The notes under the pieces are model-generated. The model did no database searches and was not told the origin of the DNA. It saw only the letters and a list, made by a program, of their open reading frames with translations. This document shows positions 1 to 47,388 of a stretch of DNA of 47,388 nt, piece after piece (positions within the stretch are counted from its first letter, which is position 1; each line of letters begins with the position of its first letter). The stretch is from a virus. The stretch is taken from positions 1 through 47,388 of the IMG/VR virus record IMGVR_UViG_3300022659_000304; one strand, given 5' to 3'. A program made the translations under genes and the position numbers.

Positions 1-1173
1 ATGCTTAACGATACCAAGCTAAAAAAACTAAAACCAATGGAAAAAGCATACCGTATTGCTGACCAAGGCGGACTATGTATTGAGGTTCGCTCTACCGGTA
101 CAAAGCTTTGGCGCGTACGCTATCGTTATGCAGGAAAAGCCTCAATGATCAGTCTTGGTGAATATCCTATCGTAAGCTTAGCAGAGGCACGTCAAAAGCA
201 AGACGAAATCAAATCACTGCTAGCAAACAATATTGATCCAGCTGTGCATCGCCAACAAGAAAAAGCCGCATTACTTTGTGATGAAAATAGTTTTGAGACT
301 ATCGCAAAGGAATATGCTGCCGATCGACTAAAGGATAAATCTCAGACCTATATAGATGCTTTTCATCGGGCAATGGAAAAGGATATCTACAAAGTCATCG
401 GACATAAAAATATTAAAGATGTGACCTCTGCTGATGTTTTGAAGATCATGCAAAATACAGTGAAACGTGTTAAGAGTCAGGATAACCGCGGCACTGGTGA
501 AGTCACAGCAATTGAAAACAGGAAAAAGATTGGCTCTGTGATGAGATATGCCATTGCAACATTAAGAGCTGAGAATGATCCGACCTATGCGGTACGTGAA
601 GTGATAGCGCGACCAGACGTAGAGCATGCAAGACCATTAAGTTTGGCTGAACGAAAGGTGTTTAGAGCTCGGATCGATAGTTATGGTGGTGCTGAGTCAA
701 CGGTCAATTCTATTTTATTTTTGTTCTATACCATGCTTCGCACAATTGAGGTGCGTCGACTGCAATGGTCATTTATTGATTTTGACGAAAGAACTATTAC
801 TTTTGAAAAACAGACCCGAGAACAGCTCAAAAAAGGCATGCGCCTAACCAAGAAAAATAGAACGCATGTGGTTCCAATGTCTGAGCAGGTTTATCAACTC
901 TTACTAAAACAAAAGAAGCTTACGGGCCGAAAAAAATATGTTTTTGAAGGTGTCTATAATGGCGGGATGATGCCAGCTACTACAATTAATAGAGCCTTGC
1001 AGTACATTATGCAGAATGTCACAGCGCATGATTTCCGGGCTACTGCATCCACTCTACTGAATGAGCTTGGTTATGATGAAAAGTGGATCGAAACCCAACT
1101 AGCCCATGCTGATGAGAATAAAACCCGTGCATCGTATAACCATGCCAAGTATTTAGCAGATCGTAAAAAATGA
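1..1173 (+). CDS. int: P4-type tyrosine site-specific integrase
   Basis: Catalyses attP x attB recombination for prophage integration and, with an excisionase, excision. The 390 residues begin with a DUF4102-like arm-binding domain (about 1-90: MLNDTKLKKLKP, then LGEYP near 53), followed by a core-binding domain and a C-terminal catalytic domain. The catalytic set is complete: R247 (TMLRTIEVR), K284/285, H343-x-x-R346 (HDFR), H369 (LAHA) and nucleophile Y379 (SYNHA). The length is normal for the family. No ribosome binding site is visible because the window begins at the ATG; MLNDTKL is the usual family start. The excisionase-like gene that ends the window lies just upstream on the same strand if the sequence is circular. 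Confidence 0.95.
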   Translation: MLNDTKLKKLKPMEKAYRIADQGGLCIEVRSTGTKLWRVRYRYAGKASMISLGEYPIVSLAEARQKQDEIKSLLANNIDPAVHRQQEKAALLCDENSFETIAKEYAADRLKDKSQTYIDAFHRAMEKDIYKVIGHKNIKDVTSADVLKIMQNTVKRVKSQDNRGTGEVTAIENRKKIGSVMRYAIATLRAENDPTYAVREVIARPDVEHARPLSLAERKVFRARIDSYGGAESTVNSILFLFYTMLRTIEVRRLQWSFIDFDERTITFEKQTREQLKKGMRLTKKNRTHVVPMSEQVYQLLLKQKKLTGRKKYVFEGVYNGGMMPATTINRALQYIMQNVTAHDFRATASTLLNELGYDEKWIETQLAHADENKTRASYNHAKYLADRKK

Positions 1174-1201
1174 TGCAGGACTGGGCTGATATTGTAGATG
1201 G

Positions 1202-2013
1202 GTGGAAGGAGTAAATAATGAATTTTTATACGGGAGTTCAGAATTTAATGATCTACTACAAGAGTGCTACCTAGCTCAATCCTCCATCCTATCTGGGATA
1301 GAATTTCTTGTAAAAGCTAATATTTACGATAATAAAGATGGGTTATTTTATTCTTCATTTTTTAATCTAAGTATAGGTGTGGAGAGGTTTTTAAAGATCG
1401 CCCTAGTTACTGAATATATGTATTCAAATAATTTTCGAAAACCTAACTATAAATACTTAACAAGTAAAAACCATAATTTGATTACTAGCTTTAATGATTG
1501 TGCAGATGTATTTAACAAGCATGGTGCTGAAATTCCACATCTTGATGAAACACACCAAGCCCAAGAACTATTTAATTTTTTAAGCACATACGCTGAGAAA
1601 ACTAGATATCAAAATCTAAATAAATTAACAAACAGTAATAAAACCGACCCAATACACCCTATACATGCTTGGGTGGAGATATCTGAAAGTTATTTAAGAA
1701 AATATATCAAAAATGAAAAATTAATGCTGAACTGCTAAAACATTACTCCAAATACCCTATGGCTACTGGGTTCACTTACCACCTAGACTTTAATGGATCA
1801 CCATTATTGGCTATAGATTTGCTCATGTATCAATACATAATTAAAAAATCTAGACCATATATAATTAATGATCTAATTCAGACCCTAAAACCAATACATC
1901 AAATGCTAAATAAAATTTCATTAGAAACTAACAATGATCCTAATGCAGATCTTAATGGTGCGGTACCATTTCCATACTATGGAGATTTATTTCCTTTCTT
2001 TTTGCAGATATAG
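1202..2013 (+). CDS. unrecognised protein, possibly HEPN-like, frameshifted as read
   Basis: Two fragments in different frames read as one protein of about 270 residues. The first runs from GTG 1202 to a stop at 1738. The second (1759-2013) is open upstream of its ATG and continues the first (INAELLKHYSKYP then MATGFTYHLDF). Adding one A to the A5 tract at 1716-1720 joins them. The product is rich in aromatic residues and probably alpha-helical. FNLSIGVERFLKIAL and the following KNHNL recall HEPN-type proteins, but no clear R-x4-6-H catalytic motif is present, so the function is unknown. It sits between int and the umuDC operon, a common place for prophage accessory genes. The GTG start has no obvious ribosome binding site. 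Confidence 0.5.
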
Positions 2014-2191
2014 AGCTTTTTAAGAGAGTGAAAAATTGGATTCATCGGTACTAAATTCCCCCACCTAAAGAGTCTTCAAACGTATCCCCCACATTCACAT
2101 TCGTCGTAATTGAGTGAGCTGTGCAGCTCTGGCTAAGAGTCTTTACCAAGTCAATTAGTACTGTAACCGTTCATCCGAAATATCATAATTT

Positions 2192-2210
2192 TGCGTCACT
2201 CTATGACGCA
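2192..2210. promoter_or_regulatory. 7-bp perfect inverted repeat upstream of umuD
   Basis: TGCGTCA-CTCTA-TGACGCA forms a perfect inverted repeat about 100 bp upstream of umuD, in a 290-bp gap without genes. No T tract follows, so it is not a standard terminator. It may be a protein-binding site or part of attP; the sequence alone does not decide. Confidence 0.3.
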
Positions 2211-2267
2211 TCTTTGAATTTAAAAGATTTATTTTATTTGTTTGATTTTTATCGAGTCTTTACAATC

Positions 2268-2290
2268 TTGATTATTGTTACAAAAATCAA
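2268..2290. promoter_or_regulatory. UmuDAb/LexA-like SOS operator candidate for umuDC
   Basis: TTGAT-N13-ATCAA is a dyad that covers the start of the umuD leader and abuts the AAGGAG ribosome binding site at 2289-2294. TTGA/TCAA dyads of 21-23 bp are the published recognition type for the Acinetobacter UmuDAb/DdrR repressors, which replace LexA in this genus. A TACAAT -10 candidate lies at 2261-2266, so a bound repressor would block RNA polymerase. The assignment to UmuDAb is inference from similarity. Confidence 0.5.
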
Positions 2291-2304
2291 GGAGTCGTAA
2301 AGTT

Positions 2305-2862
2305 ATGAACAGTACTCATGGGGGTTTTCGAGCCGGGGCAGGTCGAAAAAAGTCTGAAGAGACTAAAGTTATTCGAGTGCCTGAATCTAAAATTCTTGAT
2401 ATCAAAGAATACTTAAAATCCCTTAAAAAAGAAAATGAAATTACTGATATCCGTCAGTTCGATCCAGTCACTAAAATAGAAATACCATTGGTCACTGAAC
2501 GCGTTCAGGCTGGCTTCCCCTCACCGGCTCAGGATTATATCGATAAGAAACTCGATCTTAATGACTTCCTGATCAATAATGCCAATGCGACTTTCATTGT
2601 ACGAGCAAATTCCCTTTCGATGCTCAATGCTGGAATTGATATCAATGATGCTCTTATCGTAGATCGCAGCATTGAGGCGCAGCATAGAGATATTGTGATT
2701 GCCTGTGTAGATAATGAGTTTACTGTTAAAAGACTAATTATTGATGCGAAAGGTTGCTGGTTGAAAGCTGAGAATGAGGAGTATCCAGACATTCATCCTC
2801 AAGAAGGCCAGCAGTTTGAAATCTGGGGTGTAGTCACAAATGTAATCAAGAAATTCAGATGA
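2305..2862 (+). CDS. umuD: UmuD-like S24 protease, Pol V accessory subunit
   Basis: Self-cleaving partner of UmuC in SOS translesion synthesis. The start is ATG 2305, ten bases after AAGGAG, giving 185 residues; a TTG 30 bases upstream has no ribosome binding site. The N-terminus ([12 protein letters not shown]) is a basic extension seen in Acinetobacter-type UmuD. The S24 core has an Ala69-Gly70 cleavage site (VQAGF), nucleophile Ser105 (NSLSM) and Lys142 (FTVKRL), so self-cleavage should work. The stop overlaps the umuC start (ATGA), which indicates translational coupling. An SOS-type dyad overlaps its leader. It lacks the longer N-terminal region of the UmuDAb regulator, so a mutagenesis role is more likely than a repressor role. 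Confidence 0.9.
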
Positions 2863-4154
2863 GCTATAACAACGAAATATATGCGCTCATTGATGTAAAT
2901 AATTGCTATGTAAGCTGTGAGCGCCTGTTCAACCCCAAACTTAAAGATGTGCCAGTCATTGTTCTCTCAAATAATGACGGCTGCGCAGTTGCGCGTTCTC
3001 AAGAAGCAAAAGATCTTGGTATTAAGATGGGTGTTCCCCTATTCCAGATCCGGGATATTGTCGAAAAACATAATGTACAGGTACTTTCGAGTAACTATGC
3101 TTTGTATGCTGAAATGTCTCAACGTTTCCATTCGATTCTGGCTGATTACGTGGCGCCAGGTGAACAGGAAGTTTATTCGATTGATGAGTGCTTTTTAAAG
3201 CTTACTGCCTATTCTGAAAATTATGACCTGGTTGAATATGCGCAAAATATGCGACAGCGGATCTTGCAGTGGATCGGATTACCGGTTTGTGTCGGTATTG
3301 GGCGAAGTAAGACTGAAGCCAAGTTGGCTAATCATATGGCCAAAAAGGCTAAACGCTTCAATGGGGTTTGTGATCTAGTTTCTATGGATCCTAAACATCG
3401 TGATTATTTTTCGAGTTTGATTGATGTTTCCGAAGTCTGGGGAGTTGGTCGTCAGCATAGTAAAAAACTAAAAGGCTTAGGTGTTAATACTGTTCTTGAT
3501 TTAGTCAGGTCTAATCCACATCAAATGGGAAAACTATTTTCTGTGGTAATGCAGAGGACTGTTATGGAACTGCAAGGGATTTCATGTATCGAACTTGAGC
3601 AGGCTGCGCCAACCAAGAAGCAAATCATTTCATCACGCTCATTTGGCGCACGGGTAACCGATATTGAATCATTATCTGAGGCAATGAGTGATTACCTACA
3701 GAATGCTGTTAAGCGGTTAAGAGAAGATGAATCTCTTTGTGGTTGTGTGATTGCTTTTGCCCAATCCAATCCTTTTGATAAGAACAGGCCTTTCTATAAC
3801 AAGTCGATCAATATCGGATTTGCTGAGCCGACTGACTGTGCTGCTGTTATGAACCGGGCTGTAATGAAGCGAATGAATGAGCTGTTTCAAGAAGGAATCG
3901 AGTTTAAGAAATGTGGTGTGATATTGACCGCAATCGAGCCAAAATCGACATACATATACGACCTTCTATCTGATAGTACTCAAATAGAGAAAAATGAGAA
4001 ACTTCAATCTGCCCTTGAGCAGGTTAAGGTGAGATTTGGAGATAAGAAAATAGCAATTGGCCCATGCAAAATGCATGGTCGCGCATGGGCAATGGCCAGA
4101 CAAAACCTGACTCAAAACTATTTTAGTTGGGAAGGGATTCTGAGGATTAATTAA
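2859..4154 (+). CDS. umuC: UmuC, Y-family DNA polymerase V catalytic subunit
   Basis: Error-prone translesion polymerase that works with cleaved UmuD and RecA. The 431 residues match the family length. The first catalytic aspartate is in [18 protein letters not shown] near the N-terminus and the paired acidic motif is YSIDECFLK near residue 110. A helix-hairpin-helix region ([16 protein letters not shown]) and a little-finger domain follow. The start overlaps the umuD stop. Carriage of umuDC by a prophage can raise the host's damage-induced mutation rate. The operon ends at the hairpin at 4186. Confidence 0.96.
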
Positions 4155-4185
4155 TAACCAGTCACTTATTTTAATGATAAACAAA

Positions 4186-4201
4186 GCCCTCATTTGAGGG
4201 C
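4186..4201. terminator. bidirectional terminator between umuC and endolysin
   Basis: GCCCTC-ATTT-GAGGGC hairpin between the convergent umuC and endolysin genes, flanked by A-rich sequence on the left and a T-rich stretch on the right. It can end transcription from both sides. The same stem is used again at 19068-19083. Confidence 0.8.
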
Positions 4202-4207
4202 ATTTAT

Positions 4208-4783
4208 CTATTTTAAGAATAAAGTCCTTTCTGCAGCCCGGCGGTTCACCAGACCTTGCATGCGCTTGCCACCAGCATTGACCCAAACATTAAATTGATT
4301 GGCAGCAGCTTTATAATTTCCTTCATTTAGTTGCCTAACCAAAGTGGAATTTTTGAATGCAGTTGATCCAATGTTGTAGGCCAGTGAAACTAAAGCATCG
4401 AACTGATTCTGACTGAGTGGAACTTTGACCGTATTATTTACAGTCTGCTCAAATGATTTCAGATCGTTCTGCATATAAGCTTTGGCTTGATCCAGTGTGC
4501 AGGTATCCCCTTTTTTGACACGAATACCATTTGGGTATTTTGTGGTGCCGAAACCAATAGTCCATACACCTACGCCATCATCATAGGCTTTCAGTCGCAG
4601 ACCTTCAAAATTGCAGATCAAATCGACTCCACTTGGACTCACATGCATTTCATCTGTGGCGATACCCAACACATCGTTCAGGTCATCATAAGCAGTTGCA
4701 ATCAGCTTATCTGCAGCATCAACCTGCTTTTGGGTGAGTTTGCCACCACTGATCTTTCGTAAGAAATCAAAAATGTGCTTCAT
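4208..4783 (-). CDS. GH24 endolysin (T4-type lysozyme)
   Basis: Phage muramidase that cuts peptidoglycan for host lysis. The 191 residues have an N-terminal extension of about 50 residues and then a glycoside hydrolase 24 domain. The catalytic triad spacing of T4 lysozyme (E-x8-D-x5-T) is exact: E60, D69 and T75 in NFEGLRLKAYDDG and VWTIGFGTT. LVSLAYNIG and the C-terminal GLVNRRAAERTLF are also family motifs. There is no SAR or signal sequence, so release should depend on the holin. The start overlaps the corrected stop of the upstream membrane protein gene (ATGA), placing both in one lysis cassette. Confidence 0.95.
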   Translation of the reverse strand: MKHIFDFLRKISGGKLTQKQVDAADKLIATAYDDLNDVLGIATDEMHVSPSGVDLICNFEGLRLKAYDDGVGVWTIGFGTTKYPNGIRVKKGDTCTLDQAKAYMQNDLKSFEQTVNNTVKVPLSQNQFDALVSLAYNIGSTAFKNSTLVRQLNEGNYKAAANQFNVWVNAGGKRMQGLVNRRAAERTLFLK

Positions 4784-5080
4784 GGGTTGTCACCATCTTT
4801 ATCCGTATTAAAAAATTTAGGACGTGCACCACCCTTACCCCAAATATAGAGTTGTCGGGTAAAGAGTGCGAATAAAATACTTACTGTGGTGAAAAAAGGG
4901 TTCCAGCTGGACTAGGCGAATACTCATCTTTAACAAAAAGTGCTGCCCCAAAAGGATCGACAACACCAATAGAAAATCGATATGTTTTGGAAGTTGAATT
5001 TTTGGATGAAATGCCATGATGGCAAACGAAACTATAAATAACACCAAAGCTGTTTTACTTATGATTAGCAGCATCTTCAT
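4780..5080 (-). CDS. second lysis-cassette membrane protein, frameshifted as read
   Basis: As read, the frame from 5080 runs 81 residues and ends in a poor tail. Switching frame at the 6-base A run at 4892-4897 (T run on the coding strand) continues as FFTTVSILFALFTRQLYIWGKGG and ends with a TGA that overlaps the endolysin ATG. The repaired protein has about 99 residues. It starts with a hydrophobic segment (ALVLFIVSFAIMAF) and has a second (FLLVLSILLGQHFLL), which fits an antiholin or second holin. The tight overlap with the endolysin supports the repaired frame. Function is inferred from position and topology. Confidence 0.6.
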
Positions 5081-5381
5081 TCTCCTTTTTGACTAAACCA
5101 AGAACTCTTGATCGAGCCAAACTCAGCAATGCTTCAGCTGTACTTTTACCAGCAGCACCCAGAATGAAGCCAAATAGTTCTGGGTAATTACCGCTAGCAA
5201 GAAATAAACTTGCCGGTTTAGCAAAGACCACACATAAAATGAAGCCAGCAAAGAATCCTATCCAGCGATCCCGGGTTGGCTCCTTGCTTAATAGAAAGCC
5301 AAAAGTCGCGCCCAGCACACCTGTAAAAAGGATGTGTGAATGGTTCTTTATGCTTTCCAATACTTGACTAAGAAAGTCCAT
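5055..5381 (-). CDS. putative phage holin
   Basis: Small membrane protein of 108 residues encoded directly upstream of the other lysis genes. Hydrophobic stretches lie around ILFTGVLGATFGFLL, WIGFFAGFILCVVFA and LFGFILGAAG, and the C-terminus is charged (VKKENEDAANHK), as in class I holins. ATG 5381 is preferred over ATG 5387 because AAGGGG lies 6 bases before the former and touches the latter. The 3' end overlaps the next lysis gene by 26 bases. Holins form membrane lesions that let the endolysin reach the wall. Confidence 0.75.
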   Translation of the reverse strand: MDFLSQVLESIKNHSHILFTGVLGATFGFLLSKEPTRDRWIGFFAGFILCVVFAKPASLFLASGNYPELFGFILGAAGKSTAEALLSLARSRVLGLVKKENEDAANHK

Positions 5382-5422
5382 ATACATCCCCTTTAGTCAT
5401 ACATACCCCTATTTTTGGCAAT

Positions 5423-5444
5423 AAAAAAGCACCTAAAAAGGTGC
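5423..5444 (-). terminator. terminator of the late tail operon
   Basis: GCACCT-AAAA-AGGTGC hairpin (5429-5444) followed on the minus strand by six T (A run 5423-5428). It lies 17 bases after the stop of the last tail gene and before the lysis cassette. Partial readthrough or a separate promoter would be needed to express lysis genes. Confidence 0.8.
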
Positions 5445-5460
5445 TGTTGTTTGGTTAAGT

Positions 5461-5694
5461 TTAGACTTCTATTTCTGAGTGCTGACCAGTTGGTGCCGGC
5501 CTTAAAATCACTTGATTGGAAACAAATACTCTGGCACCCAAGTTATAAGCTGTGCCGGATGTGCACAGCACTGGCCCAGATCCACCATCGATCTGCACCC
5601 GATACTCTGGATGCTTCACTGATGTAATGGTGCCGATGTATTCCGCATGAATTGGATTTAAAAGCTTTCGTAATTCAAATAGAGGATTCGTCAC
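5461..5694 (-). CDS. small tail-tip associated protein
   Basis: Protein of about 77 residues at the 3' end of the tail operon. A GTG at 5694 preceded by GGAG is chosen because it gives a 20-bp overlap with the upstream gene; an ATG at 5724 would overlap by 50 bp. The middle (YIGTITSVKHPEYRVQIDGG) looks like a short beta-barrel (OB-like) domain, as in small baseplate or tail-tip proteins. The family is not recognised. Confidence 0.6.
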   Translation of the reverse strand: MTNPLFELRKLLNPIHAEYIGTITSVKHPEYRVQIDGGSGPVLCTSGTAYNLGARVFVSNQVILRPAPTGQHSEIEV

Positions 5695-7774
5695 GGCTGA
5701 TACGCTCCACAGTAATGGTTTCATTCACCTTTTCATGCGAAAAGCTGCCACTCACTCCATCAATTACACCCCACCACTGGCCATTAAATGCAATCGATTT
5801 ACCTGGTAGCATCTCGCCAATTTCCTGACTGGCAGGAATATCAGAAAAGGTGTGCAGCTCCTGAATATTGGCTTTGACCAGTTCATTTTTGCCATAACTC
5901 GCACCCGATACCACATTAAATAGTGGACCCGTGACTGTCTCTAACGGCACATCACCCGAGGTTCCACGCTGCTGCACTTTCAGACTTTCACCACTGCGAC
6001 TATTCACCACGGTAATGGCATTAAAGTCAGCAATGTATTCATCGTTCTGCTTGATGTTCTGCTGCATCACCAGGCTTTCAGATAACAGAATGTCGTAATC
6101 CTCCACTGTCATCGAATCCCAATATCCCTTTTGATATCGCGGCAAAATCGTCAGTGTATTACCGGCTTTCTGGCTATAGATAAAGCCACCCCCTGCATCA
6201 ACCACCTGCTTGATTGCATCGATTGGTGCCAGTTCTGCATAACTCAGGCTTTCAACCGGTACAATCCAGCCCAATTCCTCAATTAGCTTCCAGTCGAGGT
6301 TGGTACCACTATTCGCTCGATCCAATTCCGCTTGAACCAGTTGCACAGAGGTTCGTTCGTTATCCTGGATGAATGAGCGTAATGGTCCATATTTGGCAGA
6401 GTTCAAAGCTGTGACACTTCGACCCGGATAGGTGTATAAAACACTGGCAAAACGTCGGGTCTCCTCTGGATCCTCAAGCAGAATATGATGCTCAAACCCA
6501 TTGATCATGACTTTAAGAATCACCGGCTGACCATCAATCGGCTGTAGCTTATCTTTTTCCGTATGAGCCACGGTAATGGAGTAAGTCCAGCACCATTGGG
6601 ATCGGCTGGTACTGTAGGTGCCATCAATCACTTTTATTTTTTCGCCGGTATCTAATCGCTCGGCTGTTAATGTATTCACGATATACCACCAGTTCCGTTT
6701 CGGCAGTGCTGGAATACAGTCATCTGCACCAAAATTTAAAACAACATTGTGTGAATCAACGTCATGACATAAGCAGATAAAGTTTAGATCGCCAGTACCT
6801 TCGTATTTAGGTATTTCAGGCTTTGGCCAAGGTAAAACCGGATGCTTGCGGTAATGGATCGCTTTGGCTTGATCCCATGGCAAATCTGACTTGGTAATAA
6901 TCTCAAGGCTCTTATCCCACTCGAATGAAAAGCGATGCTCAAAGACCTGAGCCACTTCGTGTGAGTAAGTAAAAGTCTTACGCCTGCGGATCATTTCTTG
7001 CCAGACCGTTTCCCGGTTATGGCGCAGCTTAATTGTCTCTTCATGTAAGTATCGCTGATGAATAAAGCGCTTATCGCCTTCTTCCCAGATGACATACGCA
7101 TCCGAACTTAAACCGGTTGCCTGCTCATGAAAGGATCTAATCGCCCGGGTCAATGACCCTGCCTGCTCATACTGAATATTTACCTGATTCGAAACTACCA
7201 AGCCTTGATCATAAAAAAGAGCCTCATTTGAGACTCTTAATATCGGCTTGGCCCACGGTATTTCTGTGGTGCTCAAGGCTGCGATGGCCTTCTGATATCG
7301 CATGTCAAAACCGTAAGACACACCTACAAGATGATTGATATCGAATAACGCTTTAACTTCAAATTGAAATTCAGTATCTAAAACGGTATCAATCGTGCAC
7401 AGGTTTCCAGCAAATATAGCGACAACTTCAAAACTAAAGCTGGTGTCCAGAACAGTATCAATCTGACCAAGAACATCAGTATTTTCACTGAATACAGCAA
7501 CCAAATCAAAACTGAAGCCAGTGTCGAGCACCGTGTCTATAACTGCAGTATTTGTACCACTCTCTGCATAGACTGCGGTGACCTCAAATGAAAACTCAGT
7601 ATCAAGTACCGTATCGATTATTGAAGATACATCATCACCAAAATTAAGATTAGTTGAGCTATCAGCCAGATGCTCAAAATTCAGAATGATGTTATGGCTA
7701 TCAGTATTATCAGGCTTAAAGTTTAGGTTTAGGTTATGCGCATCAACGGTGCCGAGCTTATTTTTAAAATCCAC
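5675..7774 (-). CDS. tail-tip/receptor-proximal protein with N-terminal tandem repeats
   Basis: Large late protein (699 residues) at the distal end of the tail cluster, probably part of the tail tip or central fibre base. Residues 1-50 carry short LNF motifs (HNLNLNF, HNIILNF, TNLNF) and HNVVLNF appears again in the middle. Residues 53-145 hold four copies of an IDTVLDTxFxFEV unit. The remainder is mixed beta structure with a baseplate-hub-like region (VLYTYPGRSVTALNSAKYGPL, IKQVVDAGGGFIYSQKAGNTL) like those of tail tip attachment proteins. AAGG precedes ATG 7774. The repeat number could vary between relatives and affect host interaction; that is inference. Confidence 0.65.
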   Translation of the reverse strand: MDFKNKLGTVDAHNLNLNFKPDNTDSHNIILNFEHLADSSTNLNFGDDVSSIIDTVLDTEFSFEVTAVYAESGTNTAVIDTVLDTGFSFDLVAVFSENTDVLGQIDTVLDTSFSFEVVAIFAGNLCTIDTVLDTEFQFEVKALFDINHLVGVSYGFDMRYQKAIAALSTTEIPWAKPILRVSNEALFYDQGLVVSNQVNIQYEQAGSLTRAIRSFHEQATGLSSDAYVIWEEGDKRFIHQRYLHEETIKLRHNRETVWQEMIRRRKTFTYSHEVAQVFEHRFSFEWDKSLEIITKSDLPWDQAKAIHYRKHPVLPWPKPEIPKYEGTGDLNFICLCHDVDSHNVVLNFGADDCIPALPKRNWWYIVNTLTAERLDTGEKIKVIDGTYSTSRSQWCWTYSITVAHTEKDKLQPIDGQPVILKVMINGFEHHILLEDPEETRRFASVLYTYPGRSVTALNSAKYGPLRSFIQDNERTSVQLVQAELDRANSGTNLDWKLIEELGWIVPVESLSYAELAPIDAIKQVVDAGGGFIYSQKAGNTLTILPRYQKGYWDSMTVEDYDILLSESLVMQQNIKQNDEYIADFNAITVVNSRSGESLKVQQRGTSGDVPLETVTGPLFNVVSGASYGKNELVKANIQELHTFSDIPASQEIGEMLPGKSIAFNGQWWGVIDGVSGSFSHEKVNETITVERISRDESSI
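7340..7618 (-). repeat. four tandem 23-26-residue coding repeats
   Basis: Codons 53-145 of the tail-tip gene encode four units beginning IDTVLDTEFSFEV, IDTVLDTGFSFDL, IDTVLDTSFSFEV and IDTVLDTEFQFEV. The spacings are 26, 26 and 23 residues. Nucleotide identity between copies is high in the shared IDTVLDT part (ATCGATACGGTACTTGATAC-like), so unequal recombination could change copy number. Confidence 0.85.
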
Positions 7775-7791
7775 ATGAGCACCCTTTTAAA

Positions 7792-8178
7792 TTAAGGTCT
7801 GAGTTTTATTGATTGGATAGACAAGGTACCACCCACAACCAGATTGGTATTCGCCAGGGTTATGTCAGATCCCACAGTTAAATCCGCAGCTACTTCACCT
7901 GCGCCGTTGTAGATCCGTGCCCAAGTTGCAGTGCCTGATTTAATCACCGTTGCTATGTCGGTTGGATGAAGCTCTACATAACTGGCTGTGATTTCTTTAA
8001 TACATGGCTCTGGAAAAGTCAGTGTTACCAAGGCGTTGTTTGGGACTGCTGCAACCGCAGGACTGGCAGGCTGCACACCCTCATAAAAAATAACGGTAGC
8101 ACTTTGGCTACCGCTATCCATGAGATTTGCAAAGGCTTGAATCATAGCAAGCCGAGCAATGATTGATGTTTTACTCAT
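7792..8178 (-). CDS. tail structural protein, 128 aa
   Basis: Late tail-cluster protein without a recognised family. It starts with a short helix (IIARLAMIQAFANLMDSG) and continues as Gly/Thr/Val-rich beta structure (TATWARIYNGAGEVAADL, VVGGTLSIQSIKL). The start overlaps the stop of the upstream gene by 4 bases, which indicates coupling. Position suggests a tail-tip or fibre-linked part. Confidence 0.6.
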   Translation of the reverse strand: MSKTSIIARLAMIQAFANLMDSGSQSATVIFYEGVQPASPAVAAVPNNALVTLTFPEPCIKEITASYVELHPTDIATVIKSGTATWARIYNGAGEVAADLTVGSDITLANTNLVVGGTLSIQSIKLRP

Positions 8179-8468
8179 TCTGGCACCACGTTATCCTGTA
8201 TAACAGCATTGAATTCTTGGCTTTGATCCAGTGCAACAATAAAGTAGCTATCCTTATATAACTCCTTTGCTTCATATCTACCTAGATCATCTGTTTTTAC
8301 TTTTTTAATCAGCCGACCCGACACCCTGTCATAAATTCCGATATTGCATGGGTACGGGACACCTTGCTTTTTCACAGACCCTGCGATGGTGTATATATTG
8401 CGCTTACCTACCACATTTGATGTGTTTTTAACAAATACTGGATTTGCGTTTAAGTTGATTGCTCGCAT
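8175..8468 (-). CDS. Ig/carboxypeptidase-regulatory-like domain tail protein
   Basis: Protein of 97 residues with a fold signature of transthyretin- or CarboxypepD-reg-like domains: NIYTIAGSVKKQGVPYPCNIGIYDRVSGRLIKKVKTDDLGRYEAK followed by YKDSYFIVALD. Such domains decorate phage tails and can bind surface glycans. It sits between two small tail genes in the late operon. The binding role is family-level inference. Confidence 0.65.
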   Translation of the reverse strand: MRAINLNANPVFVKNTSNVVGKRNIYTIAGSVKKQGVPYPCNIGIYDRVSGRLIKKVKTDDLGRYEAKELYKDSYFIVALDQSQEFNAVIQDNVVPE

Positions 8469-8483
8469 GTCTCACCTCCGCTG

Positions 8484-8744
8484 TTAGGTTAACTGAAATG
8501 CAATTTGCCCCAGGTTTTCATCACCACCGCTATTTTCTGCACCAATAGCAACATCTTTAAAAATATAAGACTTACTACCATTATTTAAAATAGATAGATC
8601 ACTAAGCACTGGACGCTGCGCAACCCACTTTAAGATTGGCATTTTCCCGCGCATTACCGTGACTAAGTTTTGATTGGATGCTGAATACTCAGAAATAAAT
8701 ACATCAACAAGATACACCCCATCAACCGCAGCAACAACATTCAT
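8484..8744 (-). CDS. small tail structural protein, 86 aa
   Basis: Unrecognised late protein of 86 residues, mainly beta-type (LVDVFISEYSASNQNLVTVM). Its start overlaps the stop of the large upstream tail gene by 4 bases. It ends shortly before the next gene, with GGAGGTGAG near 8465-8475 acting as that gene's ribosome binding site. Function unknown beyond its tail-cluster setting. Confidence 0.55.
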   Translation of the reverse strand: MNVVAAVDGVYLVDVFISEYSASNQNLVTVMRGKMPILKWVAQRPVLSDLSILNNGSKSYIFKDVAIGAENSGGDENLGQIAFQLT

Positions 8745-9775
8745 GTTTTTTGTCCAGAACCAAAGATTCCCGAAAGTGGTAACATTGCTGTATTTGAGGC
8801 AATGGCAGGTTTTTCAGACGCATCATGCGGTCTTTGCAATAACAATGATTTTACAAAGTTTGATATTCCTGTTGTTTTTGCCGTTGCATTCCATGTATTT
8901 GCAGCATTATAGCTATAAGATGCGCTTAATGCAGTATTGTAAGCATCCGTATCATCCAAACTTTCTATCGCACCAAAAAAGTAAGCATTAGCTAGAGCGT
9001 CATTGGCTTGAGAGGGTAAAATATAGAAGCTATCACTATTGCCAACTATAAGCCAAACCTTGTTTCCGCTAATTGCACCTTCCGAGTCCATCCAGTTTTC
9101 AATTGTTGGATTGCGAATACGTGCATAATACCATTTAGCCCATCCGTTTATCGCACTTGCACCAGAGCCCGTTCCAATCCAATTCTTATTTGGGAAAGCC
9201 GAGTCGAATGGAGCTTGTACACCCAGCATCGTATCAATACCAGTTATATCTTCAACAATGCCAACTTTGGCGTATTTTGCGTATGATGACGACCACACCG
9301 GATCAAGCTCATCTACGACACGTAAAAATGGACGGTTTGGTAAAAGTAAATTAGTTGATCGATATGCAGCCTTTCCACCGCCCCCGGCATTTACGCTTGA
9401 AAAAGGTTTTTCCCATCCCAGCGGTGGTAGAGATGCAGTGATTGTTCCAGTTGCTGCGCTTACATTAGGTGGTGTAGCAAGCTCAAACGTCACAGTCTGT
9501 GCGTTCGGAATAGATAAAACTCTATGTTCACCATTAAACTCATTTTGTGCTGCACCAGTGATTTTTATCACCTGTTGCTGCTTCAAGCCATGTGATTCAC
9601 TGAACAATGCTGTCACTGTTGTGCCGGATGCTGTAAGCGATGACACCGCACCAATGCTAATTCCATTAATTAAACATGCATCCAGCACATTAATCATTGA
9701 ACCGTATGCATTTTGAAGTTGTGGCATATTTTTATTTGTATGCACATAAAACTTGATATCTGTACTTGCAACCAT
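8741..9775 (-). CDS. tail structural protein, 344 aa
   Basis: Late tail-cluster protein. A stretch near residues 45-110 (TTVTALFSESHGLKQQQVIKITGAAQNEFNGEHRV, TVTFEL) has the pattern of a small beta domain found in phage tail proteins. A Gly-rich hinge (NAGGGGKAAYRST) and an aromatic-rich C-terminal half follow (NWIGTGSGASAINGWAKWYYARIRN). No enzymatic motif is seen. It is the first gene after the terminator at 9788 and is coupled to the gene behind it. Confidence 0.6.
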   Translation of the reverse strand: MVASTDIKFYVHTNKNMPQLQNAYGSMINVLDACLINGISIGAVSSLTASGTTVTALFSESHGLKQQQVIKITGAAQNEFNGEHRVLSIPNAQTVTFELATPPNVSAATGTITASLPPLGWEKPFSSVNAGGGGKAAYRSTNLLLPNRPFLRVVDELDPVWSSSYAKYAKVGIVEDITGIDTMLGVQAPFDSAFPNKNWIGTGSGASAINGWAKWYYARIRNPTIENWMDSEGAISGNKVWLIVGNSDSFYILPSQANDALANAYFFGAIESLDDTDAYNTALSASYSYNAANTWNATAKTTGISNFVKSLLLQRPHDASEKPAIASNTAMLPLSGIFGSGQKT

Positions 9776-9787
9776 TTCTTATACCCA

Positions 9788-9811
9788 TAAAAAAGACCGC
9801 ATATAGCGGTC
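9788..9811 (-). terminator. intra-operon terminator in tail cluster
   Basis: GACCGC-ATATA-GCGGTC hairpin (9795-9811) followed by a 7-base T run on the minus strand (A run 9788-9794). It lies just after the 538-residue tail gene and splits the tail cluster, so antitermination or partial readthrough is implied. Confidence 0.8.
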
Positions 9812-9827
9812 GTATTTGATTTATATT

Positions 9828-11444
9828 TTAAACAACGCGGTCAATGTCACCACGCAGCATAATTTGGAATTGATCTGACATTACAGCAGGCTCAGATTGC
9901 TTCACTGTGCGAATTACCCACACCGGGAAATTTGCAGCCACGGTATTAAATCGCAGCACGTTGCCATTGGCCCAGCCACTACCCCAACCTTCTTTTTTAA
10001 TTATGAAGTAAGGCACACCAGTGACTGGATTGATTGGTGCATAGTCTGCATTGGTGGTACCGGTACCAATCTGGCCAGAATATTCACCAATGCAGCGGAA
10101 TGATTGTGCATCAGTAAACTGGATATACCATCGCTCTTGAATGGCACCCTTGTTTGTGACCTGAATCGGATATAGTGCATCATTGTAATTCGCTGGAATG
10201 GTTGCACCCACAGGCTCGTCAGCCCATGCCCCACTCCACGATCCCTGCACAAACTTACGAGTATAACGCGCCTGCATATCACCAATCACTAAAGCAGAAC
10301 CGACTATGGTATCCACCGCATCATAGTTATGGGTTAAAGGCTTGGTGAAGGTCAGCTGACCGCTGATCTGTACATCGCGGATCAGACCCATATCCTGATA
10401 GCGGTATTTCACTGTTAGTGGTGCGACCAGATTACCCAGTACGAAGTCACCGCCCAATGTCACACGACCATAATCATAATCGACCGTGTACAAATCGAAA
10501 GCTACTTTGGTTCCATTGGCATCTTCAAGTTCAGCCCACGAAATGCGCTGATCATTCAGATCGTATGTAGTACCTGCAATTGCACTGGGTAGCTCTTGCA
10601 CCTTGCTTGAGCTGACAATACCAATACCACCAACACGAAAGATCGGCACCCGGCCATCAATCGGTAATCGTGTAGCAGACAGACCTAGAATTTCAGAATC
10701 CAAAGGAATATAGGTATAAGCCACAGCGTTATAGCGTACGGATGAAGCATCGACCCAGACCGGAACGTTAATATAACGGCCATCTAGCTCATCATATTCG
10801 AGTAGTGGGTCATACCAGTCATTCGCTTCAATCTCAGCCCGGTTAGCCTCAGTAATTTGGGTTTTGCTGTAGAAGTAAATCGTAACAAAACCATTATCCC
10901 AATTGACCTGACCATGTGCCCGACTGGTTTCAATCACGCCATTTTCATCAGCAGTTAGTGTAAGCTGACCATATTCAAGCGTACCCACTACCACAGTTAA
11001 GGATTGTGGACGGATCGGCATGATGGGTGTTCTAAAGCTGATTTTGTTGACCGGCAATAAATCGGTTGTGGTAGTTAAGGATTCCAGAGTAATCGTGTTA
11101 TCTGCATTCGGTGTCCATGAGTCGATTTCAACAATACCGGTACCATACTGGATCACACCAGACTGAATCCCGCTGTTATTCGCCGGATTTACATTGCGAT
11201 ACAGCAAGCCAGTGCGATCTAGATAAGTGTCCGCACCAACTTTGAATCGGGCTGAGCCTGTCAAAATCTGCTCATCAAAGCCAGAGGATAAATCCAGCTT
11301 TAACTTGTTGGCCGTTACGGTGTGGGTTGCTGAATTGGAGCCGGATGTATCACGGTATTTAACTTGAACATCAATAGTATTAAGGGCTTTTAGTTCAACC
11401 TGCTGACCCTGAATGTCTGATGTTTGTGGAGAATAAAAAGACAT
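9828..11444 (-). CDS. beta-repeat tail protein, 538 aa
   Basis: Large late tail protein rich in beta structure. It contains G-x-[IV]-x-[YW]-x-x-G units such as GVIQYGTGIVEI, GQVNWDNGFVTI and VDYDYGRVTL, the same type as in the neighbouring 653-residue protein. LTVKYRYQDMGLIRDV and TFTKPLTHNYDA follow. It ends just before its own terminator. The role is probably tail tube end, tip or fibre; no catalytic motif is visible. The shared repeat suggests that the two proteins arose by duplication or form a joint assembly. Confidence 0.65.
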   Translation of the reverse strand: MSFYSPQTSDIQGQQVELKALNTIDVQVKYRDTSGSNSATHTVTANKLKLDLSSGFDEQILTGSARFKVGADTYLDRTGLLYRNVNPANNSGIQSGVIQYGTGIVEIDSWTPNADNTITLESLTTTTDLLPVNKISFRTPIMPIRPQSLTVVVGTLEYGQLTLTADENGVIETSRAHGQVNWDNGFVTIYFYSKTQITEANRAEIEANDWYDPLLEYDELDGRYINVPVWVDASSVRYNAVAYTYIPLDSEILGLSATRLPIDGRVPIFRVGGIGIVSSSKVQELPSAIAGTTYDLNDQRISWAELEDANGTKVAFDLYTVDYDYGRVTLGGDFVLGNLVAPLTVKYRYQDMGLIRDVQISGQLTFTKPLTHNYDAVDTIVGSALVIGDMQARYTRKFVQGSWSGAWADEPVGATIPANYNDALYPIQVTNKGAIQERWYIQFTDAQSFRCIGEYSGQIGTGTTNADYAPINPVTGVPYFIIKKEGWGSGWANGNVLRFNTVAANFPVWVIRTVKQSEPAVMSDQFQIMLRGDIDRVV

Positions 11445-11453
11445 ATTTCCTCG

Positions 11454-13415
11454 CTAGGCAGCCGCATAGATAGCCATAGGTGTAAAGGTTTGCACAAATC
11501 TGCTTGCTGTACTCTTTGGTGTGACTTCAACTGCGCCAGTGGCATAGGTAATGGTGCCTTGCACTTGACCACGGCTATTCACTAGATTGCCCATAGTTGC
11601 ATTCACCGGTACATCTGTCAGGGTTACGGATCCTGTAATCCCCTCACTGCTTTGAAGTGGAATTTTTAACTCAACACTATTTGGCTGAATTGCCGGTCCT
11701 GTACCAATGGTAAAGGTCAGCTTTTGATTTGCTGGGGTAACATCCATCTTGGTTTGTTCAAGTGAGGATCCATAGTTATAAATCACCGAAAAGACTGTGC
11801 CTTTCTGTGGCAGCTTGTTTGGAATGATCTTGCCAATACCGGTTGCATAGTTAATTTCACCTGTAGCATCACCAGTAAACTTACCCTGCGCATTAGAGGT
11901 TGCCGTTTTCTCTTCGCCTTCAAGCATCCAGCTAATAGTTATGCCCGGCAACACACCTGGTCGGCCTAAATCAAAATCAAATGCAGCTTTTTCCACACTT
12001 AAATTTGATCGTACGAAGGTGACAATTGGTGTACCCCAGTTCAGCAGAATTGGTGTGTCTACATCTGGTAGTGCGCCAGTCGTTAATAACCATGAGCCAG
12101 TTTCATAATTGATCATGCCAGAACCAAAGGATGGGCTGGCAGCCTTTAACTGGCCTGAACCATCATCTTTAAGCTCATAGAACTTGCCCTGCGACATGTA
12201 TGAAATCGAAAGTGCACCAGGTGCCGGAATTGGAATTAAAACTCCGGTCCAGTTGGTGCTCTGGTTATTCTGAGTCACTGGTATTGCATGACTCTGGTAA
12301 TACTGATTCGGTGCAGCTGCTGGTTTAAAAGTAATATTCAAACTTACGGTTCCAGCCGGTGCTGCCGCAGTCCACTGAATCAAACCACGCTGGTAATCAA
12401 TCGTACCAACCTGTGTACCTTGAGTATTCTTAAGTAATCCGCCCTGATCGGTAATCTGCTGTCCTTGTAAAGTAAAAGAAACACTGGAAGGAATCACTGC
12501 TGAGCCAATGTACAGGTTCTGATTCACCCCAATCACCATATTCGGGTAATTGACCGTGATGGTGCCTTCATTACCCGCTACCAGCACCACGCTTTCGCCA
12601 GCAGCATTCACATCAATAATTGGGGTTTCAGTCTGAGCAGACGGGATTAGTTGAGCAAAGATGCTTTTAGCATTGACCGTAAATTCTCCCACATTGGCAT
12701 CAGATGCCAGCGCTGTAGATGAATAGTAAAGGCCGGTATCCGCAACAATCGTATCCCGAATGATGGTCTTGGATTTCTCACCGTTGTACCACTGGCGTGC
12801 TGAAAGGCCCACAAAGTCAACCTCAAGAGCATCATTCAAGGAATACGTAGCAACCTTGTACTCAACATTTTTACCATCGATGACCATAATGGCAGTACGG
12901 GTTTCAACCTTGGTAATACGCACGTACTGCTCACGCTCCAATACCTTGCCTTCATCACTGACCAGCACAATGGTATCGCCTACCGAAGACTCCACTTCCT
13001 GAGGAAACATAGCGACCTGGAGTGATGACATGCCCTGCCAATGGGTATCAAGTGGTGTGCCGGCAATCTGCCCGCCTTTGGCCAGATAATTTTCTACACG
13101 ATTCTGGGCAGCCTGGCGCTCATCTGTCCAGTTTTTGGTACTGAAAAGCAATGCTGATACGTTTGGATCTTCTGGTAGCTCAGATACAAACACCGTTGCA
13201 CCCATCAATAGATCAGTATCTGCTGTAGTGACGGCCGGAAAGACCTTGCGCATAGATACATCGCCCATAGTGCGATCCATCTCAGACACATCATTAAACA
13301 GGTTATTACTGATGCCATCCTGAACCACAACACCAGAATATTTACCACCGCCATCCGAGTTATCCGTCAAGCGTTCAGACTTGTAAATCACTAAATCTTT
13401 GGTTTCAATCGCCAT
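11454..13415 (-). CDS. beta-repeat tail protein, 653 aa
   Basis: Large late tail protein. Residues 1-230 form a non-repetitive head (MAIETKDLVIYKSERLTDNSDGG start). The C-terminal two thirds carry at least four units of the form G-x-I-x-Y-x-x-G: GTIDYQRGLIQW, GMINYETGSWLL, GEINYATGIGKI and GTITYATGAVEV, each introduced by a Q/S/N-G-Q/K turn. This looks like a beta-sandwich array used in a tail tip or fibre shaft. It overlaps the upstream tail gene by 11 bases. Confidence 0.65.
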   Translation of the reverse strand: MAIETKDLVIYKSERLTDNSDGGGKYSGVVVQDGISNNLFNDVSEMDRTMGDVSMRKVFPAVTTADTDLLMGATVFVSELPEDPNVSALLFSTKNWTDERQAAQNRVENYLAKGGQIAGTPLDTHWQGMSSLQVAMFPQEVESSVGDTIVLVSDEGKVLEREQYVRITKVETRTAIMVIDGKNVEYKVATYSLNDALEVDFVGLSARQWYNGEKSKTIIRDTIVADTGLYYSSTALASDANVGEFTVNAKSIFAQLIPSAQTETPIIDVNAAGESVVLVAGNEGTITVNYPNMVIGVNQNLYIGSAVIPSSVSFTLQGQQITDQGGLLKNTQGTQVGTIDYQRGLIQWTAAAPAGTVSLNITFKPAAAPNQYYQSHAIPVTQNNQSTNWTGVLIPIPAPGALSISYMSQGKFYELKDDGSGQLKAASPSFGSGMINYETGSWLLTTGALPDVDTPILLNWGTPIVTFVRSNLSVEKAAFDFDLGRPGVLPGITISWMLEGEEKTATSNAQGKFTGDATGEINYATGIGKIIPNKLPQKGTVFSVIYNYGSSLEQTKMDVTPANQKLTFTIGTGPAIQPNSVELKIPLQSSEGITGSVTLTDVPVNATMGNLVNSRGQVQGTITYATGAVEVTPKSTASRFVQTFTPMAIYAAA

Positions 13416-13822
13416 CGTCTAACTCCGTAAAGCGCAAGGTCACGTTGTAATAATCATCCAGTGATACCGCTGGAATTCCTTTCACCGGTGCGGCTTCTAA
13501 AGCTCCGTCCTGGTGATTAAATTTGACGGTGAATTGCCGGTTGTCATGCGGCTGTTCAAACTGCAGTCTGAAATTTTCACCTTGCAGTTTTGACCATTCC
13601 AAAACAGTCCGCAGTTCGCGTAGCTTGATCCAGCCCATTTGTGGATCTGCTGGTTGTAAAGTGATTGGTCGGCCAGATTTCTTTTGCCTTCCTGAATATG
13701 CAGAGTGCCATCCATGGCATAGGCCTGATTCTGTTCAATGGCCTTCCATGAAAATTCATCAGGCCATAAAAACCGTCCTCTAATGGGACGGTTTCGGATG
13801 TTGCTAAGCGAATAAGCTTCAT
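13405..13822 (-). CDS. tail protein of about 139 aa, two frameshifts as read
   Basis: Three partial frames combine into one protein. MKLIRLATSETVPLEDGF continues as LWPDEFSWKAIEQNQAYAM, then DGTLHIQEGK, SGRPITLQPADPQMG and WIKLRELRTVLEW. One extra base at A5 13768-13772 and one at T4 13682-13685 restore a continuous frame; both are homopolymer undercalls on the same pattern as elsewhere. The 418 bases plus two give exactly 140 codons. The start overlaps the tape-measure stop by 4 bases. Its position after the tape measure suits a distal tail or tail-tip adaptor. Confidence 0.7.
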
Positions 13823-16800
13823 GTTGATTTCGCCTGTATTTTTAATTGATTCACAAGTTCATTCATTAAAGATTCCTGTCCAGCAGGCCCGCTAAATTTC
13901 ATCTGCTTACCATTGAAGTCAAAGTTATAGGTAACTTCCTTACTTGGTTGTCCTGTATCTCTAACTGAAGGTGCAGAAGGAATAGACGGCGCATAGTCAC
14001 TCAGACTGGAACCAGTTGAAGCTACATTGATAGAACGAAGCAGCTCATTGATCTTGTTGGTTCCGTGTTGAGTGGTCAGACCATTCGCTGCTGCCCGATC
14101 AAATTCAGCATTAATCAGTGCTTTCATAGCTGGATTACCATCTTTACCCAGTCCTTGAGCCTTGGCATCTCGATCAGCCGCCAGAGCTTTGGACCATATA
14201 TCACCAGCCAGTTTTTTAGCATCCTTATCGCTATAGCCTTTACTTTTCAGCTCGGAAAGCACTTCATCTCTGGTGTAGGAGTCATAGCCATAAATACCCT
14301 TGCTTAATGCATCACCTTGACGCTTCATTTCCTTATTGAAGTCACCTTTGGCCTTGTTGACTGCATCAGCCCAGGCTTCGGTAGAAGATTTGGCTTCTTC
14401 ACGTGCGATCTGGCCAGCATGACGATATCCATCACCAATGCCGCGTGCTGAATCTCTGACGCGATGATTAGATTTTTCCCATTCGTCATTTGATTTGACA
14501 GCAGCTTTGCCAGTTTCATCTACTTGAACCTCCAGATCTAAAGCTGAGGCTTGAGATCTGGTAAAGCCATCTACGATACCGCCATTGGCCTGAATAGCCA
14601 CATCAGCGTATTTCCTAAATGCCTGCTGAAGCTGATCAGTTGAAGCTTGACCACTCCTAAGCAAAACCTCGTATGCCGCCTTGTATTCACTAGCCATCAA
14701 CTTGGCTTCATCGCGAGACCGTAAACCAAATACCGAGAATGCTTCATTTACTGAATTGACGCCTGCAGTCATCTCGTCAAGTTGGCGGTTGATATTGAAC
14801 GCTTGGACTTCCACTTGCTGCAAAAGCCCATTAGCTACAGTCTCACCAAGCTCATTTTTAAGGCTGTTGATTTGATTCCGGATAGCACCAAGTTGCTGAA
14901 TAGTCTCAGCTCCGTTGACTGCCTTGCTGATTGATTGGTTTAGTGCAAATGCGGTATCAAGACCTTGGCGCTTTAACTCATCAAGACTGCCAATAATGGT
15001 TTGAATATCATTTATTAGCGATCTTGATGCTGCTGATCCTTTTCCTTGCAACTGCTCAAAACTATATCCGGTACGCTCCACGGCCAAGATCATTGCTTGT
15101 TCAGCAATGAGTGCCATTTTTGCGCTTCAAAGAAGTCCCAGAAAAAGCAGCCTTTGCATTTGCCGAGAACACCACAAGATCTTCAGTTGCCATTGCAGCT
15201 TTAAGTGATACCTTGAGTTGTTCGGCAGTTATCTTTCCCTGCTGCTCAAGTGCTACCAAAGCTGTTATTGAATCATTAATGCCTTTTGTGGAATCAAATA
15301 CCAAAGCATCTTGAAGTTTTTCAAGTGCATCAGCTGCTGACTCCCCCTTTTTAATTAACTCATCAAACGCTGTAATAAGCTTTTTCGATTCTTCTGTTAA
15401 TTGGTAGGTCTTATCTCTAGCCTTTTCTGCAGCTGCTGCTTGTTCTGCCTTAATTTCTGCTGCCACTTTGGCTTGAGTTGCTTCAAGAAGCTGCTGCTTT
15501 TCTAATTTCTCAATAGCTTCGCCGTAGCCCATGGCTTTTGCGGCAGCTTCGCCCATCCACTCACCGAGCGGAGTAAGCATACCGACAACAGCAACACCCA
15601 TCACACCAAGCGATGTAATAGCAATACCCAATGTTCCTAGACGGCCCACCAAGCCCATTAGGCTTGTACCAGCAGAAGCAGTAGCTGTTGCTGTTGATGT
15701 TGCTAATTGCCCTTTAGCCACTGCCGTGGATTTGGTTGCGTTAGCATTGGCTATTTGCGCCTGTGTATTAGCTACAACTGAAGTGGTTTCTTGAGTAATG
15801 GCTAATGATGCAGCCTTAACGCTATTCGCTTTATCCAAGAACATCAGGCCGATGTTTAAGGCCTTATATGCTACAAATGCCTGACCAGCCAACATTAACG
15901 TAGAGACAATCGTATCCAAGTTTTCAGCAACAAACTTAATGGCTTCCGCTACTTTTGCGCTTGCCCCTGTTGCAGCATCTGCTTCACCAATATAAACCGT
16001 CCACGCGGTCTTAAGATTTTCAATGGATGCGCCGATTGTTGTCGGAAATTTGGCGAATTCAGCGCTAATTGCTTCGCTTTGACTTAATAAAGCCTTGGTG
16101 ACCACATCAGTTGTAAGCTTCCCCTCACCCGCCATTTCTCGCAATTTACCGGTAGTTACATCAAGCCCATCAGCCAGTGCTTGAGCCAATCGTGGTGATT
16201 GCTCCATCATGGAGTTGAATTCATCACCGCGAAGCACACCAGAACCTAATGCTTGGTTAAGTTGGGTAATCGCTGCTTCATTGGATGCAGCCGATCCACC
16301 CCCTACCTGAATGGCCTTGTTAATTGTTTCAGTTAATGCTAATGCCTGCTCTTGAGGCCATTTCATCTCCTGACCGATCTTGGTTAGTCGAGAATAGAGA
16401 TCACCAGTTGCAGTTAGATTGGAGTTTGTTGCAATAGCAACATTTTTAACATCATCCATGGCCTTTTGAAGGTTGCCATGTTCGCCAATTGCAATTGACA
16501 GGCGGCCAGACAGATTCTTATATTCATCAGCAGTCTGAGCAATCTCCATTGCGGTAGTGCCGATGCCAAGCGCTGCCAAGGCTCCAGTTAAAGCATTGAA
16601 GCCCGTTTTTAATCCTTGTAACTCCCCTGATACGCCTTTCGACGATTGCTCAGTTTGTTGTAGTTCTTGTGAAGTTGCTTCTAATTCTTTATCAAGTTGC
16701 TTTACTTGTTGGGCGGTTTCTTGAGATTGATTGCCGAGCTGATCTACTTCTTTTGTAGCACTATTGGCATCACTTACTAGATTGGCTGAGCCATCCTTGA

Positions 16801-16909
16801 GTGCCGCAAATGCATCCTTTGCTGCTTTTTCCGACTGATGCATATTGGAAACAAAGGCTTTTGTCTCAGCATCCATCACCAGCTTAAATGTTAAATTTTT
16901 ACCAGACAT
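13819..16909 (-). CDS. tape measure protein, frameshifted as read
   Basis: Sets tail length and is expelled during DNA injection. Two overlapping frames (16909-15101 and 15117-13819) form one protein of about 1030 residues. The join is near 15117-15121: SGTSLKRKNGTHC-stop in one frame and MALIAEQAM in the next. Adding one base at two short runs gives SLEAQKMALIAEQ. The N-terminal half has long coiled coils (Q/E-rich, 40-95), the tape-measure core (EYKNLSGRLS, GDLYSRLTKIGQ, SMMEQSPRLAQALADGL) and hydrophobic segments around 330-450. The C-terminal half is helical. The tail chaperone gene lies upstream. Confidence 0.88.
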
Positions 16910-16937
16910 GCTGACCTCTAAATTTTAGGCAATAAAA

Positions 16938-16955
16938 AACCCGCCGAAGCGGGTT
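16938..16955 (-). terminator. terminator upstream of tape measure gene
   Basis: AACCCGC-CGAA-GCGGGTT hairpin followed on the minus strand by a T run and then TATTGCCTAAAATTTA. It ends the inserted small-gene segment (16993-17778) before the tape measure gene. A near-identical 21-base trailer follows the terminator at 18428. Confidence 0.8.
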
Positions 16956-16992
16956 AATGTAGATATTTAAAAGCACGTATTAGTGCGTCGTT

Positions 16993-17484
16993 TTATCCAC
17001 AAGATTTAGGCCATAGCGCATCCATAACTTGCGGAGTAAAAACAGAATTCTTGGAGTCACTCTCAATCATTATCGTGTCATTTACTGGATCGTAAATGTA
17101 ACGAGAGTAACCAGTATATCCACCCATGCGGTTTTTGGAATTCACCTCACCACAGTTACCTTTCTGATTTCTAAATTTTGCAGAATCAGAATCAATTAAC
17201 CGCTCCTTAACCTTCTGAGCAGCTAATTCAATTTGAGCCTGTTGTTTATCTTGTTCTGCTTTTTGTGCGGCTTCATTTTCTTTAATGCGGGTTAATTCAG
17301 CTTGAGCCTTTTTTTCTGCAGTAGATTTAGTGGCATTCTCTGCATCAATTTTTTCCTGTTCTAATTTCTGCTGATGTAAAATTTCAGCCTGCTTTAATCT
17401 TTCAGCTGATGCCTTGTTGCTTTGGTGCATAAAATAAAGCATGCCAGATGCAAGAATAAGAAGCCCAACGAATAAATATTTCAT
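16993..17484 (-). CDS. membrane-anchored coiled-coil envelope protein with CGEV domain
   Basis: The 163 residues begin with a transmembrane or signal-anchor segment (YLFVGLLILASGMLYFM). A Lys/Gln/Glu-rich coiled coil follows (about 25-95), then a C-terminal domain with DSAKFRNQKGNCGEV and GGYTGYSRYIYDP. The same DSAKFRNQxGxCGEV signature occurs in the lipoprotein at 19091, so this is a repeated prophage envelope domain. It is inserted between tape measure and chaperone and flanked by terminators, which fits a moron (lysogenic conversion) gene rather than a virion part. Function unknown. Confidence 0.7.
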   Translation of the reverse strand: MKYLFVGLLILASGMLYFMHQSNKASAERLKQAEILHQQKLEQEKIDAENATKSTAEKKAQAELTRIKENEAAQKAEQDKQQAQIELAAQKVKERLIDSDSAKFRNQKGNCGEVNSKNRMGGYTGYSRYIYDPVNDTIMIESDSKNSVFTPQVMDALWPKSCG

Positions 17485-17496
17485 CTAGCACCTCGC

Positions 17497-17778
17497 TTAA
17501 AGATTACGCCAGAGAATTTTAACAATTCTGTCTCGGCACAAGATGATGTTGTATTCCTGCAAATCAACACTTTTCACATATTCAGTTGCCGCACAATAAA
17601 GCTTTCCATCATCTAACACATAGAATCTAGGTTTGCTTACTTGAAGCTTATCTTTAAGTGCTTGGTGGCTATCCCCAATTTTTACCAGATCACCCGATGG
17701 TGTGCGAATGCTGGTAGTTGTCCTTTCTGCATACGTGAACCCCGACACCAAACATAAAGCTAATAATAATTTTTTCAC
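17497..17778 (-). CDS. small secreted protein
   Basis: The 93 residues have a Sec signal peptide (MKKLLLALCLVSGFTYA then E) with likely cleavage after residue 17. The mature part (GDLVKIGDSHQALKDKL, PRFYVLDDGKLYCAA, LCRDRIVKILW) contains two cysteines that could form a disulfide. The GDS motif recalls DUF2845/SmpA-like periplasmic domains, but this is weak. It is the upstream neighbour of the coiled-coil envelope gene and probably co-transcribed. Confidence 0.65.
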   Translation of the reverse strand: MKKLLLALCLVSGFTYAERTTTSIRTPSGDLVKIGDSHQALKDKLQVSKPRFYVLDDGKLYCAATEYVKSVDLQEYNIILCRDRIVKILWRNL

Positions 17779-17830
17779 ACTAACCCCCTAAATAGTTATT
17801 TCCACATCATAACTTTAGGGTGCTACTTGA

Positions 17831-18391
17831 TCAATCAGAAACCATTTCTTTCTTAAATGATTCAAAGCCTTTCTTATCAGCTTGAGCTACACGTCCAGCA
17901 ACGGCGTTATTAAAGATTCCCTGTTTATACATCTTGTTCCCTGCCTTAACATAGCCTTGGAATGCACCGTAAGTCATTTCCATGATTTCGCTATGCTGAT
18001 GACCCATTGATACCAAAAATTGGAATGAATCAAACCAGGTGGAGTCATCTTTCTTTTTAATGCCGCGTTTTGGCTTTTCGTATTTGAAATAAGTCTGATT
18101 GACCAGAAGTACTGCCTTAAGTAGCTCTTTAAATCCCTGTTCATCAGTAGCAAGTTCTACTAATGATTCATTGTCCAGATCGGTGACGCATGCCATGGTC
18201 GAAATGACTTGCACACCGTGAGCCTTGAATAACCCTGTCAAAATCTCATCTGAATGATTTTGGTCTTTGATGAAGTTCTTCAATACTTCAGCATGCATTG
18301 CCCAGGTGTCAAAGTCTTTCATCTGGATCTGACGCACTTCAATGTCATTGATTTTGATGCTGCGATTTGTTGCTAGGAAAAAATCATTCAT
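17831..18391 (-). CDS. phage tail assembly chaperone-like protein
   Basis: Protein of 186 residues upstream of the tape measure gene, where siphophages encode the gpG-type chaperone that coats the tape measure. It starts MNDFFLATNRSIKINDIEVRQIQMKDFDTW, a pattern typical of these chaperones (short beta region then helices). The C-terminus holds FDSFQFLVSMGHQHSEIMEMTYGAFQ. No programmed frameshift or -1 extension is evident. Its 3' neighbours are inserted accessory genes, so chaperone and tape measure are now about 0.9 kb apart. Confidence 0.65.
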   Translation of the reverse strand: MNDFFLATNRSIKINDIEVRQIQMKDFDTWAMHAEVLKNFIKDQNHSDEILTGLFKAHGVQVISTMACVTDLDNESLVELATDEQGFKELLKAVLLVNQTYFKYEKPKRGIKKKDDSTWFDSFQFLVSMGHQHSEIMEMTYGAFQGYVKAGNKMYKQGIFNNAVAGRVAQADKKGFESFKKEMVSD

Positions 18392-18427
18392 GATGATGTC
18401 TCGATTTAAATTTTAGGCATTAAAAAA

Positions 18428-18441
18428 GCACCCGAAGGTGC
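18428..18441. terminator. terminator upstream of chaperone gene
   Basis: GCACC-CGAA-GGTGC hairpin with T-rich sequence on the plus side and an A run (T run on minus) on the other. On the minus strand it follows the 32-residue membrane peptide gene. The trailer (TTTTTTAATGCCTAAAATTTA) matches the one at 16919-16939. Confidence 0.75.
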
Positions 18442-18471
18442 TTTTCTTTTACCGTTGATAAAGGCTGAATT

Positions 18472-18570
18472 CTATAAAGTCCAACTACCACCTTGTCCCA
18501 TCTCATACACGATGAAAATTAAGGCTACTACCATTAGAATGACAACAATGATTTCTGTTTTTGTTAGCAT
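18472..18570 (-). CDS. single-pass membrane micropeptide, 32 aa
   Basis: A short gene with a good GGAG ribosome binding site 8 bases before ATG 18570 and its own downstream terminator at 18428. The product starts MLTKTEIIVVILMVVALI, continues FIVYEMG and ends QGGSWTL, giving one strong transmembrane helix. The same start pattern (TKxEIxVxIL) recurs in the 25-residue peptide at 19617, so these are probably paralogous. The role is unknown; small phage membrane peptides can act in superinfection exclusion or lysis control. Confidence 0.6.
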   Translation of the reverse strand: MLTKTEIIVVILMVVALIFIVYEMGQGGSWTL

Positions 18571-18890
18571 TTTCGGTGCTCCACTTTTCATTATTCATAT
18601 GATAAGCAAAGCAAACAATTTATAACATAAAGATTACAAAAAATTATTGGATGTTACAAAGATTTAGAAGTTAGGGAAGTTTCTTCAGAGTGTAGCTACC
18701 TACTGAAGCATTCAAACATTTCGTTAAGCAACTCAACAAAAAGTTTCAACCGAAAAGCATTCTTACGCAAACCTAGAAACCTATAACTTTAGACCTGAAT
18801 ATCTTACATATCCCGACATAGCTGCTACATCCACGATTTAAATCATTCTCTACACTGAAATTAAGTCTTAGAAACGTAGAGGAAATTCAA
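18571..18890. other. 320-bp gap without genes
   Basis: An AT-rich stretch between the minus-strand micropeptide and the plus-strand secreted peptide gene. No convincing reading frame is seen. It should hold the promoters for both divergent genes; a TACACT -10 candidate lies near 18850, but no clear -35 partner could be assigned. Confidence 0.5.
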
Positions 18891-19061
18891 ATGAAAAAGT
18901 ATTCGAAAATTCTAATCTTAGCTTTAATGGGATTTACTGGTACCGTAGCTATCGCAGCTGACTCGATTCCAATAGAAGCCACTGCTGCAGCTGAAGCGCA
19001 ACAGGTTGCTTTAGAATATGGAGATGGTAAGGACCAAAAATCCGAATCATCTGATGAATAA
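18891..19061 (+). CDS. small secreted Ala-rich protein, 56 aa
   Basis: The only intact plus-strand gene inside the late region. GAGG precedes ATG 18891. The product has a signal peptide (MKKYSKILILALMGFTGTVA, then IAADS) and a short acidic Ala-rich mature part (TAAAEAQQVALEY, ending SESSDE). It ends at the bidirectional terminator 19068-19083, so it forms its own transcription unit. A solitary gene against the late direction with its own terminator is the usual form of a moron expressed in the lysogen. Function unknown. Confidence 0.65.
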   Translation: MKKYSKILILALMGFTGTVAIAADSIPIEATAAAEAQQVALEYGDGKDQKSESSDE

Positions 19062-19067
19062 AGTAAA

Positions 19068-19083
19068 GCCCTCAAATGAGGGC
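19068..19083. terminator. bidirectional terminator between convergent moron genes
   Basis: GCCCTC-AAAT-GAGGGC hairpin shared by the plus-strand peptide gene and the minus-strand lipoprotein gene. It is the inverse of the stem at 4186-4201, flanked by A and T runs. Confidence 0.8.
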
Positions 19084-19090
19084 CTTATAA

Positions 19091-19432
19091 TTATTTATTC
19101 CAACTTGGTGTGCAGGAGCTTTTCCATGAAAGCTCAAATTGCTTTGGATCCATCTGATTTTCTACAAGCACTATATTCTTTTCAAGCACAATGAAACGCT
19201 GGAAATCAATATCTGTGCCCCCTACTTCCTTATAGCTAACTTCCCCACAATCCCCGACTTGATTGCGGAACTTAGCTGAATCAGGATTGGGAATGAATTC
19301 TTTAGTGGCTTCTTTTGCAAATTCAAGCTGTTCTTTCTTGATTGTTTCTAGATCAGGTTGCTGACCGTTAGATTCTCTGTGTCCGCAACCCGCTAAAATC
19401 ATAATAAAAAAGAATAAGCTTAAATTTTTCAT
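19091..19432 (-). CDS. lipoprotein with CGEV domain
   Basis: The 113 residues start at ATG 19432 (MKNLSLFFFIMILAGCGHRE), with a clear lipobox LAGC; an upstream in-frame start adds nine residues and spoils the signal peptide. The mature domain contains DSAKFRNQVGDCGEV and FQRFIVLEKN, the same signature as the envelope protein at 16993, and a second cysteine pair. It is probably anchored in the outer membrane facing the periplasm. Flanking terminators mark it as a moron. The domain's function is not known. Confidence 0.75.
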   Translation of the reverse strand: MKNLSLFFFIMILAGCGHRESNGQQPDLETIKKEQLEFAKEATKEFIPNPDSAKFRNQVGDCGEVSYKEVGGTDIDFQRFIVLEKNIVLVENQMDPKQFELSWKSSCTPSWNK

Positions 19433-19616
19433 AATATCCCCATGTATTAAGGGCGACACTTTACATTAATTTTCAATCTTATCTAACATCTAGGGAGAGT
19501 GGATTTGTAAAGTTATGTTTAACCATTTTAAGTATTTTTAAAATTCAACTTATATAGCCAGGTGAAACTTCCACTTATCAAAAAACCACCCCAAAGACGG
19601 TTCTTAGCTTCCTAAC

Positions 19617-19694
19617 TTACTGACATACAAGATAAATAATAGTAGAAATAATTATTACGGCTAGGATGGAGACAAATATTTCTATTTTAGTCAT
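19617..19694 (-). CDS. single-pass membrane micropeptide, 25 aa
   Basis: A reading frame of 25 codons starting MTKIEIFVSILAVIIIS and ending IYLVCQ. One hydrophobic helix takes up almost the whole length. It resembles the start of the 32-residue peptide at 18472 (TKxEIxVxIL). The ribosome binding site is weak (AAGA), so the main evidence is the paralogy. It lies in a 364-bp stretch between two small genes that has no other coding signal. Confidence 0.45.
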   Translation of the reverse strand: MTKIEIFVSILAVIIISTIIYLVCQ

Positions 19695-19796
19695 AGCAGT
19701 TTTATTCTTAACGTGAACTGAATATCCTTTATAGCCCTATTGAGCGCTAATTAAACTAACCAAACATTACAAAACGATGAGGTGTTAAAAACCGCC

Positions 19797-20159
19797 TTAG
19801 TGGCGGTCTATGTAGCTCATGGTTTGAGGACGTAAAGGGTCGTCAGCAATAAAAACCTTCTTATCAATCTGATTTACAACCTCATCTAAAAGCTTTTCAT
19901 CATTCGACTCGTATTTGATAACTGTTTCATCACTGATGGTTTCAACATTTACATGCACAACAGGTATCTGATCGATATCATCAAAACTTGGTTTCCCGTT
20001 TCGCAGCAAGCGCATCACTTTTACAGATTGTTTGGCGGTTTCCGCACACTGAGCCATTGCTTCATTTAATTCTTCGCAGCTCTGTTGCATTTTAGCAATA
20101 CCCTTACGAAATTCTTGTAAAAGATCTTCTTTTGATAAAGTTTTTTCTAGCTTACTCAT
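19797..20159 (-). CDS. hypothetical coiled-coil protein, 120 aa
   Basis: Soluble protein with helical N-terminal half (EDLLQEFRKGIAKMQQSCEELNEAMAQCAETAKQ) and a C-terminal beta part (VVHVNVETISDETVIKYES). GGGTGAGAAA directly precedes ATG 20159. It is the last of three adjacent small genes that share nearly the same leader (GGTGARAA). Not recognised. Confidence 0.6.
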   Translation of the reverse strand: MSKLEKTLSKEDLLQEFRKGIAKMQQSCEELNEAMAQCAETAKQSVKVMRLLRNGKPSFDDIDQIPVVHVNVETISDETVIKYESNDEKLLDEVVNQIDKKVFIADDPLRPQTMSYIDRH

Positions 20160-20163
20160 TTTC

Positions 20164-20415
20164 TCACCCGTGCAAAAAATCAGCTAATACAATATAACCA
20201 TTTTCAAACTTATCCGTTGTTCCGATCAGCTCAACTTGAATATTATTGCCGTTAAAGTTTGTAGAGTGAGGAAATGTATCGTCTGAATATTTATGCGCGT
20301 ATTGTGCCGTGTAGGCTGTTTGCTTTGCTGAATCTTCATCTAGTGCAGCAACAACCAATCCTACAAACTCATCATAATCAGGGTTATCATTGCGCGTAAT
20401 TCGATACAGATTCAT
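20164..20415 (-). CDS. hypothetical protein, 83 aa
   Basis: Small protein starting MNLYRITRNDNPDYDEFVGLVVAALDE, with the pattern of a short alpha/beta fold. ATG 20415 is chosen because GGGTGAAA lies 5 bases upstream; the GTG at 20424 would lie inside that binding site. It is the middle gene of the three-gene set at 19797-20646. Not recognised beyond resemblance to small phage proteins of this YxVxRx type. Confidence 0.6.
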   Translation of the reverse strand: MNLYRITRNDNPDYDEFVGLVVAALDEDSAKQTAYTAQYAHKYSDDTFPHSTNFNGNNIQVELIGTTDKFENGYIVLADFLHG

Positions 20416-20430
20416 TATTTTCACCCATGC

Positions 20431-20646
20431 TTATCGAGTTGCAACCGCATATTCAAGCGCAGACATTTTATCAAGCTCATGATCACCAAAAGCTGTTACA
20501 TAGCCCTTATATTCGCAATTATTATTATTTGGTACCTCAAACTTAAATTCAGCTTTTAGTACGCGACAAAGCTCACCAGCCTCTTTGTGGTGCTCTGAAA
20601 CCACTCTAATGATAGCGCCCTGTATTTTCTCTTCTAAATTTTTCAT
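20431..20646 (-). CDS. hypothetical protein, 71 aa
   Basis: Starts at ATG 20646 (MKNLEEKIQGAIIRVVSEHH) behind GGTGAG; a longer in-frame start at 20739 lacks a binding site. The C-terminal half contains CEYKGYVTAFGDHELDK. It is the first gene of the three-gene set downstream of the tail tube gene. Not recognised. Confidence 0.6.
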   Translation of the reverse strand: MKNLEEKIQGAIIRVVSEHHKEAGELCRVLKAEFKFEVPNNNNCEYKGYVTAFGDHELDKMSALEYAVATR

Positions 20647-20764
20647 ATTCTCACCAATGCTTATAATTCTGCCAAAATTATAACATTGATAAAATGCTAT
20701 AGCACTTAGAACAATATTAAATGGTGCCTTAAATGTCACAGTGGCTTAATAAAAAACCCACAAG

Positions 20765-20931
20765 GATCATACTGCTGTTGCTCACACCAATGGTCGTGCC
20801 TTCACTTTTAATCCAGATGAAAAATTGATTTAGTTCTTATTACAAACTCTCCATCTAAACAAATCCCTTTAGATGTTCAGCAATACTTTGATTCCTTTGT
20901 TGGTCAATCCGCACAATCCTGGATGAAATAA
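20765..20931 (+). pseudogene. plus-strand coding remnant
   Basis: Adding one T at 20829-20831 gives a 55-residue stretch from DHTAVAHTNGRAFTF through NPDEKLILVLITNSP to DVQQYFDSFVGQSAQSWMK and a TAA. It has no start codon and lies against the late direction. The frame reads like real protein, so it may be the 3' end of a gene lost by insertion or deletion. Origin unknown. Confidence 0.35.
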
Positions 20932-20978
20932 CAGGCACAAAAAAAGACGCATAGCGCCGTAGAGTTCTTTTGTGCCTG
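20932..20978 (-). terminator. nested hairpin after tail tube gene
   Basis: An 11-bp perfect stem CAGGCACAAAA / TTTTGTGCCTG encloses a smaller GGCGC-TAT-GCGTC hairpin that is followed by seven T on the minus strand. The inner hairpin fits a terminator for the tail tube gene. The outer repeat is unusually long for that role. Confidence 0.65.
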
Positions 20979-20984
20979 TATGGG

Positions 20985-21728
20985 TTATGCAGCTACGCTA
21001 AAACGCTCAATATGACCAAATACACTTAGCTCTTCATCATTAGCTTTAGAGATATCTGCCAGTGCTTCACCTTCAATTGAATAAGATCCGAAGTCCTCAT
21101 GAATTAGATCAAACTCGGTATCTGGCGAAAATTCGACGCGCCATAAAGTTAAGATCACCTTATCGCCTGTAACAGTATCAATGCCTTTAAACAGCAAGCG
21201 ATATTCATTACCTAGGTTAGTTGCAATTGTAGTACGTGTCTTAGCACCGGCTTTGGCAGAAAACTTAACTGAACCAACAATAGCTTCATTAAAAATGACT
21301 GTACCGTAAACAGCATCCAGTACATATTTATCTGAAGTGATGGCAACATCCGAGCTGTCTTTAAAATCCACTTCACTTAAATTACGATGTCCTAAGTCAA
21401 TCATGGCGCCAGCTTCTACAGCACCCAGAGTAATATCAGTCAGCTGAGTTTCAGGGATTTCGATTGATTTGCCACTTAGGACCATTGCTAAGTTTTGCTT
21501 TGTTACTTCTTCAAGCGTACCAGAGATAGCCACTGCAGTTTGTTTGCGTAGTACCGCATCCTTAGCACGGAGGCCGGTTTTACTTTCATAGTGATCCGTG
21601 GATTCACTAGAGATTGCAATCTGTAATTCCGGTGTATTACCAACGGGCAATAAGGCAGATGGCACACTATTAACCATCTTCGCCAAATGAAGCTCACCTT
21701 GAAGCGAGATTAAATCTGATTTAGCCAT
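20985..21728 (-). CDS. major tail tube protein
   Basis: Polymerises to form the siphophage tail tube. The 247 residues start MAKSDLISLQGELHLAK and have the beta-rich plan of tail tube proteins, with YESKTGLRAKDAVL and an RLLFKGIDTVTGDKVILTLWRVEFSPD strand pair typical of the family. It lies between the completion proteins and the chaperone and tape measure, the normal place. It overlaps the small upstream gene (TAATG) and ends at a strong terminator, consistent with high expression. Confidence 0.75.
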   Translation of the reverse strand: MAKSDLISLQGELHLAKMVNSVPSALLPVGNTPELQIAISSESTDHYESKTGLRAKDAVLRKQTAVAISGTLEEVTKQNLAMVLSGKSIEIPETQLTDITLGAVEAGAMIDLGHRNLSEVDFKDSSDVAITSDKYVLDAVYGTVIFNEAIVGSVKFSAKAGAKTRTTIATNLGNEYRLLFKGIDTVTGDKVILTLWRVEFSPDTEFDLIHEDFGSYSIEGEALADISKANDEELSVFGHIERFSVAA

Positions 21729-21901
21729 TACTTTTCATCCCCTGTGGTTTTCTTGGCTGGAGCAGCGGCTTTAGCTTCAGGTACTTCCTGAATCACACCA
21801 TCTGCCAGTAATTTTTTAATTTGCGCATCATCCAGCCCACCAACGACATCGCCTTTTTGAAAGCGGCCGACAGGCTGAGTTGCCTTGTATTGTTTTGCCA
21901 T
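21728..21901 (-). CDS. FluMu-N-like small head-tail protein, 57 aa
   Basis: A small gene starting MAKQYKATQPVGRFQKGD and continuing VVGGLDDAQIKKLLADGVI. Its TAA overlaps the tail tube ATG. It aligns along its length with the N-terminus of the protein at 23261 (MPKYTAKQSIGHFMPGDEI, LEAKQLQALLASGAI), which resembles the N-terminal domain of Mu-like gp35 proteins. The Lys/Ala-rich tail (AKAAAPAKKTTGDEK) is probably flexible. It is likely a duplicated single-domain version; function unknown. Confidence 0.7.
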   Translation of the reverse strand: MAKQYKATQPVGRFQKGDVVGGLDDAQIKKLLADGVIQEVPEAKAAAPAKKTTGDEK

Positions 21902-21910
21902 GACTGGCTC

Positions 21911-22333
21911 CTAAATGAATTTTTGTGATTCAAAAATAATAGTGATGTATGCAAAGCCCGGACTGTAACCGTCCCGAACAGAAATCATTTCCAACGCCGT
22001 GCGTGATGCTTTAGGCTGCCAACCAGAAAGCAGTTGAATCACCTTCTCAGTCAAAAGCCCCGCTTCATCACTTACAGCACGTCCATCGGTCATTTGAGAT
22101 TGAGCATTGCGACATGCCACCGTAACCGCCCATTGCTGACCGATCTGGTTGATACTTCCACGACCTGCACTTGCCTTTTTATCTATACGAACAAAATTGA
22201 CGTGTGCCGACGGCGTGACTTGCGACATCTCTGTTACGCTGACTGAATTCAACGGCGTATAAATCTTTAGAAATTCTGGAATCTCTTTCAGTTTTTCTGC
22301 AATCTCATCACGCACCGCGAAGAAGGTGCTCAT
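21911..22333 (-). CDS. Mu gp37-like (DUF1834) tail terminator-type protein
   Basis: The 140 residues run from MSTFFAVRDEIAEKLKEI through VACRNAQSQMTDGRAVSDEAG to a C-terminal IISFES-type strand. This matches the pattern of DUF1834 proteins, which act at the head-tail junction or tail end in Mu-like phages. The 5' end overlaps the upstream virion morphogenesis gene by 26 bases. The order gp36-like, gpG-like, gp37-like is that of Mu-type modules. Confidence 0.7.
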   Translation of the reverse strand: MSTFFAVRDEIAEKLKEIPEFLKIYTPLNSVSVTEMSQVTPSAHVNFVRIDKKASAGRGSINQIGQQWAVTVACRNAQSQMTDGRAVSDEAGLLTEKVIQLLSGWQPKASRTALEMISVRDGYSPGFAYITIIFESQKFI

Positions 22334-22805
22334 CTATAAAACTCCCAACAATATCCAAAACCATAACCTCATCTTCAGCATCAAGGCCGAGTTGAGTTCG
22401 AGGCGGTAGAATCGACTGCTTAACTTTCCGATATTGGCCACCCACTGCAAAAGTAATGTATTGGCCATTCTTAGGTAGGATTGTTGCGCCGTAATGCAGA
22501 TGTGGCGCGTACGCAACATCTGTACCCACTTCCACACCACTTGAAAGTACATTGTGTGTGTAGGAATTCATTAGGCGGCCAGTATCGCGCAGCGTCTCGC
22601 CACCCTGCATACGTGCACGCCATGAAATCTTCCACGGATTACCATCTACACCGGTACCCGTTAAGAATCGGTGTTGAATACTGTTGACCAGCCCAGCACC
22701 AATCTCATCAAACAACTGGTTCTTTAATGAATCAAAGTTACCTAATTGATTAAGTACTGCTTCAATCGGTGAACTATCTGCCTGAATGGTTATTGCAAAA
22801 GCCAT
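22308..22805 (-). CDS. phage virion morphogenesis protein (Mu gpG-like)
   Basis: Tail completion or head-tail joining protein of 165 residues. Family motifs are NSIQHRFLTGTGVDGNPWK, LRDTGRLMNSYTH and VGTDVAYAPHLHYGATI. ATG 22805 is preferred (GAGG six bases upstream) over the in-frame start six bases earlier. It lies between the DUF1320 and DUF1834 genes as in Mu and related prophages. Confidence 0.85.
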   Translation of the reverse strand: MAFAITIQADSSPIEAVLNQLGNFDSLKNQLFDEIGAGLVNSIQHRFLTGTGVDGNPWKISWRARMQGGETLRDTGRLMNSYTHNVLSSGVEVGTDVAYAPHLHYGATILPKNGQYITFAVGGQYRKVKQSILPPRTQLGLDAEDEVMVLDIVGSFIDEHLLRGA

Positions 22806-22812
22806 AAGCACC

Positions 22813-23253
22813 TCACTTCAAGCTGGGCATTTGATCCAGAATAGAATCTCCGAATACACCACCGGTATATGAAGTACCGACTGGCGCCGTTGAAGGTCGT
22901 CCTTTAGGTTGGTTATCCACGATCTGGTTTGTTTCAGGTAACTGAATCTGCAAATGTGCTTTGTTGTCAGCCACACGCTTTAGGAATGCAATTGCATCTT
23001 CATAGCGCTGTCGAATTTCTTCTGTCGGCTGCTGGAAGTAAAGGCGATAGCGCGCAATGTCACACGCCATGCGCTTCAAATTACTCGGCACATTGGGAAG
23101 CGGCAGAGGATAACGACCACCGATGTGACCATTAATTTCCTCTGTTGCATCCTGGATTGCATCAGTTACTGAGGACTGAGAAGGAAGCATTGTTTTTAGA
23201 CTTCCAATCTCATCACCAAATCGTGCGACCAAATCTGATTCAGTCGCATACAT
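22813..23253 (-). CDS. DUF1320 / Mu gp36-like head-tail connector
   Basis: The 146 residues start MYATESDLVARFGDEI, the signature opening of DUF1320 proteins, followed by ATEEINGHIGGRYPLPLPNVPSNLKRMACDIARY. Proteins of this type form a connector ring between portal and tail. The Pro/Gly-rich C-terminus (NQPKGRPSTAPVGTSYTGG) is probably disordered. It lies just behind the head genes. Confidence 0.85.
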   Translation of the reverse strand: MYATESDLVARFGDEIGSLKTMLPSQSSVTDAIQDATEEINGHIGGRYPLPLPNVPSNLKRMACDIARYRLYFQQPTEEIRQRYEDAIAFLKRVADNKAHLQIQLPETNQIVDNQPKGRPSTAPVGTSYTGGVFGDSILDQMPSLK

Positions 23254-23260
23254 AGATCAC

Positions 23261-23620
23261 CTACTTGGTTTCGTCAGCAGGTTTTGGGTCTGCTTTAGGT
23301 TTTGCAGCAGGTTTCACCTTTTCAAGTTCAGCCACCTTAGCCTTCAGATCAGCAACTTCTTGATCAGATTTGGCCTTGTCAGCAACTGCGGCCTGATTGG
23401 CTTCAGTTAAGGTTTTATTTGCTGCTGTTAGTTCAGCATTGGCCTTTTCAAGTTCAGCCAAACGTGCAGCAGTGCCATCTGCTTTAGGCTCTTCCGGCTC
23501 TTGATATTCTTCAATAGCCCCAGATGCTAAAAGGGCCTGAAGTTGTTTAGCTTCAAGCCCTTTGATTTCATCACCTGGCATAAAATGCCCGATGGATTGT
23601 TTTGCTGTGTACTTCGGCAT
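23261..23620 (-). CDS. FluMu-N / gp35-like protein with coiled-coil tail
   Basis: Starts at ATG 23620 (MPKYTAKQSIGHFMPGDEI) behind AAGGAG; the longer in-frame extension overlaps the capsid gene and has no binding site. About 119 residues. Residues 1-40 form the FluMu-N-like domain; 60-100 are a coiled coil (LAELEKANAELTAANKTL); the tail is Lys/Pro/Ala-rich (KPAAKPKADPKPADETK). The N-domain is duplicated as a separate gene at 21728. It is probably a minor head or head-tail protein. Confidence 0.75.
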   Translation of the reverse strand: MPKYTAKQSIGHFMPGDEIKGLEAKQLQALLASGAIEEYQEPEEPKADGTAARLAELEKANAELTAANKTLTEANQAAVADKAKSDQEVADLKAKVAELEKVKPAAKPKADPKPADETK

Positions 23621-23630
23621 GTCTTGCTCC

Positions 23631-24709
23631 TTATAGGGTGATAAAGCCAGTACCACCAACGACGCCGTTCTTATTAGACGGCACAACCAGTGGAGCAGAT
23701 TCAGTCATCAGCATGATTCCGCTTGGATCTTCGCAGTACCATTGACGATCAAAGTATTGCTGAGCAACGCCGTTGGCCAACATGTTTTTAATCTTACAGT
23801 GAGCAACTGAACCATTAGTATCAGAGATCAAAGAGAAGTAATCCTTAGGAATAAAGCGCTTCACCTGACCTTTGTTACGGTAGGTCGCGTCATACACCCA
23901 GAATTCAATTCCATCAAAAGTACCTTTGAATGTCGCAGATTCTTTGACACCAAAGCTTGGATTCACTGGAACAGAAATACCGGCATACGGCGTGATGAAC
24001 TCTTTCTTAAACTCTTCATTGTTCCAGAGAGCTGCCCAAACCAAGCCAGACATAACAGATAGCTTAGCTTCACCACCATCAGCAGCCAATTGACGTTCAA
24101 GCATAGTGCGGATATCAGTTACTGGTTTAGCACCAACTTCATTCCACTTGGTTAACGGCGTAAATGTTAAAGATGCATCACGACGGTAATCCACCAGGTT
24201 GTATTCATAATCATCGGAGTGAAGCGCGTATTTACCATTTTCAGTAAATCAATTGCCATCATGAGGACCGAGTTATCAATCGCATCATGGTTTCGCTTCA
24301 TTACCGAGATCTGAGCAATGATCATTTGCTCTTGCTCAGACAATCGCTGGTTACCAGTTGAGATGATGCCTGCGGTACGTAAACGTTCCAGCAAGGCAAT
24401 TTCAAAAGTTTCAGCCGGAGTGACTTGGTTTTTTGGCTTGTAGTAAGCCGGTTTAACATGGCGTACTTCACCAGATTGAGTAGTATCAAATGGCTTACCA
24501 GGCTGTTGCGGAGATACCAGTGGTGCCAGATCATGTTCGGCAGATACTTCAGCCAAAGGTACATCATCACGGGTGAATAACGGGCGATTTGGGAAAAGCT
24601 TGTCTAAAAGCCAGGTATCCATCGGACGGTAATTCGAGTGAATCAGTGCGAGTTCACCCACATCAAGAAGTTCGAGCGGAGTGCCCTCAAGATTAAAAGA
24701 CTGTGGCAT
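23631..24709 (-). CDS. major capsid protein (gpE-like), frameshifted as read
   Basis: Two overlapping frames form a capsid protein of about 359 residues. The first ends LLMMAIDLLKMVNTRF...; adding one A at 24238-24241 (T4 on plus) gives LLKNGKYALHSDDYEYNLV, which runs straight into the second frame at DYRRDASLTFTPLTKWNEVG. Landmarks of lambda gpE-type capsids are YRPMDTWLLDKLFPNRPLF, SVMKRNHDAIDNS and the C-terminal SAPLVVPSNKNG. It follows the decoration protein and protease/scaffold genes as expected. A virion cannot form without it, so a sequencing error is likelier than mutation. Confidence 0.9.
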
Positions 24710-24714
24710 GTTAA

Positions 24715-25086
24715 TTACACCTTAGAAAGTTCGATTTTGTTTTTAGTTGCCTGTGCACGCGCTGCATCGTATTGAGCAGTAGTCAGCAAGGTTCCATTTA
24801 CAGATACAGCTTCAATACTGAACACTCCGCCGTAATACACTGGAATTTCGATTCCATCAGCGGCCTTGATTGTGGCTTCTGCAGCCGTAACGTCTTGGCC
24901 ACAAATCACATCCCATGTTTTTTCATCAGTAGCGTGTGTGAGTACATTCGCATCTGAAAGTGTAAGTAAGTCACCTTTTTTATAGGCTGTAGCGGTAGTT
25001 ACTTTGGCATTGGCACGTCGTAACTTTTCATTGTCTAGGACCAGCTTTTTAGACTGGACCGTAATTTTTGGAATAACCTGGCTCAT
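24715..25086 (-). CDS. head decoration protein (gpD-like)
   Basis: The 123 residues lie between protease/scaffold and capsid genes, the position of lambda gpD. The domain pattern AYKKGDLLTLSDANVLTHA, WDVICGQDVTAAEA and VYYGGVFSIEAVSVNG is that of the decoration-protein beta-barrel. Such proteins stabilise the expanded capsid as trimers. It is separated by five bases from the capsid gene. Confidence 0.8.
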   Translation of the reverse strand: MSQVIPKITVQSKKLVLDNEKLRRANAKVTTATAYKKGDLLTLSDANVLTHATDEKTWDVICGQDVTAAEATIKAADGIEIPVYYGGVFSIEAVSVNGTLLTTAQYDAARAQATKNKIELSKV

Positions 25087-25089
25087 GAA

Positions 25090-26061
25090 TTATTTCCCCT
25101 TGTTTTGTTCTGCGAATGCTTGTGCACCAGAAGTGAATTTGTGAGTGTCGGTATTATTCGACTGGCCACCTTGCCCCGGATTAGCTTGATGGCTAAACAG
25201 GTGAGCAAATGCCGGATTTACATTTGGTGCAGGCTGCGACTGTTGTGCAGCTGGCTGCTGTGTATTACCTGCCGAGAATTGACGAAGCTGCTTAGCAGTA
25301 AAGCTAAAAACTGAATCATCCATATTGGTATAAGCTGTTTTATCTTCAACACTGAACTGTGTTTTCAGCTCAGTTTCTAAAGCTGCAATTTCATCAGCAC
25401 GTTTTTGCGCTTTGAATTGCTTAAGTTCAGCTAGGGCATTATCACGTTCACGCTCTGCCTGCTCTTTGGCCTGTTGTGCTTTTTCTAATTCGGTCACGTC
25501 TGTGTCCTCTGGTTGATTAAATTGTTTTGGAGAGTGACTCGCTGCCACGGCGTTTGTGTTGTCATCCGCACCCAAAGCACAGAAAGACACTTCACGAATA
25601 CGACCACCACGGAAAACCGTGATAGGCCCTTGATGCACTTTTCCATTTACAGTGACTGATGCACCTGCTTGAATTTCTTCGACCGCAGAGGGTTCAATTC
25701 GCACTGACATCTGCCACGGAAAGCCATCGTCAGAGTCCTGAGCTACCTGAGTACCAAATTCATTACTCATTAGATCGCCCGAAACTGTTAGTCCGTTCTG
25801 GTGATCAATGCTGTGGCTATTGATGGCTCCAGCACGTTGCCGGGTTGAGTGATCCAGTAACGCAGGAATTCGTCCTTTAATTTGCATAGAATCAAGATCA
25901 AAGATGATTCGATCCCAGTACCAATGGTCGGTAATAACTTCACCACTGTATGCAACACCGGAGAAAGTGCGCTTCTTCTTGCCCTCTTCAGCTTGGTCGA
26001 CATTTAGGCTTCCAACCTGGAAGCAATACTGATTCGGCTTATATTCCTCTTCTTTTGGCAT
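25090..26061 (-). CDS. prohead protease / scaffold fusion (Mu gpI-like)
   Basis: Matures the prohead by cleaving scaffold. The N-terminal half is a herpesvirus-type assemblin-like serine protease: catalytic His in IPALLDHS (about residue 70) and Ser in WQMSVRIEPS (about residue 119). The C-terminal half (200-323) is a coiled coil (AQQAKEQAERERDNALAELKQFK) and a Gln/Pro-rich tail, which fits a scaffold fused to its protease. ATG 26061 lies just behind the portal/gpF segment and the moron at 26190. The 323-residue length is usual for this fusion. Confidence 0.85.
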   Translation of the reverse strand: MPKEEEYKPNQYCFQVGSLNVDQAEEGKKKRTFSGVAYSGEVITDHWYWDRIIFDLDSMQIKGRIPALLDHSTRQRAGAINSHSIDHQNGLTVSGDLMSNEFGTQVAQDSDDGFPWQMSVRIEPSAVEEIQAGASVTVNGKVHQGPITVFRGGRIREVSFCALGADDNTNAVAASHSPKQFNQPEDTDVTELEKAQQAKEQAERERDNALAELKQFKAQKRADEIAALETELKTQFSVEDKTAYTNMDDSVFSFTAKQLRQFSAGNTQQPAAQQSQPAPNVNPAFAHLFSHQANPGQGGQSNNTDTHKFTSGAQAFAEQNKGK

Positions 26062-26082
26062 TTTTCATGCTCCATAAAAAAA

Positions 26083-26098
26083 CCGTCCTTTCGGACGG
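26083..26098 (-). terminator. terminator before protease gene
   Basis: CCGTCC-TTTC-GGACGG hairpin followed on the minus strand by seven T. It lies between the inserted secreted-protein gene and the protease/scaffold gene. Confidence 0.8.
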
Positions 26099-26170
26099 CT
26101 TAGTTGTAAGTTTTAATTTTGTCGTCACATTTACCTCAATTTATTAATGCTTTTTCAGGCCAATAAAAAA

Positions 26171-26187
26171 CCGCCCATAAAGGGCGG
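26171..26187 (-). terminator. terminator of secreted-protein gene
   Basis: CCGCCC-ATAAA-GGGCGG hairpin with a six-base T run on the minus strand, three bases after the stop of the 26190 gene. The trailer AGGCCAATAAAAAA matches the one after several other terminators here. Confidence 0.85.
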
Positions 26188-26189
26188 TT

Positions 26190-26591
26190 TCAGACTGTGG
26201 AGTTTAAAATTCTAAAAAGTATCGACTGGTACATTAACGATATCATTAGAGCAAGAAACGTTGTTTTTTTAAAGAATCTTTGGAAATCCTGATAAACGTC
26301 TTCAGTCTGTCTATTCACTGTTTGAACTTCTGAATATTTCTCTAATTGAGGATGTTTTGATTGAAAAGTAATTAAATCAGAATAAAGCAAACTTATATTA
26401 CACATATAATCAAGTTCTTCTTGGAGCGTATATTCCCTTTTCTTCCTAAAAGATTTTGATGCCTCTCTATAAGTTGATATAAAGTCAACTTTCTTGTTCA
26501 CTTCATTTAAATATTCTTCTACTTGTACAGTTTGTTGATTGGCATATAAAAAACCAGGCATTATTAAAAAAATAAGAGGTATATATTTCAT
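26190..26591 (-). CDS. secreted moron protein, probably frameshifted near the end
   Basis: The 133 residues begin with a signal peptide (MKYIPLIFLIMPGFLYA). The mature part is helical and charged (NEVNKKVDFISTYREASKSFRKK) with one cysteine (YMCNISLLYS). As read it ends in a hydrophobic tail. Adding one base at the T7 run 26264-26270 instead gives FKNNVSCSNDIVNVPVDTF with a stop at 26212, which supplies a second cysteine and is more typical of a periplasmic protein. Flanking terminators make it a separate unit inside the head operon. Function unknown. Confidence 0.6.
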   Translation of the reverse strand: MKYIPLIFLIMPGFLYANQQTVQVEEYLNEVNKKVDFISTYREASKSFRKKREYTLQEELDYMCNISLLYSDLITFQSKHPQLEKYSEVQTVNRQTEDVYQDFQRFFKKTTFLALMISLMYQSILFRILNSTV

Positions 26592-26778
26592 AAATTTATT
26601 GCTTCCCTACTAGCCATACAACTTACTTAAAGCGCATGAGAAAAATGATTTAGATCTAGAGCAAATATTATGGAAGTAATTGTACATTAAAAAATTCAAT
26701 AAAATAAGACCAGGTTAAATTTCTAAATTTTATAGTCAATTTAAATAGCCGACTCTAGATCCTTAAATAGAATCACTC

Positions 26779-27981
26779 TTATGAAATAAACTTCAATGTA
26801 TAAACCACCCGCCCTTCAACTGTTTCAATCGAAACCACTTCAAAAGACAGCCCCATCGGAATCAGTACACCGTTACCAGCATTCAGCATGTCCAGATCAA
26901 TACCGAGCCCTTGAGCATTCTCAATCTTAATCACGATATCTGAAGCTGTATCAGCCATCAGCAACGGCGCATTCAATTGAACTGTTTGCCCTACCTGATA
27001 AGCCGCTACTTGATTAAGAGTTGCAGCACCTACTACGGTTGAAGCGGTATTACTTGCTACAGCCTGAATAGCTGCCATATCAGTACTCAGCCAGCGCTTA
27101 AGCACATCATCAGCCAGTGAGCTTGTAGCAGAGTTTAAATAACCAGACAGTGCGGCATCATTTCCTTGCACATAGTCTAGAAAGGTACGGATCGCACTTG
27201 GCCGAATACTTGGATCAAGTGGAATTACCGTATTGGCTACCGTATCAAACAGGTCCCGAGTCTTATCATCCATCGGAGCAAATAGACTGGTGAGCTTTTT
27301 ACTTGCTGTCCATTCAGCCTTGATAACTTCCTTCTGCTCGAGTAGATATTCTTTATCCAGACTTGAAGCACTGATTTTCTTATCCACCAGTGATTCAAGT
27401 TCACTAAACTGTAGTGGATGAGAACTCCAATCCAAAGCCTCGGCAATTTCAGGCAACTGATCATCAGGTGTAATGCCGTATTTCAATGCCTGCTTCTCTG
27501 TTAAAGCTACGCACGTGCATCTACAGCGGAAACCCGTTGGAGGATAATGTGTTAGCCAGAATGGATGATCAATCGGCAGTACAATCCGGTTCAGAGCCAA
27601 GTGACTCGGACGCACCCGGCTATCATTGATCGCCGAATACATCAGATATGGTCGTTTAGCTTTGTTCCTTTGCTGTTGTTGCCACCGACCATGACCGTAT
27701 GCACTTTGAATATTGGTACGAAATACATTGTCCAGGTAATGCTTTGGCAGAATGATTTCAGATTCTTCAATCAGCTTCTGAAAGTCTTTAAAAGTACCGC
27801 CATCTGCAATGGATTTATTCACAGCCTTGATGACTGTCTCAACCTGCTCAAGACTCGATAGAAAGCTAACCGTGGTTGCCATCTGCCGGGTCTTTAGATC
27901 CATTGAGTAGAACTCATCGGGTAGCACGATCTTTTTGCTATGAGCGTATTCTAATGCTTCAAGGAATGTGACTGGTTGCAT
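26779..27981 (-). CDS. Mu gpF-like minor head protein
   Basis: Head morphogenesis protein that binds portal and capsid and is ejected with DNA in related phages. ATG 27981 is chosen because AAGGAT lies seven bases upstream; an ATG 33 bases earlier has none. The gpF core includes FRTNIQSAYGHGRWQQQQRNK, YLMYSAINDSRVRPSHLALN and a zinc-like FRCRCTC motif at the end of HYPPTGFRCRCTCVAL. The C-terminal 150 residues contain VGQTVQLNAPLL and a short beta domain. About 400 residues, normal length. Confidence 0.88.
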   Translation of the reverse strand: MQPVTFLEALEYAHSKKIVLPDEFYSMDLKTRQMATTVSFLSSLEQVETVIKAVNKSIADGGTFKDFQKLIEESEIILPKHYLDNVFRTNIQSAYGHGRWQQQQRNKAKRPYLMYSAINDSRVRPSHLALNRIVLPIDHPFWLTHYPPTGFRCRCTCVALTEKQALKYGITPDDQLPEIAEALDWSSHPLQFSELESLVDKKISASSLDKEYLLEQKEVIKAEWTASKKLTSLFAPMDDKTRDLFDTVANTVIPLDPSIRPSAIRTFLDYVQGNDAALSGYLNSATSSLADDVLKRWLSTDMAAIQAVASNTASTVVGAATLNQVAAYQVGQTVQLNAPLLMADTASDIVIKIENAQGLGIDLDMLNAGNGVLIPMGLSFEVVSIETVEGRVVYTLKFIS

Positions 27982-28162
27982 TGGTGGTATCCTTGCTGTA
28001 AACACGCTTTGCATTCAGCCAAAGCTTGAAATATTCATCACGAATATCAAAGTAACGGCCTAATTTCTTACGCTGATATATTGAGAATTCATCGAAAGCC
28101 AGTCCACAATATTTGGTGCAAAACTCCTCAAACTCATCATATAACGCCTGAATATCTGCCAT
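27959..28162 (-). CDS. small head-module protein, 67 aa
   Basis: Unrecognised helical protein (MADIQALYDEFEEFCTKYCG, RKKLGRYFDIRDEYFKLW) between portal and gpF genes. ATG 28162 overlaps the portal TGA (TGATG), so translation is coupled. Its end overlaps the gpF start by 23 bases. Possibly a head assembly factor. Confidence 0.65.
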   Translation of the reverse strand: MADIQALYDEFEEFCTKYCGLAFDEFSIYQRKKLGRYFDIRDEYFKLWLNAKRVYSKDTTNATSHIP

Positions 28163-29619
28163 CACTTACCCCCACTTGCAGTCACATATCCCAACACATC
28201 CGCAGCATACAAAGCTTGGTCCAGATTGGCCGTGAACTGCGTCTGAGTTGCACCAGGTATTAATTGCATCAGGTGATAAGCCAGAGCTTCAGGACTATCA
28301 GATTTGAATATCAATTCTTTGACCTGATCCGGTTTCAGTAGCTGCAATTCATCTTGACCATCAGTTAATTCTTCAACTTCCTGCTGCTCTGGTGAGAGCT
28401 TGTTTGCAGATGCCTTAAAGTTAAATGCCTGGCGAGGTAATGCAGAGAATTGATTGAAGCTGGTAGGAACCTGCTCATTCAAATCCCCTTCCTGTAGACC
28501 ATACTCGCGAACAAAATATTCTTTAGACAGATTTGCACCCGCATTCTTTAAATGGACATCACGCTCTGCTTGGTCCTTATTCAGTGGTTTTGGTTTCTCA
28601 CCAAGCATCACTTCATAATCCCCCCAACCGTTTAAAGCGCATAGAGCATTGATCACAGCCTGTAAAGTTGGTGTGACAAGCCTAATATCAGATTTAAGCT
28701 TATCCATTCGTACATTTTCATGCACTTGACCAAGACTGTAGCTTCCCTTCCCATCAGTCCCGCTGGTAAGTGTCTGCCCTAGTACAACTTTCTGGATCTG
28801 ACGAATCAGCTGATTATTAAATGCCTCAAACGCTGCCCCTGCTGAACCGTTTGTTCCTGGTGCGGAAAGAATCTGAACATCATCATCTGCATCAATCGAC
28901 AATACGCTTTGAGCATGAGCAGTTAACAAGGCTTTGCTCATATCATCAGTTTCAGTATCTTTGCACTTACCCAGTAAGATTGGTGTTCCAAAACGTTCGA
29001 GGAATTTCGCCCAGAATTTGAAGCCATTCTGCTTAAAGAAGAATAACCAATACAGCGTGGCTAATAGCGCTTTACCATATGGCTGTTCGTATGTGGCTTT
29101 ACGGCGTGTTAAGAAGAATTTGAATGCTTGATCTACCTCATGCTCTGCATTGTTTCCATCCTGACGATAGATTAGCCGACCATCATTCTTAGGCTCAAAC
29201 CATTGCATCGGTTTTTCACCAATCCATTGCAAACCAATATAACCTTCCGACTTTAGCTCATATACAGCTTCCTGAACCGAGTACCCGAAGAACAGTGCAC
29301 TCATGGCAGCAGTCGCAATTTCATGGAACCATTCTTTCAGGATGAGATTCAGCTTTTCCGCTTCATCCGTATCATTTGGTTCAATTCGCAATGGCGTTGC
29401 TAAAAGTGCATCAATCCGTGTTTCAACTACTTGTGCAATCTCGTCATCATCAAGCAGTACACGCAATCTGTGGCGTGTAATTCCAGCTTTGCGCAGCACT
29501 TCATCAGTATCTGGTTGCTTGCCAAAGTTCACCAGAAACTGAGTGACTGCTTCTTGAGTGTATAAATTGCCGTAAGACAAAGCCTTCTTTGACGCTTTGT
29601 CCTTTTTAGACTTTGCCAT
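28162..29619 (-). CDS. DUF935 portal protein (Mu gp29-like)
   Basis: Dodecameric portal at the DNA entry vertex. The 485 residues show the DUF935 pattern: AGITRHRLRVLLDDDEIAQVVETR, LFFGYSVQEAVYE, LERFGTPILLGKC and QKVVLGQTLTSGTDGKGSY (the family's GQTxTT loop). The N-terminus is Lys-rich (MAKSKKDKASKKAL). It follows TerL and is coupled to the 67-residue gene behind it. The TerL frame as read runs 91 bases into it, probably because of a frameshift. Confidence 0.92.
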   Translation of the reverse strand: MAKSKKDKASKKALSYGNLYTQEAVTQFLVNFGKQPDTDEVLRKAGITRHRLRVLLDDDEIAQVVETRIDALLATPLRIEPNDTDEAEKLNLILKEWFHEIATAAMSALFFGYSVQEAVYELKSEGYIGLQWIGEKPMQWFEPKNDGRLIYRQDGNNAEHEVDQAFKFFLTRRKATYEQPYGKALLATLYWLFFFKQNGFKFWAKFLERFGTPILLGKCKDTETDDMSKALLTAHAQSVLSIDADDDVQILSAPGTNGSAGAAFEAFNNQLIRQIQKVVLGQTLTSGTDGKGSYSLGQVHENVRMDKLKSDIRLVTPTLQAVINALCALNGWGDYEVMLGEKPKPLNKDQAERDVHLKNAGANLSKEYFVREYGLQEGDLNEQVPTSFNQFSALPRQAFNFKASANKLSPEQQEVEELTDGQDELQLLKPDQVKELIFKSDSPEALAYHLMQLIPGATQTQFTANLDQALYAADVLGYVTASGGK

Positions 29620-31307
29620 GTTTTTTCCTTATCAATAGGTTCGAGTACCTGCACCTGCAGGTTTTTCCGTTTTCGCTCACGGATATCACTAAAGCAAATC
29701 ATGACGCCGTCTGCTCGGTTTGGAGACAATGCCCCGTCCGGTTGCTTATTGACTAGGATTTTGCCTGCACCATTCTTCGTATAAGTGGGTTGTGATAACT
29801 CTCGCTTGAGCTGTTCAAGCTCCTGCTTGTTTATATCTTTGGTAGAAAGCGAAATAAGATTGTCTGGGTCATATTGCATACCTTGTAAGGCTCGATAAGT
29901 ATTCTGAAATCTGATACGCAATGACCACCACATCTGAGCTTTAAGATTGGCAAAGAAGTCTACGTTTTTACGCGCCTCCACCATTTCCTGCTCAGGGTTG
30001 TGTACCGCGCCTGAGCCACGGAATGGATTTGCTTCAATCTCCGGAATACCTTTGGATCTGTTTTGCTCATTAATGACTCGGGCATCACCACGTACACCAG
30101 CACCCAGGCCGTCAGCATCGTAGTAAAACGAGTTCAAACGCAAATCAAGGCAAGCATCAATTGCTTTCTGAGTCGTGCCAAAGATGTCATCACCAACACC
30201 AGACCAGGTATCCAAATACTGCAGTACGATGCCATGACGTGCAGCAAAGGAGTTCTTATCCTTACCCTCATCTGCCACATCAAGAGCACCCATACGTTCG
30301 CCTGACGGCTGAATATCCAATTCAAGATGAGCATCGACTGCAGCCTGTACCCATGCAGATGGAATCAACACACCTTCTACCGACGCGGCGTAGTCAATAT
30401 CAACTTCTTGAGCTAGAACGATATCGTCTAGTGTGGCCAATTGTTTTTCATACCAGGGGTAGATTAGTTTGCCATTAAATTCAACCTGCCAGTTCTTATC
30501 TGGGTTATCACGCCATGTCATCGTAAAAACGGCGTAACGACCACTAAAACGATCTTGGTGAAACTTGTCCCCAATACCGTTTGGAGTGGATCCCTTGATG
30601 TGTACGTTGGTGTTTTGAGAGATTGCGGCGTCTACAGCTTCTTGTCTCTCTACAAATGCCCATTCATCCAGAAAGTACATTGTGGTACGACCACCACGGC
30701 CAATGTTGTCACCAGCTTCACCAGTGACGGTTGCGCCGTTGTCCGGGTTAATGATTCGCATGTAGTTGTCATGCACTTTCTCAACAAAGCCTTTAGGCTT
30801 CATCCAGTCCGGCAACTTGGAAAACATATCCCTGAATTTGTGCAGTAACGTTTTTGGATCGCCTTTCTTATCAACCAAATCCTCTTTACGACTACCGACA
30901 CCACCTGCAAAGCCTTCAACAAATAACCACCGGTGCAGATAGAAGCCCAACACCACATAGGACATCCCTTCATCACGGCTCTTTTCAATCAAGCCATGGG
31001 TCTGGGTACTTTCTCGTTCAATTAACCAATCAACGAGTTCAACCTGACCAGGACGTAAAACAAAAGGAATATTGGCCGGCAACCCAAAGGGCATACCACG
31101 TGGGTCATAAGTCCATACCCAGTGATTAAACCAGTGAGCCGGATCATTCTTGCATTTGTAGATTTCAGCTTGAACACTCAGCTCATTCTGCTCTATCAGC
31201 ATCCGGTAGTAATAACGCCGTTTCATTTCTTCAATGATTTCAGGCAGACGTGTATTAATCGTCCACTCTTTAATTAGTGGCGCTATATCTTCGATTGCAT
31301 AAGTCAT
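29529..31307 (-). CDS. terL: terminase large subunit
   Basis: DNA-packaging motor: N-terminal ATPase and C-terminal RNase H-like nuclease. Walker A-like segment HGLIEKSRDEGMSYVV (about residue 105), Walker B with glutamate TMYFLDEWAF (about 213), coupling motif KGSTPNGIG. Nuclease acidic residues are in MGALDVADEGKDKN and FYYDADGLGAG. The last 20 or so residues as read (TWQSLKRTKRQRRLC...) run deep into the portal gene. A change of one short or two extra bases at the T6 run 29621-29626 gives KHGKV and a stop at 29606, a short overlap, so the true end is probably there. Confidence 0.93.
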   Translation of the reverse strand: MTYAIEDIAPLIKEWTINTRLPEIIEEMKRRYYYRMLIEQNELSVQAEIYKCKNDPAHWFNHWVWTYDPRGMPFGLPANIPFVLRPGQVELVDWLIERESTQTHGLIEKSRDEGMSYVVLGFYLHRWLFVEGFAGGVGSRKEDLVDKKGDPKTLLHKFRDMFSKLPDWMKPKGFVEKVHDNYMRIINPDNGATVTGEAGDNIGRGGRTTMYFLDEWAFVERQEAVDAAISQNTNVHIKGSTPNGIGDKFHQDRFSGRYAVFTMTWRDNPDKNWQVEFNGKLIYPWYEKQLATLDDIVLAQEVDIDYAASVEGVLIPSAWVQAAVDAHLELDIQPSGERMGALDVADEGKDKNSFAARHGIVLQYLDTWSGVGDDIFGTTQKAIDACLDLRLNSFYYDADGLGAGVRGDARVINEQNRSKGIPEIEANPFRGSGAVHNPEQEMVEARKNVDFFANLKAQMWWSLRIRFQNTYRALQGMQYDPDNLISLSTKDINKQELEQLKRELSQPTYTKNGAGKILVNKQPDGALSPNRADGVMICFSDIRERKRKNLQVQVLEPIDKEKTWQSLKRTKRQRRLCLTAIYTLKKQSLSFW

Positions 31308-31801
31308 AACTTGCCATTAATTGCTAAACGCGAAAGCTCTTGCGCGGATAGTCCGTTAAGCTCATCTGGTGTGAATTGATGCGTATTGGTATTAGTATTT
31401 TCTGTTTTGATTGAACCGCCGTTTGGACCAGTGATTTCCTGTTTGGTCACACGGCCATCAGTCTCTTGGAACGCTTGCTTGAGTAAATTCTGCTTGGCGC
31501 GTTTGTTCTTGCCAGAGTCTTCATACATCTTTTGAAGCTCCATAAGCCGAAACGCTTTATTTGCAATCGCAATATTCTCAATATTTGCTCTGAAGTCTCT
31601 GCGCGTATCCTCAAATAGCTTCTTTAAAGCCTTACTGATTCCCCTGCACGTGGCTTTGGTTGGATCATAAGAGGCTACCTGCTGACGATCAATTTCAATC
31701 CCATATCTCTCCCTTACAGCATCTACTACTTGTTGAGGTGTTTCAAAGCAGGCAAGAGACTGAACTATAAACATTTTTACAGGCTCTTTTAGGGTTGCCA
31801 T
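31304..31801 (-). CDS. terS: DUF2280 terminase small subunit
   Basis: Recognises packaging sites and recruits TerL. The 165 residues start MATLKEPVKMFIVQSLACFETPQQV, the DUF2280 opening, with a helix-turn-helix-like N-terminus and a helical middle (NIENIAIANKAFRLMELQKMYED). The Asn/Thr-rich linker (GSIKTENTNTNTHQF) leads to a short C-terminal helix. It overlaps terL by 4 bases. Confidence 0.88.
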   Translation of the reverse strand: MATLKEPVKMFIVQSLACFETPQQVVDAVRERYGIEIDRQQVASYDPTKATCRGISKALKKLFEDTRRDFRANIENIAIANKAFRLMELQKMYEDSGKNKRAKQNLLKQAFQETDGRVTKQEITGPNGGSIKTENTNTNTHQFTPDELNGLSAQELSRLAINGKL

Positions 31802-31845
31802 AAACTCACCTTTGTAAGAGTACGTAAGGGTAACTAGGCAAAAAA

Positions 31846-32487
31846 TTAACCAATCACACAGTTACCACAACACGCAGCAATATTCGTTTCAGATACAAAC
31901 GGCGCATTCCTGGCAATTTCCAAAAGTCGTTTTACAGACTCGTCTGCACCCCATCGTTTCGTTTCACCAAAGAACACTTCAACGTCATGGCCAGCCAAAT
32001 AATGCTTAGGCAGACCGGTCATATCGCTATAAATGATTTCACCGTCTTCATCGCGCTCAACCCCAATGTGATACAGCTCATGTTCAATCAAACGGCAGAA
32101 TTCACGATCTGAGGCTTGTTCACAGAAAGCAGCATCTACAGTAATCAGGTATTGGGGTACAAAGCCGTACCAATCACGCATTTGCTGTTCCTGGCGTGCC
32201 TTTTTCCAGCCACCTACGTTAAACATGACCTTTTCACATTGGCCTAACACCATACGTTTTTTCGCTACGGCGGCAGATGAAGCCCAGGCGAATGCAAGGA
32301 ACTCTTCATTGTCATGCAGTAATTCAGCAATATGATCATGATCAGGGTTATGCAATTCACCACCGAGAGTAAGCCAGTTTTTAAAGACCCATTCCTTAAG
32401 CTCTGGTGCCGGTGCCAATCGGATTGCTTCCTCTTCCTCAGCCTGATCAATCAGATCCGACGGCGGGAATGGTCTGAACTGTTCCAT
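31846..32487 (-). CDS. putative phage metallopeptidase
   Basis: The 213 residues carry a zinc-binding HELYH motif (H136, E137, H140) preceded by SDREFCRLIE, as in the phage putative-metallopeptidase family that is often next to terminase genes. The C-terminus has a CCGNC cysteine cluster that could bind metal. The start overlaps the nuclease gene upstream by 41 bases. Its substrate is unknown. Confidence 0.8.
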   Translation of the reverse strand: MEQFRPFPPSDLIDQAEEEEAIRLAPAPELKEWVFKNWLTLGGELHNPDHDHIAELLHDNEEFLAFAWASSAAVAKKRMVLGQCEKVMFNVGGWKKARQEQQMRDWYGFVPQYLITVDAAFCEQASDREFCRLIEHELYHIGVERDEDGEIIYSDMTGLPKHYLAGHDVEVFFGETKRWGADESVKRLLEIARNAPFVSETNIAACCGNCVIG

Positions 32488-32884
32488 CTTCTAATCTCTC
32501 TAACTGGCTTCTAATCCAATTAATTGCATAACCTGATTCAATTTGATGAGGCTCAAGACGCACAAATGTATAACCGTGATCTTCAGCAAGATCATACTTA
32601 TTAAATGAATTCGCTATCTTTTTCCCACCACGCCCAACCGACCATGAACTACCCACGATTTCTATAAGAAGATTCAATTTCACAATATAAAAATCAAAGC
32701 GCCAATTTTTGGTCGATTCAAATTGAAACTTGCGTCGATAACCAATTCGGTAATCTTCTAATTCTTGAAATAAGGTTTCTTCTGCTTCTAAATATTTTTC
32801 TTTAGCCTTAGGCAAAGGCTGGGTGCGTGATTTTGTTTTAATTGGGCGTTTTTTGGTTTTCCAGAAATAGTCGTCTACATTCAT
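32447..32884 (-). CDS. DUF559/Vsr-like nuclease-fold protein, possibly inactive
   Basis: The 145 residues resemble small PD-(D/E)xK-type endonucleases and the protein at 35657: RRKFQFESTKNWRFDFYIVKLNLLIEIVGSSW and KYDLAEDHGYTFVRLEPHQI. The first acidic residue is present (RFDFY), but the usual E-x-E/K pair reads EIVG where the relative at 35657 has EVEG, so one likely catalytic glutamate is missing. The N-terminus is basic (KTKKRPIKTKSRTQPLPK), fitting DNA binding. It may be a structure-specific or degenerate nuclease. Confidence 0.6.
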   Translation of the reverse strand: MNVDDYFWKTKKRPIKTKSRTQPLPKAKEKYLEAEETLFQELEDYRIGYRRKFQFESTKNWRFDFYIVKLNLLIEIVGSSWSVGRGGKKIANSFNKYDLAEDHGYTFVRLEPHQIESGYAINWIRSQLERLEDGTVQTIPAVGSD

Positions 32885-32945
32885 ACATTCCGCCCATAAA
32901 TACCTGAAATTATTTATTTTCTATATATAATGATTTTTAAACTAA

Positions 32946-33230
32946 ATGAGTTTCACAATAATGAGTAATTTTAATCTAAGCGAGCTTGATAAAGGAATTG
33001 AGGTTTTAGAAACAGAGCTAAAAGCATTAAAATTTAATGGATACACTGGCTTTTTTCACAATATTAAGAAAGAAACACGCGAAGTTGCTCAATCACAAGG
33101 ATTAAATTTTGAGGAAATTTATCAAACCACCATTGAATGTTTAGAAAAAATATTAAAGATGCAAAAGACTCTATCAAGGTACTTAAAACATATTTATAAA
33201 GAAAAACCCCGCTCAAGTCTCCAGAATTGA
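32946..33230 (+). CDS. plus-strand helical protein, about 90 aa
   Basis: A plus-strand gene against the minus-strand operon. Start 32946 or ATG 32961; neither has a strong binding site. The product is helical (ELDKGIEVLETELKALKFNGYTG, NFEEIYQTTIECLEKILKM) with a basic end. Its stop lies inside the hairpin 33207-33236, so it has its own terminator. It may be a lysogen-expressed accessory gene. Not recognised. Confidence 0.55.
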   Translation: MSFTIMSNFNLSELDKGIEVLETELKALKFNGYTGFFHNIKKETREVAQSQGLNFEEIYQTTIECLEKILKMQKTLSRYLKHIYKEKPRSSLQN

Positions 33231-33236
33231 ACGGGG
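33207..33236. terminator. bidirectional terminator
   Basis: CCCCG-x-TCAA ... TTGA-x-CGGGG long stem with a 10-base loop. A-rich sequence lies on the left (T run on minus). It serves the plus-strand helical-protein gene and the minus-strand 37-residue gene. Confidence 0.75.
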
Positions 33237-33264
33237 CCTTATATGCCATAATACGTCCGGCTAA

Positions 33265-33378
33265 TTATTTAACTTCTTTCAAGCAATCCCGACACACCTT
33301 GATTTCTTCATCATCAACCGTGTAATCGATCTCAGTCACGCCATGCAGTCCGAATAAGCAGAATATAAATTGGAGCAT
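33265..33378 (-). CDS. small Cys-pair protein, 37 aa
   Basis: A short gene with a perfect AGGAG eight bases before ATG 33378. The product starts MLQFIFCLFGLHGVTEIDY and ends EIKVCRDCLKEVK; the CxxC at the end could bind zinc. It lies in a minus-strand run of small genes upstream of the packaging genes, each with its own hairpin. Function unknown. Confidence 0.6.
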   Translation of the reverse strand: MLQFIFCLFGLHGVTEIDYTVDDEEIKVCRDCLKEVK

Positions 33379-33400
33379 ACTTTTCTCCTGATATTAAAAA

Positions 33401-33417
33401 CCCCACTAAAAATGGGG
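33401..33417 (-). terminator. hairpin between small genes
   Basis: CCCCA-(8)-TGGGG with a five-base T run on the minus strand, after the 33468 gene and before the 37-residue gene. Confidence 0.65.
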
Positions 33418-33467
33418 TCATTACAGCTTATTAAGCGGGAAAACAATTCCTCATCACCTGAACATTC

Positions 33468-33650
33468 TTAGCTATGAAGAACTTCTAATTCAAAACCGTT
33501 ATCAATCATTTTATTAATACTGGGTATCAGTGCCTCTATCCACTCTCCCTTGCTCCAAACCTTTAAGACTCCATTCTCTTCCTTATAGTAAGCATGATCG
33601 AAAAGTGAGATATGATGAATAACCTGTGTTCCGTTTGGTATACGTGTCAT
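33468..33650 (-). CDS. hypothetical protein, 60 aa
   Basis: Starts MTRIPNGTQVIHHISLFDHA behind GGAGG. The sequence (YYKEENGVLKVWSKGEWIE) has the look of a small beta domain. It is the first gene after the promoter and terminator pair at 33806-33896. Not recognised. Confidence 0.6.
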   Translation of the reverse strand: MTRIPNGTQVIHHISLFDHAYYKEENGVLKVWSKGEWIEALIPSINKMIDNGFELEVLHS

Positions 33651-33805
33651 ACAAACCTCCAGACTTTTTGTTGTAATTTTAATCTATCAGAATATTATGT
33701 TTTTTAATTATAGATGCTTGTATCAATTCACTATTAAATGTGACCTATCAAACAATGTAGCAACACAGCAACACATGACATAAGAAAAATATAGGCAAAA
33801 AAATA

Positions 33806-33827
33806 CCTCCTTTATAGGGAAAGGAGG
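33806..33827 (-). terminator. strong terminator (tR'-like candidate)
   Basis: CCTCCTTT-6-AAAGGAGG perfect 8-bp stem followed on the minus strand by TATTTTTTT. It lies about 40 bases after a promoter candidate and before all packaging and structural genes, like lambda tR'. One arm is a consensus Shine-Dalgarno sequence and the other its complement. Confidence 0.75.
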
Positions 33828-33868
33828 CAGAAACTTAATAGAAACTACAGCCATAGAATCTGGCCCGA

Positions 33869-33896
33869 ATTATATACATAATAATATTATATACAA
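33869..33896 (-). promoter_or_regulatory. candidate late promoter (pR'-like)
   Basis: On the minus strand TTGTAT (33896-33891), a 16-base spacer and TATAAT (33874-33869). Transcription would begin near 33862 and meet the terminator at 33806-33827 after about 65 bases. A Q-type antiterminator (35106 candidate) would be needed to pass it. The assignment is by architecture only. Confidence 0.45.
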
Positions 33897-33899
33897 GGC

Positions 33900-34112
33900 T
33901 TATTAAAATCTTGGTAAGACGGCCCTCTTCGCGGGGCCAGACACTACTCACAATCACACACACCTAACATGCACGGTCTGCTTTACTTGCTTTCAATCCT
34001 CTTTAGGTCGGGGCGCTACTCCCTAGTCTGGATTCCCGAAGGAAGTTTACTCGATGGCATGTTCCACTGGTCAGCACTCCAGTAGGCTGAGGTCGCCTTT
34101 TTACAGGCAATA
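33900..34112 (-). ncRNA. structured GC-rich non-coding region
   Basis: A stretch in the 690-bp gap 33651-34343 with clearly higher GC than its surroundings and no convincing gene. On the minus strand it contains UUCC-UUCG-GGAA (a stable cUUCGg loop, near 34035-34046), GGCCC-x-GGGCC (near 33930-33948) and the long-range pair AGTAG/CTACT with GGCG/CGCC closing. Only very short reading frames are present. It may be a structured leader or small RNA, or part of a packaging site: GGCGACCTC occurs at its upstream end. Confidence 0.4.
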
Positions 34113-34116
34113 AAAA

Positions 34117-34143
34117 GCCCACTTACTCGTCAAATAAGTGGGC
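34117..34143. terminator. terminator beside structured region
   Basis: GCCCACTTA-9-TAAGTGGGC hairpin with an A run on the left (T run on minus). It would end transcription coming from the small early genes before the structured region. Confidence 0.75.
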
Positions 34144-34307
34144 CAGTGCTGTAGTCACTTTCTTCGTATTGCATCTTCTTCTTATCGCAAAAACAATATA
34201 GCACCGAAGCTTTGATTAGAAAGTATAGAGAATATTAAGAAAATGTTTTCAAATGTTGAGCTTAAGTTAATTTTCTTTTCAGATAATAAATTCTATGCAT
34301 TAAAAAA

Positions 34308-34326
34308 GCCCACCATTTGGCGAGCT
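34308..34326 (-). terminator. terminator, copy 1 of a repeated element
   Basis: GCCCACC-ATTT-GGCGAGC with flanking A and T runs, after the 34344 gene. The same 26 bases recur at 35076-35101 after the Q-like gene, and a variant lies at 34647-34665 after the 34703 gene. Confidence 0.7.
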
Positions 34327-34343
34327 TTCCTTGATGCTTAAGC

Positions 34344-34580
34344 CTATTTTTGACATTTCACGTTAAACTGGTATTCGTCTTGAGTGACCTTAATTTTAAT
34401 ATTTTTATATTTTCGTTTGTTTGGATCCATTGCCGAGCCAGCCACTTCCTCAAAAAAGCTACGATCATTCATTAGCTCGCCATACGCTTTATAGCCTAAT
34501 AAAATCTTTTCAGGCTTTTTGCCTTCAGCCACTAATTTACCGAGAGTATCTTCTAGTTTTTTAACAGTTAAAATCGCCAT
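34344..34580 (-). CDS. hypothetical protein, 78 aa
   Basis: Starts MAILTVKKLEDTLGKLVAEG. The middle (PEKILLGYKAYGELMND) and end (YKNIKIKVTQDEYQFNVKC) fit a small alpha/beta fold like other short phage early proteins. It sits downstream of the Q-like gene and ends in a terminator. Not recognised. Confidence 0.6.
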   Translation of the reverse strand: MAILTVKKLEDTLGKLVAEGKKPEKILLGYKAYGELMNDRSFFEEVAGSAMDPNKRKYKNIKIKVTQDEYQFNVKCQK

Positions 34581-34646
34581 TTCAATTAGAGCTCAAAAAC
34601 AAAAAGGCATTATCACTTAATTTTATGAATAAATAATGTCAAAAAA

Positions 34647-34665
34647 GCCCACCTTTCGATGAGCT
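34647..34665 (-). terminator. terminator, diverged copy
   Basis: GCCCACC-TTTCGAT-GAGC with T-rich and A-rich flanks; a variant of the element at 34308 and 35080. Confidence 0.55.
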
Positions 34666-34702
34666 TCTTTTTAATCTATTAATAACTTACTTAAGTGATT
34701 AT

Positions 34703-34966
34703 TCATATATGCCAAGTATAATTTTCGATCTTTGTAATCAGGTATTTCAAAACCCAAAATACATAATTCTTAGATCTAAACTTAAATTTTATATTCGCAG
34801 CTTTAACTTCAACAATTGCATCCTCATCCCGTATTTCAGCAAATAGCTCTAAAATTGAGGCAAGGAATCTGAGTTTATTAACTGCTTCATATTTCGATGG
34901 TCTATATAGTTTTAGTGCTTCAGCATATATAAGCTCACACCACCCACACCCATCTTCATCATCCAT
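34703..34966 (-). CDS. hypothetical protein, 87 aa
   Basis: Starts MDDEDGCGWCELIYAEALKL behind GAGAG. A C-x-x-C-like pair opens the protein and the rest is helical (YEAVNKLRFLASILELFAEIRDED). The basic aromatic end (NYVFWVLKYLITKIENY) could be the result of another frameshift. Not recognised. Confidence 0.5.
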   Translation of the reverse strand: MDDEDGCGWCELIYAEALKLYRPSKYEAVNKLRFLASILELFAEIRDEDAIVEVKAANIKFKFRSKNYVFWVLKYLITKIENYTWHI

Positions 34967-35079
34967 TTGCTCTCATTTGATTATTTAAAATAGATAACGG
35001 AGTCGACTTATAGCATAGCGGATACTATTAAACTGCTTTTTAGCTAAATATAAAAATAACAATAGTTTAAATAACAAAA

Positions 35080-35100
35080 AGCCCACCATTTGGCGAGCTT
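35080..35100 (-). terminator. terminator after Q-like gene, copy 2 of a repeated element
   Basis: GCCCACC-ATTT-GGCGAGC, identical to 34308-34326, with T run on the minus strand. Confidence 0.7.
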
Positions 35101-35105
35101 TTAAA

Positions 35106-35660
35106 TCAATCTAGTGCTTTAACGTACACTTCGATCACTATATCACGAATATCGCATACCCCGTGCGCACAGTCAAACGGTTTTTTAAACATATCAAAAG
35201 TTAAGTGAGGATAGCGGCACTTCACAAATGCTAGTCCACACTTCAGGTCTTGGCGGATCTGGAGCACTGACGTGTCGTTGCTTTCAGCGATATCACGCAA
35301 TGAATTACCCATTACATAATGAGACCACAATGTTGATACCCATTCCTGAACAATTTCATCTTCAATAGTTTTTAATTCAATAATCACTCGCTGAATTGCA
35401 CGCGCTTCATTGTCATCAATCTGACAGCGAATGCCACGGCGCTGAGTGCATAAGCGATCCTTAAGCGTTTTATCACTCATGTACATTGCCAGAAGACGTT
35501 CACGCTGTTCCTGGGTAATTCGTCGAGTAGGCATAGTTTTCACCATGACTACCATAGTTTCAGTATCCCCATTCATCCAAGCCCCAAACTGACGAAACCA
35601 ATCCTCAGCACTAAACTTAGTCCAATCCATTGCCTGCATAATCGTTACTGCTGCATTCAT
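35106..35660 (-). CDS. Q-like late antitermination/regulatory protein
   Basis: The 184 residues hold a helix-turn-helix of the kind found in Q-type antiterminators and sigma region 4: WSHYVMGNSLRDIAESNDTSVLQIRQDLKCGLAFVKCRYP (about 115-155). It is the last sizeable gene of the early operon and lies next to the non-coding region that precedes the late genes, which is where lambdoid Q sits. It overlaps the nuclease gene by 4 bases. The family assignment is moderate; a DUF1133-type regulator is an alternative. Confidence 0.6.
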   Translation of the reverse strand: MNAAVTIMQAMDWTKFSAEDWFRQFGAWMNGDTETMVVMVKTMPTRRITQEQRERLLAMYMSDKTLKDRLCTQRRGIRCQIDDNEARAIQRVIIELKTIEDEIVQEWVSTLWSHYVMGNSLRDIAESNDTSVLQIRQDLKCGLAFVKCRYPHLTFDMFKKPFDCAHGVCDIRDIVIEVYVKALD

Positions 35661-36067
35661 CCTAAATCCCCTACCATTTTTTCTATCTGCTGTATCGCCA
35701 AACCTGACTTCACTTGATCCGTACTAAACCGTATTACCTGATAACCCATCATGGTTGCTGCGTTATATTTTTCCATGTCTCCAATGTAGCCTTTGCCTCT
35801 TGTATGCCTACCACCACTCCAGATCCCACCTTCAACTTCAACCAAAATCTTTTTATCAATTAAATGAAAATCTGCTTTCCACTTACGCTCAGGGTGAAAT
35901 TTAAATTCCTGCTCAAAATCTATTTTTAAAGTTTTGAATTCTCTGGCCAGCTTTGCTTCAAACTCATTTGGTATTTTTTCGCCTTTCACCTTAGGACGCT
36001 TAGAGCGCCCTTTCGTTTTAGTGGCCTTAACCATCTTCTTGTATTCAGCGATTGAGTAGCTGGTCAT
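35657..36067 (-). CDS. PD-(D/E)xK-like small endonuclease
   Basis: The 136 residues have a basic N-terminus and a nuclease core: KWKADFHLIDKKILVEVEGGIWSGGRHTRG, with Asp in ADFHL and the Glu-x-Glu pair in VEVEGG, then KYNAATMMGYQVIRF. This gene position in early phage operons is normally held by a Holliday-junction resolvase (RusA or VRR-NUC type), so a resolvase role is likely. It overlaps both neighbours by 4 bases. A diverged relative lies at 32447. Confidence 0.75.
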   Translation of the reverse strand: MTSYSIAEYKKMVKATKTKGRSKRPKVKGEKIPNEFEAKLAREFKTLKIDFEQEFKFHPERKWKADFHLIDKKILVEVEGGIWSGGRHTRGKGYIGDMEKYNAATMMGYQVIRFSTDQVKSGLAIQQIEKMVGDLG

Positions 36068-36141
36068 TCACACCACATCCTCAAAACAAGGGCGCCAATT
36101 GCCATGAAAATAAACATCAATGTTTTGTTTAGATCCTTCAT
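36064..36141 (-). CDS. membrane micropeptide, 25 aa
   Basis: Tightly packed short frame: GGGTGAAA lies 10 bases upstream, the start overlaps the preceding stop (36138) and the stop overlaps the nuclease start (ATGA). The product starts MKDLNKTLMFIFMAIGALVL and ends RMWCE, one transmembrane helix. The overlaps on both sides argue that it is translated. Function unknown. Confidence 0.55.
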   Translation of the reverse strand: MKDLNKTLMFIFMAIGALVLRMWCE

Positions 36142-36455
36142 ACGGCAATTTCACCCTTTACATTCATAATGTCTTTGGCATATGCAGTTGCACGGTAATG
36201 ACTCTCTGATACACGCTCCAAATAACCACCTTTGACATGCTCTTGAAGCAGGCTGTAAATAGTGGTTCTATGAAAATCAAAAACAGCTTCTTGCACATCT
36301 TTCACTGAAAATGGCTTAGTGGCATAACAGGCAAAAAGCATCAAACTTATCTGATCTTCAAAGCTAACTTTCCTATGGATTTTTGACTGATCATCAGAAT
36401 CAATTTGCTTAATCTCGCCACCATTTTTCAAAAATTCTTTAATTGTTGTATTCAC
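36138..36455 (-). CDS. winged-helix-like early protein, 105 aa
   Basis: Starts at GTG 36455, overlapping the dnaC stop (GTGTGA), behind GGGGGTG; a longer ATG start would overlap by 40 bases. The middle (SLMLFACYATKPFSVKDVQEAVFDFHRTTIYSLLQEHVKGGYLERV) is a clear winged-helix arrangement with a recognition helix and wing. It may be a DNA-binding regulator of the early operon. Confidence 0.65.
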   Translation of the reverse strand: MNTTIKEFLKNGGEIKQIDSDDQSKIHRKVSFEDQISLMLFACYATKPFSVKDVQEAVFDFHRTTIYSLLQEHVKGGYLERVSESHYRATAYAKDIMNVKGEIAV

Positions 36456-37198
36456 ACCCCACCCCCTACACGCCGATCCATCCAATTGCACTCAACCACA
36501 GCCAATCCGTCATGCTGGAACCGGGACCATAGTCGATCACCCAAATCAGTCGCCAAATCATCCTTGGTCATATTTGAAATCAGCATGGTCGGCTTACCTG
36601 CGTCATAACGCGCATATAAAACCTTGTGAACCAGTTGCAGGCGGTTTTCATGGCGATCATGCAATCCATATTCATCCAGAATCAGAAGGTCATAATCGGT
36701 ATAGCGCCAGATTGTGTTGGCTTCGTTGTCATCGGCTTTTTTCCAAGCGTTGGCAATCTCATTAGCCATATCTTCAGAAGTGACGTAGCGGGCGTATTTA
36801 CGCGCCTCCAGAACGTTGCGAGCGACTGCGCATGCCAAATGGGTTTTTCCAGTACCAGTACGACCCACCATAATCAGATTGCGAGTGATGCCTTCCAGAA
36901 AGTCTTTAGTGAATTTCACACACTGAGCTTTGGCATGTTTCTGGCCGTCGTTAGTGGTGATGTATTCCTTAAAACCACTGTTTGCATGACGACCTGGTAA
37001 CTTCGCCCCTTCAAAATGCTTTTCACGAACCATCTGATTGACAGAGGCTGCATGATCCTGATGGGCCTGATTTAAGATTTCAGATGCACACTGTTTGCAA
37101 ATTGACTGGTTACCCAGTTGAACTTTTTGCATTTGGTGGCGGTCACAGTATTCAGAGCTGATCTGAATTTTTGAACCAAGTAGAGCTGCTGCATTCAT
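36452..37198 (-). CDS. dnaC: DnaC-like AAA+ helicase loader
   Basis: Loads host DnaB at the phage origin together with the initiator encoded just upstream. The 248 residues have an N-terminal zinc-binding motif (C18, H21, C34, C37), Walker A GRTGTGKT at 112-119, Walker B LLILDE at 171-176 and an arginine-rich C-terminal region (GDRLWSRF). Length and order match DnaC/IstB-type loaders. It overlaps the initiator gene by 4 bases. Confidence 0.92.
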   Translation of the reverse strand: MNAAALLGSKIQISSEYCDRHQMQKVQLGNQSICKQCASEILNQAHQDHAASVNQMVREKHFEGAKLPGRHANSGFKEYITTNDGQKHAKAQCVKFTKDFLEGITRNLIMVGRTGTGKTHLACAVARNVLEARKYARYVTSEDMANEIANAWKKADDNEANTIWRYTDYDLLILDEYGLHDRHENRLQLVHKVLYARYDAGKPTMLISNMTKDDLATDLGDRLWSRFQHDGLAVVECNWMDRRVGGGV

Positions 37199-38130
37199 AC
37201 TAAGCCCTCCAAGTCGATGTCATCGGTTGCGGGTGCGTATTGTTGAACCTGGCCCCAGTTTTGATTTACGTTGCGGTTGTTTTGGGCGGGTGCTGCAGAG
37301 TGTGAATTTTGTTTTTGAGTGAACTTGCGTTTGATCCACTTCACGAAGTTTGAATACATTTGGGTGTCTGTAATCAATCCAGCTTTCAAACGTGGTTCGT
37401 AGTGAGCGTTCACTTCAAGTAAAACCTGATTCACCAGTTCTTGGGTCATCGGAGCTTCACCTGATCGCTGTAACCAAGAATTCAGAGAATGTAAATCTGG
37501 TGTCCAAAGTTTTAGAACCTGATCAACTGAATTTTCCTGTGCGTTTTTCTCTTTAAAGTTTTCTTTAATATTTTCTTTTAAATCTATTTCTTTTACAGAG
37601 TGACATTTGATGTCACTAGTGGTGGTGACATTTGATGTTACTGGTGTAGTAGCATTTGATGTTACTGGTGTGGTGACATGAGATGTCACTACATTTGATG
37701 CAACCACTTTAGATGTAGTTGCATTTGATGCTACCACTTCAATAGAAATACGATCATCTAAAGTCAGGGTGTAAGAGCTACTTTTACCCAGTGTTTTAGT
37801 GATGCTGATCAATTGGTATTTAGCTAAGTCAGCCATACATTTACGTACAGTGCGCTTGTCCTTAATTCCTGTGATCTTCATCACCAAGGTTTCACCTAAT
37901 GACTTTTGATCCAAGTGAAATCCTTTGATGTGACGATTTAGTAGAACGATGCACTTAATAGCATCCCCACTTAATACAGCCAGATAACCTTCGTCACAGA
38001 TGAAATTAGGCAAGGGTGAATACCCATCATCTTTTTTCGACATGGCTTGTCGCTCTAATTTTTTAGCAGTGGATGGGTGTAACGAAATATCGTTGTCTAC
38101 CCCCTGCTTGTGTGCTAAATTTGATTTCAT
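37195..38130 (-). CDS. lambda O-like replication initiator
   Basis: Origin-binding initiator of about 311 residues. ATG 38130 (GAGG nine bases upstream) is preferred over an in-frame TTG. The N-terminal half is a winged helix (GYLAVLSGDAIKCIVLLNRHIKG, KDKRTVRKCMADLAKYQLISI). The centre (about 135-175) is a low-complexity S/N/T/V linker encoded by the iterons. An acidic/basic helical stretch follows, then a C-terminal domain (WLQRSGEAPMTQELVNQV, MYSNFVKWIKRKF) of the type that contacts the loader. An origin inside the initiator gene is the lambda O arrangement. Confidence 0.8.
   Translation of the reverse strand: MKSNLAHKQGVDNDISLHPSTAKKLERQAMSKKDDGYSPLPNFICDEGYLAVLSGDAIKCIVLLNRHIKGFHLDQKSLGETLVMKITGIKDKRTVRKCMADLAKYQLISITKTLGKSSSYTLTLDDRISIEVVASNATTSKVVASNVVTSHVTTPVTSNATTPVTSNVTTTSDIKCHSVKEIDLKENIKENFKEKNAQENSVDQVLKLWTPDLHSLNSWLQRSGEAPMTQELVNQVLLEVNAHYEPRLKAGLITDTQMYSNFVKWIKRKFTQKQNSHSAAPAQNNRNVNQNWGQVQQYAPATDDIDLEGLV
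37539..37730. other. replication origin candidate: iterons plus AT-rich region
   Basis: Seven copies of CATTTGATG or close variants start at 37604, 37629, 37653, 37677, 37692, 37707 and 37722. The spacing is 24-25 bases for the first four and exactly 15 for the last four. Beside them at 37539-37600 is an AT-rich, strand-asymmetric stretch (TTTTCTTTAATATTTTCTTT type), a natural unwinding element. The whole lies inside the initiator gene, as lambda ori lies in O. Confidence 0.75.
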
Positions 38131-38160
38131 ATTCAATGCCCTCTAAAGTTTTGAATTGAT

Positions 38161-38187
38161 AAAGCCTGATCCACGAAATCAGGCTTT
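38161..38187. terminator. terminator between cII and initiator genes
   Basis: AAAGCCTGAT-7-ATCAGGCTTT, a perfect 10-bp stem with T tracts on the plus side; on the minus strand the cII-like gene's stop codon lies in the stem. Expression of the replication genes would need readthrough or antitermination. Confidence 0.8.
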
Positions 38188-38634
38188 TTCTTTTTCTACA
38201 CAGGTATGAACTTGTGTATCCAGTTCAGCTAAAAGCATATGAAGCTGATGAATTACTTTTGACATATCCATTGCTTCCCCTTGTGTTATACGTCCATCTG
38301 CCATCATTTCCTTGAAGACTGCGCAAACATCACCTCCCCCCATCCCAATGCTTAAGACAAGATCCGTTAATGCTATATCCCGACATTCAGGTATTACTGG
38401 TAGATCAATGGATACCTTGCCATGTTCCGCATTCAGGCTTTGCAAAATACGAAAGTCACCAGTGATAGCCATGATCTTGGAGGCTTCCGCTAATGTGAGA
38501 TGGTGTGTATCGGTATTTGGATTAACTTTGCTGTTAAGCACAGCTGGGCTTTTAATTCCTAGACGTGGAGCTATTGCACTTGCGCCACCTGGATAATCAT
38601 GAACAGTGTTGTATGCCGCATCAGTTATGTTCAT
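38179..38634 (-). CDS. CII-type (CP76) phage regulatory protein
   Basis: The 151 residues start MNITDAAYNTVHDYPGGASAIAPRLGIKSPAVLNSKVNP, the opening of the phage CII/CP76 family, with a helix-turn-helix at about 20-45. The second half (VCAVFKEMMADGRITQGEAMDMSKVIHQLHMLL) is helical, as in that family. It follows cro in the early operon. A role in the lysis-lysogeny decision is expected from the family and position. Confidence 0.85.
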   Translation of the reverse strand: MNITDAAYNTVHDYPGGASAIAPRLGIKSPAVLNSKVNPNTDTHHLTLAEASKIMAITGDFRILQSLNAEHGKVSIDLPVIPECRDIALTDLVLSIGMGGGDVCAVFKEMMADGRITQGEAMDMSKVIHQLHMLLAELDTQVHTCVEKEKA

Positions 38635-38673
38635 TTAAGATTCCTTTGAACGTTTTTGTAAGTTAGCTATGGC

Positions 38674-38862
38674 TTAAGCTACGTTTGAGACAGTGGAATC
38701 TAGAGGTTTTAATCCATTTGCTAAATCACGCACTTGATATTCACGCGCTAATGGAATTTTTTGCTCAGGCCATTGGCTGATTGCTTGCGAACTAATGCCT
38801 AGTTTGTCTGCCAACTCAGTGACATTACATTTCAAGAGTTTTAAAGCTTCTGATTTGGTCAT
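38674..38862 (-). CDS. cro: Cro-like repressor
   Basis: Starts at ATG 38862, eight bases after AAGG; a longer frame start (38907) lies inside the operators. The 62 residues (MTKSEALKLLKCNVTELADKLGISSQAISQWP) form a helix-turn-helix of the Cro/YdaS type. It is divergent from cI across a 100-bp operator region and is the first gene of the early operon, as Cro is. Confidence 0.85.
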   Translation of the reverse strand: MTKSEALKLLKCNVTELADKLGISSQAISQWPEQKIPLAREYQVRDLANGLKPLDSTVSNVA

Positions 38863-38877
38863 AGATAATGCCTTAAA

Positions 38878-38942
38878 GGTAACTTTTCTTACCTTATTAA
38901 ACAGCATAAAACTTACCTAGTCAAATGGTAAGATTTCTTACA
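38878..38942. promoter_or_regulatory. CI/Cro operators and early (pR-like) promoter
   Basis: Three 16-bp sites lie 24 and 25 bases apart: GGTAACTTTTCTTACC (38878-38893, perfect dyad AAGGTAA/TTACCTT), a half-conserved site (38902-38917; GGTAAG on the minus strand), and GGTAAGATTTCTTACA (38927-38942). On the minus strand TTGACT (38924-38919), a 17-base spacer and TTTAAT (38901-38896) form the promoter for cro. The middle site sits in the spacer, so repressor binding blocks it. The layout copies lambda OR1-OR3. Confidence 0.85.
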
Positions 38943-38962
38943 AACAGGATCGGCTTGAATTT

Positions 38963-39610
38963 ATGGAAACTTTAGGTACTCGGCTTAAAGCCTTGAGAAA
39001 AAATAAAAAAATAACTCAACAACAAGTAGCTGATGCAATTGGTGTTTCTAAAACATCCGTAATCTATTGGGAGAAAGATGAAAACCTTCCAAAGCACGAT
39101 AGTTTAATGGCTTTAGCCAGAGTTTTAGGGGTTACTTCTGATTACCTTTTAAATGGTAAAGGGGGCTCTTCCTTTGACAATAATATTAGCATTCCCCTCC
39201 CACTTGCTGGTCGCCTTGTCCCTGTTATTTCATGGGTTCAAGCAGGCAGCTGGACTTCTGTCGAATCCGTTCCTGCAGGTACACAATTTGATGAATGGCT
39301 TCCGCCAAATCCAAAGTGTGGAAAGAATGGCTATGGGTTGGAAGTCGTGGGCGAATCAATGCTCCCAGACTTTCGCCCAGGCGATAAGATTTATGTAAAT
39401 CCTGATTTTCAGCCAGATGAATTGAAAACTGGCGATCTGGTGATTATGTCTTGCGAAGGTGATGCAGAAGCAACTTTCAAAAAGTTGATTGTTGAAAGTG
39501 GCAATATGTATTTACAACCTTTAAATCCTGATTGGCCGGAAAAGACTATGCCATTGATCCTGGGTTGCAAGCTTGTTGGTAAGGTCGTTGGATTATATCG
39601 GGATGTTTGA
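38963..39610 (+). CDS. cI: CI-like repressor (XRE + S24 peptidase)
   Basis: Maintains lysogeny by binding the operators at 38878-38942 and 44162. The 215 residues have an XRE helix-turn-helix (about 5-60: TQQQVADAIGVSKTSVIYWE), a linker, a cleavage site Ala94-Gly95 (VQAGSW) and a LexA-type protease dyad Ser132 (GESML) and Lys173 (TFKKL). RecA-dependent self-cleavage, and therefore SOS induction, is expected. The gene is followed by a hairpin at 39633. Confidence 0.95.
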   Translation: METLGTRLKALRKNKKITQQQVADAIGVSKTSVIYWEKDENLPKHDSLMALARVLGVTSDYLLNGKGGSSFDNNISIPLPLAGRLVPVISWVQAGSWTSVESVPAGTQFDEWLPPNPKCGKNGYGLEVVGESMLPDFRPGDKIYVNPDFQPDELKTGDLVIMSCEGDAEATFKKLIVESGNMYLQPLNPDWPEKTMPLILGCKLVGKVVGLYRDV

Positions 39611-39632
39611 AAAATAATTCACCGGTGACTAA

Positions 39633-39651
39633 AAGCCGCTATATGCGGCTT
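39633..39651 (+). terminator. terminator after cI
   Basis: AAGCCGC-TATAT-GCGGCTT followed by AGGTTTTAT. The same hairpin recurs at 40042-40060. It separates cI from the lysogenic accessory genes. Confidence 0.75.
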
Positions 39652-39705
39652 AGGTTTTATCAAGATGTTGAATATAGTAGCCCCCAAAAAAAGAAGGAAA
39701 GCATA

Positions 39706-40008
39706 ATGATTGCAACACTTAATAAATCCAAAACTGCGCTGACAATTAATCGTCAAGAGTTTAAGTTGGCATTAGGCAAAATCGGTGAAGGGATTGATAA
39801 GCAAATAGCTTCGCTTAAGAAGGCCAAGCAAAGCTATGACGCTGCTGAAATAGCACGTGAGGTCATTAGTGAGGCAAATATCTTTGAAGCTATTATTGAA
39901 GGCTTTAACGAAGCAGAAGAGACGAATTTAAAGCTGACTGACATAACCAATCTTGAGGTCGCACAAGGATGGATAGATGAGTTTTTAGAAAAGTATTCTG
40001 CGCTATAA
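39706..40008 (+). CDS. hypothetical helical protein, 100 aa
   Basis: Starts at ATG 39706 behind GAAGGA. The product (MIATLNKSKTALTINRQEFK, then AKQSYDAAEIAREVISEANIFEAIIEGFNEAEE) is helical and acidic at the end. It lies between two copies of the same terminator, so it is its own unit between cI and the acetyltransferase gene. Not recognised. Confidence 0.6.
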   Translation: MIATLNKSKTALTINRQEFKLALGKIGEGIDKQIASLKKAKQSYDAAEIAREVISEANIFEAIIEGFNEAEETNLKLTDITNLEVAQGWIDEFLEKYSAL

Positions 40009-40041
40009 ACCCTAATCAATTTTTGTCGGCTGGATAAATAA

Positions 40042-40060
40042 AAGCCGCTATATGCGGCTT
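40042..40060 (+). terminator. second copy of the post-cI terminator
   Basis: AAGCCGC-TATAT-GCGGCTT, identical to 39633-39651. It follows the helical protein gene. Confidence 0.75.
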
Positions 40061-40115
40061 GGGTGTTAGCTGCGAACACGACGCAGCCTTTATAATGGAT
40101 TGTATGGAGGTATAT

Positions 40116-41166
40116 ATGGGGTTTCAAATTAAAAAGTTCAGAGATATTGATTTAAATGATAAATTCTTTGACTCTCTAAAAGCCGATTATGCAGAATTTT
40201 CGGATTGGTTTAATAAGAAATCAGAAAATAAAGCATTAATACATTTTGATGAAAATAATATTTTGAACGGCTTTTTGTATTTAAAACCTGAAGAAGAAGA
40301 GCTTAATATTGATCCACCGCAAGGTAAATTAAAAAGACTTAAGGTCGGAACAATGAAAATTGATGCTCATGGAACTAGGTTGGGTGAGAGGTTTATTAAG
40401 AAGATATTTGATTATGCTTTCATGAAAAGTTGAAGAAATATATGTAACTATTTTGATAAGCATGATTCCTTAATACAATTATTTAAAAAATACGATTTTA
40501 ATCTAATAGGATTAAAGCACTCTAATAATGGTAGTGAAAATGTTTTAATTAGAAAATTTTCTGGCGAAAATGTAATATATAATTACCCCTTTATTACCCA
40601 TGACAACAACTCAAATATTTATTTTTTGGCAGTAAAACCAAAATATCACTCTAGACTTTTCCCGGATTCAATTCTAAAAACTGAAGATAGCACAATAGCA
40701 AAAGATATTTCATACACGAATAGTATTCATAAAATATATATTGCTGCAATGAATGGTATGGAAAACATTAAAAAAATGATATTATTTTAATTTATAGAAC
40801 TGCAGAAGACGGTAAATCAGCATATTATAATTCCGTTATCACATCACTATGTGTAATTGAAGAATATAAAAATATTAATGAATTTGATACATATAATGAA
40901 TTTGAAGATTACTGCAAAAATTATAGTATTTTCGATCAAAAGGAATTGGATACAATATATAAATTAAAAAATATAAACACGTAATTAGAATGACGTATAA
41001 TATTGCATTAAATAAACGAATTAATAGAGCTAAGTTAATTGATTTAGGAATCATGTCCAATGAAAAGGGTTTTTACTCTGGTTTTGGTTCTATCAATTAT
41101 GATCAGTTAGTTAGTGTTCTTCAAGAAGGCAAAGTAAATGAAGGTCTTATTATCAATCAAACCTGA
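40116..41166 (+). pseudogene. GNAT acetyltransferase fused to a PUA/EVE-like domain, five frameshifts as read
   Basis: GGAGG precedes ATG 40116. Adding one base at each of T3 40418-40420, A4 40425-40428, T4 40451-40454, A7 40770-40776 and A3 40975-40977 yields a 351-residue protein ending at TGA 41164-41166 (1051+5 bases = 352 codons). The N-terminal part is a GNAT fold with the acetyl-CoA loop region GTRLGERFIKKIFDYAFHE then VEEIYVTIFDKHDSLIQLF and KKYDFNLIGLK. The C-terminal part (IYFLAVKPKYHSRLFPDSIL, NIKKNDIILIYRT, VITSLCVIEEY) is a PUA-like nucleic-acid-binding domain. It overlaps the ASCH gene, which suggests joint function. The first three repairs within 40 bases restore the original frame. 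Confidence 0.7.
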
Positions 41167-41508
41167 ATACGCTGATAAAATACTTTCAGGTGAAAAGAGA
41201 TTTGAATTTAGAAAATCTATCTTTAAAAAAGAAGGTATTCGTACTGTCATTATTTATGCAACCATGCCCGTTGGTAAAGTGATTGGTGAGTTTAATATTA
41301 AGAATATTTTATCAGACAAACCCGAATTCATATGGGATAGAACTCGCGACCTATCGGGCATAACTAAGAGTTTTTTTGATTCGTACTTTTATGAAAGGTC
41401 CAGAGCATATGCTATAGAGGTGGAATCTGTAAAAAATACGATACACCCATCTGTTTATCTGATATCAAAACAGGACTTAAAGCACCACAGTCTTTTACCT
41501 ACATTTAA
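41138..41508 (+). CDS. ASCH/PUA-like domain protein, frameshifted near the end
   Basis: Starts MKVLLSIKPEYADKILSGEK, the ASCH signature, with RFEFRKSIF following; the fold binds RNA or modified bases, and one family member (YqfB) hydrolyses N4-acetylcytidine. As read the frame runs on through a terminator. Adding one A at 41479-41481 gives DLKAPQSFTYI and a stop at 41508 (123 residues), which is the usual end of this type. It overlaps the GNAT gene by 29 bases. Confidence 0.75.
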
Positions 41509-41530
41509 TTTCACAAAAAACTCCATCCAA

Positions 41531-41547
41531 CCCACCCCAGCGGTGGG
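41531..41547 (+). terminator. terminator after ASCH gene
   Basis: CCCACC-CCAGC-GGTGGG followed by TTTTCTTTT. A near copy follows the MliC-like gene at 42515. Confidence 0.85.
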
Positions 41548-41604
41548 TTTTCTTTTATGAAATTCTATTTATAATCCAAAGTCCAATAACAATAAAATCA
41601 AACT

Positions 41605-41939
41605 ATGAAAACAATAATTTTGACCATCCTACTCTTGTCTTTAGCTTTCACTGGTTGTGAGAAGCAACTTAGTGAAGATATAGATCCAATCAAAACCACA
41701 ACAGCTCTTGAGAACTCAGATAATATTCTTAGTAAATACATAGAAAAGTTAGACTCAGAATTCACCACACAAGATGTTCGGATTAAAATTTTATGCAGAG
41801 ACTACCCACGCGAGTATGAAAAAACTATATGCCTAACTTGTTGAAGCTATCACCCGGTGAATACTCTGAAGCTGCACTTTTGGCTGATATGGATTTGGTT
41901 TTGGATCACTACAAAGAGAAAGATGCTATTCAGTGCTAA
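41605..41939 (+). CDS. lysogenic lipoprotein, frameshifted as read
   Basis: Starts MKTIILTILLLSLAFTGCEK with a lipobox FTGC. As read it stops at 41844. Adding one A at the A6 run 41819-41824 gives YEKNYMPNLLKLSPGEYSEAA and then LLADMDLVLDHYKEKDAIQC, with a stop at 41939 (111 residues). The C-terminal LLKLSPGEY and cysteine pair recall small prophage lipoproteins common in Acinetobacter. It is probably made in the lysogen and anchored in the outer membrane. Function unknown. Confidence 0.7.
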
Positions 41940-42027
41940 AGCTTTCTTACTTCTGAAATATTAAATCTCTATATTGGACTTAAGACCTCTCATGACCGGG
42001 TCTGTAATAACAAAGTAAAGCATCACT

Positions 42028-42046
42028 AACCCGCTATCCGCGGGTT
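42028..42046 (+). terminator. terminator between lipoprotein genes
   Basis: AACCCGC-TATCC-GCGGGTT followed by TTTCTTT. Confidence 0.8.
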
Positions 42047-42145
42047 TTTCTTTATGTAAGGTAAGTGTAACCTTGTCTTTAAACGCTACATTATAACAAT
42101 TAGTATAAAGAGACCTATGATTCATAAATAGAAAGGTAAGTCTCA

Positions 42146-42516
42146 ATGAAATATCTGTTAGGCGCAGCATTGTTAGGACTAACGATTACTGGCTGTACTT
42201 CAAATCCAAAAACGAAGTGGCGCAAGAAAAAGTTGTGAGCAATACTCCAGCTGAAACTCAGGTAATTAATTTTACTGGTCCAATGGATCTTACAGTTGAA
42301 TTGAAATCTTCAGATAATTTTGAAACCGCAGAAATGACAGATAATTCTGGCAAGATTTATCACCTTAAACGAGCTATTTCAGGAAGTGGTATGCGTTTGG
42401 CCAATGATGACGGCGTTTCAATTCACTTCAAAGCTGGTGAAGGTATTGTAGAGTTTATGAAAGACAAACCTATCAGTATTACTGAATACAAAAATAAGAT
42501 TATTGTTGCAGGATAA
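42146..42516 (+). CDS. MliC-like lysozyme-inhibitor lipoprotein, frameshifted as read
   Basis: Starts MKYLLGAALLGLTITGCTSN, a signal peptide with lipobox ITGC, then breaks at the A5 run 42208-42212. One extra A joins it to EVAQEKVVSNTPAETQV and the rest (123 residues). The mature domain (AEMTDNSGKIYHLKRAISGS, GMRLANDDGVSIHFKAGEGIV) matches the MliC/PliC pattern of membrane-bound inhibitors of C-type lysozyme. Such a protein would protect the lysogen from host-organism lysozyme. GAAAGG precedes the start. It ends at the 42515 terminator. Confidence 0.75.
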
Positions 42517-42535
42517 CCCACCCCAGTGGTGGGTT
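42515..42535 (+). terminator. terminator after MliC-like gene
   Basis: AACCCACC-CCAGT-GGTGGGTT followed by ATCTTTTTATT; related in sequence to 41531-41547. Confidence 0.85.
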
Positions 42536-42720
42536 ATCTTTTTATTATATGAAGTAATATTCCTATTTATTAGCCGATGGAATTTCTAAAAATTTTAAGT
42601 AAAGTGAGTTAAATTTTTGAATAATTAGTGAGCTAATCAGTTTAAAATTATAATATATGACGCTGTAGTCTAAAAATTGTTTTTTCACATCTCTCTTAGT
42701 ACAAACATCGGACTAACTTA

Positions 42721-43668
42721 ATGAATAATATTAACTTTAAGAATTTCAAAGAGGCTGGCCAAGCCATTTTAAAATTCTTATCTCAACGATTTGGATTTAA
42801 GTTATGGATGATTACCCGTACCGAAGGTGATGACTGGATCGTGTTACTAAGTGAAGATAATGGCTATAACGTTAAGCCAGGACAAGTATTTCGATGGGCA
42901 GATTCTTTCTGCTCACACATGGTACAAAATAATGCGCCCCGCATTGCCCCCTATTCACCTGATATTCAAGTTTACGTAGACGCACCTATAAATCACTTAG
43001 TCCCAATTAAAGCCTATATCGGCCAACCTCTGTATAAAGAAGATGGGTCCCTTTTTGGCACTCTCTGTGCAATCGATCCTGAACCTCAATCTAAAAATCT
43101 GGTCGAGGAAGCTCCATTATTTGAGCTGCTAGCACAAGTGCTTAGCTATAATATTCAAGCTGAATTAAAAGCCGCTGAGTACATACGTAAAGCTGAACGG
43201 TTTGAAATGGAGGCATTGTCCGATCCCATGACTGGCCTTTTTAACCGTCGTGCTTGGGACCAGTTAATTGAATTAGAAGAAAAGCGCTGTAAGCGATATG
43301 GTCACCCTGTTGCTATTCTTATGATTGATCTTAATGACCTCAAGATCACCAATGATACTTTGGGGCATGCTGCAGGTGATGAACTCATTCAAAGAATGGC
43401 TTTAACCCTCAAAAACAATGTACGCAATAATGATATTGTCGCTCGTTTAGGTGGTGATGAGTTTGCTGTACTCAGTATTGAAACCAACCGAGAAAATGCG
43501 GATAAACTTGCAACCAGAATTCAAACTGCTATTGCAAAAGCTGGCATTAGTGCTGCAATTGGTCTTGCAATGCGAAATTCAAAATACGGTCTATCAGCAG
43601 CTATCATAGAGGCAGATGAAAAAATGTATCAGGATAAAGTCTTAAGCAAATCACCTGAGACTAATTAA
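42721..43668 (+). CDS. GAF-GGDEF diguanylate cyclase
   Basis: Makes cyclic di-GMP from two GTP. The 315 residues have a GAF sensor domain (about 10-150; IGQPLYKEDGSLFGTLCAIDP) and a GGDEF domain (165-308). The active site is intact: DPMTGLFNRRAW at 168-179, NDTLGHAAGDELI and GGDEF at 244-248. An inhibitory I-site RxxD (R235, D238) lies five residues upstream, so product feedback is expected. There are no membrane segments. A TATAAT -10 candidate lies at 42649-42654. Its presence among lysogenic genes suggests the prophage may alter host biofilm or motility. Confidence 0.92.
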   Translation: MNNINFKNFKEAGQAILKFLSQRFGFKLWMITRTEGDDWIVLLSEDNGYNVKPGQVFRWADSFCSHMVQNNAPRIAPYSPDIQVYVDAPINHLVPIKAYIGQPLYKEDGSLFGTLCAIDPEPQSKNLVEEAPLFELLAQVLSYNIQAELKAAEYIRKAERFEMEALSDPMTGLFNRRAWDQLIELEEKRCKRYGHPVAILMIDLNDLKITNDTLGHAAGDELIQRMALTLKNNVRNNDIVARLGGDEFAVLSIETNRENADKLATRIQTAIAKAGISAAIGLAMRNSKYGLSAAIIEADEKMYQDKVLSKSPETN

Positions 43669-43715
43669 TAAAAAACGCGAACCCGACGCGGCTCTTGGAT
43701 CGGGTGGAGAAAAAT

Positions 43716-43889
43716 ATGCCTTCAATTGAAGAAAAACGCTTAGCTATTGAGATGGCTGATAAAATCATACAAACACGATTGTCCCATCAATTAACTCAAA
43801 ATATGAAGGATAATATTCGATCCGGTGAAGTTGAGTACTGGAAAGAAATTTATACTGAATGCTTGAAGATAAGTGGTTCAGATAACTAA
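43716..43889 (+). CDS. hypothetical protein, 57 aa
   Basis: Starts at ATG 43716 behind GGTGGAG (MPSIEEKRLAIEMADKII). Helical (MKDNIRSGEVEYWKEIYTECL). Convergent with the next gene and overlapping it by 4 bases. It may be co-transcribed with the GGDEF gene. Not recognised. Confidence 0.6.
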   Translation: MPSIEEKRLAIEMADKIIQTRLSHQLTQNMKDNIRSGEVEYWKEIYTECLKISGSDN

Positions 43890-44065
43890 TTTTGACTTTC
43901 GGTAAGTCTTGAAACCATCGCCTCTTGATCAGTAATAGTGAGCTGCTTATTATCGAATACATAAGCTTCAGCTATATTTATGTACTCCTGTATCAGTACA
44001 TGATCATGTGTACCTAAAGACACATATGTTTGATATAGATTCGCCCGAAACTCTTCTCTAGTCAT
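43886..44065 (-). CDS. hypothetical protein, 59 aa
   Basis: Starts at ATG 44065 behind GGAG (MTREEFRANLYQTYVSLGTH). The rest is helical (VLIQEYINIAEAYVFDNKQ). A minus-strand gene between two plus-strand operons. Not recognised. Confidence 0.55.
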   Translation of the reverse strand: MTREEFRANLYQTYVSLGTHDHVLIQEYINIAEAYVFDNKQLTITDQEAMVSRLTESQN

Positions 44066-44082
44066 TATTATAATCTCCAAAC

Positions 44083-44103
44083 AACCCATCCCTGTGATGG
44101 GTT
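44083..44103. terminator. terminator before second CI-controlled operon
   Basis: AACCCATC-CCTGT-GATGGGTT followed by TTCTTTT on the plus side. Confidence 0.75.
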
Positions 44104-44150
44104 TTCTTTTGTCTATTAAAACACAAAAGTAATTTTTATTACCATTTGTA

Positions 44151-44179
44151 TTGACTTATTAGGTAAGTTAACTTACTTT
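44151..44179 (+). promoter_or_regulatory. CI-controlled promoter (pL-like) with operator
   Basis: TTGACT (44151-44156), a 17-base spacer and TACTTT (44174-44179). In the spacer and -10 region lies GGTAAGTTAACTTACT (44162-44177) with the perfect dyad GTAAGTT/AACTTAC, matching the operators next to cI. CI should therefore silence the recombination operon in the lysogen, as at lambda OL. Confidence 0.85.
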
Positions 44180-44197
44180 AGTTCTCGTAGACAACAA

Positions 44198-44231
44198 AAA
44201 AGCGCCGAAGTTTGAGACCCGAAGCGCTTTT
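44198..44231. promoter_or_regulatory. leader hairpin downstream of the pL-like promoter
   Basis: AAAAGCGC-18-GCGCTTTT, an 8-bp stem about 10 bases after the expected transcription start. The arms are flanked by a direct CGAAG repeat. It could be an attenuator or antitermination target, or a terminator for antisense transcription. Confidence 0.55.
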
Positions 44232-44253
44232 ACAGATAACTGCGAGATCAATT

Positions 44254-44499
44254 ATGAACAAAAATCCTATTCAAAGCAACCTGCCGGAGTTCGGCCAGTC
44301 GCGCCAAACATCTGAGCGCTTGTACCAACATCCAGAACCCAAACAATCTGTAGCAAAGGAAATCACTAAAAACTTAGCTGCGTGGATGGTTCTATTTTCA
44401 GTATTTTTTGGCCTTTCAGTAATGATTCTTCATGCAGCCGAAAAACAATCTGCTTATCAAGCGGAATCAATTGTTAAGGCAGTTGGGGGTGCTAAATGA
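44254..44499 (+). CDS. single-pass membrane protein, 81 aa
   Basis: Starts at ATG 44254 (MNKNPIQSNLPEFGQSRQ) behind GAGAT; an in-frame earlier start lies in the leader hairpin. One transmembrane helix (NLAAWMVLFSVFFGLSVMIL) at about 45-65. First gene of the recombination operon, overlapping the exonuclease gene by 4 bases. Function unknown. Confidence 0.6.
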   Translation: MNKNPIQSNLPEFGQSRQTSERLYQHPEPKQSVAKEITKNLAAWMVLFSVFFGLSVMILHAAEKQSAYQAESIVKAVGGAK

Positions 44500-45476
44500 A
44501 TACTCAAGTAAATTTACAAAGCATCGAAGATGCTCGTCAAGAATGGTTGCAATCACGCCGTCTTGGTATTGGTGGTTCTGATGTAGCGGCAATCTTAGGC
44601 TTGAGCAAATACAGCTCTCCCTATCAATTGTGGCTGGATAAGACAGGTCGCTCTGAACTGGAAGACAGCACCAGCGAACCGGCTTACTGGGGCAACATGC
44701 TGGAAGATATCGTAGCCAAGGAATATGCCAAACGTAACGGCGTAAAGGTGCAACGCGTTAATGCAACGATCGCCCACCCTGAACATGACTGGATGCGTGC
44801 CAATATTGATCGCGCCATTATCAACCCTGAAATCGCCGGCAATGTCCGTATTAAAGATGGCAAGTTGACCACCGACCGCATCTTAGAATGCAAGACAGCG
44901 AATCAGTACCTAGCGAAGTTATGGGGAGATGAGCAATCTGAACAGGTGCCAGATTACTACCTGACGCAAGTGCAGTGGTACATGGGTATTACAGGCGCTT
45001 CGATGTGTGGCTTGGGTGTGCTGATCGGTGGTCAGAAGTTCCGTAGCTATCAGGTCGCATTCGATCCTGAGCTGTTTGAAATGCTTACAGATGAATGCTC
45101 AAAGTTCTGGAATGAGCATGTTCAGGCTGACGTCCCACCAGCTCCAACCACGTTTGATGATGTTCTGCATCGCTGGTCTACTCATAATCCTGATCAGGCA
45201 CTACAGGCAGATGACGACCTTGCTCAGCTGGTCGCTGAATATAAGGACCTAAACGCCACGATCAAAGAAGCCAGTGGTGAGTTAGATACCCTCAAGCTAC
45301 AAATCTGCACCCGCATGGAAGATGCGGAGATGATTATTGCTGAGGAAAAGCGTCTAGCAACATTCAAATACCAAGAACGCAACACCCTAGATAGCAAAGC
45401 ACTGAAAGCCGCTCACCCGGATATTTACGAACAATTTGTGAAGACTTCAAGCACTCGCGTGCTGCGCATTAATTAA
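44496..45476 (+). CDS. YqaJ-family phage recombination exonuclease
   Basis: Double-strand-end exonuclease that works with RecT. The 326 residues carry RRLGIGGSDVAAILGLSKY at the start, YWGNMLEDIVAKEYAKRNG (Glu), ANIDRAII (Asp) and ILECKTAN (Glu-x-Lys), the PD-(D/E)xK catalytic set. The C-terminal part is helical. It overlaps the membrane protein gene and lies 18 bases upstream of recT, the normal pair. Confidence 0.92.
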   Translation: MNTQVNLQSIEDARQEWLQSRRLGIGGSDVAAILGLSKYSSPYQLWLDKTGRSELEDSTSEPAYWGNMLEDIVAKEYAKRNGVKVQRVNATIAHPEHDWMRANIDRAIINPEIAGNVRIKDGKLTTDRILECKTANQYLAKLWGDEQSEQVPDYYLTQVQWYMGITGASMCGLGVLIGGQKFRSYQVAFDPELFEMLTDECSKFWNEHVQADVPPAPTTFDDVLHRWSTHNPDQALQADDDLAQLVAEYKDLNATIKEASGELDTLKLQICTRMEDAEMIIAEEKRLATFKYQERNTLDSKALKAAHPDIYEQFVKTSSTRVLRIN

Positions 45477-45494
45477 GATTTAAGGTAGAAGAAT

Positions 45495-46487
45495 ATGAAC
45501 TCAATTGTTAAAACAGGCCAAAACGCTGCCGTTAATTTCTTAACTCCGAACAACCTGCAAGAAGCAATGCAGATTGCCGGCATCCTTGCCGAGTCTGACA
45601 TTGTGCCGAAGGACTACCAGCGCAAGCCTGGGAACATTCTTGTTGCTATGCAATGGGGTGCTGAAATTGGCTTGCAGCCATTACAGGCAATGCAAAACAT
45701 TGCGGTGATTAATGGTCGCCCCTCTATCTGGGGCGATGCAATGCTTGCCCTTGTTCGTGGATCTGGCCTACTCGACTTCATCCGCGAGGAAATTTCCGAA
45801 GATGGTCAAAAAGCCACTGTAACTGTGAAGCGGAAAAATGAAGAACCAGTTGCTTCAGTATTCACAATGGAGGATGCGAAAAAGGCAGGTCTATCAGGTA
45901 AACAGGGGCCTTGGACGCAGTATCCAAAACGCATGTTAAAGCTACGTGCGCGTTCCTATGCCCTGCGTGACGTGTTCCCGGATGTGCTCAAGGGCATGGC
46001 AATTGCTGAGGAGGAAAAAGATAAGGAAATTGATATTACTCCCACTGCACCAGAAACCAGTACAACGAAGGCAAATAGCGGATCGTCATCGCTGAAAGCG
46101 CGCATGGCCAAAAAGAAAGATGCTGTCGAGTCGGTGGCTACAGAAATTGACCTAACCCCGTACTACCAACGTATTGATAACGCCACTTCTCTTGAGGAAC
46201 TCGATCAGATCGGTGCTGACATTGCTGAGTTGAATTTAGGTGAGCCAGCTAAATCTGAAATCGGCGAAGTGTTTAAAGCCAAGCGTAAAGAGCTAAAAGC
46301 TGCCCAGGCTTTTCCCGATGAATCAATTCAGTCAGTAATTAACGAGATCAGCAACACGACCGATCTGGAATCACTTAACGCAATTATGGCTTCACGCTTT
46401 GAGCCCTTCACGGCTCAGATGACTGAGGAGCAGATCAGTCAGATTAATTCAGCGTATGAAGCACAAGAAGCGGCGCTAACGCCATGA
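45495..46487 (+). CDS. recT: RecT-family annealing protein
   Basis: Single-strand annealing protein paired with the exonuclease upstream. The 330 residues contain AMQWGAEIGLQPLQAMQNIAVINGRPS and MLKLRARSYALRDVFPDVLKG, the RecT/Bet signatures. A long variable C-terminus follows (SGSSSLKARMAKKKD, then helices). It overlaps the next small gene by 4 bases. Confidence 0.93.
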   Translation: MNSIVKTGQNAAVNFLTPNNLQEAMQIAGILAESDIVPKDYQRKPGNILVAMQWGAEIGLQPLQAMQNIAVINGRPSIWGDAMLALVRGSGLLDFIREEISEDGQKATVTVKRKNEEPVASVFTMEDAKKAGLSGKQGPWTQYPKRMLKLRARSYALRDVFPDVLKGMAIAEEEKDKEIDITPTAPETSTTKANSGSSSLKARMAKKKDAVESVATEIDLTPYYQRIDNATSLEELDQIGADIAELNLGEPAKSEIGEVFKAKRKELKAAQAFPDESIQSVINEISNTTDLESLNAIMASRFEPFTAQMTEEQISQINSAYEAQEAALTP

Positions 46488-46621
46488 GTTATTCCTACTC
46501 TTCTATGACCCGCGTGCTGCTTGTGCAGCACAAAGGTCGGGTTAGAACTTACCGCAACATCAACCTATTCGGTATTGATGATTGCCTTCGAAATTTTGCG
46601 AACACCTGGGGGTACAGATGA
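46484..46621 (+). CDS. small early protein, 45 aa
   Basis: Starts at ATG 46484 within the recT stop (ATGA). Product MSYSYSSMTRVLLVQHKGRV continues with RTYRNINLFGIDD. The stop overlaps the next start (ATGA). Basic, beta-type; unknown. Confidence 0.6.
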   Translation: MSYSYSSMTRVLLVQHKGRVRTYRNINLFGIDDCLRNFANTWGYR

Positions 46622-46860
46622 TCTTCAGAATTAAAAAGAAGCATGAAGTTGGTTTCAAGCTATGGCTAGAAAAATTGGGTTATACCAAAAATGAACTTGC
46701 AGATGGCAGCTCGACATTTAGCGGCAAAGGCACACGCAAGACACTAAGTTATGTGCTTTTAAAGAAAGATTTAACAGGTAATGCAGCATGCCAGGTGCTA
46801 TTTCATGAATATGAAGAACATCTGGATAACCCTGATTATTTAGATGTGAAGGTGGCGTGA
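46618..46860 (+). CDS. small early protein, 80 aa
   Basis: Starts at ATG 46618 (MIFRIKKKHEVGFKLWLEKLG), coupled to the preceding gene. Basic N-terminus; ends DNPDYLDVKVA. Coupled to the next gene (TGATG). Unknown. Confidence 0.6.
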   Translation: MIFRIKKKHEVGFKLWLEKLGYTKNELADGSSTFSGKGTRKTLSYVLLKKDLTGNAACQVLFHEYEEHLDNPDYLDVKVA

Positions 46861-47024
46861 TGGATAGTAGTTCTAAAGAAGTCGTTGAGCAAACTCCTTT
46901 TGATCATGCGCAATGGCTTTGGTGCGCTGATTGGTGCAAGAAAAAAGGATTAAGCCCATATGATTCTAAGAACTGGGCAGATGCAAAGTTTGAATACTTG
47001 AAGGCTCAAGGAGAAGAACAATGA
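46860..47024 (+). CDS. small early protein, 54 aa
   Basis: Starts at ATG 46860 (MDSSSKEVVEQTPFDHAQWLW), with CADWCKKKGLSPYDSKNWAD following. It is translationally coupled on both sides (TGATG, ATGA). Resembles short phage early proteins; unknown. Confidence 0.6.
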   Translation: MDSSSKEVVEQTPFDHAQWLWCADWCKKKGLSPYDSKNWADAKFEYLKAQGEEQ

Positions 47025-47185
47025 CTGATATTCAAAAACCATGTGAGCCTTGTGAAGATAGCAGTATCGATAAACAAGTAAGCGTGATGGATCAATTCAT
47101 TGCTGACGGTGGTTTTGATCAAGCTTTTAAAGATGTATTTGGATTGCCGGAGACGGTAGTAAGAAGCTTAAAGGAGGTGTCATGA
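47021..47185 (+). CDS. small early protein, 54 aa
   Basis: Starts at ATG 47021 (MTDIQKPCEPCEDSSIDKQ), with a CxxC pair, then VMDQFIADGGFDQAFKDVFG. Overlaps the xis-like start. GGAGG for that gene lies in its end. Unknown. Confidence 0.6.
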   Translation: MTDIQKPCEPCEDSSIDKQVSVMDQFIADGGFDQAFKDVFGLPETVVRSLKEVS

Positions 47186-47388
47186 GTGAATCTGAACGTG
47201 ATTTACTCGAAGCTATCTTTGATGAGATGCAGGAGCTCAAACGAGCAATGGCAAATCAAGATGAACGTCGAGTAAGTATCAAGGAATTTGCCAAGCGCAT
47301 GAACATGAGCGAACCAACTTTGTATGACCGGATCAAAAAGGAGAAATTGACCAGCCAAGCAAAGATGGTCCACGAAGTTACTACCTAA
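47182..47388 (+). CDS. excisionase-like HTH protein, possibly frameshifted at its end
   Basis: The 68 residues have a helical start (SERDLLEAIFDEMQELKRAM) and a MerR/Xis-type helix-turn-helix (RRVSIKEFAKRMNMSEPTLYDRIKKEKL). As read it ends SQAKMVHEVTT. Adding one A at 47353 gives TKPSKDGPRSYYL, a wing typical of excisionases; joined to position 1 the frame closes NA-stop at 6-8, overlapping int. GGAGG lies 7 bases before ATG 47182. Confidence 0.65.
   Translation: MSESERDLLEAIFDEMQELKRAMANQDERRVSIKEFAKRMNMSEPTLYDRIKKEKLTSQAKMVHEVTT

Follow-up and report, generated by a model that had tools for sequence, protein, structure and literature searches.

A diguanylate cyclase gene of the GAF-GGDEF type lies between the cI-orf2 genes and exo/recT of an Acinetobacter prophage. 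The comparisons described below make it probable that the enzyme is competent and that its gene is an exchangeable lysogenic-conversion cassette (a 'moron') of Acinetobacter prophages.

Setting of the cyclase gene in the prophage

The stretch of DNA that we analysed, called the window hereafter, is an IMG/VR virus record of 47,388 bases. The preliminary description had assigned the gene to a prophage, and this is confirmed by the presence of an integrase, a Mu-type portal, a tape measure protein, an S24-type repressor, a YqaJ exonuclease and RecT. The features of the window are:

1-1173, integrase, left end of the window
2859-4154, + strand, UmuC-type (IMS) polymerase gene, near the integrase
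15101-16909, tape measure protein
28162-29619, Mu-type portal
33921-34086, - strand, Pseudomonadales-1 sRNA (Rfam RF03046, 102.7 bits), within the prophage
38963..39610, + strand, cI-type repressor (HTH and S24 peptidase; profile match)
39706..40008, + strand, orf2 (PHROG 15679, 100 aa), conserved beside cI
40059-41560, + strand, candidate defence pair PDC-M11A/PDC-M11B adjoining cI (PADLOC)
41605-41844, + strand, lipoprotein-like cargo gene, reading frame disturbed in the window
42146..42516, + strand, lipoprotein-like cargo gene (PHROG 6360), directly 5' of the cyclase gene, frameshifted relative to intact relatives
42721..43668, + strand, GAF-GGDEF diguanylate cyclase gene, 315 aa (profile matches, invariant active site, dN/dS)
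43716..43889, + strand, small ORF preceded by a pseudoknot leader
44496..45476, + strand, YqaJ/RecE-like exonuclease gene, exo (profile and PHROG matches)
45495..46487, + strand, RecT-like annealing protein (profile and PHROG matches)

The PDC-M11A gene is frameshifted and spans only the first third of its family model. At least 186 viral stretches contain a member of the orf2 family, which stays beside cI genes of differing types. The PHROG 6360 lipoprotein gene stands immediately before the cyclase gene in most carriers and was also found without it. No tandem repeats were found in the cargo region of the window. Likewise, no c-di-GMP riboswitch was detected in the window, where the Pseudomonadales-1 sRNA was the sole Rfam match.

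Domains and active site of the cyclase

The following parts of the cyclase gene were recognized:

42754..43146, + strand, GAF domain, residues 12-142 (PF01590; full-length match to Dcsbis, PDB 4zmu)
43216..43638, + strand, GGDEF catalytic domain, residues 166-306 (PF00990; AlphaFold2 pLDDT)
43423..43434, + strand, RxxD motif (RNND), possible product-inhibition site
43450..43464, + strand, GGDEF signature

The GGDEF domain matched Pfam PF00990 with 120 bits (E 9e-35), above the curated cut-off of 23.8, and TIGR00254 matched as well (E 7e-39). The GAF domain scored 21.6 bits against PF01590 (E 3.5e-4), slightly below the cut-off of 22.4; we kept this assignment because the best full-length structural match was a GAF-GGDEF enzyme, Dcsbis. 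The motifs read R235-N-N-D238-IVARL-G244GDEF248, with RxxD exactly five residues ahead of GGDEF. The A-site and the residues contacting metal and guanine are intact: the metal-binding D203, K208, the guanine-contacting N211 and D220, and the GGDEF signature were all identical in 98 of 98 full-length homologues. RxxD was kept in 95 of these 98, the exceptions being three related copies. In L116, L118 and L119, RxxD was changed to S..H with the active site retained. The preliminary description, which had reported a complete cyclase, a complete RxxD motif and a GAF sensor, agrees with these results on all three points.

Pairwise dN/dS (NG86) in the prophage clade of the cyclase was 0.116 (0.09 for GAF and 0.11 for GGDEF), and by this measure the gene is seen to be under strong purifying selection. 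In contrast, neighbouring cargo in the same window is frameshifted, namely the PDC-M11A gene and the lipoprotein genes. The cyclase appears catalytically intact, and synthesis of c-di-GMP is predicted.

Comparison with Dcsbis

In the AlphaFold2 model of the cyclase, the GGDEF part reached a pLDDT of about 85-95 over most of its length, while the GAF part was poor (30-70). With Foldseek, the model matched 4zmu at E 1.4e-15 over 312 columns, and the TM-score was only 0.45 because of the poorly modelled GAF part. Dcsbis (PA2771 of Pseudomonas aeruginosa) resembles the prophage cyclase in domain order, in length and in having RxxD together with a GGDEF-type A-site. It differs in being chromosomal, in carrying GGEEF instead of GGDEF, and in sequence (about 25% identity). 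Dcsbis is a proven, highly active cyclase whose full activity requires its GAF domain, and it affects motility and not biofilm (PMC4937426). In the Dcsbis dimer, a GAF loop from the partner covers the I-site and blocks feedback inhibition (PMC4937426). This loop (120-125, in a chain numbering shifted by four) aligned free of gaps and at equal length with residues 106-111 of the prophage cyclase, K106-L111 (KEDGSL), and E107, D108 and G109 of the latter are almost invariant across the 98 homologues. Blocking of the I-site is demonstrated in Dcsbis and possible in the prophage cyclase. Since the Dcsbis loop prevents inhibition and an EDG loop aligns with it here, the intact RxxD need not imply tight feedback by the product.

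Relatives of the cyclase

All of the nearest relatives come from Acinetobacter; they comprise Acinetobacter genomes and 21 viral contigs, the majority of the latter at 84-98% identity. At an E value below 1e-40, 65 of the 175 Acinetobacter genomes contained the family, and a chromosomal copy is often already present in hosts. A tree of 98 proteins was built by a quick search under a simple model, so that its deep branches are not to be pressed, and neighbourhood clustering was added. The window cyclase falls within a well-supported, separate prophage clade. Five members of this clade (L027, L084, L085, L089, L098) have a non-phage neighbourhood, with an arsenite transporter and a transglutaminase alongside. 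Three chromosomal groups with conserved neighbours were recognized at about 60% (A), mostly 55-59% (B) and 51-55% (C) identity. Groups A and C each form one side of a branch (support 93 and 100), and B is not cleanly one clade. Group A adjoins tsaD. In group B, tfpB, encoding a type IV pilus extension ATPase, is the divergent neighbour in 16 of 16 loci (L115, L122 and L124 included), directly adjacent in nine of them with gaps of about 95-300 bases; the gene linked to pili in this way is a homologue at 57-59% identity, and the prophage gene itself lies elsewhere. We do not claim that TfpB binds c-di-GMP, since its PF05157 match also covers non-binding N-terminal domains; no classical c-di-GMP binding motif was seen in TfpB by eye. 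A further group, at 55-57% identity, is carried next to toxin-antitoxin genes by small mobilizable MOBQ plasmids of Acinetobacter (6-16 kb).

Among 50,697 phage records, 159 matched the cyclase, most of them over the GGDEF part only. The earlier statement that few prophages carry a complete cyclase holds for their number, but the kind was already known: cyclases are encoded by Yuavirus and Bordetella phages (PMC8471281) and by a Klebsiella phage. Phage-encoded cyclases are uncommon but known, and the prophage cyclase adds one more. The Yuavirus/Vojvodinavirus enzymes (e.g. of Bordetella phage LK3) are likewise GGDEF enzymes of temperate phages. However, they belong to other phage groups and match the GGDEF half only, at about 30-34% identity, with no GAF match. 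Lysogens of LK3, which bears a cyclase gene, form hyper-biofilms, the cause of which is not proven (PMC8471281). PHROG 14602 is the same phage protein family (full-length match, E 1e-114); it is listed as of unknown function, and no study of it was found in our literature search. Cyclases of other mobile elements (Acinetobacter plasmids, SXT/R391, the Vibrio island VPII) are also comparable, those of the Acinetobacter plasmids being of the same family, but their carriers are plasmids or ICEs, and for them a role in conjugation was proposed instead. The Vibrio island enzyme Dgc137 changes biofilm and motility (PMC10672970), and a GGDEF gene on a mobile element was noted in A. baumannii (PMC13243610).

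Edges of the cassette

For the comparison of cargo, we anchored loci on orf2 beside cI and retained the 40 viral loci with sufficient sequence. The cyclase gene was present in 12 of them, always on the same strand and ahead of exo/recT. The cI genes of the carriers were alike in some cases and only 30-47% alike in others. One locus without the cyclase, L181, has identical cI and orf2 genes, and an overlapping stretch, L265, covers the interval between the lipoprotein gene and the far side. When L181/L265 was aligned with the window, the match ended at 42542, inside the AACCCACC...GGTGGGTT terminator, and restarted at 44083 inside the next terminator, which sits past a small extra ORF, between the cyclase gene and exo. 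The two edges are:

42510..42545, + strand, terminator hairpin, left edge of the cassette and breakpoint of its presence or absence
44083..44110, + strand, terminator hairpin, far side of the gap in cassette-free relatives

Of the 39 unique alignment breakpoints in the loci compared, 19 fell within 15 bases of a + strand terminator, where 2.5 were expected. Because gene ends coincide with terminators, this excess partly reflects the exchange of whole genes; we regard terminators as the seams of cassettes, without proposing them as the driver of exchange. The region held more terminator-like sites than chance would give (10 versus 3.4, sd 2.0). From these alignments, we consider the cyclase gene to be optional cargo of accessory occurrence with its edges at terminators. 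As is described for morons, it occurs in some prophages and is lacking in others that are otherwise similar, and it has a terminator of its own.

Expression of the cyclase gene

The preliminary description had placed the cyclase next to cI and had concluded that it is probably expressed in the lysogen. The cI gene ends at 39610, 3.1 kb upstream of the cyclase gene, and other cargo genes and four predicted terminators (39633, 41529, 42028, 42510) intervene, which weakens the argument drawn from proximity. For the same reason, co-transcription with cI is unlikely and the cyclase gene would need its own promoter. A promoter scan of the cargo region, including the sequence upstream of the cyclase, gave 25 promoter-like sites against 24.0 expected, none of them better than chance. 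The 85 bases before the cyclase start were retained even in relatives that had lost the preceding 70 bases, and by this alignment such a promoter would probably lie within the following block:

42636..42720, + strand, upstream block, candidate site of the cyclase promoter

The ribosome-binding site of the cyclase gene is weak, as judged by eye.

An RNA leader downstream of the cyclase gene

The sequence that follows the cyclase stop codon reads CGCG-AACCCGA-CGCG...GATCGGGTGGAG..ATG and contains:

43676..43709, + strand, putative H-type pseudoknot leader (CGCG-AACCCGA-CGCG ... TCGGG then GGAG) of the gene after the cyclase

The consensus of the leader is ACTGCG-AACCCGA-CGCAGT, then 6-13 bases, TCGGG and a Shine-Dalgarno sequence. 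The hairpin fits an H-type pseudoknot, since CCCGA in the loop can pair with TCGGG. A second copy in the window (40069-40110, + strand) has the loop variant AACACGA with a partly compensated partner, and copies occur in many other loci (e.g. L167, L214, L228, L251). We tested 24 leader hairpins from loci that had not been fetched by the leader pattern, all on the + strand of their locus. A perfect TCGGG partner followed in 18 of them, compared with 0.9 for shuffled loops (never more than 5 of 24 over 500 shuffles). One pair of stem 1, whose 5' base the search pattern left free, was T-A 44 times and C-G 43 times, with three T-G wobbles and only five mismatches. Across 26 aligned copies, 95% of the cells paired versus 30-35% with slid partners, a percentage that is inflated for stem 2 because copies without stem 2 were mostly omitted. 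The covariation score of this alignment was reached by no shuffle, and the leader has one covarying stem pair.

The leader, which is common among Acinetobacter prophages, was found in at least 120 viral stretches and in 35 of 173 Acinetobacter genomes. Of 299 genomes drawn family-wide, 22 had it; each of these had been part of the earlier draw for the genus, no newly drawn genome had a match, and the leader is apparently specific to Acinetobacter. The genes downstream of it form 35 clusters, a few of which resemble chance matches in unrelated contigs, and represent about 30 unrelated gene families. Rfam gave no match at the leader position, either in the window or in the five loci tested, and no description was found in a literature search. 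The leader is apparently previously undescribed, and its novelty may exceed that of the cyclase. Altogether, we tentatively propose, at chances somewhat short of even, that the cyclase gene is one cassette of a modular array, with terminator seams upstream and, downstream, the pseudoknot leader whose stem 2 abuts the Shine-Dalgarno sequence; prophages may swap cargo there and control the translation of diverse cargo by a common RNA switch.

Discussion

If the cyclase is a lysogenic-conversion gene, it would be transcribed in the lysogen from its own promoter, and the protein would dimerise via GAF and the linker helix. It would turn GTP into c-di-GMP under the gating of a GAF ligand, perhaps with weak product inhibition. 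The raised and perhaps local c-di-GMP might then lower type IV pilus activity and increase matrix, so that surface growth of the lysogen could be favoured and the adsorption of rival phages that depend on pili reduced. The step from the cyclase to pili or to phage exclusion is one that we infer. This reading through pili and matrix draws on the tfpB neighbourhood of the group B homologues, on the hyper-biofilm of Bordetella lysogens, on phages that block pilus motors (PMC11656802) and on A. baumannii, where raised c-di-GMP lowered pil expression, abolished twitching and increased matrix and biofilm (PMC13243610). Raised c-di-GMP also lowered the virulence of A. baumannii in the wax-moth model (PMC13243610). 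A possible effect on virulence had been put forward earlier, and a gain is not the direction to be expected. The effect of the prophage cyclase may be small, since hosts often have their own chromosomal copy of the family.

Other explanations were considered. The cyclase could be expressed mainly in the lytic phase or at induction, with the exo/recT operon, and alter the infected cell and not the lysogen. The gene shares its strand with exo and recT, exo follows 0.8 kb downstream, and the terminators should halt the cI transcript before it reaches the cyclase. However, the terminators just before the cyclase gene and between it and exo stand against this, as does its position among optional cargo, where genes expressed in lysogens are typically found; we consider lytic expression unlikely. 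Somewhat less probable still is a part in phage defence or superinfection exclusion, in which c-di-GMP would be the alarm that alerts a partner effector. The cargo array does hold the candidate defence pair PDC-M11A/B, and comparable cargo of other prophages includes a gene of the 'beta'/PD-Lambda-2 type. Yet the cyclase is of a standard GAF-GGDEF type and has no fixed partner, its only frequent neighbour being the lipoprotein gene that also occurs without it. It matched no PADLOC model either, and a PADLOC-type defence gene was rejected for that reason. As for a passenger recently taken from the host chromosome and neutral or decaying, relatives do occupy conserved chromosomal positions and the adjoining cargo genes are frameshifted, but the low dN/dS, the full set of active-site residues and the well-supported prophage clade already speak against it, and we find it very improbable.

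As a lysogenic-conversion cassette, the cyclase gene can be compared between natural prophage pairs with and without it. The seams that the cassettes share, and the pseudoknot leader in particular, could account for cargo exchange and joint control in these prophages. Acinetobacter relies on c-di-GMP for its persistence, its pili and its biofilms, and the prophage would bring in a tunable source of this signal of its own.
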